This document shows, piece after piece, positions 1 through 64,000 of a DNA stretch of 64,000 nt. The number at the start of each line of letters is the position of its first letter. Position 1 is the stretch's first letter. Both the position numbers and the translations under genes were made by a program. Source of the DNA: Nocardia sp. BMG51109 (GTDB taxonomy: Bacteria; Actinomycetota; Actinomycetes; Mycobacteriales; Mycobacteriaceae); the NCBI RefSeq assembly GCF_000526215.1, contig NZ_JAFQ01000004.1, positions 1,550,001 to 1,614,000 on the forward strand, written 5' to 3'. The notes under the pieces are model-generated. The model was not told the origin of the DNA, did no database searches, and was given only the letters and a program-made list of their open reading frames with translations.

Positions 1-348
1 GGCGGCGGGCGGCACGCGGTGATCCACCCCGAGCTCCCGGTCATCGACAACACGGTGTTCCAGCTCGGCACCCCGGACGATCCGGCCCAGTTCGTCCACC
101 CCGGCGATTCGCTGTGGGTGCCGCCCGTCCGGGTCGGCGTTCTGGCCACCCCCGCGGTCGCGCCCTGGATGAAGATCAGCGAGGCCGTCGACTACCTGCG
201 CGCGGTCGGCCCCCGCACCGCCTTCCCGATCCACTACGGCATCATCGCCCCCGAGGCGCAGGGCATCTACTTCGGCCGCCTCTCCGAAATGCGCGGCGCC
301 GACACCGATTTCACGGTCATCCAGCCGGAAGACCACGCCGAACTGTAA
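1..348 (+). CDS. MBL-fold metal-dependent hydrolase, C-terminal part (5' end outside window)
   Basis: The frame is open from base 1 and ends at a TAA at 346-348, so the gene starts before the window. The visible 115 residues include a RHAVIHPELP strand followed by a VDYLRAVGPRTAFPIHYG segment. That pairing fits the C-terminal part of metallo-beta-lactamase-fold hydrolases of the UlaG/YtnP kind, where a late His (here in PIHYG) sits near the metal site. The HxHxDH motif would lie upstream and is not visible, so catalytic competence and substrate cannot be judged. The gene is convergent with the glutamate decarboxylase, whose stop lies 8 bp away. Confidence 0.7.
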   Translation, partial: GGGRHAVIHPELPVIDNTVFQLGTPDDPAQFVHPGDSLWVPPVRVGVLATPAVAPWMKISEAVDYLRAVGPRTAFPIHYGIIAPEAQGIYFGRLSEMRGADTDFTVIQPEDHAEL

Positions 349-356
349 TCACGCGC

Positions 357-1769
357 TCAGTCGATCCCGGCCGCGCGCCGCACCTGAGCGGTAGCGACCG
401 CCGGGGTCGCGCTGTGGGTGAAGCCGCCGGCCTCCTGCCGGGTGAGCGAAACGCTCGGCGGGTGCCGGTCGATCTGGTCCATCGCCCGCCGCAGATCGGC
501 CAGCAGCAGATCGGCCATGTCGTGGCTGAAGCCGTGCCGGACCAGCACGCGCATGACGGTCTCGTCCTGCCGATCGGCGGGCAGCGGATAGGCCGCGACC
601 AGCCAGCCGCGAGTGCGCAGCCGGTCGGACAGATCGTAGAGGTTGAAGGTCGCGCCCGCGCGCAGCGTCCACGACACCGCCGCGATGCCGTGCAGCGGAT
701 CGCCGTCGTGCATCAGCTCGAACGGGCCGAGTTCGGCGATACCGGCCGCGAGGCGCCGCGCCGCCGCGTAGGCGGCCGACTGCACCCGGGCGTAGCCGAC
801 CCGGCCGAGCCGGATGAACTCGTAGTAGGAGGTGACCACCTGCCCGCCGGGCCGGGAGAAGTTGAGGTTGAAGGTGGCCATGTCGCCGCCGAGATAGTCG
901 ACGTCGAACACCAGTTCCGCCGGCAGATCGGCGGCCTCGCGCCAGATCGCCCAGCCCACCCCGAGCGGTGCCAGACCGGTCTTGTGGCCGGAGGCGTTGA
1001 TCGACCTCACCCGCGGTAATCGGAAGTCCCACACCAGGTCCGGCGCGGTGAACGGCGCGAGGAAGCCGCCGCTGGCGGCGTCGACGTGCAGCGGGATGTC
1101 CAGCCCGGTCCGCGCCTGAAGCTCGTCCAGCGCCCGGCTGACCCCCGCGACGTCCTCGAACAGGCCGGTGAAGGTCTGCCCGAAGGTCGGCACCACCATG
1201 ATGGTGTTCTCGTCGCAGTGCGCGGCGACATCGTCCGGATGCATCGTGAGCCGGTCGCCACGCAGGGGAATCTGCCGGATGTCCACGTCGAAATACCGCG
1301 CGAACTTCTCCCAGCAGACCTGGACCGGACCGCAGACGAAATTCGGAATGCCCCGGCCGCCGCCCTTGCGCCAGCGGAACTTCGCGGCCAGCCCGCCGAG
1401 CATCGCCGCCTCGCTGGAACCGGTGGTCGAGGTGCCCATCGCACCGGCGGGGCCGGGCGCGTGCCACAGATCGGCGAGCATCCGCACGCAGCGCCGCTCC
1501 AGCTCGGCGGTCTGCGGATACTCGTCCTTGTCGACGATGTTCTTGTCGAGGGACTCGTTCATCAACCGGCGCGCCTCGTCGTCGACCCAGGTGGTGCAGA
1601 AGGTCGCCAGGTTCATCCGGGAGACGCCGTCGATCAGCAGTTCGTCGTGGACGATCTGGTAGGCGGCCTGCGGGAACATCTCCGATTCGGGGAAGGTGGT
1701 CTTCGGCGCGCCCGACTCCAGCGGGGGCTGCGCGAACAGGTCGTCGGATTCGGTAGGACGGTCGGGCAT
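357..1769 (-). CDS. gadB: Glutamate decarboxylase (PLP-dependent, group II)
   Basis: 470 residues, the usual length for bacterial GadB. The PLP-binding region is clear: HVDAASGG places Asp230 to contact the pyridine nitrogen, and SINASGHKTGL carries the Schiff-base lysine at Lys263. The protein would convert L-glutamate to GABA and CO2 in the cytosol, a reaction known for acid tolerance and GABA-shunt entry. No glutamate/GABA antiporter gene adjoins it, so a classical acid-resistance pair is not visible here. The upstream region (about 1770-1970) is relatively AT-rich and probably carries the promoter, but no regulator site is recognised. The ATG at 1769 gives a normal GadB N-terminus. Confidence 0.93.
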   Translation of the reverse strand: MPDRPTESDDLFAQPPLESGAPKTTFPESEMFPQAAYQIVHDELLIDGVSRMNLATFCTTWVDDEARRLMNESLDKNIVDKDEYPQTAELERRCVRMLADLWHAPGPAGAMGTSTTGSSEAAMLGGLAAKFRWRKGGGRGIPNFVCGPVQVCWEKFARYFDVDIRQIPLRGDRLTMHPDDVAAHCDENTIMVVPTFGQTFTGLFEDVAGVSRALDELQARTGLDIPLHVDAASGGFLAPFTAPDLVWDFRLPRVRSINASGHKTGLAPLGVGWAIWREAADLPAELVFDVDYLGGDMATFNLNFSRPGGQVVTSYYEFIRLGRVGYARVQSAAYAAARRLAAGIAELGPFELMHDGDPLHGIAAVSWTLRAGATFNLYDLSDRLRTRGWLVAAYPLPADRQDETVMRVLVRHGFSHDMADLLLADLRRAMDQIDRHPPSVSLTRQEAGGFTHSATPAVATAQVRRAAGID

Positions 1770-1970
1770 CCTCGCCTCCTGGGCGTGTGGGTCTATCCGA
1801 TTGCCACACCATCGAGGCTACCTGCCATCAAACCCGAAAACTTCCCCCTACGACAAGGTTTGTCATCCGATACGTCGATTGCGAACAGTTAACCAACCAT
1901 TGCGGAACGAGCAGTTCAGCCCGGACCCGTGCTGTTCCTCGCGAGCTGTGCCGGGTAGCGCCGCCGAGGG

Positions 1971-2672
1971 TCAGGCGGCCCGCGCGGCGGCGAACGGCTC
2001 CCAGCGGTAGACATCCGGGACCGCCTCGTGGAACAGGGCCAGGTCGACGGCGTCGAGCACGGCCTGCCGCGGGGCGGAGCGGTTCAGCTGCGCGGCCGAG
2101 ATCGCCAGGCGCAGCAGGCCGGCGCGACGGGCCGTGCGCGCGGCGCTCATCACCATCGCGTGGCACCACCACGGTTCGGCCCGGAAGCCCTCGCCGATGC
2201 CGTGCACCCAACCACGCTGCGCCACATCGCGTTCCAGATCGTGGATGGCGGTCAGGCTCAGCGCGACACGGAAACCCACGTCGGGCAGGGCGGCGATCGC
2301 CCCCTCCGAGGCGGTCCAGCGCGGCGCCGCGAACAGCCGCGTCCGCAGGCCCACACCCTCCATCACCCGGTCGGCGGCCATCAGCCGCAGGCGCGCCTCG
2401 TGTTCGGGCAGCGCCGCGAACTCCGCGCGGCGGCGCTTGGTGGCCGCCTGGTCGTAGCCGTGCAGCACGATCGCATCACCCGACTCGCGCCGCGACCGCA
2501 GCCAGTCCTGCGTCCGGGGATCGTCGGCGAGCCGGTACTTACCCTTCAACCGCGGCGCGACCAGCAGCGAGAGCCGGACGTCGCGCCGATCCATCTCCTC
2601 GGCGAAGGCCGCGGCCGCCGCGCGGGTGGTGTCACGGATGCCCGAGACGGAGACGATCAACTGTGCACGCAT
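1971..2672 (-). CDS. DUF2334-family polysaccharide-deacetylase-like protein
   Basis: 233 residues starting at the ATG at 2672, chosen because AAAGGGGG lies 10 nt upstream; an in-frame start 12 codons earlier has no such site. The layout (an N-terminal beta strand with LIVSVSGIRD, then EMDRRDVRLSLLVAPRLKG, a VLHGYD motif and a late FAAPRW motif) is that of the DUF2334 branch of the NodB-like deacetylase fold. Members are thought to act on sugar substrates, but the reaction is usually unproven. The usual metal-binding Asp/His set is only partly recognisable (HGYD), so activity is uncertain. There is no signal peptide, suggesting a cytosolic protein. Confidence 0.75.
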   Translation of the reverse strand: MRAQLIVSVSGIRDTTRAAAAAFAEEMDRRDVRLSLLVAPRLKGKYRLADDPRTQDWLRSRRESGDAIVLHGYDQAATKRRRAEFAALPEHEARLRLMAADRVMEGVGLRTRLFAAPRWTASEGAIAALPDVGFRVALSLTAIHDLERDVAQRGWVHGIGEGFRAEPWWCHAMVMSAARTARRAGLLRLAISAAQLNRSAPRQAVLDAVDLALFHEAVPDVYRWEPFAAARAA

Positions 2673-2802
2673 GGTGCGCGTACCCCCTTTCGGTGCTGCC
2701 CACCACACTCACTGTGGGTGCACCAGGTGTCGGCACCGTGCTGCGCGGGTGACGCGGCGACGAATTCGCGCTACCGAATCGGCTGATCATCCGACGACAA
2801 GG

Positions 2803-5055
2803 TCAACGAACGGTCTCCGGCGCGGGCCGCACCTCCGCCAGCCCGAGAGTGTCCAGCACCCAGGCATATTCGAAGGCGACCTCGCGCCACTTCTCGTAGC
2901 GGCCGCTGACACCGCCGTGCCCGGCGCTCATCTCGGTCTTCAGCAGCAGCGGCGCATCGCCGGTCTTGGTCGCGCGCAGTTTCGCCACCCACTTGGCCGG
3001 TTCGACGTACAGCACCCGGGTGTCGTTCAGGCTGGTGATCGCCAGGATCGCCGGATAGTCCTTGGCCTCGACGTTCTCGTACGGCGAGTAGGACTTCATG
3101 TACTCGTAGACCTGCTTGTCCGCCAGCGGATTTCCCCACTCGTCCCATTCGATGACGGTCAGCGGCAGCGAGGGATCCAGGATCGAGGTGAGTGGGTCCA
3201 CAAACGGCACATTGGCCAAAATGCCGGTGAACAGTTCGGGGGCGAGGTTCGCGACGGCGCCCACCAGCAGGCCGCCGGCGCTGCCGCCGTCGGCGATCAG
3301 CCGGTCGGACGCGGTGATCCCGGTGTCCACCAGATGCCGTGCGCAGGCGACGAAGTCGGTGAAGGTGTTCTTCTTGGTGAGGGTCTTGCCGTGCTCGTAC
3401 CACAGCCGGCCCATCTCGCCGCCGCCGCGCACGTGCGCGACGGCGAACACCGCACCGCGGTCGAGCAGCGACAGCCGCGACACCGAGAAGCCCGGGTCGA
3501 TGCTGGCCTCGTAGGAGCCGTATCCGTAGAGCAGCAACGGCTTCGGTGCCCTGCCACCGTCGCCGCCGTCCTTGCGCCACACCAGCGAGATCGGGATTCG
3601 GGTGCCGTCCTCGGCGACCGCCCAATCCCGGTGCTGCTCGTAGTCGTTCGGGTCGTAGCCGCCCAGCACCACCTGTTCCTTGCGCAGGATCAACTCGCCG
3701 GTCGCGGGAATGTAGTCGAAGACCTGCACCGGGGTGATGAACGAGGTGACCCCGAGACGCAGCGTCGGCTGGTTCCACTCCGGGTTGGACCCGACGCCGG
3801 CGGCGAACAGCTCCAGCCCGAACTCCAGTTCGCGCAGCTCACCGTAGCCCTCGGAGGTCAACGGCCACACCGCGACCCGCGACAGCGCCGCGCGACGGTA
3901 GGACAGCACGAGATGGTCGGCGAAGCAGTCGATGTCCTCGAGCCGCACATCGTCGCGGTGCGGGATGAGGATGTTCAGATCGGCCGGATCGTCCACGGGC
4001 GCGTCGGCGAGCACGAAGTTCTCCGCCTTCACGCCGTCCACGACGTCGTTGTGCAGGACCAGGAATCGGTCCCGCCCGCCGATGACCGCATGCTCGGCGG
4101 AGTACTCGACGCCCTCGCGCCGCGGCAGCAGCACCCGGAATTCGCCCTCGGGATCATCGGATTCGAGGACCCACCCCTCGGTGGTGATCTTCGACCCCAC
4201 CCAGATCATCAGGTACTTCTCCGAGCGGGTGGCGCCGACGCCCACCCAGTAGCGCTCGTCCGGCTCGTGAAAGACCTTGACGTCCTGCTCTTTCGGCGTG
4301 CCCAGGCGGTGCCGCCACACGGTGTCGGGCCGCCACGACTCGTCGACGGTCTGATAGAAGACATGGGTGCCGTCCAGCGACCAGGTCGCCCCCGGCGCGG
4401 TGCCCGGCACCTCGTCGCTCAGCGCCGTACCGGTGCGCAGATCCTTGAACCGCAACACATATCGCTCGTCGCCGACGGTGTCCACGGAATAGGCCAGCAG
4501 GGCCCCGTCGTGGCTGATCGAGAACGCCCCCAGCGCGAAGAAGTCGTGCCCCTCGGCGAGTTCGTTGCTGTCCAGCAGCACCTGCTCGCCGGGAATCTCG
4601 ATCGGGGCACTCGCCTCGGTATCGGTCCCCGCCGCCAGCCGCGGCGGTGTCCAGTCGTCCGGACCGGCGATCGGGCAGCGACAGTGCACCCCGTACTGCT
4701 TGCCCTCGAAACTGCGCGAGTAGTACCAGTGGTCACCCATCCGGGCCGGCACCGACAGGTCCGTCTCCTGGGTGCGCGCCTTGATCTCGTCGAAGATCTT
4801 GTCCCGCAACGGCCGCAGATGTTCGGTCCGGGCGTCGGTGTAGGCGTTCTCCGCCTCGAGATGCGCGATGACCTCGGGGTTGTCCTTGTCGCGCAGCCAT
4901 TCGTAGTCGTCGACGAACGTGTCACCGTGATGCACCCGCTCGGCCGGCACCCGCTTCGCCGTCGGTGGGGCCGACTCGCCCTGCCGCGGCGGGGTTCCGG
5001 CGGATGCTGGGTCGCCGACGGTCGGGGGCGTTCCGGTACCACTGTCGAGTGCCAT
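2803..5055 (-). CDS. ptrB: Oligopeptidase B-like S9A serine peptidase
   Basis: 750 residues from the ATG at 5055; an upstream in-frame ATG at 5079 would add 8 residues but has no ribosome-binding site. The N-terminal beta-propeller region (about 40-430) is followed by an alpha/beta-hydrolase domain. The nucleophile is Ser592 in GGSAGG, with Asp678 in LNDTRV and His713 in SAGHGG completing the triad. The spacing and the RGGGEMGR segment fit oligopeptidase B, which cleaves short peptides after Arg/Lys in the cytosol. In M. tuberculosis the equivalent is split as ptrBa/ptrBb near purB; here it is a single intact frame. Confidence 0.92.
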   Translation of the reverse strand: MALDSGTGTPPTVGDPASAGTPPRQGESAPPTAKRVPAERVHHGDTFVDDYEWLRDKDNPEVIAHLEAENAYTDARTEHLRPLRDKIFDEIKARTQETDLSVPARMGDHWYYSRSFEGKQYGVHCRCPIAGPDDWTPPRLAAGTDTEASAPIEIPGEQVLLDSNELAEGHDFFALGAFSISHDGALLAYSVDTVGDERYVLRFKDLRTGTALSDEVPGTAPGATWSLDGTHVFYQTVDESWRPDTVWRHRLGTPKEQDVKVFHEPDERYWVGVGATRSEKYLMIWVGSKITTEGWVLESDDPEGEFRVLLPRREGVEYSAEHAVIGGRDRFLVLHNDVVDGVKAENFVLADAPVDDPADLNILIPHRDDVRLEDIDCFADHLVLSYRRAALSRVAVWPLTSEGYGELRELEFGLELFAAGVGSNPEWNQPTLRLGVTSFITPVQVFDYIPATGELILRKEQVVLGGYDPNDYEQHRDWAVAEDGTRIPISLVWRKDGGDGGRAPKPLLLYGYGSYEASIDPGFSVSRLSLLDRGAVFAVAHVRGGGEMGRLWYEHGKTLTKKNTFTDFVACARHLVDTGITASDRLIADGGSAGGLLVGAVANLAPELFTGILANVPFVDPLTSILDPSLPLTVIEWDEWGNPLADKQVYEYMKSYSPYENVEAKDYPAILAITSLNDTRVLYVEPAKWVAKLRATKTGDAPLLLKTEMSAGHGGVSGRYEKWREVAFEYAWVLDTLGLAEVRPAPETVR

Positions 5056-5159
5056 GCGCTCCACCGTAGTGCCCGGCATCCGTGATCAGGCCCGGAGGCG
5101 GCGGCAACATCGCAGAAACCCTGCCGGGCGCCGCCGGTTTCGGCCCCGGACCGGCCGGA

Positions 5160-5375
5160 TTACCCCAGTCCGGGCGACCGCGGCACCGTGCCGCGCAGAT
5201 CGCGCCCGTTCTCCTCGCGGGCCGAGCGGCGGGAGTCCATCAGGAAGTACAGGGCCGCCTTACGGCGCTGACACTGGTCGGTGGGGCAACTGCGGTGGAT
5301 ATGCAAGATGTTGTGGGCCTGCTCGACGGTGAGGTGCCGGGGCACCACCGCGCAACTGTCGAAGACGGGTGCCAT
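5160..5375 (-). CDS. Small Cys-containing protein of unknown function
   Basis: 71 residues. The ATG at 5375 was chosen because GGAG sits 6 nt upstream; two more upstream in-frame ATGs lack a site. The sequence is not low-complexity: it has a hydrophobic N-terminus (MAPVFDSCAVVP), an LTVEQAHNILHIH helix and a CPTDQC pair followed by a basic RRKAALYFLMDSRR segment. The Cys/His spacing (IHRSCPTDQC) could bind a metal, but that is inference. It lies alone between oligopeptidase B and a 585-bp non-coding stretch. I do not recognise a named family. Confidence 0.5.
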   Translation of the reverse strand: MAPVFDSCAVVPRHLTVEQAHNILHIHRSCPTDQCQRRKAALYFLMDSRRSAREENGRDLRGTVPRSPGLG

Positions 5376-5960
5376 GCGGTGCTCCATCCTTGTCGTGCGT
5401 GGGTGTGGCGCGGCGCACATTTCCCGGCTTGCGGGTTCGGTCGACGCCGTATATCCGCCACAGTGAGCTGGGTTTCCGATTCGCTTGCGGGGTAAACCAC
5501 GAGAATGTCGTCATCCGGCGGCAAATGCCGCACATGTCCGACGGGATCCGAGATCATTTGCCGACACCCGGCCGTAACCGGCCGGTCACGACCGGTCGGC
5601 ATCCCGGGTGCGTCGAGCACCGGCTCGCATACCGGGGCCGATCGTGACAACCGCCACGTTCATCCCGGCAACGGCATCGGTTACGGCGACGCCGGCACAG
5701 CGACCCGGACCGACCATTTCGAGCATGCCGGCCCCCTCCGGGCCCTCCCGGTTTCCGGTCGGGAATTCATTTCCGGATCGGGCCCGGAAAACCTTTCGGG
5801 GCCACTACACCGGGCAATTCTCCGGCAGATCCCCGAACTGCCCGAAAATGGCGAACCGCCATTCCGTCGCACCCGGATCTGCCGACCGGCTACTGTCGGG
5901 ACGAATGCCGCCACGGCAGGCCGCGCGCCTCGCCCGGACACCGACCCCACAGGAGCAGAT
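5376..5960. other. Intergenic stretch, 585 bp, no gene seen
   Basis: No convincing ORF on either strand: open frames here are Arg/Pro-rich and lack start signals. It should contain the divergent promoters of the small Cys protein and the DUF397 gene. A GC-rich imperfect inverted repeat lies around 5578-5600 (GGCCGGT, CACG, ACCGGTC), of unknown meaning. Confidence 0.5.
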
Positions 5961-6185
5961 GTGGAAGCGAAGAACCGCGAGATCAACCCCGACGCCGTGT
6001 GGCACCGCAGCTCCGAGACCGGCGGCGTCGAGGTGGCCTTTCTCGCCAGCGGCAATATCGGCCTGCGCGACGCGAAGAATCCGGACGGGCCGACGCTGAT
6101 CTTCACGCCCGGCGAATGGACCGCCTTCGTGGCCGGCGCCAAGGACGGCGAATTCAACCGACCCGGATCCACCGCCCACTCCTGA
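5961..6185 (+). CDS. DUF397 domain protein
   Basis: 74 residues from a GTG at 5961, preceded by AGGAG at 5951-5955. The core (VWHRSSETGGVEVAFL, then GLRDAKNPDGP, then FTPGEWTAFVAGAKDGEF) is the DUF397 pattern: an N-terminal W..S motif, a central VRDSK-like motif (here LRDAK) and a closing WxxFxxGxKxGEF. DUF397 proteins usually sit beside an XRE regulator as paired small regulatory proteins in actinomycetes. Here no XRE gene adjoins, so it is solitary. It ends 16 bp before the convergent stop of the esterase gene. Confidence 0.85.
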   Translation: MEAKNREINPDAVWHRSSETGGVEVAFLASGNIGLRDAKNPDGPTLIFTPGEWTAFVAGAKDGEFNRPGSTAHS

Positions 6186-6200
6186 TCCGCGCGCCTCTCC

Positions 6201-7160
6201 TCACGCACCGATGGCCGAGCCGACGAACGGCCACGACGCATGCAGCGTGTCCTGCCAGTACGACCAGGAGTGCGTGCCGACCGGGCTGCGGTCGACGTGG
6301 ACGGGAATGTTCAACCCGCGCAGCCGCTGTTCGAACGATGTCACGCAGCCGTCCACGCCGGCCTCGATCGGGGCGCCGAAGAAGATGTTCTCCGGCAGCT
6401 GCGGCTTGATCTCGGTCTCGTGCGGACCGGGTATGCCGGTTCCGGTGGACAGGTAGATCATGGTGCCGCGCAGGCGGTCCGCCAGCAGCGCCGGATCGTG
6501 CTCGGCCCAGGCGGGGCCGCCGGGCGGGCCCCACATGTTGCCGGGATTCCCGCCGCGGTTGGCGATCGAGAACAGGATCGCCCCCTGCGCGATTCCCAGA
6601 TCCGGGCAGGCGCTGTAGCCGGCGATCGCGTGGTACCGGCCCGGATTGCGCACCGCCAGCACGAAGGCCGCGATGCCGCCCATCGATAATCCGCCGATCG
6701 CGTCCGCGCCGCTGCCGGCGAACGTGGCGTCGATGATCGGCGGCAGCTCCTGGGTCAGGAAAGTCTCCCACCGGTAGCGGCCGAACCGCGGATCGTCGGC
6801 CTGCCAGTCGGTGTAGTAACCGGCCTGACCGCCCATCGGCAGCACCACGTTGACGTTCTTGTCGGCGAAGAACGGCTCGGCGTCGGTGGCGTTGGTCCAG
6901 GTGCTCTGTTTCAGCCCGGGATCGAGCCCGTCGAGCAGGTAGAAGGAGGGGCGCTCGCCCCCGCCGACCGGGTGCAGCACCTGCACCTGGATGACCCGGC
7001 CCATGGCGGGCGACTCGACGAACAGCGCCGATCGGGTCGGGCTCAGCTCATCGATGCCGACGATCCGGGCCGCGGCGGCACGCTGCGGCGGCCCGGCCCA
7101 GGTCCCGAATACACCCAACGCAGCAGCCAGCACAACAGCAGCAACAGAATTCCGCCGCAT
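6201..7160 (-). CDS. Secreted antigen-85-like mycolyltransferase/esterase
   Basis: 319 residues. The N-terminus is a signal peptide (MRR, hydrophobic AAVVLAAALGVFGTWA, then a polar AAAAR cleavage region). The alpha/beta-hydrolase nucleophile is Ser159 in GGLSMGG, and a late His297 in THSWSYW completes the signature seen in Ag85 proteins, which end with a similar HSWxYW. The early VQVLHP and LLDGLD segments match the family. Ag85 proteins transfer mycolates between trehalose and arabinogalactan in the envelope; that role is inferred from family, and paralogues with esterase activity exist. Its presence supports a mycolate-containing host. Confidence 0.87.
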   Translation of the reverse strand: MRRNSVAAVVLAAALGVFGTWAGPPQRAAAARIVGIDELSPTRSALFVESPAMGRVIQVQVLHPVGGGERPSFYLLDGLDPGLKQSTWTNATDAEPFFADKNVNVVLPMGGQAGYYTDWQADDPRFGRYRWETFLTQELPPIIDATFAGSGADAIGGLSMGGIAAFVLAVRNPGRYHAIAGYSACPDLGIAQGAILFSIANRGGNPGNMWGPPGGPAWAEHDPALLADRLRGTMIYLSTGTGIPGPHETEIKPQLPENIFFGAPIEAGVDGCVTSFEQRLRGLNIPVHVDRSPVGTHSWSYWQDTLHASWPFVGSAIGA

Positions 7161-7298
7161 TTGCCACCTCCATCAGCCCACCACACCTACCGGAATGAAA
7201 AAGCTCATGCCCCGACAAACCGCAAGCACTGAATCTCTGGCGTTCGAATAGCAAACCACGTTTCCCGCGGAAACGCACCCCGGAACGGCGGCGGGAGG

Positions 7299-7733
7299 TT
7301 ACTGCGGAACGGTGCGCTCCAATGCCCCGCGCACCGATGCCGCCAGATAGTCGAGATCCGCTCGGGGCGGGGTGGTCGGCCGGCCGCGCAGCCCGAAACC
7401 GTCACCGGGGGTGCGCGGAATGACGTGCAGGTGCACATGGAACACCTCCTGTCCGGCCGTCACGCCGTCGGCGAGGAAGAAGTTCACCCCGTCGCATTGC
7501 ACCTCCGACGCGCGCAGCGCCGCGGCCAGGCGCTGACCCACCCGGAACAGCTTGCCGCCGATCTCCGGATCCAGCTCGGACAGACTGCGCGCCGGGATCT
7601 TCGGAATCACCAGCAGATGCCCGGGCGTCATCGGCCGAATGTCCATGAATGCCAGGACATCCGCGTCCTCGTACACCGTGGACGCGGGGGCCCGGCCGGC
7701 AACGATATCGGCGAAGATCGTGTACGGATCCAT
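7299..7733 (-). CDS. HIT-family nucleotide-binding hydrolase
   Basis: 144 residues from the ATG at 7733. The histidine triad HVHLH lies at 99-103, preceded by the MTPGHLLVIPK strand typical of the HIT fold. HIT proteins hydrolyse or transfer nucleoside phosphoramidates and dinucleotides; the exact substrate cannot be told from sequence. It lies 40 bp downstream of purB on the same strand and may be co-transcribed with it. A perfect short hairpin (GTTTCC, CGC, GGAAAC at about 7260-7274) lies between this gene and the esterase start. Confidence 0.9.
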   Translation of the reverse strand: MDPYTIFADIVAGRAPASTVYEDADVLAFMDIRPMTPGHLLVIPKIPARSLSELDPEIGGKLFRVGQRLAAALRASEVQCDGVNFFLADGVTAGQEVFHVHLHVIPRTPGDGFGLRGRPTTPPRADLDYLAASVRGALERTVPQ

Positions 7734-7773
7734 GACCGACCAGCCTACGGCCTTCCGGCCGCCGACACGTCGG

Positions 7774-9195
7774 CTACAGAATCGGTGACGGCGTGTATCG
7801 CGCGGCGTCCGGGTGGGCGTCGACCAGCTTCTGCACCTGGGCGACGACGTCGGTGACCTGCGCCTCGGCGGCACCGATGAAGACGGACTTGTCGGCCAGG
7901 GCGGCCTCCAGCGCCGCCCGGTCCAGCGGGAGCCGGTCGTCGGCGGCGAGCCGGTCGAGAAGATCGGGCTCCCGGCCCTGCTCGCGCATGGCCAGCGCGA
8001 CCGCGACGGCGTGCTCCTTGATCACCTCGTGCGCGGTCTCCCGGCCGACGCCGGCGCGCACGGCCGCCATCAGGATGCGGGTGGTGGCCAGGAACGGCAG
8101 GTAGCGGTTCAGCTCGCGATCGATCACCGCAGGGTACGCGCCGAACTCCGCGAGCACCGTGAGGAACGTTTCGACCATTCCGTCTAGGGCGAAGAACGCG
8201 TCGGGCAGCGCGACGCGGCGCACCACCGAACAGAACACGTCGCCCTCGTTCCATTGCGCCCCGGCGAGTTCCGCGCCCATCGACGCGTATCCGCGCAGCA
8301 CCACCTGCAGGCCGTTGACGCGCTCACAGGACCGGGTGTTCATCTTGTGCGGCATCGCCGAGGAGCCGACCTGGCCGGGCCGGAAGCCCTCGGTGACCAG
8401 TTCGTGCCCGGCCATCAGGCGCACCGTGTGCGCGAAAGACGAAGGGCCCGCGCCCAACTGGACGAGGGCAGAGAGCACGTCGTGGTCCAGCGAGCGCGGA
8501 TACACCTGGCCGACGCTGGTGAGCACCGTGGCGAAGCCCAGGTGCCGCGCCACCTTCTGCTCCAGCTGGGCCAGCTTGGCCGGATCGCCGCCGAGCAGAT
8601 CGAGCATGTCCTGCGCGGTGCCCATCGGGCCCTTGATACCGCGCAGCGGATACCGGTCGATCAGCTCGCGCAGCCTGGTCAGTGCGATCAGGACTTCGTC
8701 CGCGGCGCCGGCGAACCGCTTGCCGAGCGTGGTCGCCTGCGCGGCCACGTTGTGCGAGCGGCCGGCCATCACCAGGGCCTGATATTCGGTGGCCCGCTCG
8801 GCCAGCCGGGCGGCGACCGCCACGCCGTGCGCGTGGACGTGTTCCAGCGACAGCCGGATCTGCAGCTGTTCCACGTTCTCGGTCAGATCGCGGCTGGTCA
8901 TGCCCTTGTGGATCTGCTCGTGCCCGGCCAGCGCGTTGAACTCCTCGATGCGCGCCTTCACGTCGTGCCTGGTCACCCGCTCCCGCTCGGCGATCGAGGC
9001 CAGGTCGACGCGATCGATCACCCGCTCGTAGTCGTCGACCACGCCCGGCGGCACGTCCACACCCAGTTCCGCCTGCGCCCGCAGCACCTCCAGCCACAGC
9101 CGCCGCTCGAGCACGATCTTGTGCTCGGGCGACCACAGCCGGACCAGTTCGGGGCTGGCATAGCGGGTGGCGAGGACGTTCGGGACAGCAGTCAC
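7774..9195 (-). CDS. purB: Adenylosuccinate lyase
   Basis: 473 residues, normal for the enzyme. The fumarase/aspartase superfamily signature GSSAMPHKMN lies at 277-286 and carries the flexible-loop catalytic serines. The TSRDLTENVEQ segment and the SHNVAAQ motif with a catalytic His (about 148) also match. It acts twice in purine synthesis: SAICAR to AICAR plus fumarate, and adenylosuccinate to AMP plus fumarate. purD lies about 3.3 kb away on the same strand, but the two are separated by unrelated genes, so they do not form one operon. Confidence 0.96.
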   Translation of the reverse strand: MTAVPNVLATRYASPELVRLWSPEHKIVLERRLWLEVLRAQAELGVDVPPGVVDDYERVIDRVDLASIAERERVTRHDVKARIEEFNALAGHEQIHKGMTSRDLTENVEQLQIRLSLEHVHAHGVAVAARLAERATEYQALVMAGRSHNVAAQATTLGKRFAGAADEVLIALTRLRELIDRYPLRGIKGPMGTAQDMLDLLGGDPAKLAQLEQKVARHLGFATVLTSVGQVYPRSLDHDVLSALVQLGAGPSSFAHTVRLMAGHELVTEGFRPGQVGSSAMPHKMNTRSCERVNGLQVVLRGYASMGAELAGAQWNEGDVFCSVVRRVALPDAFFALDGMVETFLTVLAEFGAYPAVIDRELNRYLPFLATTRILMAAVRAGVGRETAHEVIKEHAVAVALAMREQGREPDLLDRLAADDRLPLDRAALEAALADKSVFIGAAEAQVTDVVAQVQKLVDAHPDAARYTPSPIL

Positions 9196-9252
9196 GGCGG
9201 ACAGTCTAGTGTTCGGCGGCCGACCGGCCGCCGCCGCTGCGCGCCCCGGGCG

Positions 9253-9939
9253 TCAGGCCGTGCTGTGCTGCGGCAGGTGCGGGGCGGCCGGATGCGGCGG
9301 CGGATGCGCGGGATGCGCGGGCGCCGGGTGCGGCGCGGCCGGCGGGGCTATCAGGTCGACCAGCTCCAGCAGGGCCCCGCGGGCCACCCGCCGCGGCTGC
9401 GGATCCTGTTCGGCCAGCGCCGCGACCACCGCGCCGTCGACCACCGCCACGAGCCGGCGCAGCTGTTCGATCCGCACCACCCGATCGGACCGGCGCAGCA
9501 CATCGGCCAGCAGCTCCTCCAGTTGTGCCCGTAGTCGTAGCTGTACGTCCCGTAGTTCCGGGTGCCGGGCCGAGGCCACCGACCGCTCGTAGCGCGCGAT
9601 CAGCTGACCGCGCTCGAACTCGTCGTGCCCGTCCACGCCGACCAGCAGGTCGAGCAGTAGGTCGACGGTCGCGTCGGCGCCGCGCCGGCGGTGAGTCACC
9701 TCCCCGACGCGGCGGCGCATCGCCTCGAGTTCGGCGTTGCCGCTGAACTCGACCGCGCGCGCGATCAGGTCCTCGAGGGACTCGAAGTAGTAGGTCGTCG
9801 ACGCCAGCGGCAGATCCGCGCGGGTGGCCACCGAACGGTGGCGCACAGCGTCGAATCCGCCCTCGAGCAGCAACTCGGCGGCAGCCGCGACCAATGCTTG
9901 GCGACGCCGTTCGCCTTTCGGTGTCGTCGCGGTTATCAC
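9253..9939 (-). CDS. TetR-family transcriptional regulator with His/Pro/Ala tail
   Basis: 228 residues from a GTG at 9939. The N-terminal TetR HTH is clear (RRQALVAAAAELLLEGGFDAV, broken as helix 1, then SVATRADLPLASTTYYFES). The C-terminal ligand domain is followed by an unusual tail of about 30 residues made almost only of Pro, Ala and His, with six His (for example APHPAPAHPAHPPPHP). This tail could be disordered or bind metal; neither is established. It lies 57 bp upstream of purB's start on the same strand. The M. tuberculosis purB neighbourhood also holds a TetR gene. Its ligand and targets are unknown. Confidence 0.88.
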   Translation of the reverse strand: MITATTPKGERRRQALVAAAAELLLEGGFDAVRHRSVATRADLPLASTTYYFESLEDLIARAVEFSGNAELEAMRRRVGEVTHRRRGADATVDLLLDLLVGVDGHDEFERGQLIARYERSVASARHPELRDVQLRLRAQLEELLADVLRRSDRVVRIEQLRRLVAVVDGAVVAALAEQDPQPRRVARGALLELVDLIAPPAAPHPAPAHPAHPPPHPAAPHLPQHSTA

Positions 9940-10131
9940 CGTGTCATCGTGCCAGTCATCATCGGTTCATCCGTGCCAAATCGGTGCGATCTATGACAAT
10001 TCAGGTCCGCGTGGGCAATCTCCGCGCGGTGTTGAAAAAACAACCACCGCTGTTCTACCCCATCCGGGCGCGTTCGGGGGGCCGGAACGAAAACTCTTAG
10101 CGGATCCGTGCTGCTCAGACGATCAGACTGT

Positions 10132-11298
10132 TCAGGCGTCCAGATAGCCGCGGAGTCGGTCCAGGGCCGCCTCGATATCGGCGGTGGCGCCCGCGAAAGA
10201 GAAACGGACCGTATGGTTTCCGTTGGCGGTGTCGAAGTCGATGCCCGGTGCGATCGCGACGCCGGTGTGCGCCAGCAGGTCGGCGCACCAGCGGGTCGAA
10301 TCATGGGTCAGGTGGGCGATATCGGCGTAGGCGTAAAACGCGCCGTCGGCCGGAGCGAGCTCGGTGATGCCGAGGTCGGGCAGGCCCCGCAGCAGCAGGG
10401 TGCGGTTCTCCGCGTACCGGCGGACGTGACCGTCCAGCTCCGCCTTGGCATCGGGGCCGAACGCATGCGCCGCGGCGTACTGGGAGATGGCGGGCGGGCA
10501 GACGGTCAGGTTGGAGGCCAGCCGCTGCAGCGCCGGGCGCAGGCCGCTCGGCACCAGCATCCAGCCCAGCCGCCAGCCCGTCATCGAGAAGTACTTCGAC
10601 ACCGAGCCGATGACCACGGATTCGCGCGAGGTCTCCCAGGCCGAGGCGGTCGGCTCGGTATCCGCTCCGGCGTAGGCGATGCCGTGGTAGATCTCGTCGG
10701 AGATCAGCAGCGTGCCGTGCGCGTCGCACCAGCGCGCCAGGGCGGCCAGCTCGTCCGGCGCGATCATGGTGCCGGTCGGATTGGCCGGGCTGGCCACGAT
10801 CAGGCCGGCCGGTGGCTCCGGCAGTTCCTCCAGCATCGCGACCGTCGGCTGGAAGCGAGTCTGCGGGCCGCAGTCCAGTTCGATCACCCGGCATCCCAGG
10901 GCCGCCAGGGTGTTCCGGTAGGCCGGATATCCGGGCCGGGGGACCACCACCGTGTCGCCGGGATCGAAGGCGGCCAGGAAGATCAGCGAGAACGCGCCCG
11001 AGGATCCCGTCGTGACCACGACGTCGTCGGGGTCCACCGCGATGCCGTAGGTGCGGCTGTGATGTCCGGCGATCGCCTCCCGCAGCGGGAGAATGCCGAA
11101 CGTCTCGGTGTAGCCGAGCAATTCGTGGTCCAGCGCCGCCCTCGTCGCCCGCAGCACCGGCGCCGGCGCGGGCGTCGACGGCTGTCCGGCAGCCAGCACC
11201 AGAACGTCGCCGTGCGTGCGGGCACGCTCGGCGGCGGCCTTCCAGACATCCATGACGTAGAAGGACGGAACGGTCGACCGGCGGGATTCACTGCGCAC
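10132..11298 (-). CDS. PLP-dependent class I/II aminotransferase
   Basis: 388 residues from a GTG at 11298, giving the N-terminal STVPSFYVMDVWKAA common in this subgroup. An internal ATG at 11253 would trim 15 residues. The fold-type I hallmarks are SPANPTG (170-176), SDEIY (Asp201, Tyr204), the Schiff-base Lys235 in SVSKYFSMTGWRLGW, and a closing Arg in TVRFSFA. It most resembles aspartate/alanine-type aminotransferases; the substrate is not determined by sequence. It sits alone, divergent from the M23 peptidase gene. Confidence 0.88.
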   Translation of the reverse strand: MRSESRRSTVPSFYVMDVWKAAAERARTHGDVLVLAAGQPSTPAPAPVLRATRAALDHELLGYTETFGILPLREAIAGHHSRTYGIAVDPDDVVVTTGSSGAFSLIFLAAFDPGDTVVVPRPGYPAYRNTLAALGCRVIELDCGPQTRFQPTVAMLEELPEPPAGLIVASPANPTGTMIAPDELAALARWCDAHGTLLISDEIYHGIAYAGADTEPTASAWETSRESVVIGSVSKYFSMTGWRLGWMLVPSGLRPALQRLASNLTVCPPAISQYAAAHAFGPDAKAELDGHVRRYAENRTLLLRGLPDLGITELAPADGAFYAYADIAHLTHDSTRWCADLLAHTGVAIAPGIDFDTANGNHTVRFSFAGATADIEAALDRLRGYLDA

Positions 11299-11506
11299 CC
11301 GACGACCGTAGAACACGAGAACACCGAGGCCACCCGCACCCGGGCGGGATGCGATACCACCGGAATCGGCCCTCGTCGGCGGCGCGTACCGGTGACGGCC
11401 GCGAGCGCCACCGACCCAGCGGCCCGCCACAGGGGTTTCTGAGGCGATCCTGTGGATGGCCTCGCCCTCCTGCGACCGCCGCGAGCACCCTGTTATCGTC
11501 GGCAGA

Positions 11507-12487
11507 ATGCCTGACCAGGCACGCAGTGCGAAGGTTCTACCAGGCGGCGGAACGGTGCTCCGCCCCGACTGGCGTACAGCGCTGCGGCAGGACCGGGGCC
11601 TCGGCAGGCGGTGGGTCCGGCAGGCGACGGCGCGCGTTCTGCGGTGGTTTCGCCGGATGTGGCGTGCCGCCGCGGGTTTCGACTGGCGAGAATTTCTCCG
11701 GCGCGACTGGCGGGCCTACGCCGAACACCAGTGGCCGCGGCTGCGTGCCCGGCTGATCCGGCACCGCGTGCTGGTGGCAGGGGTAGTCGTGGTGGCGCTG
11801 CTCGCCGCGGCCGACGCCACCGCGCCGCGCCCGGCCGACGTGGCCTTGGCGCCGGGTAGCACGCAACGCGTTCCGGTCGCCTATCCGCTGCAGGTGCAGT
11901 CGGAGCCGGAGTCGAGCAAGCGCTATCTGAACGCCATCAACAACGGCGAGCACATCCGCGAGGCGCAGGTGGTCGCCGCCGCCGCCCGCGCCACCCTGGA
12001 ACGCGCGAAAGCCGAAGCGGCAGCGGCGGTTTCGGGGCAGCCGACGCCCTGGCTGGGCAGCGCCGCCACACCCCTTCCGGGCGGCATCCTGCCCGGTATC
12101 GGCGGCTTCGCACTGCCCGCGATCGGCGCGTTCACCTCCGGGTTCGGACAGCGCTGGGGCACCTTCCACGCCGGTATCGACATCGCCGCGCCGATCGGCT
12201 CGCCGATCTACGCGGTCACCGACGGCACGGTCGTCGACGCGGGCCCCGCCCAGGGTTTCGGGCTCTGGGTCCGCGTCCGCCACGACGACGGCACCATCTC
12301 CGTCTACGGCCACATGTACGACTTCTCGGTCTCGGTCGGCGAACGCGTCCGCACCGGACAGCAGATCGCCCGGGTCGGCAACCGCGGCGACTCCACCGGC
12401 CCCCACCTGCACTTCGAAATCCTGATCAACGGCCGGCACATCGACCCCCAACCCTGGCTGGCCCTGCACGGTCTACGGCTCAACTAG
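11507..12487 (+). CDS. Membrane-anchored M23 (LytM-type) peptidase
   Basis: 326 residues from the ATG at 11507. About 85 basic, Trp/Arg-rich cytoplasmic residues precede one membrane segment (about 88-101, VLVAGVVVVALLAA). Then come a linker and an M23 domain. Metal ligands are visible: His221 and Asp225 in FHAGIDIAAP, and His300/His302 in PHLHFE. All key residues are kept, so it should be an active zinc endopeptidase acting on peptidoglycan cross-links or as an envelope-remodelling enzyme. The long basic cytoplasmic segment is unusual for the family and may bind membrane lipids or a division partner; this is inference. Confidence 0.87.
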   Translation: MPDQARSAKVLPGGGTVLRPDWRTALRQDRGLGRRWVRQATARVLRWFRRMWRAAAGFDWREFLRRDWRAYAEHQWPRLRARLIRHRVLVAGVVVVALLAAADATAPRPADVALAPGSTQRVPVAYPLQVQSEPESSKRYLNAINNGEHIREAQVVAAAARATLERAKAEAAAAVSGQPTPWLGSAATPLPGGILPGIGGFALPAIGAFTSGFGQRWGTFHAGIDIAAPIGSPIYAVTDGTVVDAGPAQGFGLWVRVRHDDGTISVYGHMYDFSVSVGERVRTGQQIARVGNRGDSTGPHLHFEILINGRHIDPQPWLALHGLRLN

Positions 12488-12541
12488 ACATCCCCCGGAA
12501 CCGCATGGCGCGGAAGGTCGTGAGCGTGGGCGAACGACTAC

Positions 12542-13822
12542 CTACACCCGGGCGGCGGGGACCGAGATGCGGTCCTCGGTGGCGGCCAGGGCTATGTCGG
12601 TGCGGTAGTGGCTGCCGGGGAGCTTGATCCGGGCGATGCGGGCGTAGGCGCGCTCGCGGGCCTCGGTCAGGTCGGTGCCGGTCGCGACGACGTTGAGGAC
12701 GCGGCCGCCCGCCGACAGCAGGGCGCCGTCGTCGCGCAGGGACGTGCCGGCATGCAGCACTTCGGTATTCGGGTCGGTGCCGTCGGTGCCCGTGATCACG
12801 TCGCCCGTGCGGGGTCGGCCCGGGTAGTTCTCCGCCGCCAGTACCACGGTGATCGCGGCGCCGCCGTTCCATCGCGGCGGCTCGGTCTGCGCGAGGGTGC
12901 CCGTGGCCGTGGCGTACAGCAGTGCGCCCAGCGGCGAGTCCAGCAGCGCCAGCAGCGCCTGTGTCTCGGGATCGCCGAAGCGGCAGTTGAATTCGACCAC
13001 CGCCGGCCCGGCCGAACCGATCGCCAGCCCGGCGTAGAGCAGTCCGGAGAACGGCACGCCGCGCCGGACCATCTCCGCCGCAACGGGTTTCACCACGTCG
13101 TCGACGATTCCGGCGATCGTCTCGGGCGGCAGCCACGGCAGCGGCGTATAGGCGCCCATGCCGCCGGTGTTGGGGCCGGTGTCGCCGTTGCCGACGCGCT
13201 TGTGGTCCTGGGCGGGCAGCATCGGCACCACCGTCTCGCCGTCGACCAGGCAGAACAACGAGACCTCGGGACCGTCGAGATACGACTCCAGCAGTACCGG
13301 GTGCCCCTGCTCCAGCAGTTCGGCGCCGTGGTCGCGGGCGGCCAGCCGGTCGTCGGTCACCACCACGCCCTTGCCGGCGGCCAGGCCGTCGTCCTTCACC
13401 ACCCAGGTCGGCCCGAAGCGGTCGAGCGCGGCGTCCAGCTCACCCGGGTGGTCGACCACCTCGCTGTGCGCGGTGCGCACCCCGGCCGCGGTCATGACGT
13501 CCTTGGCGAACGCCTTCGAACCCTCGATCCGGGCCGCCGGCGCCGACGGACCGAAGCAGGCGATCCCGGCCGTGCGCACCGCATCCGCGATGCCCAGCAC
13601 CAGCGGCACCTCCGGCCCGATGACCACCAGGTCGGCCGCGACCTCACGGGCCAGCGCGACCACCGCCTCGGCGCTGCAAGGATCGACGGGGCGAACCTGC
13701 GCGTACGGGGCGATGCCCGGATTCCCGGGCGCGGCGACGACGGCACTCACCCCCGGATCCCGCCGCAGGGCCAGCACGAGGGCGTGTTCACGGGCTCCAG
13801 CACCGATGACGAGTACTCGCAC
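12542..13822 (-). CDS. purD: Phosphoribosylamine-glycine ligase (GAR synthetase)
   Basis: 426 residues from a GTG at 13822, which gives the expected [16 protein letters not shown]-terminus. The ATP-grasp core ([11 protein letters not shown]), the GDPETQ motif (in [11 protein letters not shown]) and the C-terminal RVLNVVATG domain are all present. It joins phosphoribosylamine and glycine using ATP in step two of purine synthesis. It runs convergent to the M23 peptidase gene and divergent from the HIT gene at 13996. No frameshift or missing motif is seen. Confidence 0.96.
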
Positions 13823-13995
13823 CCGACACAGCTTAGGTGACGTCGTTCGCCGCCTCTGCGGGTATCGACCGGACAACCCGGTGCCCCCGGCGTCCGTGCT
13901 CGCGTTCGACCCGGCCGCGTCGGTGACAGTAGGGCTCCGACCAGCGACGACGACCGTCCGCGTGGCGACGCGGCGAGCGCCAATAGACTCGCCTC

Positions 13996-14421
13996 ATGGC
14001 TTCTGTTTTCAGCGCGATCATCGACGGCCGGTTGCCCGGACGGTTCGTCTGGGCGGACGACGAATTCGTCGCCTTCCTCACCATCGCCCCGGTCACCCAG
14101 GGGCATACGCTCGTCGTGCCCCGCGCGGAGATCGACCAGTGGCAGGACCTCGACCCCGATACGTTCGCGCGTCTCAACGCCGTGGCACAGAAGATCGGGC
14201 GGGCGGTGCGCGCCGCCTGGGAGGCTCCCCGGGCCGGCCTGCTCATCGCCGGACTGGAGGTGCCGCACCTGCACGTGCACGTCTTCCCGGCCTTCGAACT
14301 CAGCGATTTCGATATCTCCCAGGCCGATCAGGAGCCGAGCAAGGAATCCCTCGACGAGGCACAGGCCAAGATCAAGCAGGCCCTGCGCGACCTCGGCCAC
14401 GGCGCCAACGTCCCGGACTGA
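13996..14421 (+). CDS. HIT-family protein adjacent to phoR (Rv0759c-like)
   Basis: 141 residues. The triad HLHVH is at 91-95, with the usual [10 protein letters not shown] strand upstream. In M. tuberculosis a HIT protein (Rv0759c) lies next to phoR, so the position supports both assignments. The stop lies 6 bp from the convergent phoR stop. The substrate is unknown; family members act on nucleoside phosphoramidates or dinucleotide polyphosphates. Confidence 0.9.
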
Positions 14422-14427
14422 GCGCCG

Positions 14428-15888
14428 CTAGGACGTCCGGGGCAGGCGGACGGTGAAGGTCGTGCCCTCGCCCACGGCGCTGCGCACCGACACCGCGCCG
14501 CCGTGGGCCGCCACCAGCGCCCGGACGATGGACAGGCCCAGGCCGGTGCCGCCGCTGTCGCGGCTGCGGGAGGCGTCGGTGCGGTAGAAGCGCTCGAAGA
14601 TCCGGTCGGCCTGATCGGGCGGCAGGCCGGGCCCGGTGTCGGTGACCTCCAGCACGACCTCCTCGTCGGCCGGGGTCAGCCGGACCGTCACCGCCGCCTC
14701 CGGCGGTGTGTGCACCAGGGCGTTGTTGACCAGATTGGCCAGCACCTGCCGCAGCCTGGCCTCGTCGCCGAGCAGTTCCACTGTTCCCGCACCGGAACCG
14801 ATTTCGAGGTCGATCGGGCGGCTCGGCCCCTCCGGCCGCTGCGCGGCGTCGACCGCGCGGGCGTTGTGCACGGCATCGCTGGCCAGCGCGAGCAGATCGA
14901 CCGGCCGGCGATCCAGCGGGCGCTGCGCGTCCAGCCGGGCCAGCACCAGCAGATCCTCCACCAGCAGCCCCATCCGGTTGGACTCCCGCTCGATCCGGTC
15001 CATGAACATGGCCGGATCGCCCAGCGCCCCTTGCCGATACAGCTCGGCGAAACCCTTGATGGTGGTGAGCGGTGTGCGCAGCTCGTGGCTGGCGTCGGCG
15101 ACGAACTGCCGCATCTTCGCCTCCGATCGCCGCGCCGATTCCTCGGACGCCTCGGTCGCGGCGAACGCCTGCTGAATCTGCGACAGCATGCCGTTCAGCG
15201 ATTGCGACAGCCGGTCGACCTCGGTGTCGGTGCCGCGCACCGGAACCCGGCGATGCAGGTCGCCGCCCGCGATGGCGGCGGCGGTCGTCTCCACCGCTCG
15301 AAGCGGCCGCAGGCTGCGCCGAATCACGAACTGCGCCACCACCGCCAGCAGCGCGAGCACGATCAGGCCCACCACCAACTGCAGCCCGATCAGCCGGTCG
15401 ATGATGTTGCCGGTCTGGTCCAGCCGCAGCGCCACCACGGCGGTGCCGTCCGGGTTCACCACCCGCAGCGCCCGCCATTGCTGCGCGGAATCGCCTGCCG
15501 AACCCACCGTCCGCGGTTGCTCGCCCAGGTCGGCCGGAATTTCGGGCGCCGTCGAACCGGAGTTCAGCGTGAGTCCCTGAATACCGTCGGCGTTCTCGAC
15601 GCGTACATAGAACAACGCCGGCGGCCGCTCCCGGCCGGGCCGCATGGGCAACCGCTCCGGCGGCGGCGCATCGGGCGCGGCCCAGGTGTGCGCGGCGTCG
15701 ACCAGCTGCCGGTCCACCTTGTCGATCAGGACGTTGCGCATCGCCGACGTGACCGCGATCCCGGACACCAGCAGTCCCAGCCCCGCCAGCGAGACCAGCG
15801 CGAGCACGAGCGTCACCCGCAGCGGCACCGCCGCCAGCCGGTGCGCCGCGGCGGTGCGCAATCGAGCCGTAGAACGGCGCGAACTCAT
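14428..15888 (-). CDS. phoR: Sensor histidine kinase, PhoR-like
   Basis: 486 residues, close to M. tuberculosis PhoR. Two membrane segments (about 25-48 and 168-190) flank a periplasmic sensor with the family FYVRV motif. HAMP, then the H-box ASHELRTPLTTIKGFAELYR with His268, an N-box (NLVNNALVHTP) and G-boxes (DTGPGLPPDQ, GGTGLGLSIV) follow. The LRTPLTT..GFAELYRQGA stretch and the GLLVDDLL-like segment (here GLLVEDLL) are typical of PhoR. Its start ATG overlaps the phoP stop by 4 bp (ATGA). PhoPR controls envelope lipids, pH response and virulence genes in mycobacteria; a TcrY-type paralogue cannot be fully excluded. Confidence 0.87.
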   Translation of the reverse strand: MSSRRSTARLRTAAAHRLAAVPLRVTLVLALVSLAGLGLLVSGIAVTSAMRNVLIDKVDRQLVDAAHTWAAPDAPPPERLPMRPGRERPPALFYVRVENADGIQGLTLNSGSTAPEIPADLGEQPRTVGSAGDSAQQWRALRVVNPDGTAVVALRLDQTGNIIDRLIGLQLVVGLIVLALLAVVAQFVIRRSLRPLRAVETTAAAIAGGDLHRRVPVRGTDTEVDRLSQSLNGMLSQIQQAFAATEASEESARRSEAKMRQFVADASHELRTPLTTIKGFAELYRQGALGDPAMFMDRIERESNRMGLLVEDLLVLARLDAQRPLDRRPVDLLALASDAVHNARAVDAAQRPEGPSRPIDLEIGSGAGTVELLGDEARLRQVLANLVNNALVHTPPEAAVTVRLTPADEEVVLEVTDTGPGLPPDQADRIFERFYRTDASRSRDSGGTGLGLSIVRALVAAHGGAVSVRSAVGEGTTFTVRLPRTS

Positions 15889-16631
15889 TTCACCGAGGAT
15901 TTGCTGCGGCTGGATGCACGCATGACGTAGCCGACCCCGCGCAGCGTATGGATCAGCCGGTCCGGGCCGGTGTCTACCTTCTTGCGCAGATACGACACGT
16001 AGGTCTCGACCACGCCGACCTCGCCGCCGAAGTCGTAGCGCCACACGTGATCCAGGATGCGCGGCTTGCTGAGCACCGTGCCCGCGTTCACCATGAAGTA
16101 CCGCAGCAGGGTGAACTCGGTGGGCGACAGCGCCACCGGCTCGCCGGCCTTCCACACCTCGTGGGTGTCGTCGTCGAGTTCGATGTCCTCGAAGCGCAAC
16201 CGCGCCGACTTGCGCTCCTCGATCGTGTGCCCGGACCGGCGCAGGATCACCCGCAACCGAGCCACCACCTCTTCCAGGCTGAACGGCTTGGTGACGTAGT
16301 CGTCGGCGCCCAGCGTGAGGCCGGTGACCTTGTCCTCCACCTCGTCGCGGGCGGTGAGGAACAGCACCGACGCGTCGATGCCGTCGGCGCGCAACCGCCG
16401 CAGCAGTCCGAACCCGTCCATTCCCGGCATCATGACGTCGATGATCAGCGCGTCCGGGCGGAAGGTGCGGGCCCGGTCCAGCCCCTCGGCGCCGTTGCCC
16501 GCGCCGGCCACCTCGAAACCCTGGTAGCGCAGGCTCACCGAGAGCAGTTCGACGATCATCGGTTCGTCGTCCACCACCAGCACGCGGGCCTCGGGCGTCC
16601 GACCGGCAGGCTGACCATTCATGACGCCCAT
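15885..16631 (-). CDS. phoP: Response regulator, PhoP-like (OmpR/PhoB family)
   Basis: 248 residues. The receiver domain has the acidic pair DDE at 21-23, the phospho-acceptor Asp65 in IIDVMMPGMDG and Lys in YVTKPFSLEE. The C-terminal winged helix ends with HVWRYDFGGEVGVVETYVSYLRKK (broken as HVWRYDFGGE and VVETYVSYLRKK) and HTLRGVGYV, which is the PhoP pattern. ATG at 16631 is used; ATG at 16622 is possible. It overlaps phoR by 4 bp, so the two are coupled. Adjacent genes match the Rv0757-Rv0759c order. Confidence 0.9.
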   Translation of the reverse strand: MGVMNGQPAGRTPEARVLVVDDEPMIVELLSVSLRYQGFEVAGAGNGAEGLDRARTFRPDALIIDVMMPGMDGFGLLRRLRADGIDASVLFLTARDEVEDKVTGLTLGADDYVTKPFSLEEVVARLRVILRRSGHTIEERKSARLRFEDIELDDDTHEVWKAGEPVALSPTEFTLLRYFMVNAGTVLSKPRILDHVWRYDFGGEVGVVETYVSYLRKKVDTGPDRLIHTLRGVGYVMRASSRSKSSVK

Positions 16632-16692
16632 GGTCCTTCCCGAGCCGCCGAGGATGCTGAACCTCGGCTGGGAGTTTCCTGGGAACGGAGAG

Positions 16693-16764
16693 AGCCCCCT
16701 GTCGGGATTGAACCGACGACCTTCGCTTTACAAGAGCGGTGCTCTACCACTGAGCTAAGGAGGC
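16693..16764 (-). tRNA. tRNA-Thr (anticodon TGT)
   Basis: Read on the minus strand, the cloverleaf folds cleanly: acceptor GCCTCCT with AGGGGGC (one T-G wobble), D-arm GCTC/GAGC, anticodon stem CCGCT/AGCGA (terminal C-A mismatch aside) around the loop CTTGTAA, and T-arm GTCGG/CCGAC around TTCAATC. The loop gives anticodon TGT, reading Thr ACA and ACG. The discriminator base is T and CCA is not encoded. No integrase or repeat of its 3' end is seen nearby, so it does not look like an occupied attachment site. Confidence 0.95.
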
Positions 16765-16878
16765 GGGTGAAGCGGTTGCCATCATAACGGGACGCACCGA
16801 CGGCGGGATACCGGGTTTCCGGTGCCATGCGGCGGCCTACCGGCCCGGAGGACCACTGCGCCGCGGACACGACGACAG

Positions 16879-16915
16879 CGGCTGCGGGATACCGGAAACC
16901 GGTATCACGCAGCCG
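16879..16915 (-). terminator. Strong hairpin downstream of mbtH-like gene
   Basis: CGGCTGCG pairs with CGCAGCCG (8 bp), then one mismatch, then GATACCGG with CCGGTATC (8 bp) around an AAA loop. It lies about 45 bp past the mbtH stop on the minus strand, so it probably ends that transcript or blocks read-through towards the tRNA. No T-tract follows, as is common in actinobacteria. Confidence 0.6.
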
Positions 16916-16959
16916 CCGGTCGTGGCCGTCGCCGCGCAGTATCTCTCGGGTACCGCGGG

Positions 16960-17202
16960 TCAGGACTGTGCGGTCTGGCGGGCCGCGTCGTCGGCGGCCA
17001 TCGCGTCGCGCAGGCTCTTGGGCCGCATATCGGTCCAGTTCTTCTCGACGTATTCGACGCAGGCAGCGCGGCTGTCCTCGCCGAACACCACTCGCCATCC
17101 GGCCGGGACCTCGGCGAAGGCGGGCCACAGCGAGTGCTGCTCCTCGTCGTTGACCAGTACGAAGAACCGGCCGTCCTCGTCGTCGAACGGGTTGGTGCTC
17201 AT
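16960..17202 (-). CDS. MbtH-like protein (orphan)
   Basis: 80 residues with the full family signature: [24 protein letters not shown] at the start (broken here as NPFDDEDG and [12 protein letters not shown]), then VPAGW and a closing WTDMRP. MbtH-like proteins bind and activate adenylation domains of non-ribosomal peptide synthetases. No NRPS gene is present in the window, so this copy must act in trans or serve a function outside a cluster. It lies 104 bp downstream of an alpha/beta hydrolase gene on the same strand and may be co-transcribed. Confidence 0.94.
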
Positions 17203-17306
17203 TTCACCTCACTGGATACGTGCGCTGGGTACGGGGAACGCTGCGGGGCCGCGAATTCCCCCAGCGTTGTGTCGACCCTAGCAAGGCCGACGTTACGAGT
17301 GGGCTG

Positions 17307-18146
17307 TTACCTCGAGCCATCGAAGAAGTCGAGGATCACCTTGTTCACCGCCTCCGGCCGCTCCAGGTATCCGTAGTGGCCGGCGTCCGGAATCTCCTGG
17401 TACCGAGCCCCCGGGATGGCCTCGGCCAGCTCACGGGTGAGATATGCCGGAATCATCCGATCGTCGGCGAATCCGACCGCCAGGCACGGCAGCTTGATGC
17501 CCCGGTAGGCCTGCAATCGATCGAAATCGTGGTCCATCCGCCGCTGCGCGCGAATGCCCGGGGTGGCCGGGCCACCGGTGAATTCGAACAGATCCAGCCA
17601 GTCGCGCGCCGAATCCGTCTCGGCCATGGTGGCCGGCGAGAGGTTCATCACGGCGGTGAGCGCGGCCTCGTACTTCGGCGGCAACTTCACCCCGCTGCCG
17701 TCCAGGTCGTGCTCGCCCTGCGACAGCGTCTTCTGGAACTGGTCCAGGCGCGCGTGCCCGGCCATGAACACCGCCTTGCGCACCAGGTCCGGGCGGGCCA
17801 GCGCCAGCTCCTGCGCCACCCGCGCGCCCATCGAGGTGCCGGCCACCAGCACCGGCCCCTCGTCGAGCAGTTCGATCAGGCCGGCGGTGTCGCGCACCAG
17901 GTCGTCGATGGTCATGCCGTGCGCGGACTCGTAGGTCGGGGCGATGCCGCGATTGTCGAAGGTGCACACCCGGTATCCGGCGGCCAGCAGCGCGGGCACC
18001 TGGTGCAGCTCCCACACCCGGCCCGGACTGCCGGTGCCCATGATCAGCACGACCAGCGGCGCGGTGCCCTTGGTGTCGGTGCCCTTGGCCTTGTCCCCCT
18101 TCAGCTGATAGTTCAGCGAGATTCCGTTCACCGTGGCCAACGGCAT
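17307..18146 (-). CDS. Alpha/beta hydrolase
   Basis: 279 residues from the ATG at 18146. The oxyanion region MGTGSPG, the FDNRG segment, the nucleophile elbow GTSMGA with Ser105 and the late His257 in PDAGHYGYLERPE form a full triad layout; the acid is probably in GFADDRMIP. The cap region is short. It could be an esterase, lipase or C-C hydrolase. Because it precedes an MbtH gene, a thioesterase-like role in a peptide pathway is possible but unproven. Confidence 0.85.
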   Translation of the reverse strand: MPLATVNGISLNYQLKGDKAKGTDTKGTAPLVVLIMGTGSPGRVWELHQVPALLAAGYRVCTFDNRGIAPTYESAHGMTIDDLVRDTAGLIELLDEGPVLVAGTSMGARVAQELALARPDLVRKAVFMAGHARLDQFQKTLSQGEHDLDGSGVKLPPKYEAALTAVMNLSPATMAETDSARDWLDLFEFTGGPATPGIRAQRRMDHDFDRLQAYRGIKLPCLAVGFADDRMIPAYLTRELAEAIPGARYQEIPDAGHYGYLERPEAVNKVILDFFDGSR

Positions 18147-18302
18147 GATGCTGAGACCCTTTCTCTGTTCCGATACTCCACTCCCCACGGTATAGGTATT
18201 CACCGGGCGGACGTTTCCCACCGGCCGCGCGAACTGCCCCGATGCGCGCGCCCGATACCATTGACTGTCACAAGAGACACGACCCCGAGCCGAGAGGACA
18301 CG

Positions 18303-18473
18303 ATGATGGCCGCGAAGGGCGCGAACGACATCGCGGACGACGATCTGGAGCCGCTCGCCGACGAGACCGCACGGCAGGCTCAGCGCGTGGTGGCGGCGTA
18401 CGCCTCCGACGCGGACGAATGCCGGATGCTGCTGTCGATGCTCGGAATCGGACCCAACACCCGGACCGAATAG
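18303..18473 (+). CDS. Small acidic protein upstream of otsA (positionally like Rv3489)
   Basis: 56 residues from an ATG at 18303 (a second ATG follows at once at 18306), with GAGAGGA about 6 nt upstream. The sequence is acidic at the N-terminus ([13 protein letters not shown]) and ends with an amphipathic [19 protein letters not shown] segment. M. tuberculosis also has a small hypothetical gene (Rv3489) just before otsA. It is 52 bp before otsA, so the two are probably co-transcribed. The function is unknown. Confidence 0.65.
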
Positions 18474-18525
18474 CCGCCGATCTCCCAGAACACAACTTCA
18501 CGGGCTCGAGCTACCGGAGGATCCA

Positions 18526-20079
18526 GTGGTGGACCAGAAGAGCGAATCCCAGACCGACTTACAGAACGCTCTGCCGGATGCCGACCCCAGTCCATCGGGC
18601 TACCTGAGCGGTGACGCCGGTTCGGGTTTCGTCGTCGTCGCCAATCGGCTTCCGGTGGACCTGGAGCGACTACCCGACGGCTCGAAGCGCTGGAAACGCA
18701 GCCCCGGCGGGCTGGTGACGGCCCTGGAGCCGGTGCTCCGCAACAACAACGGCGCGTGGGTGGGCTGGGCGGGGGTGCCCGATGTCGACGTGGATCCGAT
18801 CGTCGAGGACGGCCTGGAGCTGCATCCGGTGCCGCTGTCGGCCGAGGAGGTCGGCGAGTACTACGAGGGGTTCTCCAACGGCACGCTGTGGCCGCTGTAC
18901 CACGACGTGATCGTGCGCCCGGAGTACCAGCGCAGCTGGTGGACCACCTACGTCGCCGTCAACCGGCGCTTCGCCGAGTACACCGCGAAGGTGGCGGCCG
19001 AGGGCGCCACGGTCTGGGTGCAGGACTACCAGTTGCAGTTGGTGCCGAAGATGCTGCGCATGCTGCGGCCCGACCTGACCATCGGATTCTTCCTGCACAT
19101 CCCGTTCCCGCCGGTGGAGCTGTTCATGCAGCTGCCCTGGCGCACCGAGATCGTGGAGGGCCTGCTGGGCGCCGACCTGATCGGCTTCCACCTGCCGGGC
19201 GGCGCGCAGAACTTCCTGTACCTGGCGAGAAGGCTTGCCGGACAACCGACCTCGCGCGGCACCATCGGCGTGCGCGCGAAACTCGGTGTGGTGCAGGTGG
19301 GGTTCCGCACGGTGCGGGTGGGCGCGTTCCCGATCTCGATCGCCTCCGCCGAACTCGACGAGCTGTCGAGGCGGCGGTCGGTGCGCGAGCGGGCCGCGCA
19401 GATCCGCTCCGAACTGGGCAACCCGAAACACATCCTGCTGGGTGTGGACCGGCTGGACTACACCAAGGGCATCGATATCCGCCTGGAGGCGCTCGAGGAG
19501 CTGCTGCGGGAGGGCCGCCTGGATCCGGCCGAGACGGTGATGGTGCAGCTGGCCACGCCGAGTCGTGAGCGCGTCGAGAGCTACATCCAGATGCGCGGCG
19601 ATATCGAGCGGCAGGTGGGCCGGATCAACGGCGAATTCTCCCGCGTCGGATTCCCCTTCGTGCACTACCTGCACCGGCCGATCCCGCGCGACGAACTGGT
19701 CGCGTTCTTCGTCGCCGCCGACGCCATGCTGGTGACGCCGCTGCGCGACGGGATGAACCTGGTCGCCAAGGAGTACGTGGCCAGTCACAGCGGTCTCAAC
19801 GGCGCGCTCGTGCTCAGCGAATTCACCGGCGCCGCAGCGGAATTGCGCCAGTCCTACCTGTGCAATCCGCACGATCTCGACAGCGTCAAGGATGCGATCA
19901 TGGCCGCCCTCGACGACGATTCCGACACCCGGCGCCGCCGCATGCGCGCGATGCGCCGGCAGGTGCTCACTCACGACGTGGACCGCTGGGCCCGCGCATT
20001 TCTCGAGGCGCTGGCCCAGGACCGGGTGGCCGGCAGCGCGCTGCTCAGCGACGACGACGTGGACCCGGGCTCACGCTGA
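18526..20079 (+). CDS. otsA: Alpha,alpha-trehalose-phosphate synthase (GT20)
   Basis: 517 residues from a GTG at 18526, preceded by GGAGG at 18517-18521. Family motifs in order: [10 protein letters not shown] with the nucleotide-sugar loop, [59 protein letters not shown] and [14 protein letters not shown]. It makes trehalose 6-phosphate from glucose 6-phosphate and a nucleotide glucose. Trehalose is the carrier sugar for mycolates in this group. It is convergent with the mce4 operon, as in M. tuberculosis Rv3490. Confidence 0.96.
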
Positions 20080-20162
20080 TCCGGTGTAGCCGTGCGCCGT
20101 AGCCACGTGCCGATCCGGCGCGGAGTCACGTCGCGGGCCACCGCGACCTCGGTGCGGCGCAA

Positions 20163-20651
20163 TCAGATCGGGGTAACCTGCCCGACCAGCCAGCGCCCGT
20201 CGTCCTTGTCGACGGCGACCCGGACCCGGCTCGGCGTGACGTTGCCCTGCGGCGAATCCTTGCTGGTGGTCACCTGATTCAGGTACACCAGCACCGTCGC
20301 GTGCGAGCGTTCGGCCGAGACCACACCGGCCGACTGGGCGGTCGCGTGCACGGTGAGCTGCTTCTCCTTCGCCCCCGGCGCGATGGCCTGGTTGATCAGC
20401 TTCAGGTAGTCGTTGCGGAAGCTCGGCGTCAGATTATCGGCGGCCTTCGGCAGTTCCTTGTCGACGGTGTTGAAGTCGTAGGTGAACATCGCCTCCACCG
20501 TGCGCCGCGCGGCGGCCACGGAGTCGACGCGGGCCTGTTCGGCCTGGTGATCCGACCAGTACCGGAAGCCGGTGAGGGAGGCGACGGCCGCGGCGGCCAC
20601 CACGAGCACCGTCGCCGCCACGAACAGGACCGGACGTAGCTTGCTGTTCAT
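20163..20651 (-). CDS. mas4B: Mce-associated membrane protein (Rv3492c-like)
   Basis: 162 residues from the ATG at 20651 (AGGA 8 nt upstream). One N-terminal membrane segment (about 6-25, VLFVAATVLVVAAAAVASL) is followed by an extracytoplasmic domain of the Mce-associated type ending in DGRWLVGQVTPI. The frame stays open upstream to an ATG at 20822 that overlaps the previous stop, which would add 57 residues encoded by two repeat units; that extension is unlikely to be the main product. Mas proteins stabilise or assist Mce transporters. It is the last gene of the mce4 operon. Confidence 0.8.
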   Translation of the reverse strand: MNSKLRPVLFVAATVLVVAAAAVASLTGFRYWSDHQAEQARVDSVAAARRTVEAMFTYDFNTVDKELPKAADNLTPSFRNDYLKLINQAIAPGAKEKQLTVHATAQSAGVVSAERSHATVLVYLNQVTTSKDSPQGNVTPSRVRVAVDKDDGRWLVGQVTPI

Positions 20652-20672
20652 AGTGCGATTCCTCATGCTCAC

Positions 20673-20824
20673 GCTGTTTCCCTCGGGCACGAGCGGGGTG
20701 CCTGCGGGGTTACGCTCCGCTGCCGCCTCCGGCCCTGACCCGCTCATGCTGTGTCCACCGGGCACGAGCGGGGTGCCTGCGGGGTTACGCTCCGCTGCCG
20801 CCTCCGGCCCTGACCCGCTCATGC
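20673..20824. repeat. Tandem pair of palindromic repeat units inside the mce4 operon
   Basis: Two copies, period 75 bp, identical over 66 bp (20684-20749 and 20759-20824). Each contains an inverted repeat with arms GAGCGGG and CCCGCTC (20691-20745 and 20766-20820) enclosing a core that shares GCGTAACC and GGCGGCAGC (minus-strand reading) with the repeats at 41.4 and 50.4 kb. The right unit begins with the ATGA that overlaps the stop of the upstream gene. The period is a multiple of three, keeping the frame open. Confidence 0.85.
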
Positions 20825-21760
20825 CACGAACTCCACCTGGGAGGCGGTGGTCCCGTGGTCGTCGTGGATCACCGTGACGCGGAAGCGGTAGTAGCGATCC
20901 TGCGGCTGCTGGGTGCCGGCATTGGTCAGGGTCTGCTTGGCCGCGACCAGCACCCGGGCCGTGGAATCGTCCTGGCTCTCGATCGCCGCCTCGATGATCT
21001 CGCCGCTGGCCTTCACCTTGGCCTGCTGAACGACCTGGGCGTAGGCATCCTTGCGCTGGGAGTACTCGTCCTTCAGCTCGCCGGAGGCCACCGACAGCAC
21101 GCGGTCGATGTCCTGCGGGGCGGTGTCGTCGCTGATGTGGGTGAGGTTGAGGACGGCCTGCTTGGCGGTCTGCACGTAGTCCGCGCGCCGCTCGGCCACC
21201 GCGTCGGCCTGGTGCTGGTGGTAGAAGAAGAATCCGCCGCTGCCGAGCAGGACGACCAGGGCCAGCACCGCGGCCGCGGCGGCGGTCCAGCCGAGCTTGC
21301 CCAGCGTGCCGGGGCCGCGGCCGTCCGAACCGGCCGCGTCGCCTGCGGCCACCGCATCGTCCCGGCCGGAGGCGGTGTCGTTACCGACCGCACCCGCCGA
21401 GACGACGACGGTATCCGCGGCACTGTCACCCGAGCCGGAAACTGTTGTGCCGCTGACAGATTCGACACCGGAAGACCCGGCCCGGCCGGAGGCGTCGGCC
21501 GAACCGGAAGACTCCGACTTGCCGGAGGATTCGGCATCGCCCACATCGGCGGTGGCCCACTTCACCGTCGGCGCGCTGTCGAGCCGCACCGTGGTGTCGT
21601 CGCCCGCCACACCGGCCTCGGAACCACCGGCGACGGGTGTCGCAGCGCCGGTGGCGGCCGAGTCACGGGTCTCGGTCTCGTGCCGCTCCTCGACCGGGGG
21701 TCCCGCGTGTCGGCTGGCACGCCGCCGGGACCGCCCGCCGTTGGGTGTGGTTTCGCTCAT
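20819..21760 (-). CDS. mas4A: Mce-associated membrane protein (Rv3493c-like) with long disordered N-terminus
   Basis: 313 residues from the ATG at 21760. About 145 N-terminal residues are Ser/Gly/Ala/Asp-rich and look disordered (for example SGKSESSGSADASGRAGSSG). A single membrane segment follows (about 152-172, TAAAAAVLALVVLLGSGGFF) and then the Mce-associated extracytoplasmic domain with ADAVAERRADYVQTAKQ and RYYRFRVTV. It starts 13 bp after the mceF stop and ends overlapping the repeat region. It probably acts with the Mce4 sterol transporter at the membrane. Confidence 0.82.
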   Translation of the reverse strand: MSETTPNGGRSRRRASRHAGPPVEERHETETRDSAATGAATPVAGGSEAGVAGDDTTVRLDSAPTVKWATADVGDAESSGKSESSGSADASGRAGSSGVESVSGTTVSGSGDSAADTVVVSAGAVGNDTASGRDDAVAAGDAAGSDGRGPGTLGKLGWTAAAAAVLALVVLLGSGGFFFYHQHQADAVAERRADYVQTAKQAVLNLTHISDDTAPQDIDRVLSVASGELKDEYSQRKDAYAQVVQQAKVKASGEIIEAAIESQDDSTARVLVAAKQTLTNAGTQQPQDRYYRFRVTVIHDDHGTTASQVEFVA

Positions 21761-21773
21761 GGCCGTGCCTCGC

Positions 21774-23210
21774 TCATTGTTGTTGCTCCTGGAGCATTGC
21801 CTGCCAACTGGACGGTACCTTGCCGGAGCCGTCGCCCCCGGCGTCCCCCTGCCGGTAGGTGCGGCCGTCGGGGCCCTGGAATGTGCCGTTACCCAGGTCG
21901 TAGGTACGCATCGCCGCGGCCGGCTGGGTCTGCCCGGGGGCTCCGGCCGGTTGCGCTCCCCCGGGCTGCGTGGCGGGCTCACCGGACGGCGTGACCGGAT
22001 TCGGCGGGCCGAACGGCGGGTTGTCACCCTCCGGCAGGTACCCCTGCGGATCGCGGCACAGCTCCGGGCTGGGAGCGCGCTTGCCGGGCACCTCGGCGCA
22101 CGGGGTGTTGCGGATACCGCGGACGGCCTCCTTGGCGTTCTGGGCCACCTTGCAGTACAGCTCGCCCGGAATGTCGGGGGCGTCGGTCTGGCTGGCCGGC
22201 CGCTGCTGGTCCGGCGGCAGGAAACCCGTGGTGCAACCGGGCGGGTCGTTGAGCCCGAGCATGAAGTCCACCATCGCGCCGTACTGGGCCGGACCGCGCA
22301 CGACGGTCAGCAGCGCCGAGATCATCTGGGGATAGATCACCAGGATCTGCTCCAGCCCGGAATGATAGGTGACGCCGACCTGCCCGACGCTGACCAGGTT
22401 CGAAACCAGCAGCGGCAGCGTCGGTTGCAGGTCCTGGAACGTCTGGCTGACCTTCTGCGCCGCCGACGGCGTGCGCTCCAGCAGTTGCCCGAGCGACGGA
22501 TCGTGTTCGCGCAGTTGATCGGTCACGGTGGCGAGGTCACGGGTCCACGACCGGATGGAGTCCGCGGACCGGTTCTGCGTATCCAGCAGCGGCCCGATCT
22601 TGTCCAGCAGGTCCTTGGTCTCCCCGGTGTTCTTCTTGGCCTCCTGCACCAGCAGCGACGCGGAGTCGATGAACTTCTGCAGATCCGGTCCGGCGCCGTT
22701 GAACGCGACGAAGGCGTCGTCGATCACCTGCCGCAGCTTGGTGTCGGCGACCGACGACAGCAGGCGGTCGGCCTGATCCAGCATCGCGCCCACATCCTGC
22801 GGAAGCTTGGTGCGCTGCACGGGAATCACCGATCCGTCGTGCAGGTTGCCGCCCTGCGGATTCTGGACCGGCACCAGATCGACGTACTGCTCACCGATCG
22901 CGGACACGCTCTTCACGTACGCGTCGACATCGCCGGGGACCTTGTAGTCGCTGTTGATGGACAGCTTCGCGTCCACTCCCTCGGGGGTCAGCCGGACCTC
23001 GTCCACCTTGCCGATATTGGTGCCCCGGTAGGCGACGTTGGCGGTCGGATACAGACCGCCGGTGGCGGCCAGCTTCACCGTGACGCCGTAGCGCCCGATA
23101 CCGAACATGGCCGGCAGATGGACGTAGCTGCCCGCCATCACGACGAGCCCGACCACCGTCAGCACGGAGAAGATGATCAGCTGGGTCCGGATGAACTTGG
23201 AGAGCTTCAT
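21774..23210 (-). CDS. mce4F: Mce4-type protein F
   Basis: 478 residues. An N-terminal membrane anchor (IRTQLIIFSVLTVVGLVVM) precedes the MlaD/MCE domain (VKLAATGGLYPTANVAYRGTNIGKV), followed by long coiled helices and a Pro/Gln-rich tail from about residue 395. It starts at an ATGA overlap with mceE. MceF proteins form part of the heterohexameric tube that carries lipid across the envelope; in mce4 the cargo is sterol. The assignment rests on position and on the anchor type (no lipobox). Confidence 0.9.
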   Translation of the reverse strand: MKLSKFIRTQLIIFSVLTVVGLVVMAGSYVHLPAMFGIGRYGVTVKLAATGGLYPTANVAYRGTNIGKVDEVRLTPEGVDAKLSINSDYKVPGDVDAYVKSVSAIGEQYVDLVPVQNPQGGNLHDGSVIPVQRTKLPQDVGAMLDQADRLLSSVADTKLRQVIDDAFVAFNGAGPDLQKFIDSASLLVQEAKKNTGETKDLLDKIGPLLDTQNRSADSIRSWTRDLATVTDQLREHDPSLGQLLERTPSAAQKVSQTFQDLQPTLPLLVSNLVSVGQVGVTYHSGLEQILVIYPQMISALLTVVRGPAQYGAMVDFMLGLNDPPGCTTGFLPPDQQRPASQTDAPDIPGELYCKVAQNAKEAVRGIRNTPCAEVPGKRAPSPELCRDPQGYLPEGDNPPFGPPNPVTPSGEPATQPGGAQPAGAPGQTQPAAAMRTYDLGNGTFQGPDGRTYRQGDAGGDGSGKVPSSWQAMLQEQQQ

Positions 23211-24454
23211 CGGCCCGGACCTCCTTGTGGCGCACCGGGAGTCGTGATTCCCGGAATGGCGGGCAGACCGGGAATCGGCGGCAGCCCGGGGATGCTCGGC
23301 GCCGGCGCCGGATTCGGATTCTCCGGCGCGGGCGGTGGCGGCGGTTGCAGCGGGCCGGTCACCGGATCGTTCTTACCCTCGGCCGTTCCGGCGAGGGCGC
23401 CGAGCGCGCCCTCGACGCCGCCGAAGTGCCCGCCCAGCGGCGTTCCGGTCAGGAAGTTGGAATCCAGCCGGGCGCCGGTGAGATCGACGGTCATGAGCAG
23501 GTTCAGGTAGTCGCCCTGGACCGCCTTGTCGATGTTCTTGATCGGGAACGGGAACGTCAGCAGGATCTGCAGCGAGTCGGCCAGCCTGGTTCCGGTGTCG
23601 GCCAGCGATTTCAGCGCCGGATGCAGGTTGGCCAGGTTCGCCTTCAGATTGTCGCCGCCCCGGTCTATGACCCGGTTCACCACATCGCTCAGACCACCCA
23701 GTGCCGTAATGGTTTTCGTGATGTTCTCGCGGCGGTCGGCGAGCACGGTCACCGCGGGGTGTAGATCCGTGACCGCGGCGGCCAGTCGATCCTGCTGCTG
23801 CGCCAGCGTTCCGGAGAAGCGGTCGAGGCCTTCCATCGCCGAGATGATGTCGCCGGTCTGCTGGTCGAGAGTCGTTGTCAGCTGGGTCAATTGCGGCAGC
23901 AGGTCGCGGATCGCGTCCTGCCGCCCGGTGAAGGTGGCGTTCAGCTCGTGCGTGATGTTCTCCAGCTGCGAGATGCCGCCGCCGTTGAGCACCACCGACA
24001 GCGACGACAGCGTCTGCTCGGTGGTCGGGTAGGCGCCCGCACGGTCCAGCGGGATCAGGTCGCCGTTCTTCAGCTGCCCCTCGGCCGCAACGCCCGTGGG
24101 CGCGGACAGCTCGACGTGATTGCTGCCGAGCAGACTGGTCTGCGCGACGCTGGCCACGGCGTTCTCCGGCAGCCGCACGCCCTTGTCGAGGCTCACGGTG
24201 ACCAGCGCGTGCCAGTCCTCGACCTCTATCCCGGTGACGGAGCCGACCGTGACGTCGTTCACCTTCACCGGCGAATTGCGGGTCAGGGTGGTGACATTCG
24301 GCATCTGGATCCGCACCTGCCACGAGTCGGATCCGGTGCCGGCCGCACCCGGCATGGGCAGCGTGTTGAGGCCGTCCCATTCGCAGCCGGTCGCGCCGAG
24401 GAGCACGGCCAGCCCGATCGCCGCCCCGGCGATGCGCATCCGGCGCTTACTCAT
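23207..24454 (-). CDS. mce4E: Mce4-type lipoprotein E (LprN-like)
   Basis: 415 residues. The signal peptide ends in a lipobox LLGATGC, so the mature protein should be lipidated at Cys24, which marks the E subunit of Mce systems. An MCE domain (about 45-125, with VKVNDVTVGSVTGIEV) is followed by helical repeats and a Pro-rich C-terminal tail (PPPPPAPENPNPAPAPS). Start and stop overlap mceD and mceF by 4 bp (ATGA). Confidence 0.92.
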   Translation of the reverse strand: MSKRRMRIAGAAIGLAVLLGATGCEWDGLNTLPMPGAAGTGSDSWQVRIQMPNVTTLTRNSPVKVNDVTVGSVTGIEVEDWHALVTVSLDKGVRLPENAVASVAQTSLLGSNHVELSAPTGVAAEGQLKNGDLIPLDRAGAYPTTEQTLSSLSVVLNGGGISQLENITHELNATFTGRQDAIRDLLPQLTQLTTTLDQQTGDIISAMEGLDRFSGTLAQQQDRLAAAVTDLHPAVTVLADRRENITKTITALGGLSDVVNRVIDRGGDNLKANLANLHPALKSLADTGTRLADSLQILLTFPFPIKNIDKAVQGDYLNLLMTVDLTGARLDSNFLTGTPLGGHFGGVEGALGALAGTAEGKNDPVTGPLQPPPPPAPENPNPAPAPSIPGLPPIPGLPAIPGITTPGAPQGGPGR

Positions 24455-25758
24455 CGCGGACCTCCCGGAAGCGCCGGAAGCCCGGGAATCGCCAGTCCCG
24501 CAATGCCGTTCGGCACGGCCACCGGGGCACTGTCCTGCTGAGCCGCGCCCGGCGGAGGGCCGTTCCGGCCCTCCACCCGATCGGCCAGATCGGGCGTGCT
24601 GTAGGTGAGCTGCTGCGGGAACGCGCCCTGGCCGGACGCCGGATTCAGCAGCAGCGGCGGGTAGTTCATCATCAGCGACTGCAGCACCGGGGCCAGGTAC
24701 TGGCGGCACAGCGCACCGGACTTGTCCGAGTCGTTGGCCTGGATGCTCTCGATCGATCCGCACAGGAACGCGAACGGATTGGCCGCATTGGTGCCGACCA
24801 CGGATCCGGTGAGCGAACCCTGGGCGGGCTTGTAGATCTGATAGAAGTTCGCCAGCGCCGTCGGTCCCGAATGCAACACCTTTTCCAGTTCGGGACGCTT
24901 GTCGGCCAGCACCTGGGTGACGTCGGCCAGCCGCTGCACGCTCTCGGTCAGCTGCCCGCCGCGCGCGTCCAGGAACCGTTTGACGTCGCCCACCGCGGAA
25001 TCGAGGTTGTCCAGACCCGCGCCGAGATCGCCGCTGGTGTCCGACAACACCGACGACACCGACGCCAGCCGCCCGCCGAACTGCACGATCTGGTCGTTGC
25101 TCTTGGACAGCACGTCGACGAACTGCTGCAGATTGCGAATGGTGCCGAACAGGTCGGTGCGGCCGTCGGACAACGTGTTCAGCGTGCTCGACAGCTCGCG
25201 CAGGGTGTCGCGCAGCGCCTGGGCATTGCCGTCGGCCAGGTTGTCCGAGGCGGTATCGACGAAGCGGCCGAACGAGCCCTGCGAATCCTGGCCGACCGGC
25301 CCGAGCGCCTGCGACAGCTTGGTCAGCTCGGTCTTGATGTCGTCCCACTCCACCGGCACCGCAGTGCGCTCGATCGGAATCACCGCGTCGTCGTGCATCT
25401 TCGGGCCGCCGTTGTAGGCGGGGGCCAACTGCACGAACCGCGCCGACACCAGCGACGGCGATACGCTCACCGCGCGCGCGTCGGCCGGAAGATCGACGCC
25501 CCGGTCCACGGTCATCGTGACCTTGACCTCGTCCTTACCGGGCTCGATCGAGTCGATCCGGCCGACCTTCACGCCCAGCACCCGGACGTCGTCGCCGGCG
25601 TACAACCCGTTCGTGGACGGGAAGTGCGCGGTGATATGCGTCTTTCCGATATTGGTCACGGCACCGTAGACCGCCCAGCCGGCCAGCGCGACGACCAGCG
25701 CCGCGGCGACGATCCGCACCCAGCGCGGTACCTTGGTGATCTTTCCCAGCACGGTCAT
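24451..25758 (-). CDS. mce4D: Mce4-type protein D
   Basis: 435 residues. A membrane anchor (about 14-33, VRIVAAALVVALAGWAVYGA) precedes an MCE domain with FPSTNGLYAGDDVRVLGVKVG, then long helical segments and a Pro/Ala-rich tail. Two Cys (in FLCGS and ALCRQY) may form a disulfide in the extracytoplasmic part. Coupled by ATGA overlaps on both sides. One subunit of the Mce4 lipid channel. Confidence 0.92.
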   Translation of the reverse strand: MTVLGKITKVPRWVRIVAAALVVALAGWAVYGAVTNIGKTHITAHFPSTNGLYAGDDVRVLGVKVGRIDSIEPGKDEVKVTMTVDRGVDLPADARAVSVSPSLVSARFVQLAPAYNGGPKMHDDAVIPIERTAVPVEWDDIKTELTKLSQALGPVGQDSQGSFGRFVDTASDNLADGNAQALRDTLRELSSTLNTLSDGRTDLFGTIRNLQQFVDVLSKSNDQIVQFGGRLASVSSVLSDTSGDLGAGLDNLDSAVGDVKRFLDARGGQLTESVQRLADVTQVLADKRPELEKVLHSGPTALANFYQIYKPAQGSLTGSVVGTNAANPFAFLCGSIESIQANDSDKSGALCRQYLAPVLQSLMMNYPPLLLNPASGQGAFPQQLTYSTPDLADRVEGRNGPPPGAAQQDSAPVAVPNGIAGLAIPGLPALPGGPR

Positions 25759-26819
25759 CTCGGCGGCTCCTGGATTGCGGGACCGACGCCCAGCGGCGGG
25801 TGATGGAAGTACTCCTCGAACGACTGCGGCACGCGGTCCGGCCAGACCAGTGCGTCCACCAGAACCCGCAGCGTGAGGCTGGTCGCATTGGACACGTACG
25901 CCTGGAAGTACGGGCCGCTGCCGACCTGCTCACCCAGCGCGGCCTCGAAGGGGCCGAGGCGTTCGAGGGCCTGGCCCAGGTTGTCCTTGTTCTTCTGCAG
26001 CAGCGCCAGCACCGAATTCAGCTTGTCCAGCGTGGGTTTCAGGCTCTGCTCGTTGTCGTTGACGAAGCCGGTCAGCTGCTGCGCCAGGCCGTTGACGTAG
26101 ACGATCAGCTGGCTCAGCGCCGTGCGCCGGGCATCCAGCTCGCCGAGCAGGCTGTTGCCGTCGACCAGCAGCGAGTTGATCTGGTTCGAACGATCCGACA
26201 GCACCTTGGTCACGTTCTGGGCGTGCGCCAGCAGATCGGTCAGGGCCTGGTCGCGGGAGTTCAGGCTGCGCGAGAGCTGGGTGATGCCGTCCAGCGCCGA
26301 GCGCATCGGCGCCGGGGTATCGGCGAAGGCGCCCGACAGCGCGTCCAGGGTCTTGTTCACCTGGTCGGTGTCCAGACCCTGCACCGTGGTGGCCAGTTCG
26401 CCCAGCGCGTCGTTCAGCGAATACGGAGAGGTGGTGCGCTCCAACGGAATCGTGTCGTCGAGGCGGATCGCGCCGTTGCCCGCGGGGGTCACCTCCAGCG
26501 ACTTGCGGCCCAGCACCGTATTCGTCTTGATGGCGGCGGAGGTCTTGTCCCCCAGCACGATCGACTCGTCCAGGCTGAACCGGATCTTCACTTTGGTCCC
26601 GGCCAGCTCCACGTTCTCGACCTGGCCCGAACGCACCCCGGCGACCTGCACCTGGTCGCCGGTCAGCAGCCCGCCCGCGTCGGCGAAGAACGCGGTGAAC
26701 TCGGCGCCGGATCGCACGAACGGCAATCGCTCGAATTGCAAGGCGGACAACGAGACCGCGAGGGCCAGGACCACGCCGACGATGCCGACGTTGATCAGTG
26801 GGGAGCGCTGCTTGTTCAT
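25755..26819 (-). CDS. mce4C: Mce4-type protein C
   Basis: 354 residues from the ATG at 26819, which overlaps the mceB stop (ATGA). Membrane anchor at about 10-27 (INVGIVGVVLALAVSLSAL), MCE domain with TAFFADAGGLLTGDQVQVAGV, then coiled helices and the family-typical GSGPYFQAYVSNA segment near the C-terminus. It is shorter than D, E and F and lacks their Pro-rich tail. Confidence 0.92.
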   Translation of the reverse strand: MNKQRSPLINVGIVGVVLALAVSLSALQFERLPFVRSGAEFTAFFADAGGLLTGDQVQVAGVRSGQVENVELAGTKVKIRFSLDESIVLGDKTSAAIKTNTVLGRKSLEVTPAGNGAIRLDDTIPLERTTSPYSLNDALGELATTVQGLDTDQVNKTLDALSGAFADTPAPMRSALDGITQLSRSLNSRDQALTDLLAHAQNVTKVLSDRSNQINSLLVDGNSLLGELDARRTALSQLIVYVNGLAQQLTGFVNDNEQSLKPTLDKLNSVLALLQKNKDNLGQALERLGPFEAALGEQVGSGPYFQAYVSNATSLTLRVLVDALVWPDRVPQSFEEYFHHPPLGVGPAIQEPPR

Positions 26820-27847
26820 TGCGGGGCACACCTTCCGGTCGTCTGCAGACCGGGCAGATCGACGTGCATCGGCTTGCCGTCCGGGCCGTCGACGAGGAAG
26901 TTCGTCCCGCAGACGTAGATGTTCAGGAACGATCCGTACGAACCGATACGCACCAGCTTCTTGTAGGTCTCGGGCAGCCGGTCGAGGATCCATTGGAGAT
27001 CGCCGGAGCGCTCGTCGAGATTCCCCGACAGCCGGCCCAGTTCGTCGGCGGTCTGCTTCAGGTCGGGCCTGGCCGTCTGCAGCAGGTCGGTGAGGTCACC
27101 GGTCGCGCCGGCCAGCCGCGGCAGCGCGTCCCCGATCGGATCCTTGTCCGCCGCAAGGCCGCTCACCAGGCGTTGCATCTCGGTCAGCGTCGTATCGAAT
27201 TCCTTGTTGCGATCGTCGAGGGTGCCCAGCACCGCCTTCAGGTTCTCGATCACCCCGCCGATCAGCGCGTCCCGGTCGGCGAGCGTCTTGGTGAACGAGC
27301 CGGAGCTGTTCAGCAGCGTGACCAGCGTGCCGCCCTGCCCCTGGAACACCTGCAGCAGCGCATTCGTCAGGTCGTTGACCTGCGCCGGATCCAGCCCGCG
27401 CAGCAGCGGTTTGAAACCGCCGAGCAGCATGTCCAGATCGAGCGCCGGCTTGGTCTTGTCGGTGCCGATGGTGCCGTCCTCGCCCAGCGCCTCGGCGGAA
27501 CCCGGCCCCTCGAGCAGTTCCAGGTAGCGATCACCGGTCAGGTTCTCGTAGCGGATGGTCGCCTGCGTGCTGAGGTAGAGCTTGTGCTTGCGATCGACGT
27601 CGAAATCGACGTGCGCGAGATGGTCCTTGCCGACCGACACCCGCTTCACCGAGCCCACCGGCACACCGGCGATGCGCACCTTGGCGCCCGGCAGCATCCC
27701 GGACGAACTGGTGAACACGGCGTGATATCCGGTCTCCCTGGCGAACCGCATCTGGCTGAAGATCACCCCGAGCAGGGCCAGGACGAGCACCATGACCAGC
27801 GTGAAGATCGACAGCTTCACGGTGGCGGCGTGTGGTTTGAACCTCAC
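26816..27847 (-). CDS. mce4B: Mce4-type protein B
   Basis: 343 residues. Membrane anchor at about 10-29 (VKLSIFTLVMVLVLALLGVI), MCE domain with FTSSSGMLPGAKVRIAGVPVG, long helices, and a C-terminal FLNIYVCGTNFL segment whose Cys probably pairs with the final GRCAPQ Cys. Coupled to mceA and mceC through 4-bp overlaps. Part of the sterol-import Mce complex. Confidence 0.93.
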   Translation of the reverse strand: MRFKPHAATVKLSIFTLVMVLVLALLGVIFSQMRFARETGYHAVFTSSSGMLPGAKVRIAGVPVGSVKRVSVGKDHLAHVDFDVDRKHKLYLSTQATIRYENLTGDRYLELLEGPGSAEALGEDGTIGTDKTKPALDLDMLLGGFKPLLRGLDPAQVNDLTNALLQVFQGQGGTLVTLLNSSGSFTKTLADRDALIGGVIENLKAVLGTLDDRNKEFDTTLTEMQRLVSGLAADKDPIGDALPRLAGATGDLTDLLQTARPDLKQTADELGRLSGNLDERSGDLQWILDRLPETYKKLVRIGSYGSFLNIYVCGTNFLVDGPDGKPMHVDLPGLQTTGRCAPQ

Positions 27848-29061
27848 GGGTTATCCACCCCCGGTAGTCCGGCGAACAGCAACTGGAACACCCTGGGCCC
27901 GTTCAGGTGGGTATCCAGCGGCGGCGTCCACACCTCTCCTTCGGAGGTATCGGTCACGAGGTAGTTGGAATTGCTGCCCGGCACGCGATCGGTGAGGCCC
28001 TCGCAGTGCGGACCGCCGGTGGCGTTCACCTTGGGCAGATCCTTCGGGTACTGATACGGCGTGCCGCCCGGCATGAAGCTGGCGTTCAGATTCACGTACG
28101 GCCCCTGGCCGCCGAAGACCTGGTTGGCCACCGGAAGCGCATCCGCCACACCGAGAACGAGGCAGTTCAGCGCCGGGTTGTATTCGTTGAGCAGTTCCGC
28201 GGTGGGCCGCAAGAGATCCAGCGCGGTCACCAGGCCCTGCTCGTTCTCGCGCAGCACCGATCCCGTGGTGTCGGCCAGCCCGATCAGGTTCACCAGCACG
28301 CCGTCCAGATCGTCCTTGTGCTCGACGAGGGTCTGGGCGGTGACCGCCGCATTGTCGGTGGTGCGCAACAGATCCGGCACGGTGTCGGCGTAGAGGTTGG
28401 TCACCCCGACCGAGGTCTGCAGATCCTGCCGCAGCTGCGGCAGGCTCGGATTGATATCGCGCAGGTACTGGTCGCTGTCGGCCAGCAGCCGACCCAATTC
28501 GTCACCGCGGCCCTGCAGTGCGGTGCCCAGCGCGGTCAGCGTCGCATTCAGCTTCTCCGGCTGAATCTTGCCCAGCACCTCGGTCAGATGCTGGAAGATC
28601 GTATTGAATTCGACGGTGACCGCCTTGGCGCTCAGCGTGCTGCCGGGCCGCAGGTGATCCGTCGAAGGCTGCTGGGGCAGTTCGAAATTCACGTACTTGG
28701 CGCCGAATACGGTGGTGGACCGGATATCCACGCCGGCATTGGCGGGCACCAGCTTCAGCTGGTCGGGATCGACGGCCAGGCGCAGCCGCGCGCTGTCGCC
28801 GGTATAGGAGATGGATTCGACCCGGCCGATATCCAGGCCGCGAATCTTGACCTTCGCGTCCGGGTCGAGCACCAGTCCGGCGCGCGGCGAATCGACATAG
28901 ACGGTCTCGGTCTGCGTGAAACCGCCGGCGAACATCGTCAGCGCGACGGCGACGACCGCCACCAGGCCCAGCACCATTCCCAGCCCGGCCAGCTTGACGC
29001 CCCACCCGGCGCCGAAGATCTTTCCGGCACCGTCCTTTTCGACCAGTTTGTTTGCCGCCAT
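27844..29061 (-). CDS. mce4A: Mce4-type protein A
   Basis: 405 residues. Membrane anchor at about 24-45 (LAGLGMVLGLVAVVAVALTMF), MCE domain with DSPRAGLVLDPDAKVKIRG, then helical region. The segment VFGAKYVNFELP is typical of MceA. It starts 5 bp after the yrbE4B stop, and its own stop overlaps the mceB start. First of the six Mce subunits in the operon; substrate assignment as sterol comes from the operon's position beside cholesterol genes. Confidence 0.94.
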   Translation of the reverse strand: MAANKLVEKDGAGKIFGAGWGVKLAGLGMVLGLVAVVAVALTMFAGGFTQTETVYVDSPRAGLVLDPDAKVKIRGLDIGRVESISYTGDSARLRLAVDPDQLKLVPANAGVDIRSTTVFGAKYVNFELPQQPSTDHLRPGSTLSAKAVTVEFNTIFQHLTEVLGKIQPEKLNATLTALGTALQGRGDELGRLLADSDQYLRDINPSLPQLRQDLQTSVGVTNLYADTVPDLLRTTDNAAVTAQTLVEHKDDLDGVLVNLIGLADTTGSVLRENEQGLVTALDLLRPTAELLNEYNPALNCLVLGVADALPVANQVFGGQGPYVNLNASFMPGGTPYQYPKDLPKVNATGGPHCEGLTDRVPGSNSNYLVTDTSEGEVWTPPLDTHLNGPRVFQLLFAGLPGVDNP

Positions 29062-29066
29062 ACCGC

Positions 29067-29918
29067 CTACCCGGAGAGATGGAAATTGCCGGTGGTGCCG
29101 TAGATGGCCAGCGAGACCAGCAGGGTCACCGTCACCACGGCGACCAGCGAGGCGCGCACGGCGTTGCCGACGGCGATGCCTACCCCGACCGGTCCGCCCG
29201 AGGCGTGATACCCGTAATAGGTGTGAATCAGCATGACCGCCAAGGCCATGAAGATCGCCTGCACGAACGACCAGAGAATGTCACTGGGAATCAGGAATGT
29301 CGAGAAATAGTGGTCGTACACGCCCGCCGACTGCCCGTAGATGACCACCGTCGCGAACCGGCTGGCCACGAACGAGGCGATCACCGCCAGCGCGTACAGC
29401 GGCACGATCGCGATCATGCCGGCCAGCACCCGGGTGCCGACCAGAAACGGCACCGGGCGAATGGCCATCGATTCCAGCGCGTCGATCTCCTCGGCGACCC
29501 GCATGGCGCCCAATTGCGCGGTGGCGCCGGCGCCGATGGTGGCCGCCAGCCCGATACCCGAAATCACCGGCGCCGCAATGCGAACGTTGATGAATGCGGC
29601 GAAGAATCCGGTCAGCGCCTCGACGCCGATATTGCCCAGCGAACTGTAGCCCTGCACGGCGATCGTGCCGCCGGCGAACAGCGTCAGAAATCCGACGATC
29701 ACCACCGTGCCGCCGATCACCGCCAGCGCACCGGTGCCCATGCTGATCTCGGCGATCAGGCGAATGGTCTCGGTGCGGTAGTGGGTCAGCGCGCGTGGCA
29801 CGGCGCCCAGCGACTGCGCGTAGAAGATCGCGTGCCGTCCGACATTGTCGAGCGAGTCGGACCACCTGCGCACGCGTCGCACAGTACGCGGGAAACGAGA
29901 TTCGATCACGAAGGCCAT
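29067..29918 (-). CDS. yrbE4B: MlaE-type permease subunit YrbE4B
   Basis: 283 residues, five to six membrane segments. The conserved cytoplasmic EEIDALESMAIRPVPFL motif, which couples to the MceG/Mkl ATPase, lies in the middle (about 141-157). The N-terminus carries the family-typical FYAQSLGAVPRALTHYRTE. The ATPase itself is not encoded in the window, as expected because it is shared between Mce systems. Confidence 0.94.
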   Translation of the reverse strand: MAFVIESRFPRTVRRVRRWSDSLDNVGRHAIFYAQSLGAVPRALTHYRTETIRLIAEISMGTGALAVIGGTVVIVGFLTLFAGGTIAVQGYSSLGNIGVEALTGFFAAFINVRIAAPVISGIGLAATIGAGATAQLGAMRVAEEIDALESMAIRPVPFLVGTRVLAGMIAIVPLYALAVIASFVASRFATVVIYGQSAGVYDHYFSTFLIPSDILWSFVQAIFMALAVMLIHTYYGYHASGGPVGVGIAVGNAVRASLVAVVTVTLLVSLAIYGTTGNFHLSG

Positions 29919-29922
29919 ACCG

Positions 29923-30687
29923 TCACCGCACCGAGAACTTCACGCCGACGGCGGTAACCACAACGTTCACCACGAACAGAGCCATGAAGGAGAACACCAC
30001 CGTCTGATTGACCGCGTCGCCGACGCTCTTGGGCCCGCCCCGGACGTTCAGCCCCAGATAGCACGCCACCAGCCCGGCGATCAGGCCGAACAATGTCGCC
30101 TTGACCTCGGAGATGACCAGCTCGGGCAGGTGGGTCAGCAGAGTGATCCCGTTGACGAAGGCGCCCGGGTTCGCGCCCTGCAGGAACACCGAGAACAGGA
30201 AGCCGCCGACGATGCCGATCGTGCACACCAGGCCGTTGAGCAACGCGGCGACGAACATGGAGGCCAGCACCCGGGGCACCACGAGCCGGTGCACGGGGTC
30301 GATGCCCAGCACCCGCATGGCATCGATCTCTTCGCGAATGGTTCGCGCGCCGAGGTCCGCGCAGATCGCGGTGGCGCCGGCGCCGGCCACGATCAGCACC
30401 GTCACGATCGGGCCGACCTGGGTGACGGCGCCGAAGGCAGCGCCCGCACCGGACAGGTCGGCCGCGCCGATCTCGCGCAGCAGGATGTTGAGCGTGAAGC
30501 TCACCAGCACGGTGAACGGAATGGCGACCAGCACGGTCGGGACGATCGACACGCGAGCCACGAACCAGGACTGATCCACGAACTCGCGGCGCTGGAAGGG
30601 CGGCCGGACCAGGGCCCTGGCCACGGCGGCGGCCAGTTCGAAGAACCCGCCGACCGCCTGCATGGGCACGGCAAGAACCTGGTTCAT
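29923..30687 (-). CDS. yrbE4A: MlaE-type permease subunit YrbE4A
   Basis: 254 residues, multiple membrane helices, with the coupling motif IREEIDAMRVLGIDP in the centre. It is the first gene of the ten-gene minus-strand mce4 operon; the stop lies 4 bp from the yrbE4B start. Two KstR-type sites and further palindromes lie in the 279-bp gap upstream, so sterol-responsive control is expected. Confidence 0.94.
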   Translation of the reverse strand: MNQVLAVPMQAVGGFFELAAAVARALVRPPFQRREFVDQSWFVARVSIVPTVLVAIPFTVLVSFTLNILLREIGAADLSGAGAAFGAVTQVGPIVTVLIVAGAGATAICADLGARTIREEIDAMRVLGIDPVHRLVVPRVLASMFVAALLNGLVCTIGIVGGFLFSVFLQGANPGAFVNGITLLTHLPELVISEVKATLFGLIAGLVACYLGLNVRGGPKSVGDAVNQTVVFSFMALFVVNVVVTAVGVKFSVR

Positions 30688-30762
30688 TCGCCGACCTCCT
30701 TGCCATGCTTCGGGTACTGCCTGCGACGGCCGCCGCCACAGGCGCCGAACCGTCCCAAAGAT

Positions 30763-30776
30763 TAGAACATGTTCAC
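30763..30776. promoter_or_regulatory. KstR-type operator upstream of yrbE4A
   Basis: TAGAACATGTTCAC matches the known KstR consensus TnnAACnnGTTnnA except for the last base. It lies 76 bp upstream of the yrbE4A start. Confidence 0.75.
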
Positions 30777-30791
30777 TAGATTCTAGAGGCT

Positions 30792-30810
30792 AGTTCAACG
30801 TTTTTGAACT
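30792..30810. promoter_or_regulatory. Inverted repeat AGTTCAA/TTGAACT in mce4 promoter
   Basis: AGTTCAA, a 5-bp spacer, then TTGAACT: a perfect 7-bp inverted repeat between two KstR-like boxes. The half-site spacing differs from KstR, so another regulator or a degenerate box is possible. Confidence 0.45.
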
Positions 30811-30840
30811 GCCCTTTTCTTTCAAGTCGTCACCGAAAGC

Positions 30841-30854
30841 TAGAACTTGTTCAT
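30841..30854. promoter_or_regulatory. Second KstR-type operator upstream of yrbE4A
   Basis: TAGAACTTGTTCAT keeps AAC and GTT with a 2-bp spacer. It is 154 bp upstream of yrbE4A and 78 bp from the first box. Confidence 0.65.
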
Positions 30855-30966
30855 TCTGCGTACAAGTTGCCTTTGTGAGGCATCACACACCACCGACGTT
30901 CATGTCTACCAACTGCCCGACGACCGATCAACCGCTGAACGAGGGCAGCTGCCACCAGTTGCCCGT

Positions 30967-31905
30967 TCAGCCGAGTTCGTGCAGCGCTGATGCGGAAAAC
31001 GTACGCCCGGAAGATCGTTCCGAGAAGTAGTTTCCGAGCGTGTCGGCCAGCGCCGTCGGCGTCCATTCCGCGCCGGTGGCGTCGAAACGCTGCTCCACCT
31101 CGGGGGCGGACATCAGCGCCACCATCGATCCGTAGACGACGAAGACCTGTCCGCTGATCGACTCGGCCGCGGGAGCGGCCAGGTAGGCCACCAGCCGGGC
31201 CACGTGATCGGGCGACAGCGGATCCACCTCGCCCTCGGGCGCCGCCGAGAAGACGCTCTCGGTCATCGAGGTCCGCGCCCGCGGGCAGATCGCGTTGGCC
31301 CGCACGCCGTAGCGCGCCAGCGCGCGCGAGGCCGACAGGGTCAGCGAGGTGATGCCGGCCTTGGCGGCGGCGTAGTTCGCCTGCCCCTCGGGCCCGAGCA
31401 GGCCGGCCTCGGAGGAGGTGTTGATCAGGCGCCCGTACACCGGGGCGCCGGATTCCTTGGATTTGCCGCGCCAATACGCCGCGGCATTGCGCGTCAACAG
31501 GAAATGCCCGCGCAGATGGACCGCGATGACCGCATCCCATTCGTCGTCGGACATGTTGAACAGCATGCGGTCGCGGGTGATGCCGGCGTTGTTGACGACG
31601 ATGTCGACCCCGCCGAACGTCTCGTCGGCGGTGTGGATCAGCGCGTCGGCGGTGGCCCGCTCGGCCACGCTGCCGGCGACGAATTCGGCCTTCGCGCCGA
31701 GCGCGCGAATGTCGGCCAGCGTGTTCGCTACCGCGTCGTTCTCGGCCAGGTCGTTGACCACCACGGTGGCGCCGACGGCGGCCAGGGCGAGCGCCTCGGC
31801 CCGCCCCAACCCGGCGCCGGCGCCGGTGACGATCGCCACCCGGCCGGACAGACTCAGATCACGTTCCGGGTCTCGAGTTCCTTCGCTGCGCTGCGTCACA
31901 TCCAC
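30967..31905 (-). CDS. hsd4A: Hsd4A-like short-chain dehydrogenase (steroid side-chain 3-hydroxyacyl-CoA dehydrogenase)
   Basis: 312 residues. Rossmann motif TGAGAGLG (about 27-34), NNAG at 105-108 and catalytic Tyr178/Lys182 in NYAAAKAG with Ser in NTSSEAG. The pattern and position match Hsd4A (Rv3502c), which oxidises the 22-hydroxy acyl-CoA in side-chain beta-oxidation. A C-terminal extension (about 265-312) of unknown role is present, as in family members. A KstR box overlaps the region 11 bp upstream of the start. It follows the ferredoxin gene on the same strand. Confidence 0.88.
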   Translation of the reverse strand: MDVTQRSEGTRDPERDLSLSGRVAIVTGAGAGLGRAEALALAAVGATVVVNDLAENDAVANTLADIRALGAKAEFVAGSVAERATADALIHTADETFGGVDIVVNNAGITRDRMLFNMSDDEWDAVIAVHLRGHFLLTRNAAAYWRGKSKESGAPVYGRLINTSSEAGLLGPEGQANYAAAKAGITSLTLSASRALARYGVRANAICPRARTSMTESVFSAAPEGEVDPLSPDHVARLVAYLAAPAAESISGQVFVVYGSMVALMSAPEVEQRFDATGAEWTPTALADTLGNYFSERSSGRTFSASALHELG

Positions 31906-31915
31906 GCCGCGACTC

Positions 31916-31929
31916 TAGAACGTGTTTCA
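31916..31929. promoter_or_regulatory. KstR-type operator upstream of hsd4A
   Basis: TAGAACGTGTTTCA fits TnnAACnnGTTnnA fully. It sits 11-24 bp before the hsd4A start and only 19 bp from the ferredoxin stop, implying that hsd4A has its own controlled promoter. Confidence 0.8.
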
Positions 31930-31948
31930 GTTAACGGCAAGCATCGAT

Positions 31949-32137
31949 TCATTCGAGCTTCAGCGCCGCCTTCGGGCACTGGGCGACCGCGGTCTCGACA
32001 TCGGCCACGCGATCGTCGGGCACTTCGGTCACCGACACGTGCAGCATGTCCTCGTCATCGAGTTCGAAGACGTCGGGCGCGATTCCGACACAGATGCCGT
32101 TGGCTTCACACTGATCGAAGTCCACAGTCAGCTTCAT
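31949..32137 (-). CDS. fdxD: Small 3Fe-4S-type ferredoxin (FdxD-like)
   Basis: 62 residues from the ATG at 32137, with AAAGGAG 7 nt upstream. Only three cysteines are available for the cluster (Cys10, Cys16 and Cys54, as CEANGIC and QCPKAAL), the arrangement of mycobacterial P450-linked 3Fe-4S ferredoxins, with Asn13 at the variable fourth position. It is placed as Rv3503c is, between hsd4A and fadE26. A plausible partner is CYP125, which is encoded in the same regulon, but partner choice is inference. Confidence 0.92.
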   Translation of the reverse strand: MKLTVDFDQCEANGICVGIAPDVFELDDEDMLHVSVTEVPDDRVADVETAVAQCPKAALKLE

Positions 32138-32223
32138 TGACAACTCCTTTGCCGCAGATAGCGCCGAGCCTACAAGCCCGCCCCGGCCGCTGCGGCCCAA
32201 GCGGCCGGATTTACGGTCCATAC

Positions 32224-32237
32224 TGGAACATGTTTCA
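32224..32237. promoter_or_regulatory. KstR-type operator between fdxD and fadE26
   Basis: TGGAACATGTTTCA matches TnnAACnnGTTnnA. It lies between two divergent genes (87 bp from fdxD, 78 bp from fadE26) and could control both. Confidence 0.8.
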
Positions 32238-32314
32238 GCCAGTGTGCAATGATCGGGACAACCGCCCAGCGTCATACCTGTCGGCTATCGAAAGAAATAA
32301 TGAGGTAACCCGCC

Positions 32315-33508
32315 ATGCGGATTGCGTATACCCCGCAACAGGAACAGCTGCGCGCCGAGTTGCGCGAGTACTTCGCCACCCTGATCACCCCCGAACGGCG
32401 GGCGGCGCTGTCCGCGCAGACCGGCGAGTACGGCCACGGCGACGTCTACCGGGAGGTCGTGCGGGACATGGGCCGCGACGGCTGGCTCGCGCTGGGCTGG
32501 CCGAAGGAGTTCGGCGGGCATGACCGTTCCACCATGGATCAGCTGATCTTCACCGACGAGGCGGCGATCGCGGGCGCGCCGGTGCCGTTCCTGACCATCA
32601 ACTCGGTGGCGCCGACGATCATGCACTACGGCACCGAGGAGCAGAAGAGGTTCTTCCTGCCCAAGATCGCCGCCGGTGAGCTGCACTTCTCCATCGGGTA
32701 CTCGGAACCGGGCGCCGGCACCGACCTCGCCTCGCTGCGCACCTCCGCGGTGCGCGACGGCGACGACTGGGTCATCAACGGCCAGAAGATGTGGACCAGC
32801 CTGATCCAGTACGCCGACTACGTCTGGCTGGCCGCGCGCACCGATCCGAACGCCAAGAAGCACAAGGGCATCTCCATGTTCACCGTGCCGACGACGGCCG
32901 AGGGCTTCTCCTGGACCCCGGTGCACACGATGGCCGGACCGGACACCAGCGCCACCTACTACCAGGACGTGCGGGTCCCGCATACCGCGATGGTCGGCCC
33001 GGAGAACGGCGGCTGGCCGCTGGTCACCAACCAGCTCAACCACGAGCGGGTGGCGCTCACCTCCGCCGCGGCGCTGCAGCTGGCGCTGGCCCAGACCGTG
33101 GAATGGGCCAGGGAGAACAAGGATTCCACCGGCGCCCGGGTGATCGACAGCGAGTGGGTGCGGCTGAACCTGGCCCGGGTGCACGCGAAGGTGGAGTACC
33201 TGAAGCTGCTGAACTGGGAGATCGCGTCCGGCGCGGATCACGGCGGCGATGCGGCTCCGCGACCGTGGGACGCCTCCACCTGCAAGGTGCTCGGCACCGA
33301 ACTGGCCACCGAGGCCTACCGGCTGCTGATGGAGGTGCTCGGACCGCAGGGCTACCTGCGCCAGGACTCGCCGGGCGCCGCGCTGCTCGGGCGGCTCGAG
33401 CGGATGCACCGCTCCTGCCTGATCCTGACCTTCGGCGGCGGCACCAACGAGGTGCAGCGCGACATCATCGCCATGACCGCCCTGAAGCAGCCCGCTGCGG
33501 CGCGTTGA
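32315..33508 (+). CDS. fadE26: Acyl-CoA dehydrogenase FadE26/ChsE4
   Basis: 397 residues with the acyl-CoA dehydrogenase fold: N-terminal helical domain, FSIGYSEPGAGTDLASLRT (broken as FSIGYSEPGAG) flavin region, WVINGQKMWTS, and a C-terminal FGGGTNEVQRDIIA. In M. tuberculosis ChsE4 (Rv3504) and ChsE5 (Rv3505) form a heterotetramer that dehydrogenates the long steroid side-chain CoA. The ChsE5 partner starts 20 bp downstream. FAD-binding and active-site duties are split between the two chains, so neither is expected to work alone. Confidence 0.92.
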   Translation: MRIAYTPQQEQLRAELREYFATLITPERRAALSAQTGEYGHGDVYREVVRDMGRDGWLALGWPKEFGGHDRSTMDQLIFTDEAAIAGAPVPFLTINSVAPTIMHYGTEEQKRFFLPKIAAGELHFSIGYSEPGAGTDLASLRTSAVRDGDDWVINGQKMWTSLIQYADYVWLAARTDPNAKKHKGISMFTVPTTAEGFSWTPVHTMAGPDTSATYYQDVRVPHTAMVGPENGGWPLVTNQLNHERVALTSAAALQLALAQTVEWARENKDSTGARVIDSEWVRLNLARVHAKVEYLKLLNWEIASGADHGGDAAPRPWDASTCKVLGTELATEAYRLLMEVLGPQGYLRQDSPGAALLGRLERMHRSCLILTFGGGTNEVQRDIIAMTALKQPAAAR

Positions 33509-33528
33509 CCGAAAGCTGAGTGATCACG

Positions 33529-34656
33529 ATGGATTTCACGACAACCGAAGCACAGCAGGATCTCGCCCGGCTCACCGGCGAGGTGTGCGGCAAGCTCGTC
33601 ACCGCCGACCGGCTGCGCGAACTGGACAACGGCGGCGGGCGCGCGGAGACCGACACCGTGCGCTTCGACGAGCCGCTGTGGAAGTCGCTGGGCGAGACCG
33701 GAGTACTGGCGGCCGCGCTGCCGGAGTCGGTCGGCGGCAGCGACCTGGGGGTCCTGGAGCAGACCGCGGTGCTGCGCGAACTGGGCAAGCATCTCGCGGC
33801 CGTGCCGTATCTGTGGTCGGTCGTGCTCGGTGCGGGGGCGCTGGCGCGTTTCGGCTCCGCGGCACAGCGCGAGCTCGCGGCGAAAGCCGCTGCGGGCGAG
33901 GCGATCTTGACGGTGGCGCTGACCGAGGAACGGAACTGGGAGCCGTCCCGGCCGACCACCACCGCGACGGCCGACGGCGACGGCTGGCGGCTCGCCGGCA
34001 CCAAGACCGTCGTGCCGTTCGCCGGGCAGTCGTCCCGAATCCTGGTGTCGGCCACCGTATCCGACTCGCCCGCGGTATTCCTGGTGGATCCGGCGGAGGC
34101 GAACGTTCGGCTGACGGCGCAGCAGGTGGTCGACCGCAGCCCGGAGGCCGAGATCGAATTCGACAGCGCGCCCGCCGAATTGGTGGGCACGGTCGAATCC
34201 GGTGCGGAGATCCTGGACTGGCTGCTCACCCGCGGCTGGCTGGGCCTGGCCGCACAGCAGCTGGGCACGCTGGAGCGCGCGCTGGAGCTGGTCGCCGAAT
34301 ACGGCCGCGAGCGTGAGCAGTTCGGCCGAAAGATCGGCAGCTTCCAGGCGGTCGCGCAGCGGCTGTCCGACGGCTACATCGACCTGCAGGGCCTGCGGCT
34401 CGCGGTCACCCAGGCGGCCTGGATGCTGTCGGAGGATCTGCCGGCCGGACCGGAGGTGCACACCGCCAAGTTCTGGGCGGCCGACGCCGGGCACCGCATC
34501 GCCCACACCGTCGTCCACGTGCACGGCGGCGTCGGCATCGACCGCGACCACATCGTGCACAACTACTTCACCGCCGCCAAGCACAACGAATTCGCCCTCG
34601 GCGGCGCCACCGACCACCTCCGCGCGCTCGGCGCCCACCTCGCCGATCCGCACTGA
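33529..34656 (+). CDS. fadE27: Acyl-CoA dehydrogenase FadE27/ChsE5
   Basis: 375 residues from the ATG at 33529. It is a divergent acyl-CoA dehydrogenase: the N-terminus MDFTTTEAQQDL and the GLAAQQLGTLERALELVAEY helix are typical, and HVHGGVGIDRDHIVHNYF lies near the end. It pairs with FadE26/ChsE4 (Rv3504-Rv3505 order). The weak start context and close spacing suggest translational coupling. Role: first dehydrogenation in sterol side-chain beta-oxidation. Confidence 0.92.
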   Translation: MDFTTTEAQQDLARLTGEVCGKLVTADRLRELDNGGGRAETDTVRFDEPLWKSLGETGVLAAALPESVGGSDLGVLEQTAVLRELGKHLAAVPYLWSVVLGAGALARFGSAAQRELAAKAAAGEAILTVALTEERNWEPSRPTTTATADGDGWRLAGTKTVVPFAGQSSRILVSATVSDSPAVFLVDPAEANVRLTAQQVVDRSPEAEIEFDSAPAELVGTVESGAEILDWLLTRGWLGLAAQQLGTLERALELVAEYGREREQFGRKIGSFQAVAQRLSDGYIDLQGLRLAVTQAAWMLSEDLPAGPEVHTAKFWAADAGHRIAHTVVHVHGGVGIDRDHIVHNYFTAAKHNEFALGGATDHLRALGAHLADPH

Positions 34657-34753
34657 CCTCGCCCACCCGCACCGACGCCGAGGCCCGGCCCGAACCGCAC
34701 CGGTTCGGACCGGATTTCCGCGTTCCCTTCCGCGATTCGCGCGCCCGCGGTAT

Positions 34754-35179
34754 TCACTCCTCGAATCGGTGCAGGAACTCCGCGATCACCGGCACGTCCA
34801 GCTTCCCCTGACAGCAATCCAGAACGAAACGTTCCGCCTCGTCCACGTCGAACGGCGCGGCCGGCCGATGGTCGTTCAGGTGCAGGAACACCCCCGTGGC
34901 GTACCAAGCGAGGCGCTTGTTCCCGTCGACCAGCCCGTAGTTGCGCGCGAGCGACTCCATCAGCGCCGCCGCCTTGTGCCACACGTCGGGGTAGGCGTCC
35001 TGACCGAACACGCTAGCCTGCGGACGGGCCAGCGCGGAATCGAGCAGCCCCCCAATCGCGGACCTCCGGCGTACCGAGCCGACAGGCCCCGGTCGGATTA
35101 TCCGGAAATGGTTTGTTTCCCTTTGCAACCAGACGATGAGTTTTGCTCGCTCACCTCGTCGGAACCGGTGTAGACGCAC
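34754..35179 (-). pseudogene. Doc/Fic-type death-on-curing toxin, probably frameshifted at the 5' end
   Basis: The C-terminal ~105 residues are a good Doc match: GLLDSALARPQASVFGQDAYPDV, then GLVDGNKRLAWYATGVFLHLN, holding the Fic-like DGNKR core. The usual N-terminal portion is absent from this frame. A run of six G at about 35049-35054 (minus strand) joins EVRDWG in another frame to LLDSALA in this one; five G would restore a family-like EVRDWGLLDSALA. No start with a good ribosome site is found and no antitoxin gene lies upstream. It is most likely a decayed toxin or a sequence-level frameshift. Confidence 0.65.
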
Positions 35180-35206
35180 CCGACTGCGCAGTCGAAAGGG
35201 ACCGAC

Positions 35207-35620
35207 ATGGCCAGCAAGATGATCTTCCTCAACCTTCCCGTCGCCGACCTGGAGCGGTCCAGGAACTTCTACGAGTCACTGGGCTGGAAGGTCAATCAGG
35301 AGTTCACCGACGACAATGCCGCCTGCGTCGTCGTCGACGACAACATCTGCCTGATGTTGCTGGTGAAGCCGTTCTTCCGGACGTTCACCGAGCGGCCCAT
35401 CGCGGATACCGCCGCCGCCACCGGCTCGCTGTACGCGCTATCGCTGAGCAGCGCGCGGGAGGTCGACGAACTCACCACCGCGGCCCTGGCGGCCGGCGGC
35501 ACCGAAGAGATCAATGTGGACAAGCGCGCCCAGGAGGCCCAGGTCGGGATGCACGGCCGCACGTTCATCGACCCCGACGGGCATCACTGGGAGCCGTTCC
35601 ACATGGCCTACCCGGCCTGA
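35207..35620 (+). CDS. VOC/glyoxalase-fold protein
   Basis: 137 residues with two beta-alpha-beta-beta-beta modules. MIFLNLPVADLERSRNFYESLGW opens the first (broken as LNLPVADLERSRNFYESLGW), and FIDPDGHHWEPFHM closes the second, which is the pattern of extradiol/glyoxalase-like VOC proteins. Metal ligands are not obvious apart from HHWE. It belongs to the PhnB-like small-molecule-binding group by appearance. Its last 13 bp overlap the convergent sigma factor gene. Confidence 0.85.
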   Translation: MASKMIFLNLPVADLERSRNFYESLGWKVNQEFTDDNAACVVVDDNICLMLLVKPFFRTFTERPIADTAAATGSLYALSLSSAREVDELTTAALAAGGTEEINVDKRAQEAQVGMHGRTFIDPDGHHWEPFHMAYPA

Positions 35621-36630
35621 CCGGCTCCCTCCTCCACCCGCAATTCCGGCGCCAGCCCGAACAGCGGGAACAGGCGCTCGGTATCGAGGAAGAAGTTCAG
35701 GCCGCTGATCTGGTCGCCCTCGAACTCCAGCACCGTGATCGACCACGGCGTGTACACGCCGGGCTCCTCGGTCGGCTTGTAGTGGCCGAAGGCGGGCAGC
35801 CCGTTGGCACCCGCCAGCGGGACCAGCTTCGAACCCCGGCACTGCTGTCCCGTGGTGAGCATGAACCGCGCGACGTTCGCGGGGCCGGAAATCCACAGCT
35901 CGAAGGGCGGCATCGACAGCTCGACATCCTGTTTCAGCAGGGCCGTCAGCGAATCCATGTCGTAGGCCTCGAAGGCCCGGACGAAGCCGTCGACGAGTTT
36001 GCGCTGCTGCTCGTCGGATTCGTCGTAGCTGCCCGCCTCCGCGGGCTGCACCTTCGCCATGGTGGCGCGCGCCCGCTGTAGCGCGCTGTTCACCGAGGCC
36101 GGCGACATCAGCAGCATGTCGGCGGTCTCGTTCGCGGAGAAGCGCAGCACCTCGCGCATGATCAGGATCGCCCGCTGGGTGGCCGGGAGGTGCTGCACGG
36201 CGGCGACGAAGGCCAGCCGCAGCGAATCCTTCGCGGTGGCATGCTCGGCCGGGTCGGCGCCGAAGGCCAGGGCATTCGGGATCGGCTCGACCCAGACGTA
36301 GTCGGGCTGCGGGGGCGGCAGCGGGGTATCCGGACTCGACGGACCCGACAGGTCCATCGGCCGGGCCCGCCGCTGCGGCCCGTCCAACATGTCCAGGCAG
36401 ACGTTCGTGGTGATCTTGTACAGCCACGACCGCAGGCTGGACCTGCCCTCGAAGGTGTCGTAGGCCTTCCACGCTCGGGTGAACGCGTCCTGCACGGCAT
36501 CCTCGGCCTCGAACGAGGATCCCAACATTCGGTAGGCGTAAGCGCACAGCTCCCGCCGATATCCCTCGAATTGATCCAGCACCTCGCGAGAGATCTCGGC
36601 GGCGCCCGCGGAACTGCCCGGCTTGCTCAT
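35608..36630 (-). CDS. SigG-like ECF sigma factor with SnoaL-type C-terminal domain
   Basis: 340 residues. Region 2 (YRRELCAYAYRMLGSSFEAEDAVQDAFTRAWK, broken as AEDAVQDAFTRAWK) and region 4 (HLPATQRAILIMREVL, then SANETADMLLMSPASVNSALQRAR) are standard. Beyond residue ~215 it continues into a SnoaL/NTF2-like domain (FVRAFEAYDMDSLTALLKQDVELSMPP). M. tuberculosis SigG and related factors share this layout, where the extra domain regulates activity. No anti-sigma gene adjoins. Three consecutive inverted repeats lie just upstream of the start. Confidence 0.88.
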   Translation of the reverse strand: MSKPGSSAGAAEISREVLDQFEGYRRELCAYAYRMLGSSFEAEDAVQDAFTRAWKAYDTFEGRSSLRSWLYKITTNVCLDMLDGPQRRARPMDLSGPSSPDTPLPPPQPDYVWVEPIPNALAFGADPAEHATAKDSLRLAFVAAVQHLPATQRAILIMREVLRFSANETADMLLMSPASVNSALQRARATMAKVQPAEAGSYDESDEQQRKLVDGFVRAFEAYDMDSLTALLKQDVELSMPPFELWISGPANVARFMLTTGQQCRGSKLVPLAGANGLPAFGHYKPTEEPGVYTPWSITVLEFEGDQISGLNFFLDTERLFPLFGLAPELRVEEGAGQAG

Positions 36631-36712
36631 GCCAGACACTCTGGCACATGGCACCGACAAGAAACACCCTGGAATCAGAGTCGATACCGACTCAAACGTG
36701 ACATCAGTCACG
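36630..36712. promoter_or_regulatory. Three consecutive inverted repeats upstream of the sigma factor
   Basis: TGCCAGA-CAC-TCTGGCA (36630-36646, touching the start codon), GAGTCG-ATAC-CGACTC (36678-36693) and CGTGAC-ATCA-GTCACG (36697-36712) are all perfect. They could form stacked RNA hairpins, end the fadD19 transcript, or be operators. Confidence 0.55.
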
Positions 36713-36764
36713 GGACTGTCCTGGCGTCCCACCACCCGCGGGCGGACGGTGAGACCCGGACGCG

Positions 36765-38411
36765 CTACTTGGTCGCGGGCGCGGGAGCGTCCTCGTCGGC
36801 GGCACGAGACTCGGCGTGCGCCTTCGCCCACTTGTAGTCCGGCTTGCCCGCCGGGGAGCGCTGGATCTCCTCGACGAACCAGATGCTGCGCGGGATCTTG
36901 TAGGAGGAGATCTCCTTGGTCAGCACCGGGCGCAGTTCCTCCAGGGTCGGGCGCCGACCGCCCCGGCACTGCACGACCGCGGCCACCCGCTGGCCCCACC
37001 GCTCGTCGGCGACACCGATCACCAGCGCGTCGAGGACCTCCGGATGGCACTTCAGCGCACCCTCGACCTCCTCGGGATAGATCTTCTCGCCGCCGCTGTT
37101 GATGCTGACCGAACCGCGCCCGAGCATCGTGACGGTGCCGTCCTCCTCCACCCGCGCGTAGTCGCCCGGAATGGAGTAGCGAATCCCGTTGAACTCCTTG
37201 AACGTTGCCGCGGTCTTGACCGGGTCGTTGTAGTAACCCACCGGAATGTGCCCCTTGCGGGCGAGCAGGCCGACCTGCCCCGAACCGGGCACGACCGGAT
37301 TGCCGTCCTCGTCGAGCACCTCGGTGGAGGCGTCGATCTTCACCCGCGGGCCGCCGGTGTGGGTACCGCCCTTGGCCGCGATGGAGATACCACCGAAACC
37401 GGTCTCCGACGAGCCGATCGAATCGGTGATCACCGTATTCGGCAGCAGCTCGATGAACTCGTCCTTCAGCGTCGGCGAGAACAGCGCCGCACTGCTGGCC
37501 ATCGCCCACAGGCTCGAATGCTTGTACGGCTCACCGGTTTTCGGGTTGCCTTCCTTCAACGCGTCGAGCATCGGCCGGGCCATCGCGTCGCCGGTTATGA
37601 AGATCATGTTGATGTCGTGCTGGTCGACCGCCTGCCACACGCCGTGCGCGCTGAACTCGGGCAGCATGATCGTCTTGCCGCCGTCGAACAGGCCGTGGAA
37701 GGTCGCGGTCTGCGAACCGCCGTGGATCATCGGCGGGATCGGGTAGCGCACCATCGGCGCGTTGCCCGCACCGGCCTTGGCCTGCTGCCACTCGTCCTGG
37801 ACGTACTCACCGGACATGAAGTTGATGCCGCCGCCGAGCACCCGCCACCAGTCCTCGTGGCGCCACATCACGCCCTTGGGCATGCCCGTGGTGCCGCCGG
37901 TGTAGAGCATGAAGATGTCGTCGCCCGACCGGTCGGCGAAGTCCCGGGCGCCGTGCGTGGACGCCAGCGCCGCTTCGTAGTCCACGGAGTCGGCCGCGGT
38001 CGGGGTATCGGTGCCGTCGTTCACCACGAGGACCGACTTCAGCTCGGGAGTCTTCGGCCGGACCGCGGACACCTTGTCGGTGTACCGGCGCTCGTGAATG
38101 AGCGCGACCAAGTCCGAGTTCTCGAAGATGTACTGCAACTCGTTCTCGACGTACCGGAAGTTGATGTTGATCATCACCGCCCGCACCTTGAACACCGCGA
38201 CCATGGCCTCGACGGCCTCGAGGGTGTTGCGCGTGTAGATGCCGACCTTGGAGCCCGGCTCCACACCCTGTTCCTGCAGGTAATGCGCGAGACGGTTGGC
38301 CCGGTCCTCCAGCTGGGCATAGGTCACCGAGCGAGTGTCGTCAGCCAGCGCGACGCGGTCCGGCACGAGGTCGACGGTGTGTTCGACGAGGTCCGCTATG
38401 TTGTAGCTCAC
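36765..38411 (-). CDS. fadD19: Sterol side-chain acyl-CoA ligase FadD19
   Basis: 548 residues, the same length as M. tuberculosis FadD19 (Rv3515c), from a GTG at 38411. ANL-family motifs: the P-loop-like YTGGTTGMPKGVMW, the GSSETG core and the C-terminal GRGSVSINSGGEKIYPEEVE hinge, with the catalytic Lys late in SPAGKPDYKW. FadD19 activates 3-oxo-cholest-4-en-26-oate and related acids to CoA thioesters, and is needed for C24-branched sterols in Rhodococcus. A near-perfect KstR box lies 11 bp upstream of the start. Confidence 0.93.
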   Translation of the reverse strand: MSYNIADLVEHTVDLVPDRVALADDTRSVTYAQLEDRANRLAHYLQEQGVEPGSKVGIYTRNTLEAVEAMVAVFKVRAVMININFRYVENELQYIFENSDLVALIHERRYTDKVSAVRPKTPELKSVLVVNDGTDTPTAADSVDYEAALASTHGARDFADRSGDDIFMLYTGGTTGMPKGVMWRHEDWWRVLGGGINFMSGEYVQDEWQQAKAGAGNAPMVRYPIPPMIHGGSQTATFHGLFDGGKTIMLPEFSAHGVWQAVDQHDINMIFITGDAMARPMLDALKEGNPKTGEPYKHSSLWAMASSAALFSPTLKDEFIELLPNTVITDSIGSSETGFGGISIAAKGGTHTGGPRVKIDASTEVLDEDGNPVVPGSGQVGLLARKGHIPVGYYNDPVKTAATFKEFNGIRYSIPGDYARVEEDGTVTMLGRGSVSINSGGEKIYPEEVEGALKCHPEVLDALVIGVADERWGQRVAAVVQCRGGRRPTLEELRPVLTKEISSYKIPRSIWFVEEIQRSPAGKPDYKWAKAHAESRAADEDAPAPATK

Positions 38412-38421
38412 AGGACAAAAA

Positions 38422-38435
38422 TAGAACGTGTTCTC
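38422..38435. promoter_or_regulatory. KstR-type operator upstream of fadD19
   Basis: TAGAACGTGTTCTC matches the consensus except the last base and has near-palindromic arms. It is immediately upstream of the fadD19 GTG, so a bound repressor would block initiation. Confidence 0.82.
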
Positions 38436-38546
38436 GGCTGTGACAAGGGTCAATTTACGCCGTTTACAAATTCATCCGGGATAGTAGCCGCCACCCGCCC
38501 GCCGGGTGACAGAAATCACGAAAGATGTTGCGGCACAACGAGAAAT

Positions 38547-38571
38547 GCCCACCTGGGCAAACCAGGTGGGC
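38547..38571 (-). terminator. Hairpin downstream of the acyl-CoA ligase gene
   Basis: GCCCACCTGG and CCAGGTGGGC pair perfectly (10 bp) around GCAAA. It is about 150 bp beyond the stop of the 38.7-40.3 kb ligase gene and upstream of fadD19, so it should insulate the two. Confidence 0.6.
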
Positions 38572-38721
38572 TGTGACGATCCGTTCCCGACCCGACTGGG
38601 CCGGGTCCCGCCCCATTGACACGGGAACGACCACATCAGTCAGCTATAACTCTCATTCCCGAGTGTCATAACCACAGGCCACGTCGCCGTAGCAGGGGTG
38701 GAACACCGAGCAGCCGATCGG

Positions 38722-40263
38722 CTATGTCTTCACATAGCTCTCCCGGATCTTGCGCTTGTAGAGCTTGCCGTTCGGGTCGCGGGGCAGCTCGTCGAGGTAG
38801 TCGATGCTGCGAGGCAGCTTGTACTTCGCCAGGCGGCTCGCCGCGAACTCCATCAGCTCCCTGGTGAGCCGCTCGTCGCCGACGATCCCCTCGGCCGGCT
38901 GCACGACGGCCTTGACCTCCTGACCCCAATCCTCGTGCGGCAGACCGAACACGGCGACGTCGGCGACCTTCGGATGGGTGATCAGCTCGTTCTCGATCTC
39001 GGCGGGGTAGATGTTCACGCCCCCGGACAGGATCAGATCCGAGCGCCGGTCGTGCAGGTAGAGGTAGCCGTCCTCGTCCATGTGCCCGATGTCGCCGACG
39101 GTGAACAGGTCGCCGACCCGGGCGTCCTCGGTCTTGGCCCGGTCCTTGTGGTACTCGAAGTTCGATCCGCCCATCCGCATGTAGACGGTGCCGGTCTCGC
39201 CGGGAGGCAGTTCCGCCCCGTCGTCGCCGAGCACCTTCACCACCGCGTACGGCCAGGCCTTGCCGACCGATCCGGGCTTGCGCAGCCACTCCGCACCGGA
39301 GATGGAGGTGCCGCCGCCCTCGGTCGCCGCGTAGTACTCGGTGACGACCGGGCCCCACCACTCGAGCATCTGCCGCTTGGTCTCCTGCGGGCACGGCGCC
39401 GCGCCGTGGATCATGCAGCGCAGCGACGACACGTCGTACTTCGCGCGCACCTGCTCCGGCAGCGCCAGCAGCCGATGGAACTGGGTCGGCACCATGTGGC
39501 TGTGCGTGACCCGGTGCTTGTCGATCAGCCGCAGCATCTCCTCCGGATCCCACTTGTCCATCAGAACGACCTTGTGCCCCAACTGAATCGAGATGGAGGC
39601 GAAGTTCAGCACGGCGGTGTGGTACAGCGGCGAACCGCAGATGTGCACGTGCTCGTCGAACGGTTGCAGCCCGAACAGCCCGAAGAAGCCGGTCGACTGC
39701 GGCCCGACGACATCCGGATCGGCGCCGGTGAGCGGGCGGCGAACGCCCTTGGGGCGGCCCGTGGTTCCGGACGTGTAGAGCATCGGCGCACCGGTGGTGC
39801 GGGCGTCCGGGCGCCCGGTCTCGGTGGCGCCCAGCTCCGCCAGCGGCCGGAAGCCCGCCACCTCGCCGACCGAATAGCGCGCGTCCGCAGGCACTTTCGC
39901 CTCGTCGGCGGCGATCCGCGCGGCCTCGGCGAAACGCTCGTCGGCGATGAACACCTCGGCCTCGCTGTCGCCGAGGATGTAGGCCACCTCCGGCCCGGTC
40001 AGATGCCAGTTCACCGCGACGATGTACAGCCCGGCCTGATAGGCCGCGAAGTACACCGCGAGCGCCTCGGCGCTGTTGTGCACCATCGACACCAGCACGT
40101 CACCGGCCCGCATACCCTTGGCCTGCAGGCCCCGTGCGATGCGGTCGGCCTGCGCGGCCAGTTCTCCGTAGCCGACCTCCCGCCCCGACGGATCGACGAC
40201 CGCGATCCGTCCGGGGTCGGTGGCGGCGATGTTCCACAGTCCCAGCTGCTGCGCCGGCTCCAT
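38722..40263 (-). CDS. Acyl-CoA ligase in the KstR regulon (not FadD17)
   Basis: 513 residues from the ATG at 40263, chosen because GAGGA lies 9 nt upstream; a GTG 3 codons earlier lacks spacing. ANL motifs are complete: YTSGTTGRPKGV, YAATEGGG, DLFTVGDIGHMDEDGYLYL (broken as GDIGHMDEDGYLYL), and a catalytic Lys in DPNGKLYKRKI. M. tuberculosis has fadD17 in the equivalent area, but this protein's sequence does not resemble FadD17. The upstream palindromic KstR box makes a sterol substrate likely; which one is unknown. Confidence 0.87.
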   Translation of the reverse strand: MEPAQQLGLWNIAATDPGRIAVVDPSGREVGYGELAAQADRIARGLQAKGMRAGDVLVSMVHNSAEALAVYFAAYQAGLYIVAVNWHLTGPEVAYILGDSEAEVFIADERFAEAARIAADEAKVPADARYSVGEVAGFRPLAELGATETGRPDARTTGAPMLYTSGTTGRPKGVRRPLTGADPDVVGPQSTGFFGLFGLQPFDEHVHICGSPLYHTAVLNFASISIQLGHKVVLMDKWDPEEMLRLIDKHRVTHSHMVPTQFHRLLALPEQVRAKYDVSSLRCMIHGAAPCPQETKRQMLEWWGPVVTEYYAATEGGGTSISGAEWLRKPGSVGKAWPYAVVKVLGDDGAELPPGETGTVYMRMGGSNFEYHKDRAKTEDARVGDLFTVGDIGHMDEDGYLYLHDRRSDLILSGGVNIYPAEIENELITHPKVADVAVFGLPHEDWGQEVKAVVQPAEGIVGDERLTRELMEFAASRLAKYKLPRSIDYLDELPRDPNGKLYKRKIRESYVKT

Positions 40264-40282
40264 CGAAGTCACTCCTCGAATC

Positions 40283-40296
40283 TAGAACGTGTTCTA
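40283..40296. promoter_or_regulatory. Perfect palindromic KstR operator upstream of acyl-CoA ligase
   Basis: TAGAACGTGTTCTA is a fully symmetrical match to TnnAACnnGTTnnA, 20 bp upstream of the chosen start. Confidence 0.88.
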
Positions 40297-40327
40297 CATG
40301 CGAACAAGGGGCGGGACGAGACGAGGT

Positions 40328-41365
40328 TCAGGACCGGATCAACGGCGCGAGAGCCTCGAACTGGGCGACATCACGGACCCCGACCAGCAGCATGGTGACG
40401 CCCGCCTGCTCCCACACCTTCAACTGCTCCCGCACGTGCGCCTCGTCGCCGATGATCGTGGTGTCGAGAATCAGTTCGTCGGGGACGGCGGCCGCCGCCT
40501 CGTCCTTGCGGCCGGACCGGAACAGCCGGGTGATCTCGTCGACGATGTCGCCGTAGCCCATCCGCCGGTACACCTGGGCGTGGAAGTTCAGCTCCTCCGC
40601 ACCCATGCCGCCGATGTAGAGCGCCATCACCGGGCGCAGCCGGTCCAGTTCGGTCTTCGGGTCGTCGGTCAGGATGACCTGCGCGGTAGCGGCGATCTCG
40701 AAGTCCTCGCGCGAACGCCGGGCACCCGGTCGCGCGAAACCCTCGTCGAGCCATTCGTTGTACATCCCGGCCAGCCGGGGCGTGTAGTAGATGGCCAGCC
40801 ATCCGTCGGCGATCTCCGCGGTCAGCGCCACGTTCTTGGGCCCCTCCGCACCGAGCCAGATCGGCAGATCCGCACGGAGCGGATGGGTGATCGGCTTGAG
40901 TGGTTTCCCCAGGTCCGTCGCGCCGGGACCGTGGTACGGCATCGGGTAGTGCGGACCCTCGCTCATCACCTTGCCCTGCCGCGCGAGCACCTGCCGGATG
41001 ATCCCGACGTACTCCCGGGTGCGCTGCAACGGCTTGGCGAACGGCTGCCCGTACCAGCCCTCGACGACCTGCGGACCGGAGACGCCGAGTCCCAGGATGT
41101 GCCGCCCACCGCTGAGATGGTCCATCGTCAGCGCCGCCATCGCGGTGGCCGTCGGCGTGCGGGCCGAGAGCTGCACCACCGAGGTGCCCAGCCGCACCCG
41201 GCCGGTCCGCGAACCCCACCAGGCCAGCGGGGTGAAGGCGTCGGACCCCCACGATTCGGCGGTGAACACCGCGTCGAAACCGGCCTCCTCGGCCGCCACC
41301 ACCAATTCGCCGTGGTTGTCCGGCGGGCCGGCGCCCCAATATCCGAGTTGCAATCCGAAACGCAT
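40328..41365 (-). CDS. LLM-class, F420-type oxidoreductase (Rv3520c-like)
   Basis: 345 residues from the ATG at 41365. The luciferase-like TIM barrel is recognisable from MRFGLQLGYWG, TAESWGSDAFTPLAWWGSRTG (broken as TAESWGSDAFTP), LGLGVSGPQVVEGWYG and a late DELILDTTIIGDEAHVREQL helix. The position between the ligase and the DUF35 protein equals that of Rv3520c. Family members use F420 or FMN; F420 is likely in this lineage. The sterol step it serves is not established. A palindromic repeat element lies 14 bp upstream of its start. Confidence 0.86.
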   Translation of the reverse strand: MRFGLQLGYWGAGPPDNHGELVVAAEEAGFDAVFTAESWGSDAFTPLAWWGSRTGRVRLGTSVVQLSARTPTATAMAALTMDHLSGGRHILGLGVSGPQVVEGWYGQPFAKPLQRTREYVGIIRQVLARQGKVMSEGPHYPMPYHGPGATDLGKPLKPITHPLRADLPIWLGAEGPKNVALTAEIADGWLAIYYTPRLAGMYNEWLDEGFARPGARRSREDFEIAATAQVILTDDPKTELDRLRPVMALYIGGMGAEELNFHAQVYRRMGYGDIVDEITRLFRSGRKDEAAAAVPDELILDTTIIGDEAHVREQLKVWEQAGVTMLLVGVRDVAQFEALAPLIRS

Positions 41366-41378
41366 GACACTCCCTTCC

Positions 41379-41442
41379 ACGGCACTCGCGTCAGGCCCGT
41401 AGGCGGCAGCTTGCGTAACCACGGAGGGCCCGCGAGTGCCGT
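41379..41442. repeat. Palindromic repeat element with 12-bp inverted arms
   Basis: Arms ACGGCACTCGCG and CGCGAGTGCCGT are perfect complements (41379-41390, 41431-41442). The core shares TCAGG, AGGCGGCAGC, GCGTAACCACGGAGGG with the units at 20.7 and 50.4 kb, while the arm sequence differs. It sits between the KstR box and the start of the oxidoreductase gene, in its 5' leader. Confidence 0.85.
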
Positions 41443-41474
41443 CGTCGACCCAGCCCTGGCCTTGCCACCAGAGT

Positions 41475-41488
41475 TAGAACCTGTTCTA
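41475..41488. promoter_or_regulatory. KstR operator in the divergent oxidoreductase/DUF35 promoter
   Basis: TAGAACCTGTTCTA has perfect TAGAAC/GTTCTA arms. It lies 27 bp upstream of the DUF35 gene and 109 bp upstream of the oxidoreductase gene. Confidence 0.87.
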
Positions 41489-41515
41489 CTCGATGTCGTG
41501 ACTCAGGGGAACACC

Positions 41516-42523
41516 ATGACCGGCACAGTTGCCGAGGGAAGTGGTTCGCAAACGGGAACCACTCCGGACGTACTCGCCGCGGAATTGCGAATGACGTTCG
41601 ACTACACCCGCTCGGTCGGGCCGACCATCGGCCGTTTCCTGACCGGGCTGCGCGAGGGCCGCATCGTCGGCGTGCGCGGTTCCGACGGCCGGGTGCTGGT
41701 GCCGCCGCCGGAATACGATCCGGGCACCTCGGAACCGCTGTCCGACTTCGTCGACGTATCCGACGTGGGCACCGTACGGAGCTGGAGCTGGGTCCGCGAC
41801 CCGCTGCCCGGGCAGCCCTTCGACCGGCCCTTCGCCTGGGCGTTGATCGAGCTCGACGGCGCGGACACCGGATTGCTGCACGCGGTGGACGTCGCATCCG
41901 CCGACGACATCCACACCGGCATGCGGGTGCGGGTGCGCTGGGCGGCCGAACGCAGCGGCACCATCCACGACATCGCCTGCTTCGAGCCCGGCGAAACCTC
42001 CGCCGCCCCAGCCGAATCCACCGGCGGCAGCAGGGACGCCGACCCGGTGACCGGCATCGTCACCCCGATCGACCTGAGCTACAAGCACACCGCGTCGCCG
42101 CCGGAGACGGTGTTCCTGCGGGCCATCGCCGAGGGCCGGCTGGTGGGCGCGCGGGCCGCCGACGGCAAGGTGTACTTCCCGCCGCGCGGCGCCGATCCGC
42201 GGACCGGCGAGCCGACCGAGGACTACGTCGACCTCGCCGACACCGGCATCGTCACCACCTTCTGCATCGTGAACGTGCCGTTCCAGGGCCAGCGGATCAA
42301 ACCGCCGTACGTGGCCGCGTATGTCCTGCTCGACGGCACCGACATCCCCTTCCTGCATCTGGTGCTCGGCTGCGAGGTCGGCGAGGTCCGGATGGGCATG
42401 CGAGTCAAGGCATCCTGGCTTCCGCGCGAGGAGTGGAGCCACAACGGCCTGGAGAACATCTCGCACTTCGAACCCACCGGCGAGCCCGACGCCGATTACG
42501 AGACCTTCGCGCAGCATCTGTGA
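41516..42523 (+). CDS. Tandem DUF35/OB-fold protein (Rv3521-like)
   Basis: 335 residues from the ATG at 41516. Two similar halves are visible: FLTGLREGRIVGVRGSDGRVLVPPPEYDP then FVDVSDVGTV in the first (broken as GRIVGVRGSDGRVLVPP), and FLRAIAEGRLVGARAADGKVYFPP then YVDLADTGIV in the second. Each resembles the OB-fold of DUF35 partners that chaperone SCPx-type thiolases and aldolases. No CxxC zinc ribbon is seen. It directly precedes ltp4/ltp3 and is probably their partner subunit, as ChsH2 is for Ltp2; this last point is inference. Confidence 0.85.
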   Translation: MTGTVAEGSGSQTGTTPDVLAAELRMTFDYTRSVGPTIGRFLTGLREGRIVGVRGSDGRVLVPPPEYDPGTSEPLSDFVDVSDVGTVRSWSWVRDPLPGQPFDRPFAWALIELDGADTGLLHAVDVASADDIHTGMRVRVRWAAERSGTIHDIACFEPGETSAAPAESTGGSRDADPVTGIVTPIDLSYKHTASPPETVFLRAIAEGRLVGARAADGKVYFPPRGADPRTGEPTEDYVDLADTGIVTTFCIVNVPFQGQRIKPPYVAAYVLLDGTDIPFLHLVLGCEVGEVRMGMRVKASWLPREEWSHNGLENISHFEPTGEPDADYETFAQHL

Positions 42524-42559
42524 GTGCGGCCGAGGCCGCGGATAGAGAGCTGAAATACC

Positions 42560-43597
42560 TTGAGTGACAATACGACCGACATCGCGGTGGTGGGCTTCGC
42601 GCACGCACCGCACGTCCCGGAGACCTACGGCACCACCAACGGTGTCGAGATGCTCACGCCCTGCTTCGACAAGCTGTACGACAAGCTCGGCATCGGCGTG
42701 GGCGATATCGACTTCTGGTGCTCCGGATCATCGGATTACCTTGCCGGACGCGCCTTTTCGTTCATCTCGGCGATCGACTCGATCGGCGCCGTGCCGCCGA
42801 TCAACGAATCGCACGTGGAGATGGACGCCGCCTGGGCGCTGTACGAGGCCTGGGTGAAACTGCGCTCCGGACAGGCGAAGACGGCGCTGGTGTACGGCTT
42901 CGGCAAGCCCTCGGCCGGGACGCTGCGCCAGGTGCTGACGCTGCAGACCGATCCGTACCTCGTCGCGCCGCTGTGGCCGGACGCGGTATCGATGGCCGGC
43001 CTGCAGGCGCGCGCCGGGCTCGACGCCGGGCGCTGGACCGAACGCGATATGGCGGCGGTGTCGGCCGCCGACGACGCGGAGATCGAAAATCGGCTCGCCG
43101 CACCGTATGTCGCCGATCCGCTGCGCGAGCACGACATCGCCCCGATCACCGACGGCGCGGCCGCGATCGTGCTGGCCGCCGGCGACCGCGCGCGCGAGCT
43201 GTGCGAGCGGCCGGCCTGGCTGACCGATATCGCGCACCGCATCGACACCCCGGTGCTCGGTGCCCGCGACCTGACCTCCTCGCCCTCCGCGGCGGCGGCC
43301 GGAAAGGCCGTATTCGGTGACGACGCGGGCGGATTCGACGTCGCCGAGCTGCATGCGCAGTTCAGCCACGAGCAGCTGATCCTGAAACAGGCCCTGGGTC
43401 TCAACGGCGGCACCCGGATCAATCCCTCCGGCGGCGCGCTGGCGGGCAACCCGATGTTCGCGGCCGGGCTGGAGCGGATCGGCTTCGCCGCGACGGAGAT
43501 CATCAACGGCACCGCCGGACGCGCCCTCGCCCACGCGGCGAGCGGGCCTGCGCTGCAACAGAACTTGGTGGCCGTCTTGAATGCGGAGGCACGATGA
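42560..43597 (+). CDS. ltp4: SCPx/thiolase-like protein Ltp4
   Basis: 345 residues from a TTG at 42560, with GAGAG about 9 nt upstream; TTG is the only start that keeps the family N-terminus. The thiolase fold is clear (ITDGAAAIVLAAGD, NGGTRINPSGGALAGNPMFAAGLERI broken as INPSGGALAGNP), but the classic nucleophilic Cys motif is absent, as in Ltp proteins with aldolase roles. Ltp3 and Ltp4 are needed to degrade C24-branched sterol side chains in Rhodococcus. The stop overlaps ltp3 (ATGA). Confidence 0.88.
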   Translation: MSDNTTDIAVVGFAHAPHVPETYGTTNGVEMLTPCFDKLYDKLGIGVGDIDFWCSGSSDYLAGRAFSFISAIDSIGAVPPINESHVEMDAAWALYEAWVKLRSGQAKTALVYGFGKPSAGTLRQVLTLQTDPYLVAPLWPDAVSMAGLQARAGLDAGRWTERDMAAVSAADDAEIENRLAAPYVADPLREHDIAPITDGAAAIVLAAGDRARELCERPAWLTDIAHRIDTPVLGARDLTSSPSAAAAGKAVFGDDAGGFDVAELHAQFSHEQLILKQALGLNGGTRINPSGGALAGNPMFAAGLERIGFAATEIINGTAGRALAHAASGPALQQNLVAVLNAEAR

Positions 43598-44760
43598 CAA
43601 ACCTTGCTGCGGTGCTCGGCACCGGACAGACCCATCACGTGACGAAACGGGCCGACGTGTCCATGGCCGGGCTGTGCCGCGAGGCCATCGATCGCGCACT
43701 GGCCGACGCCGAACTCACCATGGCCGATATCGATGCGGTCGTGGTGGGCAAGGCCCCGGACCTGTTCGAGGGTTCGATGATGCCCGAACTGTTCCTCGCG
43801 GATGCCCTGGGCGCCACCGGAAAACCGCTGCTGCGCGTGCACACCGCGGGTTCGGTGGGCGGCTCGACCGGCGTCGTCGCGGCCAACCACGTGCAGGCCG
43901 GCGTGCACGGCAAGGTGCTCGCGGTGGCCTGGGAGAAGCAGTCGGAATCCAATGCCATGTGGGCGCTGTCGAATCCGGTCCCGTTCACCAAGCCGGTCGG
44001 CGCCGGCGCCGGCGGGTACTTCGCCCCGCACGTGCGCGCCTACATCCGGCGCGCGAACGCCCCGCTGCACATCGGCGCCATGGTGGCGGTGAAGGATCGC
44101 CGCAACGGCGCGAAGAATCCGCTCGCCCATCTGCAGCAGGCCGATATCACCATGGAGTCGGTGCTGGCCTCGCAGATGCTGTGGGACCCGATCCGGTTCG
44201 ACGAGACCTGCCCCTCCTCGGACGGCGCCTGCGCGCTGGTGATCGGCGACGAGGCCTCGGCGCGGAAGGTCGAGGAGTCCGGCAAGAAGGTGGCCTGGGT
44301 GCACGGCACCGCCATGCGCACCGAGCCGCTCGCCTACTCCGGCCGCGATCAGGTCAGCCCGCAGGCCGGCCGCGACGCCGCGGCCGCGCTGTGGCGGCAG
44401 GCCGGAATCGCCAACCCGCTGGAGGAGATCGACGCCGCCGAGATCTACGTGCCGTTCTCCTGGTTCGAGCCGATGTGGCTGGAGAACCTGGGCTTCGTCC
44501 CGGAGGGCGAGGGCTGGAAGCTGACCGACGCCCGGGAGACCGAGATCGGCAGGAAGCTGCCGGTCAACCCGTCCGGTGGCGTGCTCAGCTCCAACCCGAT
44601 CGGGGCCTCCGGCATGATCCGCTTCGCCGAGGCCGCCAAACAGGTGATGAGCCGCGCCGGGGACTACCAGGTCGAGAACGCGCGCAAGGCGCTCGGACAT
44701 GCGTACGGCGGCGGCTCGCAGTACTTCTCGATGTGGGTGGTCGGATCGGAGCGACCGTGA
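43594..44760 (+). CDS. ltp3: SCPx/thiolase-like protein Ltp3
   Basis: 388 residues. SCPx-type motifs: HTAGSVGGSTGVVAANHVQAG (broken as HTAGSVGGSTGV) where thiolases would have a Cys, CPSSDGACALVIGDE, and VNPSGGVLSSNPIGASG. The absence of the nucleophile Cys fits a retro-aldolase rather than a thiolase. It overlaps ltp4 by 4 bp and forms a DUF35-ltp4-ltp3 unit under a KstR box. In M. tuberculosis the order is Rv3521-Rv3522-Rv3523. Confidence 0.9.
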   Translation: MTNLAAVLGTGQTHHVTKRADVSMAGLCREAIDRALADAELTMADIDAVVVGKAPDLFEGSMMPELFLADALGATGKPLLRVHTAGSVGGSTGVVAANHVQAGVHGKVLAVAWEKQSESNAMWALSNPVPFTKPVGAGAGGYFAPHVRAYIRRANAPLHIGAMVAVKDRRNGAKNPLAHLQQADITMESVLASQMLWDPIRFDETCPSSDGACALVIGDEASARKVEESGKKVAWVHGTAMRTEPLAYSGRDQVSPQAGRDAAAALWRQAGIANPLEEIDAAEIYVPFSWFEPMWLENLGFVPEGEGWKLTDARETEIGRKLPVNPSGGVLSSNPIGASGMIRFAEAAKQVMSRAGDYQVENARKALGHAYGGGSQYFSMWVVGSERP

Positions 44761-45074
44761 ACCACCATCGCCCGGCCGTTCGCGGCCGCTCTCGTCTCGC
44801 AAAGACGCGGGGGCGAGGGAATTCGAATGATGCGACATGCCATATCCGCGCCGAAGTGTCCGAGACGGTCGGATGACGGGATCATCGGACTCGAACTCGG
44901 CGTCGAGAAGGTCGAATTCCGCCGCGAATTCTTCGATTTCGGACGCATGCGAATGAATATACGAGCACATCTGCAAGCCCATCGGCAAACTCACCGCGCT
45001 ACGCACCGAATGCGGCCGGACCGACCAGTCTTTCGAGTTCACGGGCCCGATTTCGGCGCTGAACAGGAGTCGCC
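44761..45074. other. Intergenic stretch, 314 bp
   Basis: No supported gene. The sequence looks less GC-rich than its surroundings (for example around 44930-44970) and the minus strand reads an acidic, protein-like run (SEIEEFAAEFDLLDAEFESD), but that frame has no stop before it enters ltp3 and no start signal, so it is not called. The promoter of the isomerase-like gene should lie here. Confidence 0.4.
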
Positions 45075-45494
45075 ATGACAACGAAGACCGACCATCCGGC
45101 TCGCACGGCCGGTTACGCCTCCCAGGCCGCGGTACGCGCCCGCGACAAGGCGGCGTGGCTCGAACTGTTCGCCGCCGACGGCATCGTCGAGGATCCGATC
45201 GGGCCCTCGGTGTTCGACCCGGAGGGCAAGGGGCATCGCGGCCGCGATGCCATCGCAGCCTTCTGGGACAAATCGATCGGCGCCACCGAGGCGATCGAGT
45301 TCCTCTTCGACGACTCTTTCGCCTGCGGCAACGAGGTCGCGTTCACCGGGACGATCCGCAGCCACATCGGTGGTCAGGTGATCGATGCCGAGGGCGTGTT
45401 CACCTACCGGGTCGACGACGACGACGGCAAGATCCTGGCCCTGCGCGCGTTCTGGGAGGCCGAACGCGCCATGCAGACCATGAAACCAGCCTGA
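45075..45494 (+). CDS. SnoaL/NTF2-fold, ketosteroid-isomerase-like protein
   Basis: 139 residues with AGGAG 6 nt before the ATG. The NTF2 fold is suggested by YASQAAVRARDKAAWLELFAADGIVEDPIGPS (broken as LELFAADGIVEDPIGPS), GRDAIAAFWDKSI and a closing LRAFWEAERAMQ strand. Delta5-3-ketosteroid isomerases share this fold with catalytic Tyr/Asp residues; Asp in VEDPIG is a candidate. Its place directly after ltp3 supports a steroid substrate, but a non-catalytic role is equally possible. Confidence 0.82.
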   Translation: MTTKTDHPARTAGYASQAAVRARDKAAWLELFAADGIVEDPIGPSVFDPEGKGHRGRDAIAAFWDKSIGATEAIEFLFDDSFACGNEVAFTGTIRSHIGGQVIDAEGVFTYRVDDDDGKILALRAFWEAERAMQTMKPA

Positions 45495-45543
45495 CACCAG
45501 CGCTTTCGGTGCGAGCCGAAGGGACTCGGTGGGGACCGAGAAA

Positions 45544-45572
45544 GGGGCGGACACCCAATGGGTGTCCGCCCC
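45544..45572. terminator. Bidirectional terminator hairpin between isomerase-like gene and cyp125
   Basis: GGGGCGGACACCC and GGGTGTCCGCCCC pair perfectly (13 bp) around an AAT loop. It lies between two convergent genes, 50 bp past one stop and 20 bp past the other. A smaller hairpin (CTCGGT, GGGG, ACCGAG) is just upstream at 45525-45540. Confidence 0.8.
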
Positions 45573-45591
45573 TCCGACGTAAGGCGCCCAG

Positions 45592-46863
45592 TCAGTGCGC
45601 CACCGGGCAGCCCGATCCCTTGTAGTCCACCTGGAACTCCTTGATGCCGTTCAGCCAGCCGGACCGCAGCCGCTGCGGGTCGCCCAGCTTGGAGATGTCG
45701 GGCAGGTGGTCCGCGATGGCGTTGAAGATCAGGTCGATCTCCAGCCGGGCCAGGTTGGCGCCGATACAGAAGTGCGCGCCCGTACCGCCGAAGGCCAGGT
45801 GCGGGTTGGGATCACGGGTGATGTCGAAGGTGTACGGGTCGTCGAAGACCTCCTCGTCGAAGTTCGCCGAGCGGTACACCAGCAGCACGCGCTGCCCCTT
45901 CTCGATCCGCACGCCACCGAGTTCGGTGTCCTCGAGCGCGGTGCGCTGGAACGTGCTCACCGGGGTGCCCCAGCGGATGATCTCCTCGGCGGCGGTCTTG
46001 GGCCGCTCGGCCTTGAAAAGCTCCCACTGATCGGGATTGTCGAGGAAGGCGACCATGCCGTGCGAGATCGCGTTGCGGGTGGTCTCGTTGCCGGCCACGG
46101 CCAGCAGGATCACGAAGAACCCGAACTCCTCGGAGGTCAGCATCTCCCCGTCGACGTCGGCATGCAGCAGCTCGGTCACGATGTCGTCGGCGGGGGACGC
46201 CTTCCGCGCCTCGGCCATCTGCCAGGCATAGCCCAGGATCTCGGTGGATGCGGCGAGGGGATCGACATCGGCGTACTCGGGATCGTCGTATCCGGTCATC
46301 TCGTTGGACCACTGGAAGACCTTCATCCGGTCCTCCTGCGGGATGCCGATCAGCTCGGCGATCGCCTGCAGCGGCAGCTCGCACGCCACCTGCGTGACGA
46401 AATCTCCCGAGCCGGCCTCGGCGGCCGCCGCCACGATGGATTCGGCCCGGGACGACAGCTCCTCGCGCAGCCCGTTGATCGCGCGCGGGGTGAAGCCCTT
46501 GGAGATCAGCTTGCGCATCCGGGTGTGCTGCGGCGCGTCCTGGTTGAGCAGGACGAACCGCTGCAACTCGATCTGCTCGCGCTTGATGTCGTCGTTGAAT
46601 CGCGGAAGAGCGGTGTTCTCGAAGTTCGAGAACACATCACTGCGCCGCGACACCTCCTTGACATCGGCATGCTTGGTGACGACCCAGAATCCGTCGTCCG
46701 GGAAGCCGCCGACGGCGGGCGACTTCGGGTTCCACCAGATGGGAGCGGTGCGGCGTAGCTCGGCCAGTTCTTCCACCGGTACCCGCTGGGACCACATCTC
46801 CGGGTCCGTGACGTCGAAATTCTCCGGAATGTTCGGCCGCGCCGCCGCACTGGTGTCAACCAC
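45592..46863 (-). CDS. cyp125: Cytochrome P450 CYP125 (sterol C26/C27 hydroxylase)
   Basis: 423 residues from a GTG at 46863 with GGAGGAG 7 nt upstream; the frame is open further upstream but has no site. I-helix AVAGNETTRN, K-helix EEIIR, and haem ligand Cys366 in FGGTGAHFCIGANLARL. The RPNIPENFDVTDPEMW start and the RLRSGWLNGIKEFQVDY end match CYP125 (Rv3545c) closely. It oxidises the terminal methyl of cholest-4-en-3-one to the 26-oic acid, starting side-chain degradation. A KstR box lies 22 bp upstream. Confidence 0.95.
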   Translation of the reverse strand: MVDTSAAARPNIPENFDVTDPEMWSQRVPVEELAELRRTAPIWWNPKSPAVGGFPDDGFWVVTKHADVKEVSRRSDVFSNFENTALPRFNDDIKREQIELQRFVLLNQDAPQHTRMRKLISKGFTPRAINGLREELSSRAESIVAAAAEAGSGDFVTQVACELPLQAIAELIGIPQEDRMKVFQWSNEMTGYDDPEYADVDPLAASTEILGYAWQMAEARKASPADDIVTELLHADVDGEMLTSEEFGFFVILLAVAGNETTRNAISHGMVAFLDNPDQWELFKAERPKTAAEEIIRWGTPVSTFQRTALEDTELGGVRIEKGQRVLLVYRSANFDEEVFDDPYTFDITRDPNPHLAFGGTGAHFCIGANLARLEIDLIFNAIADHLPDISKLGDPQRLRSGWLNGIKEFQVDYKGSGCPVAH

Positions 46864-46884
46864 CGGCTGTCTCCTCCAACTGAC

Positions 46885-46898
46885 TGGAACAGGTTCTA
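46885..46898. promoter_or_regulatory. KstR operator upstream of cyp125
   Basis: TGGAACAGGTTCTA matches TnnAACnnGTTnnA fully. It is in the 146-bp divergent region shared with fadA5, on the cyp125 side. Confidence 0.82.
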
Positions 46899-46955
46899 CC
46901 AACATTGAAGCACACGAGGTACAAATACATGAAGACCCAGCAAAGAAGCCGATGA

Positions 46956-48173
<1,218 letters not shown>

Positions 48174-48533
48174 GCACAATCGGGATCGCCCGTCGCAGTT
48201 GAACGTTCATCCGCAGGACAGCTGAACGTGGCGTACGCCACACAAAACTCGGTACAGAAAAGCGGATGAGACGTCAGCTATCTTGTGGTTACCGTAGGCC
48301 CGTCGGGCAAGACCTTCGCGACGGGCCAGAACCCCCCTCCACCAGCGGTTCCCAACTACCGTTGCGGTGGCCCGCAAACGCCCCGGCCATACCCGGTTAC
48401 GGAACCAGGCCCCTGGAAGCTTCAAGGAAATCGCGAATCAGGCGTAGGTTTTCAGTTACTCAGCCGCTAATATCAATGATACGTATCCGAGATAACGACT
48501 GTTAGTACAGCGAAGGGAATTGGGCGGCTCACA
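48174..48533. other. Intergenic stretch, 360 bp, upstream of the EspR-like gene
   Basis: No gene seen. It contains the perfect palindrome GTGGCGTACGCCAC (48228-48241) and an AT-rich island at about 48465-48515 (for example AATATCAATGATACGTATC), which is probably the promoter of the XRE gene. Confidence 0.55.
48228..48241. promoter_or_regulatory. Perfect 14-bp palindrome GTGGCGTACGCCAC
   Basis: Fully symmetrical, about 290 bp upstream of the XRE gene and 55 bp past the fadA5 stop. It has the form of a dimeric regulator site; the protein is unknown. Confidence 0.45.
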
Positions 48534-48950
48534 ATGGCTGATTTCGCGGCGCGGCTGAACAAGCTGTTCGAAACCGTGCATCCCCCGGGGCGTAAGCCGC
48601 ACACCAACGCCGAGGTGGCGGCTGCGCTGACGGCCTCAGGCCATCCGATCTCGAAACCGTATCTCTCGCAGTTGCGGTCGGGACAGCGGACCAATCCGTC
48701 CGACGAGACGGTGGCCGCGTTGGCGAAGTTCTTCAAGGTCAAACCGGACTACTTCTTCAACGACATCTACGCCGCCAAGATCGACCACGATCTGGAGCTA
48801 CTGTCCCAGCTGCAAGGCTACGGACTGCGGCGGTTGTCGAGTAGAGCGTTCGACCTCTCCGAAGAATCGCAGAACCTCCTGACCTCGATGGCCGAGAAAC
48901 TGCGGGCGAGCGAGGGTCTGCCCGAGATCCCGCCGGACGGCACGGAATAG
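48534..48950 (+). CDS. EspR-like XRE-family DNA-binding protein
   Basis: 138 residues. The N-terminal DFAARLNKLFETVHPPGRKPHTNAEVAAALT (broken as FAARLNKLFETVHPPGR), the recognition region SKPYLSQLRSGQRTNPSDETV and AALAKFFKVKPDYFF match mycobacterial EspR (AARLNRLFDTVYPPGR, PYLSQLRSGNRTNPS). The C-terminal ~50 residues would be the dimerisation helices. EspR is a nucleoid-associated regulator of secretion and envelope genes. It faces a four-ORF operon holding a repetitive secreted protein and has its own terminator. Confidence 0.87.
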   Translation: MADFAARLNKLFETVHPPGRKPHTNAEVAAALTASGHPISKPYLSQLRSGQRTNPSDETVAALAKFFKVKPDYFFNDIYAAKIDHDLELLSQLQGYGLRRLSSRAFDLSEESQNLLTSMAEKLRASEGLPEIPPDGTE

Positions 48951-49264
48951 CAAGTCCCACAGGGCGACACAGTGCGGCGCACGGAACCGCACTGTGTTTG
49001 TTTTGCGGCTCGGGACCGAAGCGGTGACGCTTCGGCCCTAGTCGTGTCCGCTTCTTCCTCGGTTGTGTGAGGGGGCCCATTTCCTGCTGCCGCGCGCACG
49101 GCGCCGTGCGTTGCGCGCAGGACGGCTTGCCCGAGCGCGTTGTATGTTCTGTGATCCACGCCGCCAGACCGATCGGTCCGGCGAATACCCGGCGTCTGTG
49201 ATTCGCCCCGCCGGTGTGGCCGTGGCGGACCCCGCCGGTATGGCCGCAGCGGACTCAGCGTAAT
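48951..49264. other. Intergenic stretch, 314 bp, between convergent genes
   Basis: No gene seen. After the terminator it carries an approximate 24-bp direct repeat at about 49208-49257 (GCCGGTGTGGCCGTGGCGGA and GCCGGTATGGCCGCAGCGGA). Confidence 0.5.
48967..49004 (+). terminator. Rho-independent terminator after the EspR-like gene
   Basis: ACACAGTGCGG pairs with CCGCACTGTGT (11 bp perfect) and is followed by TTGTTTT, a textbook stem plus T-tract 17 bp past the stop. Confidence 0.85.
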
Positions 49265-50290
49265 TCAGCCGCGCTGGGATGCGGCGGACCGCGGCTCGGG
49301 CGGGTAAGCCTCGAAGGCTCGGGCGATGGCCTGCACCCAGCCTCGTGGGCTCAGCCCCTCCGGCGGTGCGATCCACCGTGCGTCGATCACCACGTCGCCG
49401 AGCGGGTTACGCGCCCACCGCGCGACGAGATCGGCCCGCTCCGTGATGGAACCCGTCGGCCGGCCCGCGTCCACCAGTTCGATGCCGCCACCGGACAGCA
49501 GATACAGCGCGTCCATGATCTGCGCCACCTGGTCGGAGGCCTTGAGCTGGGTGGTGGACCCGGTCTGGTCCTTCGCCACCACCTCCGGGAAACGGCCGGT
49601 CATGGTGCGATGCAGCGGCCGAATCTGGCGCAGCAGCAAGCGGGCTCGCGCCCACAGCTCGATCACGATCCACACCGCCCCGACCGCGACCAGCAGGCTC
49701 GCGACCTGCCAGGCCGGCCAGAACCAACCGGCGTGGCCGGGCCCCGCGGGCGGGTAGTCCATGGCCAGGCGCCGGATGGACAGCACCGACAGCACGCCGA
49801 CCAGAATGGTGCCCGCGGTGTAGAGGGCGATGCCGCGGCCCAGTGCCGTCCAGTCCAGATTGCGCAGGCCCGTGATCGCGATGAACAGACAACCCAGCAG
49901 CGTCACCGCCCAGCCGAACAGGGTCGACCAGGCGAGGGTGACGGCGATCGAGACCACACCCGCGGCATAGATGAATGCGGCGATCTGGCGCAGGTTGGTG
50001 CGCGACACGATCGGCCAGGCGGCCGCGGCCACCACCGAGGTCGCCACGGTGAACAGCAGCCAGGCCGCCACGTGCAGCCGATCGGCGAACATCTGCCCGC
50101 GAATTCCGTTGGGCAGCAGGTGGTCCAGAGCCACGGCAACCTCGGGAATGGTCACCGTGGCCGCCGCCGCGACGGCCGCCACCGCGACCACGATCGCGAC
50201 CCGGGCCGTCGTCGCCGGCTTCACCAGCACGCGCCCGACGCGCGCACCGGCGGCCATCCACACCAGCAGAGCGGTGAGCCAGAACGTCAT
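49265..50290 (-). CDS. Seven-helix membrane protein, MAB_1171c/DUF6545-like
   Basis: 341 residues from the ATG at 50290, which overlaps the stop of the preceding small ORF (ATGA). About seven membrane segments fill residues 1-220; the C-terminal third is soluble and carries the LWARARLLLRQIRPLHRTM motif followed by QIMDALYLL, the pattern of the DUF6545 family. Related genes are typically found beside XRE regulators and ImmA/IrrE-type peptidases in actinomycetes, as here. No transport substrate is known. Confidence 0.78.
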   Translation of the reverse strand: MTFWLTALLVWMAAGARVGRVLVKPATTARVAIVVAVAAVAAAATVTIPEVAVALDHLLPNGIRGQMFADRLHVAAWLLFTVATSVVAAAAWPIVSRTNLRQIAAFIYAAGVVSIAVTLAWSTLFGWAVTLLGCLFIAITGLRNLDWTALGRGIALYTAGTILVGVLSVLSIRRLAMDYPPAGPGHAGWFWPAWQVASLLVAVGAVWIVIELWARARLLLRQIRPLHRTMTGRFPEVVAKDQTGSTTQLKASDQVAQIMDALYLLSGGGIELVDAGRPTGSITERADLVARWARNPLGDVVIDARWIAPPEGLSPRGWVQAIARAFEAYPPEPRSAASQRG

Positions 50291-50499
50291 GCTGCGTACT
50301 CCCCTGCCTCGATCGTGCCGGCCATACCGTGTCCGTCGCCCATGCCGCACCCGTCTCCGGGACGACCGAGGGGCCCTCCGTGGTTACGCACGCCGCCTCC
50401 TGCGGGCCCTGACTCGGTCATGCCGCGACCGTTTTCGGGATGACCGAGGGGCCCTCCGTGGTTACGCACGCTGCCTCCTGCGGGCCCTGACTCGGTCAT
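50287..50499 (-). CDS. 70-aa ORF encoded by two palindromic repeat units
   Basis: It runs from an ATGA overlap with the metallopeptidase stop to an ATGA overlap with the membrane-protein start. Residues 1-26 and 27-52 are near-identical (MTESGPAGGSVRNHGGPLGH and MTESGPAGGGVRNHGGPLGR), followed by an 18-residue tail. Whether the peptide is made or the frame only keeps ribosomes moving is unknown; the repeat origin argues against a classical protein. Confidence 0.4.
   Translation of the reverse strand: MTESGPAGGSVRNHGGPLGHPENGRGMTESGPAGGGVRNHGGPLGRPGDGCGMGDGHGMAGTIEAGEYAA
50362..50499. repeat. Tandem pair of palindromic repeat units (period 78 bp)
   Basis: Units at 50440-50499 (arms ATGACCGAG/CTCGGTCAT, perfect 9 bp) and 50362-50421 (one arm with a single T-to-C change that becomes a wobble pair). 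The core shares TCAGGGCC, GGAGGC and GCGTAACCACGGAGGG with the 41.4 and 20.7 kb elements. Confidence 0.87.
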
Positions 50500-51011
50500 C
50501 CCAGTGCCTCGTCGAATCGCAGGACCGAGACGCCGGCGCCTCGGTTGTGGAATACGCGCAGCCGGGTCATCAGCATGCTGGCGAAGGTCTCGGCCTCCCA
50601 TTCGCACTGCTCGTCCTCGCCGTCGTCGACGACCTGCTGATGCGCCCGCTGGCTGAGCATGTAGGCGATCAGGTCGTCGCTCGCCTCCATCGTGACCTCC
50701 GGCGCCGGTGCGCCGGGGTGGTCGAAGACGATGTGCCCCAGTTCGTGGGCCAGAGTGTGCTCGCGCGTGGGCAGCGACGGCGCCAACACGATCACGTCCT
50801 TCTCCGGGAAGATGCGCCGCTGTCCGCAGACGCCCGGGCCCAACTCGCCGCTGGCGCCGATCTCGATCGGGCGGCGGCGCTCCGCCGAGACGGCCTGTAC
50901 GACCTCGTCGAGGGTGGTGGCGTCGTAGTCGGCCGCCACCGCGCAGACCGCGTCGACAGCCGCCGCGACCCGGCGGTAGGAGCGGCCACTCTGTATGCGA
51001 CTTTCCGTCAT
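50496..51011 (-). CDS. ImmA/IrrE-type (M78) zinc metallopeptidase
   Basis: 171 residues. The zinc motif AHELGH places His89, Glu90 and His93; the third ligand is probably in ECEWEAETFASMLM, where a conserved Glu/Asp follows, as in ImmA/IrrE. Such peptidases often cleave a cognate XRE regulator to derepress genes; the EspR-like protein 1.5 kb away is a candidate substrate, which is inference. It starts 13 bp after the secreted repeat protein's stop and is coupled downstream by ATGA. Confidence 0.85.
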   Translation of the reverse strand: MTESRIQSGRSYRRVAAAVDAVCAVAADYDATTLDEVVQAVSAERRRPIEIGASGELGPGVCGQRRIFPEKDVIVLAPSLPTREHTLAHELGHIVFDHPGAPAPEVTMEASDDLIAYMLSQRAHQQVVDDGEDEQCEWEAETFASMLMTRLRVFHNRGAGVSVLRFDEALG

Positions 51012-51024
51012 CGGTCACCCCTCA

Positions 51025-52347
51025 TCAGAAGAATTGCGCGCGAGCGGCGTCGATGCGGGCCTGGGCGGCCGAAGCGCTCTGGAAGCTCACCGCACCGGAG
51101 CCGGCCGCGGCCAGCGCCATCGCCGCCAGGCCGCCGACCACGCTCAGCACCTTGATGGGCGGGAGCAGATCGGAGTCGGAGGTCGGGCGCACGGCCTGGT
51201 TCGGCTGCGCCTGGGCCACCGGAGGCGGCGGCTGTGGGGCCGGGGGCGGGGGCGGCGCGGGGGCTGCGGGGGCGGCCGGGGGCGCGGCCGCGGGAATCGG
51301 CGGGGGGACCACCGCGGGAAGCGCCGGGACCGGCGGCACGGGGACCGGCGGGATCGCGAGCGGCGGTGCGGGCACCGCCGGCGGGGGCGGCACCGGAACC
51401 GGCTGCAGGAGCAGCAAGAGCAGCAGCGGCGAAAGCACCGCCGCGGAACCGACGGCGGCCGAACCCACCGCGGCGGAACCTGTTGCGGCGGAACCGAGTC
51501 CGGCCGATCCGGTGGCGGCGGAACCGGTGCCCAGCAGAGCCGCCAGCGCCGAACCGGACCCCACGGCGGCCGAACCGGTCGCCGCCGAACCCGTACCCAG
51601 CAGCGCGGCCAGCGCCGAACCGGACCCGACCGCGGCCGAACCGGTCGCGGCGGAACCCGTACCGAGCAGCGCGGCCAACGCGGAGCCGGTGGCCGAGCCC
51701 GTACCCAGGAGCGCGGCGCCCGCCGCGGAGCCGGTGCCGGCGAGGGGCGGGCCGACGACCGAACCGGTACCCGCCAGCGCCGAACCGGTGCCGGCCGCGG
51801 CGGAACCGGTCGCCGCCGAGCCGGTGGCGCCGGCCGCGGAACCCGCGCCGAGTGCGGCCGAACCGGTACCCGCGGCCGCGGAACCCACTGCGGCAGAGCC
51901 GGTTCCACCGACCGCCGCGGAACCCGTACCGGCGGCGGCCGAACCCGCGCCCAGGATTCCGGCCGATCCGGTGCCGAGGATGGCGGGCAATCCGAGCAGG
52001 CCGGCATCGATCCGACCGGCGTCCTGCACCGGAGCGGAGCCGGGGTCGGTCGATGAGGTCCGGTTCTCCGAAGGTGCCGACCCCGGAGCCTGATTGTGCG
52101 GGGACACTGCGCCCGAGCCTTCACCCTGTGCAGGCACCGCGCCCGAACCCTGATTCTGCGGAGGCACCGAATCGGTCGATCGGCCCGGAATCGTGAGGGG
52201 GACGCCGTCCGAACTCCCGGAATCCGGCGGCGCGCAGTGCGGGCAGGGGTCACCCGGCTGGGCCTGCGCAGCGAGTGGGCCGAGCACGCCGGAGCCGCCG
52301 ACTATCCCGGCTACCACCACTACGCGCGCTATGCGACCAACGGCCAT
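51025..52347 (-). CDS. Secreted Gly-Ser-Ala repeat protein with Pro-rich stalk and C-terminal membrane segment
   Basis: 440 residues. Signal peptide 1-30 (ending AAQAQ), then a CPHC pair at 35-38, a polar linker, a GTGSAA-type repeat region (about 125-305) that includes a 22-residue unit repeated two to three times, a Leu run (308-314), a Pro-rich stalk (315-385) and a hydrophobic segment (about 399-417) before a short tail. It looks like a surface protein held in the membrane. Composition recalls PE-PGRS-type repeats but no PE domain is present. It heads the operon with the M78 peptidase. Confidence 0.72.
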   Translation of the reverse strand: MAVGRIARVVVVAGIVGGSGVLGPLAAQAQPGDPCPHCAPPDSGSSDGVPLTIPGRSTDSVPPQNQGSGAVPAQGEGSGAVSPHNQAPGSAPSENRTSSTDPGSAPVQDAGRIDAGLLGLPAILGTGSAGILGAGSAAAGTGSAAVGGTGSAAVGSAAAGTGSAALGAGSAAGATGSAATGSAAAGTGSALAGTGSVVGPPLAGTGSAAGAALLGTGSATGSALAALLGTGSAATGSAAVGSGSALAALLGTGSAATGSAAVGSGSALAALLGTGSAATGSAGLGSAATGSAAVGSAAVGSAAVLSPLLLLLLLQPVPVPPPPAVPAPPLAIPPVPVPPVPALPAVVPPPIPAAAPPAAPAAPAPPPPPAPQPPPPVAQAQPNQAVRPTSDSDLLPPIKVLSVVGGLAAMALAAAGSGAVSFQSASAAQARIDAARAQFF

Positions 52348-52711
52348 GCGCTTGCCTTCCCCTCATCTTTCAGCGCAGATCTGCACCCGGTCGCGATCTC
52401 ATCCCGGATTACAACGGATTTTGATCATCATAACTGCCGGGTGTTTGCTCACGCAGGCGGATGGTGTGACCTGTTTCACCGCATTGCGCACAGTTGAATC
52501 GACGGTTCTCGGCGGATCGGCGAGGAACCCCGGACGCTCCTGTGCACCGGCGGACGGCGTATGCACTGGTCCGACCGAGGTTCGGATCAGTGCGCACGTC
52601 GGCTACTCGCACAACGTCATTCGATGCCGGCCGCGGGCCGGATCGCTGCCGCGGGGAAGGTGCGGCGAGTCGCGCGATCCGGCCTTGGCGTGTCGAGTAG
52701 GGGGTAAGGAA
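52348..52711. other. Intergenic stretch, 364 bp
   Basis: No gene seen. The part at 52380-52450 is AT-rich for this genome (ATTTTGATCATCATAACTG) and probably holds the promoter of the repeat protein. The rest leads to the SDR gene stop. Confidence 0.5.
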
Positions 52712-53626
52712 TCAGGCGCCGTAGACGGGCTCCGGCGGCGTCGCCTCGGCAATCAGCTCGCGCACCGCCGAACCGAGCTCCGCGGGAGCCCAGCGGGCGC
52801 CGCGGTCGACCGGTACGCCGTGCCGCCAGCCGTCGGCCAGGGCCACCTTGCCGCCCTCCACCTCGAACACGCGCCCGGTCACCCCGGCGGAATCCGGGCT
52901 GCCCAGCCAGACCACCAGCGGAGAGATGTTCTCCGGGGCCATGGCGTCGAACCCGCCCTCCGGCTTGGCCATCATGTCGGCGAAGACGGTCTCGGTCATT
53001 CGGGTGCGGGCGCTGGGGGCGATGGCGTTCACGGTGATCCCGTAGCGGCCGAACTCCGCGGCGGCCGTGATCGTGAGCGCGGCGATGCCCGCCTTGGCGG
53101 CGCCGTAGTTGCCCTGACCGACGCTGCCCTGCAGGCCGGCGCCGGATGTGGTGTTGACGATGCGCGCGTCGACGGCCCGTCCGGCCTTCGATTCCCCGCG
53201 CCAGTACTCGGCGGCGTGCCGCATGGTCGCGAAGTGCCCCTTGAGGTGCACCCGGACGACCGCGTCCCACTCCTGTTCGGACAGGTTGACCAGCATCCGG
53301 TCGCGGACGATGCCGGCGTTGTTGACCAGCGCGTCCAGCCGGCCGAAGGTCTCCACGGCCTGGTCGACCAGGCGCTTGGCGCCCGCCCAGTCGGCGACGT
53401 CGTCACCGTTCACGACGGCCTTGCCGCCGAGTTCCAGGATCTCCTCCACGACCTGGGCGGCCGGGGAGTCCTCGCTGCGGGTGCCGTCGAGTTCGGCGCC
53501 CAGATCGTTGACCACCACGTTGGCCCCCGCCGCGGCGAAGGCCAGCGCGTGCGCCCGGCCGATGCCGCCGCCCGCTCCGGTCACGATGACTGTGCGCCCG
53601 GCGCAGATCCCCTCGTTGTCCGCCAT
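52712..53626 (-). CDS. Short-chain dehydrogenase (Rv3548c-like)
   Basis: 304 residues from the ATG at 53626. TGAGGGIGRAHALAFA binds the cofactor, NNAG and the YGAAKAG catalytic pair are intact, and NDLGAELDGT suggests NAD+ preference (Asp after the second strand). It closely resembles Hsd4A-type 3-hydroxyacyl-CoA dehydrogenases of peroxisomal MFE-2 kind. Its place matches Rv3548c in the KstR2 regulon; its exact step is not established. It follows the next SDR on the same strand after a 64-bp gap. Confidence 0.86.
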   Translation of the reverse strand: MADNEGICAGRTVIVTGAGGGIGRAHALAFAAAGANVVVNDLGAELDGTRSEDSPAAQVVEEILELGGKAVVNGDDVADWAGAKRLVDQAVETFGRLDALVNNAGIVRDRMLVNLSEQEWDAVVRVHLKGHFATMRHAAEYWRGESKAGRAVDARIVNTTSGAGLQGSVGQGNYGAAKAGIAALTITAAAEFGRYGITVNAIAPSARTRMTETVFADMMAKPEGGFDAMAPENISPLVVWLGSPDSAGVTGRVFEVEGGKVALADGWRHGVPVDRGARWAPAELGSAVRELIAEATPPEPVYGA

Positions 53627-53690
53627 GTTCTCCGCTCTCGTTTCCGTTGTGCTGTCGTGCGATTGGTCCGCTGCTGCCCTGTCCGCTCCG

Positions 53691-54497
53691 CTACCTCGAC
53701 TCCGAGGCACCCGCGGACGACGGCTCGTTGGCGGTCGCGGCCGCCAGGAATGCGGGGCGCTCGCCGCCGCCGTGCACCAGCAGCGAGGTGCCGCTGACGT
53801 AGCCGGCGAGCGGGGAGGCGAGGAAGGCGGCCACTCCGCCGATGTCCTCGGGGGTGGCCATGCGCTGCATCGGGATGGTGGTCTCCACCGCGGCGACCCC
53901 GGCCTCGTCGCCGTAGTGCAGGTGACTGGATTCGGTGTGCACCATGCCGACGATCACCGAATTGACCCGGACCTTCGGCGCCCACTCCACCGCCAGCGAC
54001 TGCACCAGGCTGTCCAGGCCGGCCTTGGCGGCGCCGTAGGCGGCGGTCCCCGGCGAGGGCCGGTGGCCGCTCACGCTGGAGATCATCACGACCGAGCCGC
54101 CGCCGGGCTGATCCTGCATCACGGCATTGGCCGCCTGAGAAATCGCCAGCGGGGCAAGAAGATTCAGCTCGATGATCTTCGAGTGGAACTTGCGGCCGGC
54201 GTCCGCCGCGAGGGCGAACGGGGAACCACCGGCATTGTTCACCACGTGGTCGATCCGGCCGTGCCGCTCGACGATCGTCTCGATCAGCGCCGGCACCGCA
54301 TCGCCGTCGCGCACATCGCACGGGACGAATTCGGCCGTGCGGCCGGAACTGGTGACCGGGGCGTCGGCGGGGCGGCGCGCGCAGGTCACCACGGTTGCGC
54401 CGGCATCCAGGAACACCCGGCTGATACCGGCGCCCACGCCGCGCACGCCGCCGGTGACCAGGACGACCGCTCCGGAGAGATCCACTTCGATTGCCAC
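53691..54497 (-). CDS. Short-chain dehydrogenase (Rv3549c-like)
   Basis: 268 residues. VTGGVRGVGAGISRVFL, NNAGGSPF, SSVSGHRPS and AYGAAKAG are all present. CARRPADAP after strand 2 suggests NADP preference. It is divergent from echA20 and shares with it the KstR2-type site at 54509, so it is likely induced by HIP-derived CoA thioesters. The substrate is probably a C/D-ring intermediate but is not determined here. Confidence 0.86.
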   Translation of the reverse strand: MAIEVDLSGAVVLVTGGVRGVGAGISRVFLDAGATVVTCARRPADAPVTSSGRTAEFVPCDVRDGDAVPALIETIVERHGRIDHVVNNAGGSPFALAADAGRKFHSKIIELNLLAPLAISQAANAVMQDQPGGGSVVMISSVSGHRPSPGTAAYGAAKAGLDSLVQSLAVEWAPKVRVNSVIVGMVHTESSHLHYGDEAGVAAVETTIPMQRMATPEDIGGVAAFLASPLAGYVSGTSLLVHGGGERPAFLAAATANEPSSAGASESR

Positions 54498-54508
54498 CGT
54501 GATAACCT

Positions 54509-54522
54509 ACCAAGCACTTGCT
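54509..54522. promoter_or_regulatory. KstR2-type operator between the SDR and echA20
   Basis: ACCAAGCACTTGCT fits AnCAAGnnCTTGnT exactly. It lies 12 bp from the SDR start and 26 bp from echA20, so one site could control both directions. The motif differs clearly from the nine KstR-type boxes to the left. Confidence 0.85.
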
Positions 54523-54547
54523 TGCTTTGCCAACGAATGGACATGCG

Positions 54548-55312
54548 ATGGGGATCAACCGTCACACCGAGACCTCGGGAGTCGAGGTCGTCACGATCGA
54601 CTACCCACCGGTCAACGCCCTGCCCACGGCCGGCTGGTTCGCCGTGGCCGACGCGGTCCGCGCGGCCGGGCGCGATCCCGAGACCAAGGTGGTGGTGCTG
54701 CGCGCGGAGGGCCGCGGATTCAACGCGGGCGTGGATATCAAGGAGATCCAGAACAATCCGGGCCACCAGGCGCTGATCGACGCCAATCACGGGTGCTACG
54801 AGGCGTTCGGGGCGGTCTACGAGTGCCAGGTGCCGGTGATCGCAGCGGTCGGCGGGTTCTGCCTGGGCGGCGGCATCGGGCTGGTGGGCAATGCCGACGT
54901 CATCGTCGCCTCCGACGACGCGACCTTCGGGCTGCCCGAGGTGGAGCGGGGCGCCCTGGGCGCGGCCACCCACCTCGCGCGGCTGGTGCCGCAGCACATG
55001 ATGCGCACGCTGTTCTATACCGCTGGCACGGTCACCGCGCAGCAGCTGCATCACTTCGGGTCGGTGCACAAGGTGGTGCCGCGCGCCGAATTGGATTCGG
55101 CGGCGCTGGAAGTCGCGAAGAACATCGCGAACAAGGACGGCCGGGTCATCCGCGCCGCCAAGCGCGCGCTGAACGGCATCGACGTGCAGGACGTGCATCG
55201 CAGCTACCGGTTCGAGCAGGGCTTCACCTTCGAGCTGAACCTGGCCGGGGTGTCGGACGAGATCCGCGCGCGGTTCGACGAGGACCTGGCCGCGAAACGA
55301 GGTGGGAAGTAA
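54548..55312 (+). CDS. echA20: Crotonase-fold hydrolase EchA20
   Basis: 254 residues from the ATG at 54548; an upstream start at 54518 overlaps the operator and is rejected. Crotonase oxyanion motifs are GRGFNAGVDIKE and GFCLGGGIGLVGNADV. EchA20 (Rv3550) opens a ring of the late C/D-ring CoA intermediate (HIEC-CoA), after which IpdAB opens the other. The stop TAA shares its last base with the ipdA ATG. Confidence 0.92.
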   Translation: MGINRHTETSGVEVVTIDYPPVNALPTAGWFAVADAVRAAGRDPETKVVVLRAEGRGFNAGVDIKEIQNNPGHQALIDANHGCYEAFGAVYECQVPVIAAVGGFCLGGGIGLVGNADVIVASDDATFGLPEVERGALGAATHLARLVPQHMMRTLFYTAGTVTAQQLHHFGSVHKVVPRAELDSAALEVAKNIANKDGRVIRAAKRALNGIDVQDVHRSYRFEQGFTFELNLAGVSDEIRARFDEDLAAKRGGK

Positions 55313-56193
55313 TGCGCGACAAGCGAATCGGGCTCGACGAGGCCGTCGGCGAGCTGCGCAGCGGCATGACGATCGGGCTCGGCGGGTGGGGTTCCCGGCG
55401 CAAGCCGATGGCGTTCGTGCGGGCGCTGCTGCGGTCGGATGTCACCGATCTGACCGTCGTCACCTACGGCGGTCCGGACCTGGGGCTGCTGTGCTCGGCG
55501 GGCAAGGTGCGCAAGGTCTACTACGGGTTCGTATCGCTGGATTCGGCGCCGTTCTACGATCCGTGGTTCGCCAAGGCCCGCACCGGCGGCGAGATCGTGG
55601 CCCGCGAGATGGACGAGGGCATGGTGAAGTGCGGGCTGCAGGCCGCCGCGGCCCGGCTGCCGTTCCTGCCGATCCGGGCCGGCCTCGGGTCGGACGTGCT
55701 GAACTTCTGGGACGGTGAGCTGCAGACCGTGCGGTCCCCGTATCCGGATGCCGACGGCCGCATCGAAACCCTCGTCGCCATGCCCGCGCTGACGCTGGAC
55801 GCCTCCTTCGTCCACCTGGACCTGGGTGACAAGCACGGCAACGCCGCCTACACCGGTGTGGACCCGTACATGGACGACCTGTTCTGCCTGGCCGCCGAGC
55901 GCCGCTACGTATCGGTGGATCGACTGGTGGACACCGAGGAATTGGTGAAAGCCGTTCCGCAGCAGGCGATCATCCTCAACCGCATGATGGCCGACGGCGT
56001 CGTCGAGAGCCCCGGCGGTGCGCATTTCACGCTGTCGGGCAGCTACGGCCGGGACGAGAAGTTCCAGCGGCACTACGTCGAGGCGGCCAAGGAGCCCGAC
56101 ACCTGGGCGGGGTTCAAGGCCCGTTATCTGGACGGCACCGAGGACGAATACCAGGCCGCCGTCCGGGAATTCGCCGCGGAGCAGGACACATGA
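55312..56193 (+). CDS. ipdA: COCHEA-CoA hydrolase alpha subunit IpdA
   Basis: 293 residues, class I CoA-transferase fold. Motifs: MTIGLGGWGSRRKPMAFVRAL, VTYGGPDLGLLCSAGKV and a glutamate in IVAREMDEGMVKCGLQAAA (broken as AREMDEGMVKCG). IpdA and IpdB form a heterodimer that hydrolyses ring C of the methylhexahydroindane-derived CoA intermediate. It is coupled to echA20 by TAATG and, at its end, to a small ORF by ATGA rather than directly to ipdB. Confidence 0.93.
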   Translation: MRDKRIGLDEAVGELRSGMTIGLGGWGSRRKPMAFVRALLRSDVTDLTVVTYGGPDLGLLCSAGKVRKVYYGFVSLDSAPFYDPWFAKARTGGEIVAREMDEGMVKCGLQAAAARLPFLPIRAGLGSDVLNFWDGELQTVRSPYPDADGRIETLVAMPALTLDASFVHLDLGDKHGNAAYTGVDPYMDDLFCLAAERRYVSVDRLVDTEELVKAVPQQAIILNRMMADGVVESPGGAHFTLSGSYGRDEKFQRHYVEAAKEPDTWAGFKARYLDGTEDEYQAAVREFAAEQDT

Positions 56194-56324
56194 GTGACAC
56201 GACGAGCGCCGACGACCGCTGGACCGACCGGGCCGCCACCCGGATGCGGGTGTCGTTCACCGGATCCGGCGTCATGACCTTCACCTTCCACCAGGCACCC
56301 GTGCAGAGCGAGGAACGCCCATGA
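56190..56324 (+). CDS. 44-aa ORF between ipdA and ipdB
   Basis: ATG at 56190 overlaps the ipdA stop and its own TGA overlaps the ipdB start, both as ATGA. The codon third positions are strongly G/C (about 38 of 43), like neighbouring genes. The peptide starts MSDTTSADDRWTDRAATRM and ends VMTFTFHQAPVQSEERP. I recognise no family. In M. tuberculosis ipdA and ipdB adjoin without such an ORF, so it may be an insertion or an unannotated small protein. Confidence 0.55.
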   Translation: MSDTTSADDRWTDRAATRMRVSFTGSGVMTFTFHQAPVQSEERP

Positions 56325-57076
56325 CCGACACCACCACCGCGACGCGCGCCGAGGTGTGCGCCGTCGCCTGCGCCGAGATCTTCCGCGGGGCGGGCGAAAT
56401 CATGGCCAGCCCGATGTCGCCGATCCCGACCATCGGGGCCCGGCTGGCCCGGCTGACCTTCGAGCCCGACCTGCTGCTGTCCGACGGCGAGGCCGTGCTG
56501 CTGGCGGAGACTCCCCCGCTGGGCGGGAAAGCCCCTGCGGAGGGCTGGGTTCCGTTCGGCAAGGTGTTCGACGTGGTGGCGTCCGGTCGGCGGCACGTCG
56601 TCATGGGCGCCAACCAGATCGACCGGTTCGGCAATCAGAACCTGTCGGCGTTCGGGCCGCTGCAGCACCCGACCCGGCAGATGTTCGGCGTGCGCGGGGC
56701 GCCCGGTAATACGATCAACCACCCCACCAGCTACTTCGTCCCCCGGCACAGCAAGCGGGTGTTCTGCGAGCAGGTCGACATCGTCTCCGGAATCGGTTAC
56801 GACAAAGTCGATCCCGCGAATCCGGCGTTCCGCTTCCATCATCTGCACCGGGTTGTCAGCAATCTGGGTGTGTTCGACTTCGGCGGGCCAGACCACACGC
56901 TCCAGGCACTGTCGCTGCATCCCGGGGTGACGCCGGACGAGGTGGCCGAGAACACCTCGTTCGAGGTGGCCGGGCTGGAGACCGCCGAGACCACCCGGTG
57001 GCCGACCGAGGAGGAATTGCGAATCATCCGAAACGTGCTGGACTCCAAGGGGTTGCGCGACAAGGAGGTCCGATGA
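56321..57076 (+). CDS. ipdB: COCHEA-CoA hydrolase beta subunit IpdB
   Basis: 251 residues, the usual length. CoA-transferase beta-subunit features: FRGAGEIMASPMSPIPTIGARLA (broken as GEIMASPMSPIPTIGA), VVMGANQIDRFGNQNLSAFG and GAPGNTINHPTSY. Works with IpdA. The GTCCGATG at its end lies in an AAGGAGG-containing run that would serve as a strong ribosome site for the next short ORF. Confidence 0.93.
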   Translation: MTDTTTATRAEVCAVACAEIFRGAGEIMASPMSPIPTIGARLARLTFEPDLLLSDGEAVLLAETPPLGGKAPAEGWVPFGKVFDVVASGRRHVVMGANQIDRFGNQNLSAFGPLQHPTRQMFGVRGAPGNTINHPTSYFVPRHSKRVFCEQVDIVSGIGYDKVDPANPAFRFHHLHRVVSNLGVFDFGGPDHTLQALSLHPGVTPDEVAENTSFEVAGLETAETTRWPTEEELRIIRNVLDSKGLRDKEVR

Positions 57077-57150
57077 TCCGTCGCGCCACCGAAGCCGCAT
57101 CGCCCGGGCGTCCGGGGCACGCTGTGCCGATACCGGAGGCCCGGCCATGA
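57073..57150 (+). CDS. 25-aa ORF between ipdB and ipdC
   Basis: ATG at 57073 overlaps the ipdB stop and TGA overlaps the ipdC start (ATGA twice). AAGGAGG ends 4-5 nt before its ATG, better than the site before ipdC. Codon bias is weaker (about 17 of 24 G/C at third positions). It may exist only to couple translation of ipdC. Confidence 0.35.
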   Translation: MIRRATEAASPGRPGHAVPIPEARP

Positions 57151-58241
57151 GTGCGCGCATTCGGACCGCGCTCACCGACCTCGTCGGCATCGACCATCCG
57201 GTGGTGCAGACCGGGATGGGCTGGGTGGCCGGGCCGCGGCTGGTGGCGGCCACCGCCAATGCGGGCGGGCTGGGCATCCTGGCCTCCGCGACGATGACCT
57301 TCGAGGAGCTCGAGGCGGCCGTCGCGAAGACCAAGGCGCACACCGACAAACCGTTCGGCGTGAACATCCGCGCCGACGCCACCGATGCGCCGGAACGGAT
57401 CGACCTGCTGATCCGGGAGAACGTCCGGGTCGCCTCGTTCGCGCTCGCGCCCAAGAAGGAACTCATCGCGAAGCTGAAAGACGCCGGTGTCGTGGTGATT
57501 CCGTCGATCGGCGCGGCCAAGCACGCGGTGAAGGTGGCGTCGTGGGGGGCCGACGCGGTGATCGTGCAGGGCGGCGAGGGTGGTGGGCACACCGGCCCCG
57601 TCGCCACGACGCTGCTGCTGCCGTCGGTTCTCGATGCCGTGGATATTCCCGTTGTTGCGGCGGGCGGATTCTTCGACGGGCGCGGACTTGCCGCCGCACT
57701 GTCCTATGGCGCAGCGGGTGTGGCGATGGGCACGCGGTTCCTGCTCACCCAGGAGAGCACGGTGCCGGAGGCGGTGAAGCGGGAGTATTTGCAGCGCGGG
57801 CTGCAGGACACCACCGTGTCGCTGAAGGTGGACGGCATGCCGCACCGGGTTCTCAACACGGAACTGGTTGAACGCCTGGAACATTCGGGCCGCTGGCGCG
57901 GATTCACGGCGGCGGCGGCCAACGCGGCCAAGTTCAAGAGCATGACCGGAATGAAATGGTCCACCATCGTCCGCGACGGCCTGGCCATGCGGAAGACCAA
58001 GAGCCTCACCTGGTCCCAGGTGATCATGGCCGCCAACACCCCGATGCTGCTGAAGGCCGGTCTGGTCGAGGGCAACACCCACGCCGGCGTCCTGGCCTCC
58101 GGTCAGGTCACCGGCATCATCGAGGACCTGCCCACGGTCCAGGAACTCGTCGACCGCATAGTCGACGACGCGGCCGCGCGGATCGACGCACTCGCCGCGC
58201 TGCGCCACAAGGCTGGAGAACCCTCCAGCCCCACTGTGTGA
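57147..58241 (+). CDS. ipdC: IpdC, nitronate-monooxygenase-fold flavoprotein
   Basis: 364 residues. TIM-barrel FMN motifs: VQTGMGWVAGPRLVAATANAGG (broken as VQTGMGWVAGPRL), IVQGGEGGGHTGP, VVAAGGFFDGRGLAAALSYGA (broken as AAGGFFDGRGLA) and GVAMGTRFLLTQES. IpdC (Rv3553) acts in C/D-ring catabolism of cholesterol, on a hydroxylated HIC-CoA intermediate. It is the last gene of the KstR2-type plus-strand unit and is followed by a strong terminator. Confidence 0.93.
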   Translation: MSARIRTALTDLVGIDHPVVQTGMGWVAGPRLVAATANAGGLGILASATMTFEELEAAVAKTKAHTDKPFGVNIRADATDAPERIDLLIRENVRVASFALAPKKELIAKLKDAGVVVIPSIGAAKHAVKVASWGADAVIVQGGEGGGHTGPVATTLLLPSVLDAVDIPVVAAGGFFDGRGLAAALSYGAAGVAMGTRFLLTQESTVPEAVKREYLQRGLQDTTVSLKVDGMPHRVLNTELVERLEHSGRWRGFTAAAANAAKFKSMTGMKWSTIVRDGLAMRKTKSLTWSQVIMAANTPMLLKAGLVEGNTHAGVLASGQVTGIIEDLPTVQELVDRIVDDAAARIDALAALRHKAGEPSSPTV

Positions 58242-58263
58242 CCGATCCCCTCCGGTCACACCG

Positions 58264-58303
58264 AAGGACCGCCCCGTCCCCCTCTCGCTCCGGGGCGGTC
58301 CTT
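58264..58303 (+). terminator. Terminator after ipdC
   Basis: AAGGACCGCCCCG pairs perfectly with CGGGGCGGTCCTT (13 bp) around a 14-nt loop, 22 bp past the ipdC stop, ending in TTCCT. Confidence 0.82.
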
Positions 58304-58466
58304 CCTACGTTCGAGGGCTTGCACCAGCGCGACCGGCCAGGAACCAGCTGCGCCGATCTTCGGCTTTATGGTTCTCGCAAGGATTCTCACGGCTGACGGC
58401 CCCATGCTTCCCCGTGTTCGTCTCCGCGCCCGCGGGCGAACACCACTCGAAGCAACGGGGGAACTC

Positions 58467-58859
58467 ATGAACAAGACCATTTCTGTCGTCGTCGCCGCGA
58501 CCGGGGCGCTATTCCTCGCCGCACCCGCACATGCCGACACGAACCCGCTGTGGGCCGCTCTCTCGGTATCCAAATCGACGGGACAGGTCGGCAAGGCATG
58601 GAACTACCGTTCCGAAGACGACGCCCACGACGCCGCCGACGAGTCCTGCGGTGTCGCCGATTGCGCGGTGATGATCGACACCGAGGGAGACAGGTACGAC
58701 CGCTGCATAGCCGTCGCCCAGGTTCCCCATGGCAAGTGGGGATCCCAGTACGCATCGGATCGCGACTCGGCGGAATCCTTCGCGAAAGGCGCCACCCTCG
58801 ACCGGGAACACGCGGTCGTCCGGGGCAGCGTGTGCCAGAAGCAGCAGCGGGACTACTGA
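58467..58859 (+). CDS. Secreted DUF4189 protein
   Basis: 130 residues from the ATG at 58467. Signal peptide 1-23 (ISVVVAATGALFLAAPAHA). The mature part starts LWAALSVSKSTGQVGKAWNY and carries four Cys (ESCGVADC, DRCIAV, SVCQK), fitting two disulfides in the DUF4189 fold. Function unknown; family members are small exported proteins in Nocardia and mycobacteria. It is the first gene after the sterol block. Confidence 0.85.
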   Translation: MNKTISVVVAATGALFLAAPAHADTNPLWAALSVSKSTGQVGKAWNYRSEDDAHDAADESCGVADCAVMIDTEGDRYDRCIAVAQVPHGKWGSQYASDRDSAESFAKGATLDREHAVVRGSVCQKQQRDY

Positions 58860-58934
58860 GATACCCGGCCGGATACGACGAGGATGGGCTCGCATTCGGA
58901 TCCAGCCGCCCGCAGCGGAGACCGCAGCCCACTA

Positions 58935-59684
58935 TCAGGCAAGCGCGCCGTACTCGCTGTTTCCCGCTCCCCACACGTATCCCCACAGCCGGCCGGTGGG
59001 GCCGTCGGTAGGCAGGGTGGCGAGGTGGACGATGGGTTCGGCGCCCTGTTCAGGAGTGCGGAAACCCGTGTGGCCGTTGAGGTCCGTGGCCGTGTACCCC
59101 GGGTTGGCGGCATTGACCTTGATGGGAGTATCCCAGAACTCCTTGGCGTATTGGGCGGTGATCATGTTCAGTGCGGTCTTCGAGGACGGATAGGAGATCG
59201 CGCCCATCCCCCAGAAGGGGCCGTCCGGATCGAGGGCGAGGGATATCGAACCGACCTCGCTGGAGACGTTGACGATCCGGGCGGCCTCGGCTTCGCGCAG
59301 CAGCGGCAGCATGGCGTTGGTGACCGCGACGACGCCGAAGACGTTGGTCTCGTAGACATTCCGCAGCGTCGCCAGCGTGGTGGAGGACGCCTTGCCATCG
59401 CCCTCCAATCCGCCGGTGATGGCGGCGTTGTTGATCAGGATGTCGAGCTTGCCGAATTCTTCGCGGATCCGTGCGGCCGCGCGGGTTATCGAAACCTCGT
59501 CCGTGACATCCAACTGCACGAAACGGGCGGCCGCGCCGCCGACGATCAGCTTGTCGGCGGCGGCCTGCCCGAGTTCGGGGTTGCGGGCGCCGACCAAGAC
59601 GGTCGTGCCGCGGGCGGCGAGTTGGCGGGCGGTTTCGTAGCCGATGCCCTTGTTGGCACCGGTGATCAGGGCTGTTGTGGTCAT
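58935..59684 (-). CDS. Short-chain dehydrogenase/reductase
   Basis: 249 residues from the ATG at 59684. TGANKGIGYETARQLA binds the cofactor, NNAA replaces NNAG, SSEVGSIS and the YPSSKTAL pair (Tyr/Lys) are present, and a NPGYTATDLNGHTG motif follows. It resembles carbonyl-reductase-like SDRs; GARNP after strand 2 suggests NADP(H). It is divergent from an XRE gene that starts 86 bp away and may control it. Confidence 0.86.
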   Translation of the reverse strand: MTTTALITGANKGIGYETARQLAARGTTVLVGARNPELGQAAADKLIVGGAAARFVQLDVTDEVSITRAAARIREEFGKLDILINNAAITGGLEGDGKASSTTLATLRNVYETNVFGVVAVTNAMLPLLREAEAARIVNVSSEVGSISLALDPDGPFWGMGAISYPSSKTALNMITAQYAKEFWDTPIKVNAANPGYTATDLNGHTGFRTPEQGAEPIVHLATLPTDGPTGRLWGYVWGAGNSEYGALA

Positions 59685-59770
59685 GCCGTCCAGCGTTGCG
59701 GCCGATGCCGGCGCCGGGGAGGACCAAGTTGTACCACCCACCGGGCACGGATTCGGCGCAGACTGTGAGC

Positions 59771-60604
59771 ATGGCCGACCGGACCGAACTCGCGGCATTC
59801 CTGCGCACCCGGCGGGCCCGGCTGCGCCCCGGTGACGTCGGGCTGCCCGAGGGCCTCAACCGCCGCACCGAGGGGCTGCGTAGGCAGGAGGTCGCGCAGT
59901 TGGCGGGGCTGTCGGTCGACTACTACATCCGGCTGGAGCAAGCGCGCGGATCGAAGCCGTCGCGACAGGTGCTGACCGCGCTCGCCCGCGCGCTGATGCT
60001 GTCCGCCGACGAGCGGGAGTACCTGTTCCGTGTCGGTGGTGAGAACCCGCCTTCGATTACCGGACCGAATTCCACGGTGCCCCAATCGGTTCGGACAATT
60101 CTCGACAACCTGGCCGACACCCCGGCCTACGTCGTGGACGCCGCCTACGACATCCTCGCGTGGAACGCCTTGGCCGTGCACTTCATCGGCGACCTGGACG
60201 CGATGCCCGGCCGGGACCGCAACATGATCCGCTGGATCTTCCGCCAGCCCGCCGACCACCCGCACTGGGACGACGAGTCGGCCGTCGCCTTCGCCCGCTC
60301 CACGGTCGCCGACCTGCGCGCCGCCTACGCCCGCTACCCCGGCAACCCCGCCCTGGCGAGCCTGGTCACCGAATTACTGGGCACCTCACCACGTTTCGTC
60401 GCAATGTGGGCCGACCACGACGTGGAAGTCCGCCGCGCCCACCGCAAATGCGTCCACCACCCCCAACTCGGCCCCCTCGAATTCGAGTGCCAGGTCATGC
60501 ACATCTCCGACACCGACCAACGCATGATCCTCTACTGCGCCACCCCGGGCTCCCCCACCGAGGCCATCTTCCACAGCCTCACGTCCACTTCACCGCAGCT
60601 GTAA
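59771..60604 (+). CDS. XRE-family regulator with MmyB-like ligand domain
   Basis: 277 residues from the ATG at 59771. HTH: GLRRQEVAQLAGLSVDYYIRLEQ. The C-terminal domain has the MmyB pattern (DILAWNALAV, RNMIRWIF, LRAAYARYPGNP, HPQLGPLEFECQ), a PAS-like lipid or small-molecule pocket. Members commonly repress an adjacent SDR gene in actinomycetes, which matches the divergent layout here. An AT-rich hairpin follows the stop. Confidence 0.9.
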   Translation: MADRTELAAFLRTRRARLRPGDVGLPEGLNRRTEGLRRQEVAQLAGLSVDYYIRLEQARGSKPSRQVLTALARALMLSADEREYLFRVGGENPPSITGPNSTVPQSVRTILDNLADTPAYVVDAAYDILAWNALAVHFIGDLDAMPGRDRNMIRWIFRQPADHPHWDDESAVAFARSTVADLRAAYARYPGNPALASLVTELLGTSPRFVAMWADHDVEVRRAHRKCVHHPQLGPLEFECQVMHISDTDQRMILYCATPGSPTEAIFHSLTSTSPQL

Positions 60605-60636
60605 CCGCAGCCAACGTGGATAAGTGCAAGTAAGAA

Positions 60637-60677
60637 ATCCATACTGTACTTTAACCATCCCAAAGTACAGTATGGAT
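60637..60677. repeat. Perfect 16-bp AT-rich inverted repeat
   Basis: ATCCATACTGTACTTT and AAAGTACAGTATGGAT are exact complements around the 9-nt loop AACCATCCC. The low GC is unlike terminators elsewhere in the window. It is 33 bp past the XRE gene stop. Confidence 0.8.
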
Positions 60678-60890
60678 CCAATTCCGTTGCCGAACAACGT
60701 GTTACAGGAGACTATCGGCGCTGTCGCGGCGAGCGCAGTACGGTCGACGGACAGGCCGTGACAGCGATCCACTCGGCCGATGAGTGACCACACCTGGGAG
60801 CTGGAGCGCAGCCGGTTGAACTGGCCCAGCGACCTTTGGTGGCGCCGTCGAGGGCTGCACCAGTAGCTCGCCGGCCGCTGCATGACTCTT

Positions 60891-61166
60891 CTACTGGCCC
60901 GCCCCGGGACCATCGGCGGAGATAGCGCTGGGCAACTTCACGACGGACGCCGCCTCCTTACCAGAAGAGTAGGCCGCCAACTCCGCAAGCGCCCGAACCC
61001 CGAGGTCCAGCAGGTTACGTAACGCGGTCTCATCGAAGACGAACTCGAATTCATCTCCACGGCCGCCGAATACGAGCGTAACGCTGTCGCCGTCATCGAC
61101 AACCGTTCGCATCGGACAGCGCCCATCGACAATTGCCCACGTCCCTATGGTCAGTGGCTCGAACAT
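60891..61166 (-). CDS. Small protein of unknown function downstream of the GntR regulator
   Basis: 91 residues from the ATG at 61166 with GGAGGAGAGG upstream. It reads MFEPLTIGTWAIVDGRC, VTLVFGGRGDEFEFVFDETALRNLL (broken as EFEFVFDETALRNLL) and VRALAELAAY, an alternating strand-helix pattern, not low-complexity. I recognise no family. It lies 117 bp after the GntR gene on the same strand. Confidence 0.6.
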   Translation of the reverse strand: MFEPLTIGTWAIVDGRCPMRTVVDDGDSVTLVFGGRGDEFEFVFDETALRNLLDLGVRALAELAAYSSGKEAASVVKLPSAISADGPGAGQ

Positions 61167-61283
61167 CGCGATCCCCTCTCCTCCCGAATCTTGCTCGATA
61201 CTCAAGTGGACTATGCCACATGCCACCGATGTGGTCTATGCCAGTTCGCCTGGCTAACGACCATGGACTCGATTCCGAAGGGC

Positions 61284-62027
61284 TCATTCCACGGGGTACT
61301 CCCTGCTGAACGACCAGATCTGTTGCGGATACACTGCCTCGTCCAGCTGCAACACCGCGTCACCGGAGTCGAAGACCGCGAGTTGGTACACGAGCACGGC
61401 AGAAGGACGTCCGAGGTCCAGGACTCGACGTTCGTAGGCGGTCGACAACCGTGCACATACCTGATCGCGCGCATACGAGCAGGTTGTGCCCAACACTTCG
61501 GCTACATAGCTCGCAGTTCCACCGCGGACACGTTCGAGCTCGAGAAGCCGTGGCGCGCGCACCGCCAGCGACGCCGGAAACCACGATGTGGACAACTCGA
61601 CAGAGCCGACGACCGCACCACGGATCAGGCGACGGCGCTCGATCACATCGGATCCGGCCGGAATTCCCAATGCGTCGGAGACATACGCCGGGGCAGCAAC
61701 GACACCCGCATGCAGAAACTCGACCGATTCGTTGTCCGAATACATCGTCCCGAATTCGGCTACCCGAGAATATCGTTCACGTGCACGCGGAGCAGCCGGG
61801 CGGTTTCGGACGTAAGTGCCGGAGCCGCGCCGCGACTCGACCAGTCCCTGCTGTCGCAGCACTTGCAGTGCCTTACTGGCTGTGGGCCGCGCTACTCGCC
61901 AGTCGGCGGACAACTCACGTTCCGACGGCACCTCGGCGCCAGGAGGCAGGTCACCTCGCACGATTCGATCGCGAAGATAGCCCGCGATCTGCAGGTACTT
62001 CGGCAGGACTTCTTCGATCTCCGGCAT
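61284..62027 (-). CDS. GntR-family regulator with UTRA domain
   Basis: 247 residues from the ATG at 62027. The winged helix (KYLQIAGYLRDRIVRGDLPPGAEVPSERELS, broken as GDLPPGAEVPSERELS, then RPTASKALQVLRQQGLVE) is standard HutC/FarR type, and the C-terminal UTRA domain binds an effector. Divergent from the DUF1152 gene, which it may control. Its codons look less GC-biased than those of flanking blocks. Confidence 0.9.
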   Translation of the reverse strand: MPEIEEVLPKYLQIAGYLRDRIVRGDLPPGAEVPSERELSADWRVARPTASKALQVLRQQGLVESRRGSGTYVRNRPAAPRARERYSRVAEFGTMYSDNESVEFLHAGVVAAPAYVSDALGIPAGSDVIERRRLIRGAVVGSVELSTSWFPASLAVRAPRLLELERVRGGTASYVAEVLGTTCSYARDQVCARLSTAYERRVLDLGRPSAVLVYQLAVFDSGDAVLQLDEAVYPQQIWSFSREYPVE

Positions 62028-62149
62028 CCGACAACCATCCTGTCCCAATCGTCATACCGCATGGTCCCCACGACGAAGTGAAGTACCATAGGCCACTAGC
62101 CAATGTAGCAATCACCACCGAACGCGGCCCACGATGACGAGGACACCAG

Positions 62150-63253
62150 ATGACTCGAACCCTAGCGATGGCTGCAGGTGGTGGCGGGGACGCCATCACG
62201 GCCGCTGTGCTCGGCCGCAGAATCGGCGACGGGGATCTGGTCGCGATCATGAGCTACTCCTGGGACCGTCTGATGGTGGATCCCCTCCCCGGACCGCGTA
62301 GCCGATCAGATTTTGTTGGTCTCGAGGAATTGGGGCCGAGTGTGTTCGAGATCCGTGCCGGGTCCCGGCTTCGCCAGAAGGGTACTTCTACTCTGCCACG
62401 CCTCGCCGACGATCTGGGAGAACGGCTTCTGCTCTTGGATCCCAGTACAGGGTCGAATGGGGTGCGTGACCAAATAAGTTGTGCTGCATACGAACTGGAT
62501 ATCGATAACGTACTTGTTGTCGACGTCGGCGGCGACATACTAGCGCGAGGAAGCGAGGCAGGTTTGAGGACGCCGCTGGCGGACTCGCTTTCACTCGCGG
62601 CATGTGCCGAGTTGGAGGTTCCGACTCGGTTGTGGGTCTGCGGACTCGGCCTGGACGGCGAGCTGACCATGGACGAACTGAACCAACGTCTGGACGAGGT
62701 CGGCACTCGGCAGGTCGCCACGCTGAGGAACGAGGACTTCGATGCGGTCCGGACCGTCTTCGACTGGCATCCGTCCGAAGCCACCGGACTGCTGGCCGCT
62801 GCGGCAAGCGGACTTCGTGGAAACGTCGAAACCAGGCAGGGGCAGACCACTGTCGCAATGACCGATGTTTCGACAATCGTTTACAAGATCGCCGTCGCGG
62901 ACGCGATCGAGGGCAGTCTGGCCGCCGATCTCATCGATACTTCCAGCCTGGCGGATGCCGAATGCGTCATTCGGAAACACCGCGGATCCACCGAGATCGA
63001 CTTCGAGCGGCAGCGCTCGGCGGAACGCTCGGCACGGTCACCGCTCCCACCGACAACGCAGATGCTTCCGCGACTCGATCGGTACACAGAGGAAGCGCGG
63101 GTCCGCGGTGTCGACTTCCTGACATTCCGCCGGGTAGCCGAGTTCGCGCGGTCGACCGATCCGGCAGCGGGGGCGGCACTACGCGAGTTGCTGGCTGCGC
63201 ATCGGCCCGACAACTATGCGCCGCCGCTGTACCGCACTGCCTCAGGTTCGTGA
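62150..63253 (+). CDS. DUF1152 family protein
   Basis: 367 residues. The N-terminal LAMAAGGGGDAITAAVLGRR is a glycine-rich loop typical of DUF1152, followed by VLVVDVGGDILARGSEAGLRTPLADS (broken as VVDVGGDILARG), which suggests a nucleotide- or phosphate-binding fold. The function of the family is unknown. GAGGA precedes the ATG. The last 40 bp overlap the convergent oxidoreductase gene. Confidence 0.85.
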   Translation: MTRTLAMAAGGGGDAITAAVLGRRIGDGDLVAIMSYSWDRLMVDPLPGPRSRSDFVGLEELGPSVFEIRAGSRLRQKGTSTLPRLADDLGERLLLLDPSTGSNGVRDQISCAAYELDIDNVLVVDVGGDILARGSEAGLRTPLADSLSLAACAELEVPTRLWVCGLGLDGELTMDELNQRLDEVGTRQVATLRNEDFDAVRTVFDWHPSEATGLLAAAASGLRGNVETRQGQTTVAMTDVSTIVYKIAVADAIEGSLAADLIDTSSLADAECVIRKHRGSTEIDFERQRSAERSARSPLPPTTQMLPRLDRYTEEARVRGVDFLTFRRVAEFARSTDPAAGAALRELLAAHRPDNYAPPLYRTASGS

Positions 63254-64000
63254 GCCGCAGCCACTGGCCGCGGCTTCACCTCGACGCGGTTGTCGTGGAA
63301 GACCGCTCCGCCGCCGAAGTCGGAGTCGCGTTCGGCGATTGTGGCGTTGACGGTCGGGCCGCCGGTGAGCTTGGCCCAGCGGCCTTTGGTGGTGGCGGCT
63401 ACGCCGGGGCGGATGCGGTCGGAGACCTCGGCTATGGCTTCGAAAGAGCCGCGGGTGTTCGAGACGAGTACCGTTGTGCCGTCGGTGATCTCGCGGGCAG
63501 CCGCATCGTCGGGGTGGAGGGTTATTCGGGATTCGCCTGCGCGGCGGCGTAGTTCGGGGTTGTTACCGAATGTGGTGTTGAGGAAGTAGTGGGACGCAGC
63601 GGAGATCAGGACGAGGCCGTCACCCGGGTCGGACGGTGGAATGTACGACGGGAGCGGGTCGTGGCCGGCCTTGTCGGCACGGAACGAGACGAATTGCACC
63701 TTGTCCTTCGGGACCGGGCCGGGCTCCACGCGCAGGAAACCCTCGGACCGTAAGCGGTCGATGTCGTAGTCCTTCAACAGTTGCCGGGCCAGGTCCTCGT
63801 CGGAGTCGTAGAGCGACGGTTCGGTGAGACCCATATGCCGGGCCAGCCGACGGAAAGTCTCCGTCGTGGACAGGCATTCGCCGGGCGGGTCAACCGCGGG
63901 CTCGTTCCAGACCAGGTACATGTTGCCGTAGGCGGCGATCACGTCGAGGTGTTCGGGTTGCATGGTGGCGGGGAGGACGATGTCGGCGTAGTCGACCGTG
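63214..64000 (-). CDS. Molybdopterin oxidoreductase, C-terminal part (gene runs off the right edge)
   Basis: The frame is open to base 64000 and reads VDYADIVLPATMQPEHLDVI, the typical ADIVLPA motif of molybdopterin oxidoreductases. The end carries the C-terminal cofactor-binding domain: LISAASHYFLNTTFGNNPELRRR (broken as LISAASHYFLNTTFGN), HPDDAAAREITDGTTVLVSN and ATTKGRW. It resembles the assimilatory/oxidoreductase subgroup that lacks a membrane partner, but the N-terminal Fe-S motif is outside the window. Substrate unknown. Confidence 0.85.
   Translation of the reverse strand, partial: TVDYADIVLPATMQPEHLDVIAAYGNMYLVWNEPAVDPPGECLSTTETFRRLARHMGLTEPSLYDSDEDLARQLLKDYDIDRLRSEGFLRVEPGPVPKDKVQFVSFRADKAGHDPLPSYIPPSDPGDGLVLISAASHYFLNTTFGNNPELRRRAGESRITLHPDDAAAREITDGTTVLVSNTRGSFEAIAEVSDRIRPGVAATTKGRWAKLTGGPTVNATIAERDSDFGGGAVFHDNRVEVKPRPVAAAHEPEAVRYSGGA

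Follow-up and report, generated by a model that had tools for sequence, protein, structure and literature searches.

The window, a stretch of 64,000 nucleotides from Nocardia sp. BMG51109, holds a single palindromic unit at 41.4 kb and related units at 20.7 kb and 50.4 kb (Table 1). Direct reading of positions 41379 to 41442 gave a 40-base core between two 12-base arms, and ACGGCACTCGCG pairs with CGCGAGTGCCGT throughout, in agreement with the perfect 12-bp arms of the original prediction. The 41.4-kb copy lies between divergent genes and is without ATGA; no stop codon is needed there, and in the left arm CTC replaces the common TGA, with GAG opposite it in the right arm. The units at 20.7 kb and 50.4 kb are tandem pairs on the minus strand, with periods of 75 nt and 78 nt, respectively. 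These units had also been predicted and do have self-complementary arms, but the arms are longer than first given, being GGCATGAGCGGG/CCCGCTCGTGCC at 20.7 kb and GGGATGACCGAG/CTCGGTCATCCC at 50.4 kb. The core is shared overall, as had been claimed, except that the 20.7-kb units have GCAGGCACC in place of GGAGGG and the 50.4-kb units have GGAGGCRGC in place of GGCGGCAGC.

Table 1. Repeat units and their parts in the 64,000-nucleotide window
Feature	Position	Strand	Remark
Left arm ACGGCACTCGCG, single unit	41379..41390	+	Perfect pairing with 41431-41442
Conserved core with TCA bulge (3 nt), inner helix, and apical loop	41391..41430	+	
Right arm CGCGAGTGCCGT, single unit	41431..41442	+	RNA fold z = -4.33
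Probable tail CGTCGACCCAGC	41443..41454	+	Right end placed from the tails of other copies
Unit 1, 20.7-kb pair	20748..20822	-	Begins at the ATGA holding the stop of the upstream gene
Unit 2, 20.7-kb pair	20673..20747	-	
Left arm GGCATGAGCGGG, 20.7-kb unit 1	20814..20825	-	GGCATGA is host sequence, found as well in most relatives that lack the unit
Right arm CCCGCTCGTGCC, 20.7-kb unit 1	20761..20772	-	
Unit 1, 50.4-kb pair	50422..50499	-	ATG to ATG is 78 nt
Unit 2, 50.4-kb pair	50344..50421	-	
Left arm GGGATGACCGAG, 50.4-kb unit 1	50491..50502	-	
Right arm CTCGGTCATCCC, 50.4-kb unit 1	50437..50448	-	

Elsewhere in the window, a palindrome, TAGAACCTGTTCTA, lies at 41475-41488 ahead of a ChsH2-like gene, with the 41.4-kb repeat just upstream of it. 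We take this palindrome to be similar to a KstR-type operator, and its AGAACCTGTTCTA is kept in all 15 of the 15 relatives aligned. Low-complexity tandem repeats occupy 51436-51981, within a 440-amino-acid frame (minus strand, 51025-52347) rich in G, S, A, and T.

The 41.4-kb unit belongs to a large family. Within its own genome (8.8 Mb), blastn with this copy found 59 places (E <= 0.001), and a covariance model, R1, built on 39 of the 40 first units of that genome with L043 omitted, gave 81 matches at E <= 0.001 and 101 places at E <= 0.1 among the 150 scored of 13264 candidates. The original prediction had granted that its loci would amount to chance or simple duplication if further copies were lacking or had unpaired arms; the 59 blastn places and 81 model matches are such further copies. 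It had also proposed a covariance search across Nocardia, in which all 39 of the 39 Nocardia genomes scanned carry the repeat, at 1 to 81 copies each. A pattern search allowing up to two mismatches detected the repeat in 7 of 7 Nocardia genomes and in none of 291 genomes that represent 75 other genera of the order, and the model, with 31 candidates scored per genome, matched in 3 of 3 genomes of the same genus and in 0 of 147 others. Among named genomes, the core pattern returned 71 stretches, 70 from Nocardia and one from a record of Streptomyces africanus NRRL B-24243 (L136) that shows 100% identity to a stretch of Nocardia rhamnosiphila (L114) over 5384 bases. The Streptomyces record is in all likelihood misnamed or contaminated, and it was left out of the counts because of this identity. 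Plasmid records included one Nocardia farcinica replicon with 17 places, and the stretch of it that was inspected bore no annotated feature; phage records queried with one unit gave no match. We conclude that the repeat forms a family carried throughout the Nocardia genomes scanned.

Units are 72 to 78 nt long, stand singly or in tandem, and follow the order left arm, conserved core, complementary right arm, and tail. The core is close to TCAGGCCCGGAGGCGGCAGCnnnGCGTAACCACGGAGGGCC, and the tail of about 12 to 18 bases often ends in ACACAGC and is followed by the next unit or by the downstream start codon. Array copy number varies, as the same site in two Nocardia species (L093 and L131) differs by 156 bases, equal to two 78-base units. 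Apparent remnants were also seen, one with ATGACCGA plus GGCAGCG (L165) and another with ATGACCGGT followed directly by tail-like GGACGCAGC-ATG (L274), each as if the core had been lost. In the predicted RNA, about 12 bp form the outer stem, which is followed by a bulge of 3 bases on the 5' side and an inner stem of 5 bp; the apical part hardly varies, and two GGAG(G) stretches lie in its loop. In RNA folding, 5 of 6 pieces exceeded shuffles in stability (z -2.1 to -4.3); the 20.7-kb piece, for which the query lacked the outer GGC, was no better than shuffles (z +0.81). A second subtype, recognized by eye in alignments, has an outer stem of 6 to 7 bp broken by a purine-rich 3x3 mismatch and pairs more weakly in simple register, with runs of at least 10 in 5 of 26.

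The genomic context, which the original prediction had singled out for a check, is telling for many units, in that they lie at ATGA stop/start overlaps, and not for the 41.4-kb copy, which does not. An upstream frame (at least 80 codons, high GC3) was detected for 54 of the 98 first units examined, and in 38 of these 54 its stop falls inside the left arm, 6 to 8 bases ahead of the core; NTGA is absent from the left arm at 42 of the 98 sites. Comparison with relatives revealed empty and filled sites. Among 13 orthologues of the 50.4-kb site, 7 are clean, with GGATGA running straight into the downstream gene, while 4 carry a unit or units (one shortened), 1 carries a remnant, and 1 carries another insertion. 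At the L123 site (9 rows), 4 relatives read TACGG-ATGA without a unit, 2 rows have a unit between TACGG and ATGACC, and 3 have altered or shortened copies. The 9 rows of the L089 site comprise 1 that is clean, 7 with units or altered copies, and 1 with other sequence, and relatives without a unit were also found at the L087 and L129 sites, where the ends are less exact. The nine relatives compared at 20.7 kb all share the host end, as GTGGCATGA or in a closely similar form (GTCGCATGA, GTCGGATGA), and none of the nine has an intact unit. All 15 relatives compared lack a unit at the point where the 41.4-kb copy lies; one relative without it (L159; G005:C146:170638-170719) has a second-subtype unit slightly downstream, close to or within the start of the ChsH2-like gene. 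Judging from these alignments, we conclude that units have inserted at ATGA stop/start overlaps at several sites.

Where empty and filled sites can be compared, ATGA flanks the unit on both sides, which is indistinguishable from an element whose own end reads ATGA. Empty relatives retain the outer bases of the left arm, so that the host supplies half of the left arm at ATGA sites. Moreover, the right arm often matches this host end: CCC/GGG at 50.4 kb, CC/GG at L123, GCG/CGC at L089, and GAC/GTC at L087, with outer pairs at L087, L089, L123, and L129 read by eye from the alignments.

Reading frames were followed through the repeat in 172 units, of which 59 have no left-arm NTGA and 18 have no start codon 68 to 83 bases on, leaving 95 that could be scored. 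When the ATG or GTG nearest to 75 nt was taken as the next start, a choice that may flatter the frame counts, 45 of the 95 are in frame with that start, 38 end in a TGA that overlaps it, 8 are otherwise open, and 4 have a stop inside. Counted per site and by length modulo 3 only, 42 of 98 sites could be scored, and 21 are in frame, 19 fit a -4 overlap, and 2 fit neither. The third frame is closed by a TAA in the consensus core, and most units use one of the other two frames. Because two frames are in use, the encoded peptide is not one sequence, and the exit frame is what is kept. An open frame that spans the unit and has high GC3 to its left and right was found for none of 77 first units with NTGA and for 10 of 49 without it (9 in the sense direction and 1 only in the antisense direction). 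We conclude that units at ATGA sites tend to retain an exit frame suited to the next start.

The original prediction held that pairing is kept while the arm sequence changes. When arms were swapped among 40 units of the own genome, own arms had a mean score of 25.3 and swapped arms a mean of 17.4; the own right arm was unmatched by any other in 12 of the 40, and in the remainder 1 to 36 others equaled it. Across the genus, 98 sites, each given one representative after flank clustering of 136 first units and with no hand-picking, had 662 of 1078 cells Watson-Crick paired at positions 2-12, compared to 378 on average and at most 458 for shuffled right arms and to no more than 377 when the register was slid by 1 to 3 bases. 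Pair by pair, in a set of 96 first units that was not thinned by site, outer pairs 3-13 and four of the five inner pairs exceeded the best of 300 shuffles in Watson-Crick count; this did not hold for pairs 1, 2, and 14 or for the innermost pair of the inner stem. Moreover, 94.6% of cells are paired and 14 pairs changed on both sides in a 38-row alignment biased to well-paired units (36 hand-picked from the 96, the 41.4-kb unit, and L100, which had second-unit coordinates and was cut at the left arm), and 0 of 500 shuffles equaled it. In that alignment 18 rows have a base in both column 14 and column 58 and 19 rows have a base in neither, the sole discordant row being mis-cut, and as aligned these columns are one base pair gained or lost jointly in the two arms. 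Orthologous sites with altered yet paired arms were also found, for example, L088/L140/L147 and L132/L139/L144. We conclude that the arms covary, both within the own genome and across the genus, as had been proposed.

Either a DNA cruciform or an RNA hairpin had been offered as the structure under selection. Among 105 well-paired units of the 172, positions 2-10 contain 40 G.T and 3 A.C combinations (30 and 3 when counted once per locus), compared to about 98 and about 80 expected from composition only. The same direction was obtained with one unit per site (17 versus 3; 55 well-paired of 98 sites) and, without a filter, in the inner stem of 96 units (16 versus 3). Over positions 2-12 the counts in 80 well-paired units are 39 and 25, and A.C is common at the two outermost pairs, the left bases of which often belong to the tail of the previous unit. 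All 98 sites without the filter, unpaired cells included, give 52 versus 51, and the asymmetry depends on restriction to well-paired units and positions 2-10. The asymmetry in well-paired units favors a structure in the element's own strand, either RNA or single-stranded DNA, over a cruciform, and it makes a double-stranded cruciform unlikely as the only reason for the pairing. Of the two structures first offered, the well-paired units therefore favor the one-strand (RNA) hairpin, while the unfiltered count is even.

The explanation that we prefer, to which we assign a probability of roughly two in three, is that of a Nocardia-wide, MIRU-like mobile repeat that inserts at ATGA junctions, carries a relay frame, and forms a covarying hairpin in mRNA. 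A unit of about 75 nt would insert immediately before an ATGA stop/start overlap, or would duplicate the ATGA, and because the unit has its own ATGA at its start, the upstream gene would keep its stop there. A relay frame of about 25 codons would then either continue in the frame of the downstream gene or end in a new -4 overlap with it. The left arm of the outer stem would take in the last bases and the stop of the upstream gene, and paired substitutions and G.U steps would maintain the pairing. In the absence of upstream translation, the closed hairpin would conceal the inner start and GGAGGG, whereas a ribosome arriving from the upstream gene would open the stem, in an RNA-unfolding form of translational coupling. 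That ribosome would restart at the overlapping ATGA, read the relay frame, and pass translation to the downstream gene. We infer such gating of translation by the hairpin, the tolerance of insertions that would result from it, and movement of the units by some machinery; relay of translation would account for the tolerance of operons to insertions. The relay proposal does not explain copies outside junctions, such as that at 41.4 kb, for which the lack of ATGA and the divergent genes mean that coupling cannot account.

The combination of ATGA overlaps, an open relay frame, and tandem arrays is of a kind already known. Passages of a 2025 review (PMC12548453) describe MIRUs as apparently mobile elements that insert at start codons and carry an ORF linked to the gene through -4 coupling. 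The Nocardia repeat is likewise short and both dispersed and in tandem; only at ATGA sites, of which 41.4 kb is not one, does it share with the MIRUs of those passages start-codon insertion with a coupled internal frame. It differs in that its arms are about 12 bp long and locus specific and in that it was found here only in Nocardia. Homology was suspected from the resemblance of a MIRU motif to the core, and nhmmer in both directions gave no cross-match among the best 25 of 70 and the best 25 of 766 (best E of 5.1 and 0.22), the MIRU copies having been fetched with that motif. Copies of the motif were found in 5 of the 151 genomes of the family, and the five all belong to a single other genus. 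The flanks of 20 such copies are short and complementary, pair over 4 to 7 bp, and read GCGCCG/CGGCGC in 7 of the 20, and in a flank swap test 128 of 2000 permutations scored as high. Because no sequence match to MIRU appeared among the matches listed, homology was rejected and we call the repeat MIRU-like only. The remark that no named family with this core was known holds for Rfam, which at gathering score recognized in the window a tRNA as its sole family, and for the literature on the repeat, MIRU structure, Nocardia repeats, and MIRU coupling, which held no description of it among the matches listed, although the kind of element is known.

Other known repeats share some of these properties. 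REP sequences are, like the Nocardia repeat, short dispersed hairpins in many copies; they have conserved stems and a GTAG-type foot and are mobilized by RAYT transposases. The stems of the Nocardia repeat, by contrast, vary by locus and its conserved part is the loop. Rickettsia palindromic elements are likewise palindromic and allow in-frame reading, whereas 10 of 126 Nocardia first units lie in a frame that is open through the unit. MITEs are small mobile elements with inverted ends common to their copies. The Nocardia repeat is also small and mobile-looking, with inverted ends and a possible 4-bp ATGA duplication, but its arms differ between sites and it has no shared terminal inverted repeats.

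The main rival to the relay is selection of the hairpin for mobility, in which a single-stranded DNA hairpin would be the substrate of some transposase or recombinase and the translation features would merely mark the copies that survived in operons. Hairpins serve as enzyme substrates in REP/RAYT systems and at IS200-type ends, and G.T is tolerated better than A.C in single-stranded DNA too, so that the wobble bias fits this rival, as does the existence of empty and filled alleles. Moreover, pairing is perfect at 41.4 kb, and A-like units have paired runs of at least 10 in 19 of 25 cases without NTGA and in 71 of 85 with it; because the two groups pair equally well, pairing cannot serve coupling alone. 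Retention of frame at ATGA sites, however, points to translation, and we regard this rival as unlikely.

A second alternative is that the arms are matched at insertion, the right arm being a guide that selects the host sequence around ATGA or a copy of that sequence. The outer left arm is indeed present in empty relatives, as GGCATGA at 20.7 kb and as GGATGA at 50.4 kb and L123, and the right arms at these three sites pair with the host bases. At L089, however, the third outer pair is paired in 4 of 7 filled orthologues and unpaired in 3, so that if the insertion is shared, the matching changed afterwards. One outer pair is mismatched at each of L120 and L146, and codon use may account for GGC being the commonest host triplet. 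Matching at insertion thus seems improbable as the source of the pairing. A still less probable extension, which we raise as speculation, is a stem with two owners, one arm being half made of the last codon or codons and stop of the host gene and being recognized by the element's other arm as an RNA or single-stranded DNA guide, which would choose the ATGA junction, or be matched to it, by base pairing. If this were true, the repeat would amount to a minimal mobile element guided by nucleic acid and doubling as a translational relay.

Arm-to-arm template switching during replication (quasipalindrome correction) could keep the arms matched without selection, and the joint gain of a pair at columns 14 and 58 and paired changes of several bases are what it would produce. 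It would not be expected to favor G.T over A.C by 40 to 3 in well-paired units, and single wobble steps occur among orthologous differences (L094, L110, and L137), such that we give template switching little credence. Finally, a transcription terminator or an ordinary palindrome spread by simple duplication would suit GC-rich hairpins in intergenic positions but is highly improbable, since the arms differ among loci and yet pair, a covariation that contradicts duplication, and since direct reading found no T-run after the 41.4-, 20.7-, and 50.4-kb hairpins, for which reason a simple terminator was rejected.

The MIRU-like relay that we prefer would make the Nocardia repeat a second and richer case of the MIRU kind, genus-wide and with empty and filled alleles, a covarying hairpin that includes host codons, and retention of frame. 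The repeat opens direct tests of whether insertions are tolerated through a relay of translation and of what moves the units. It may also provide tandem-repeat loci for typing Nocardia and may alert annotators to artificial N-terminal extensions.
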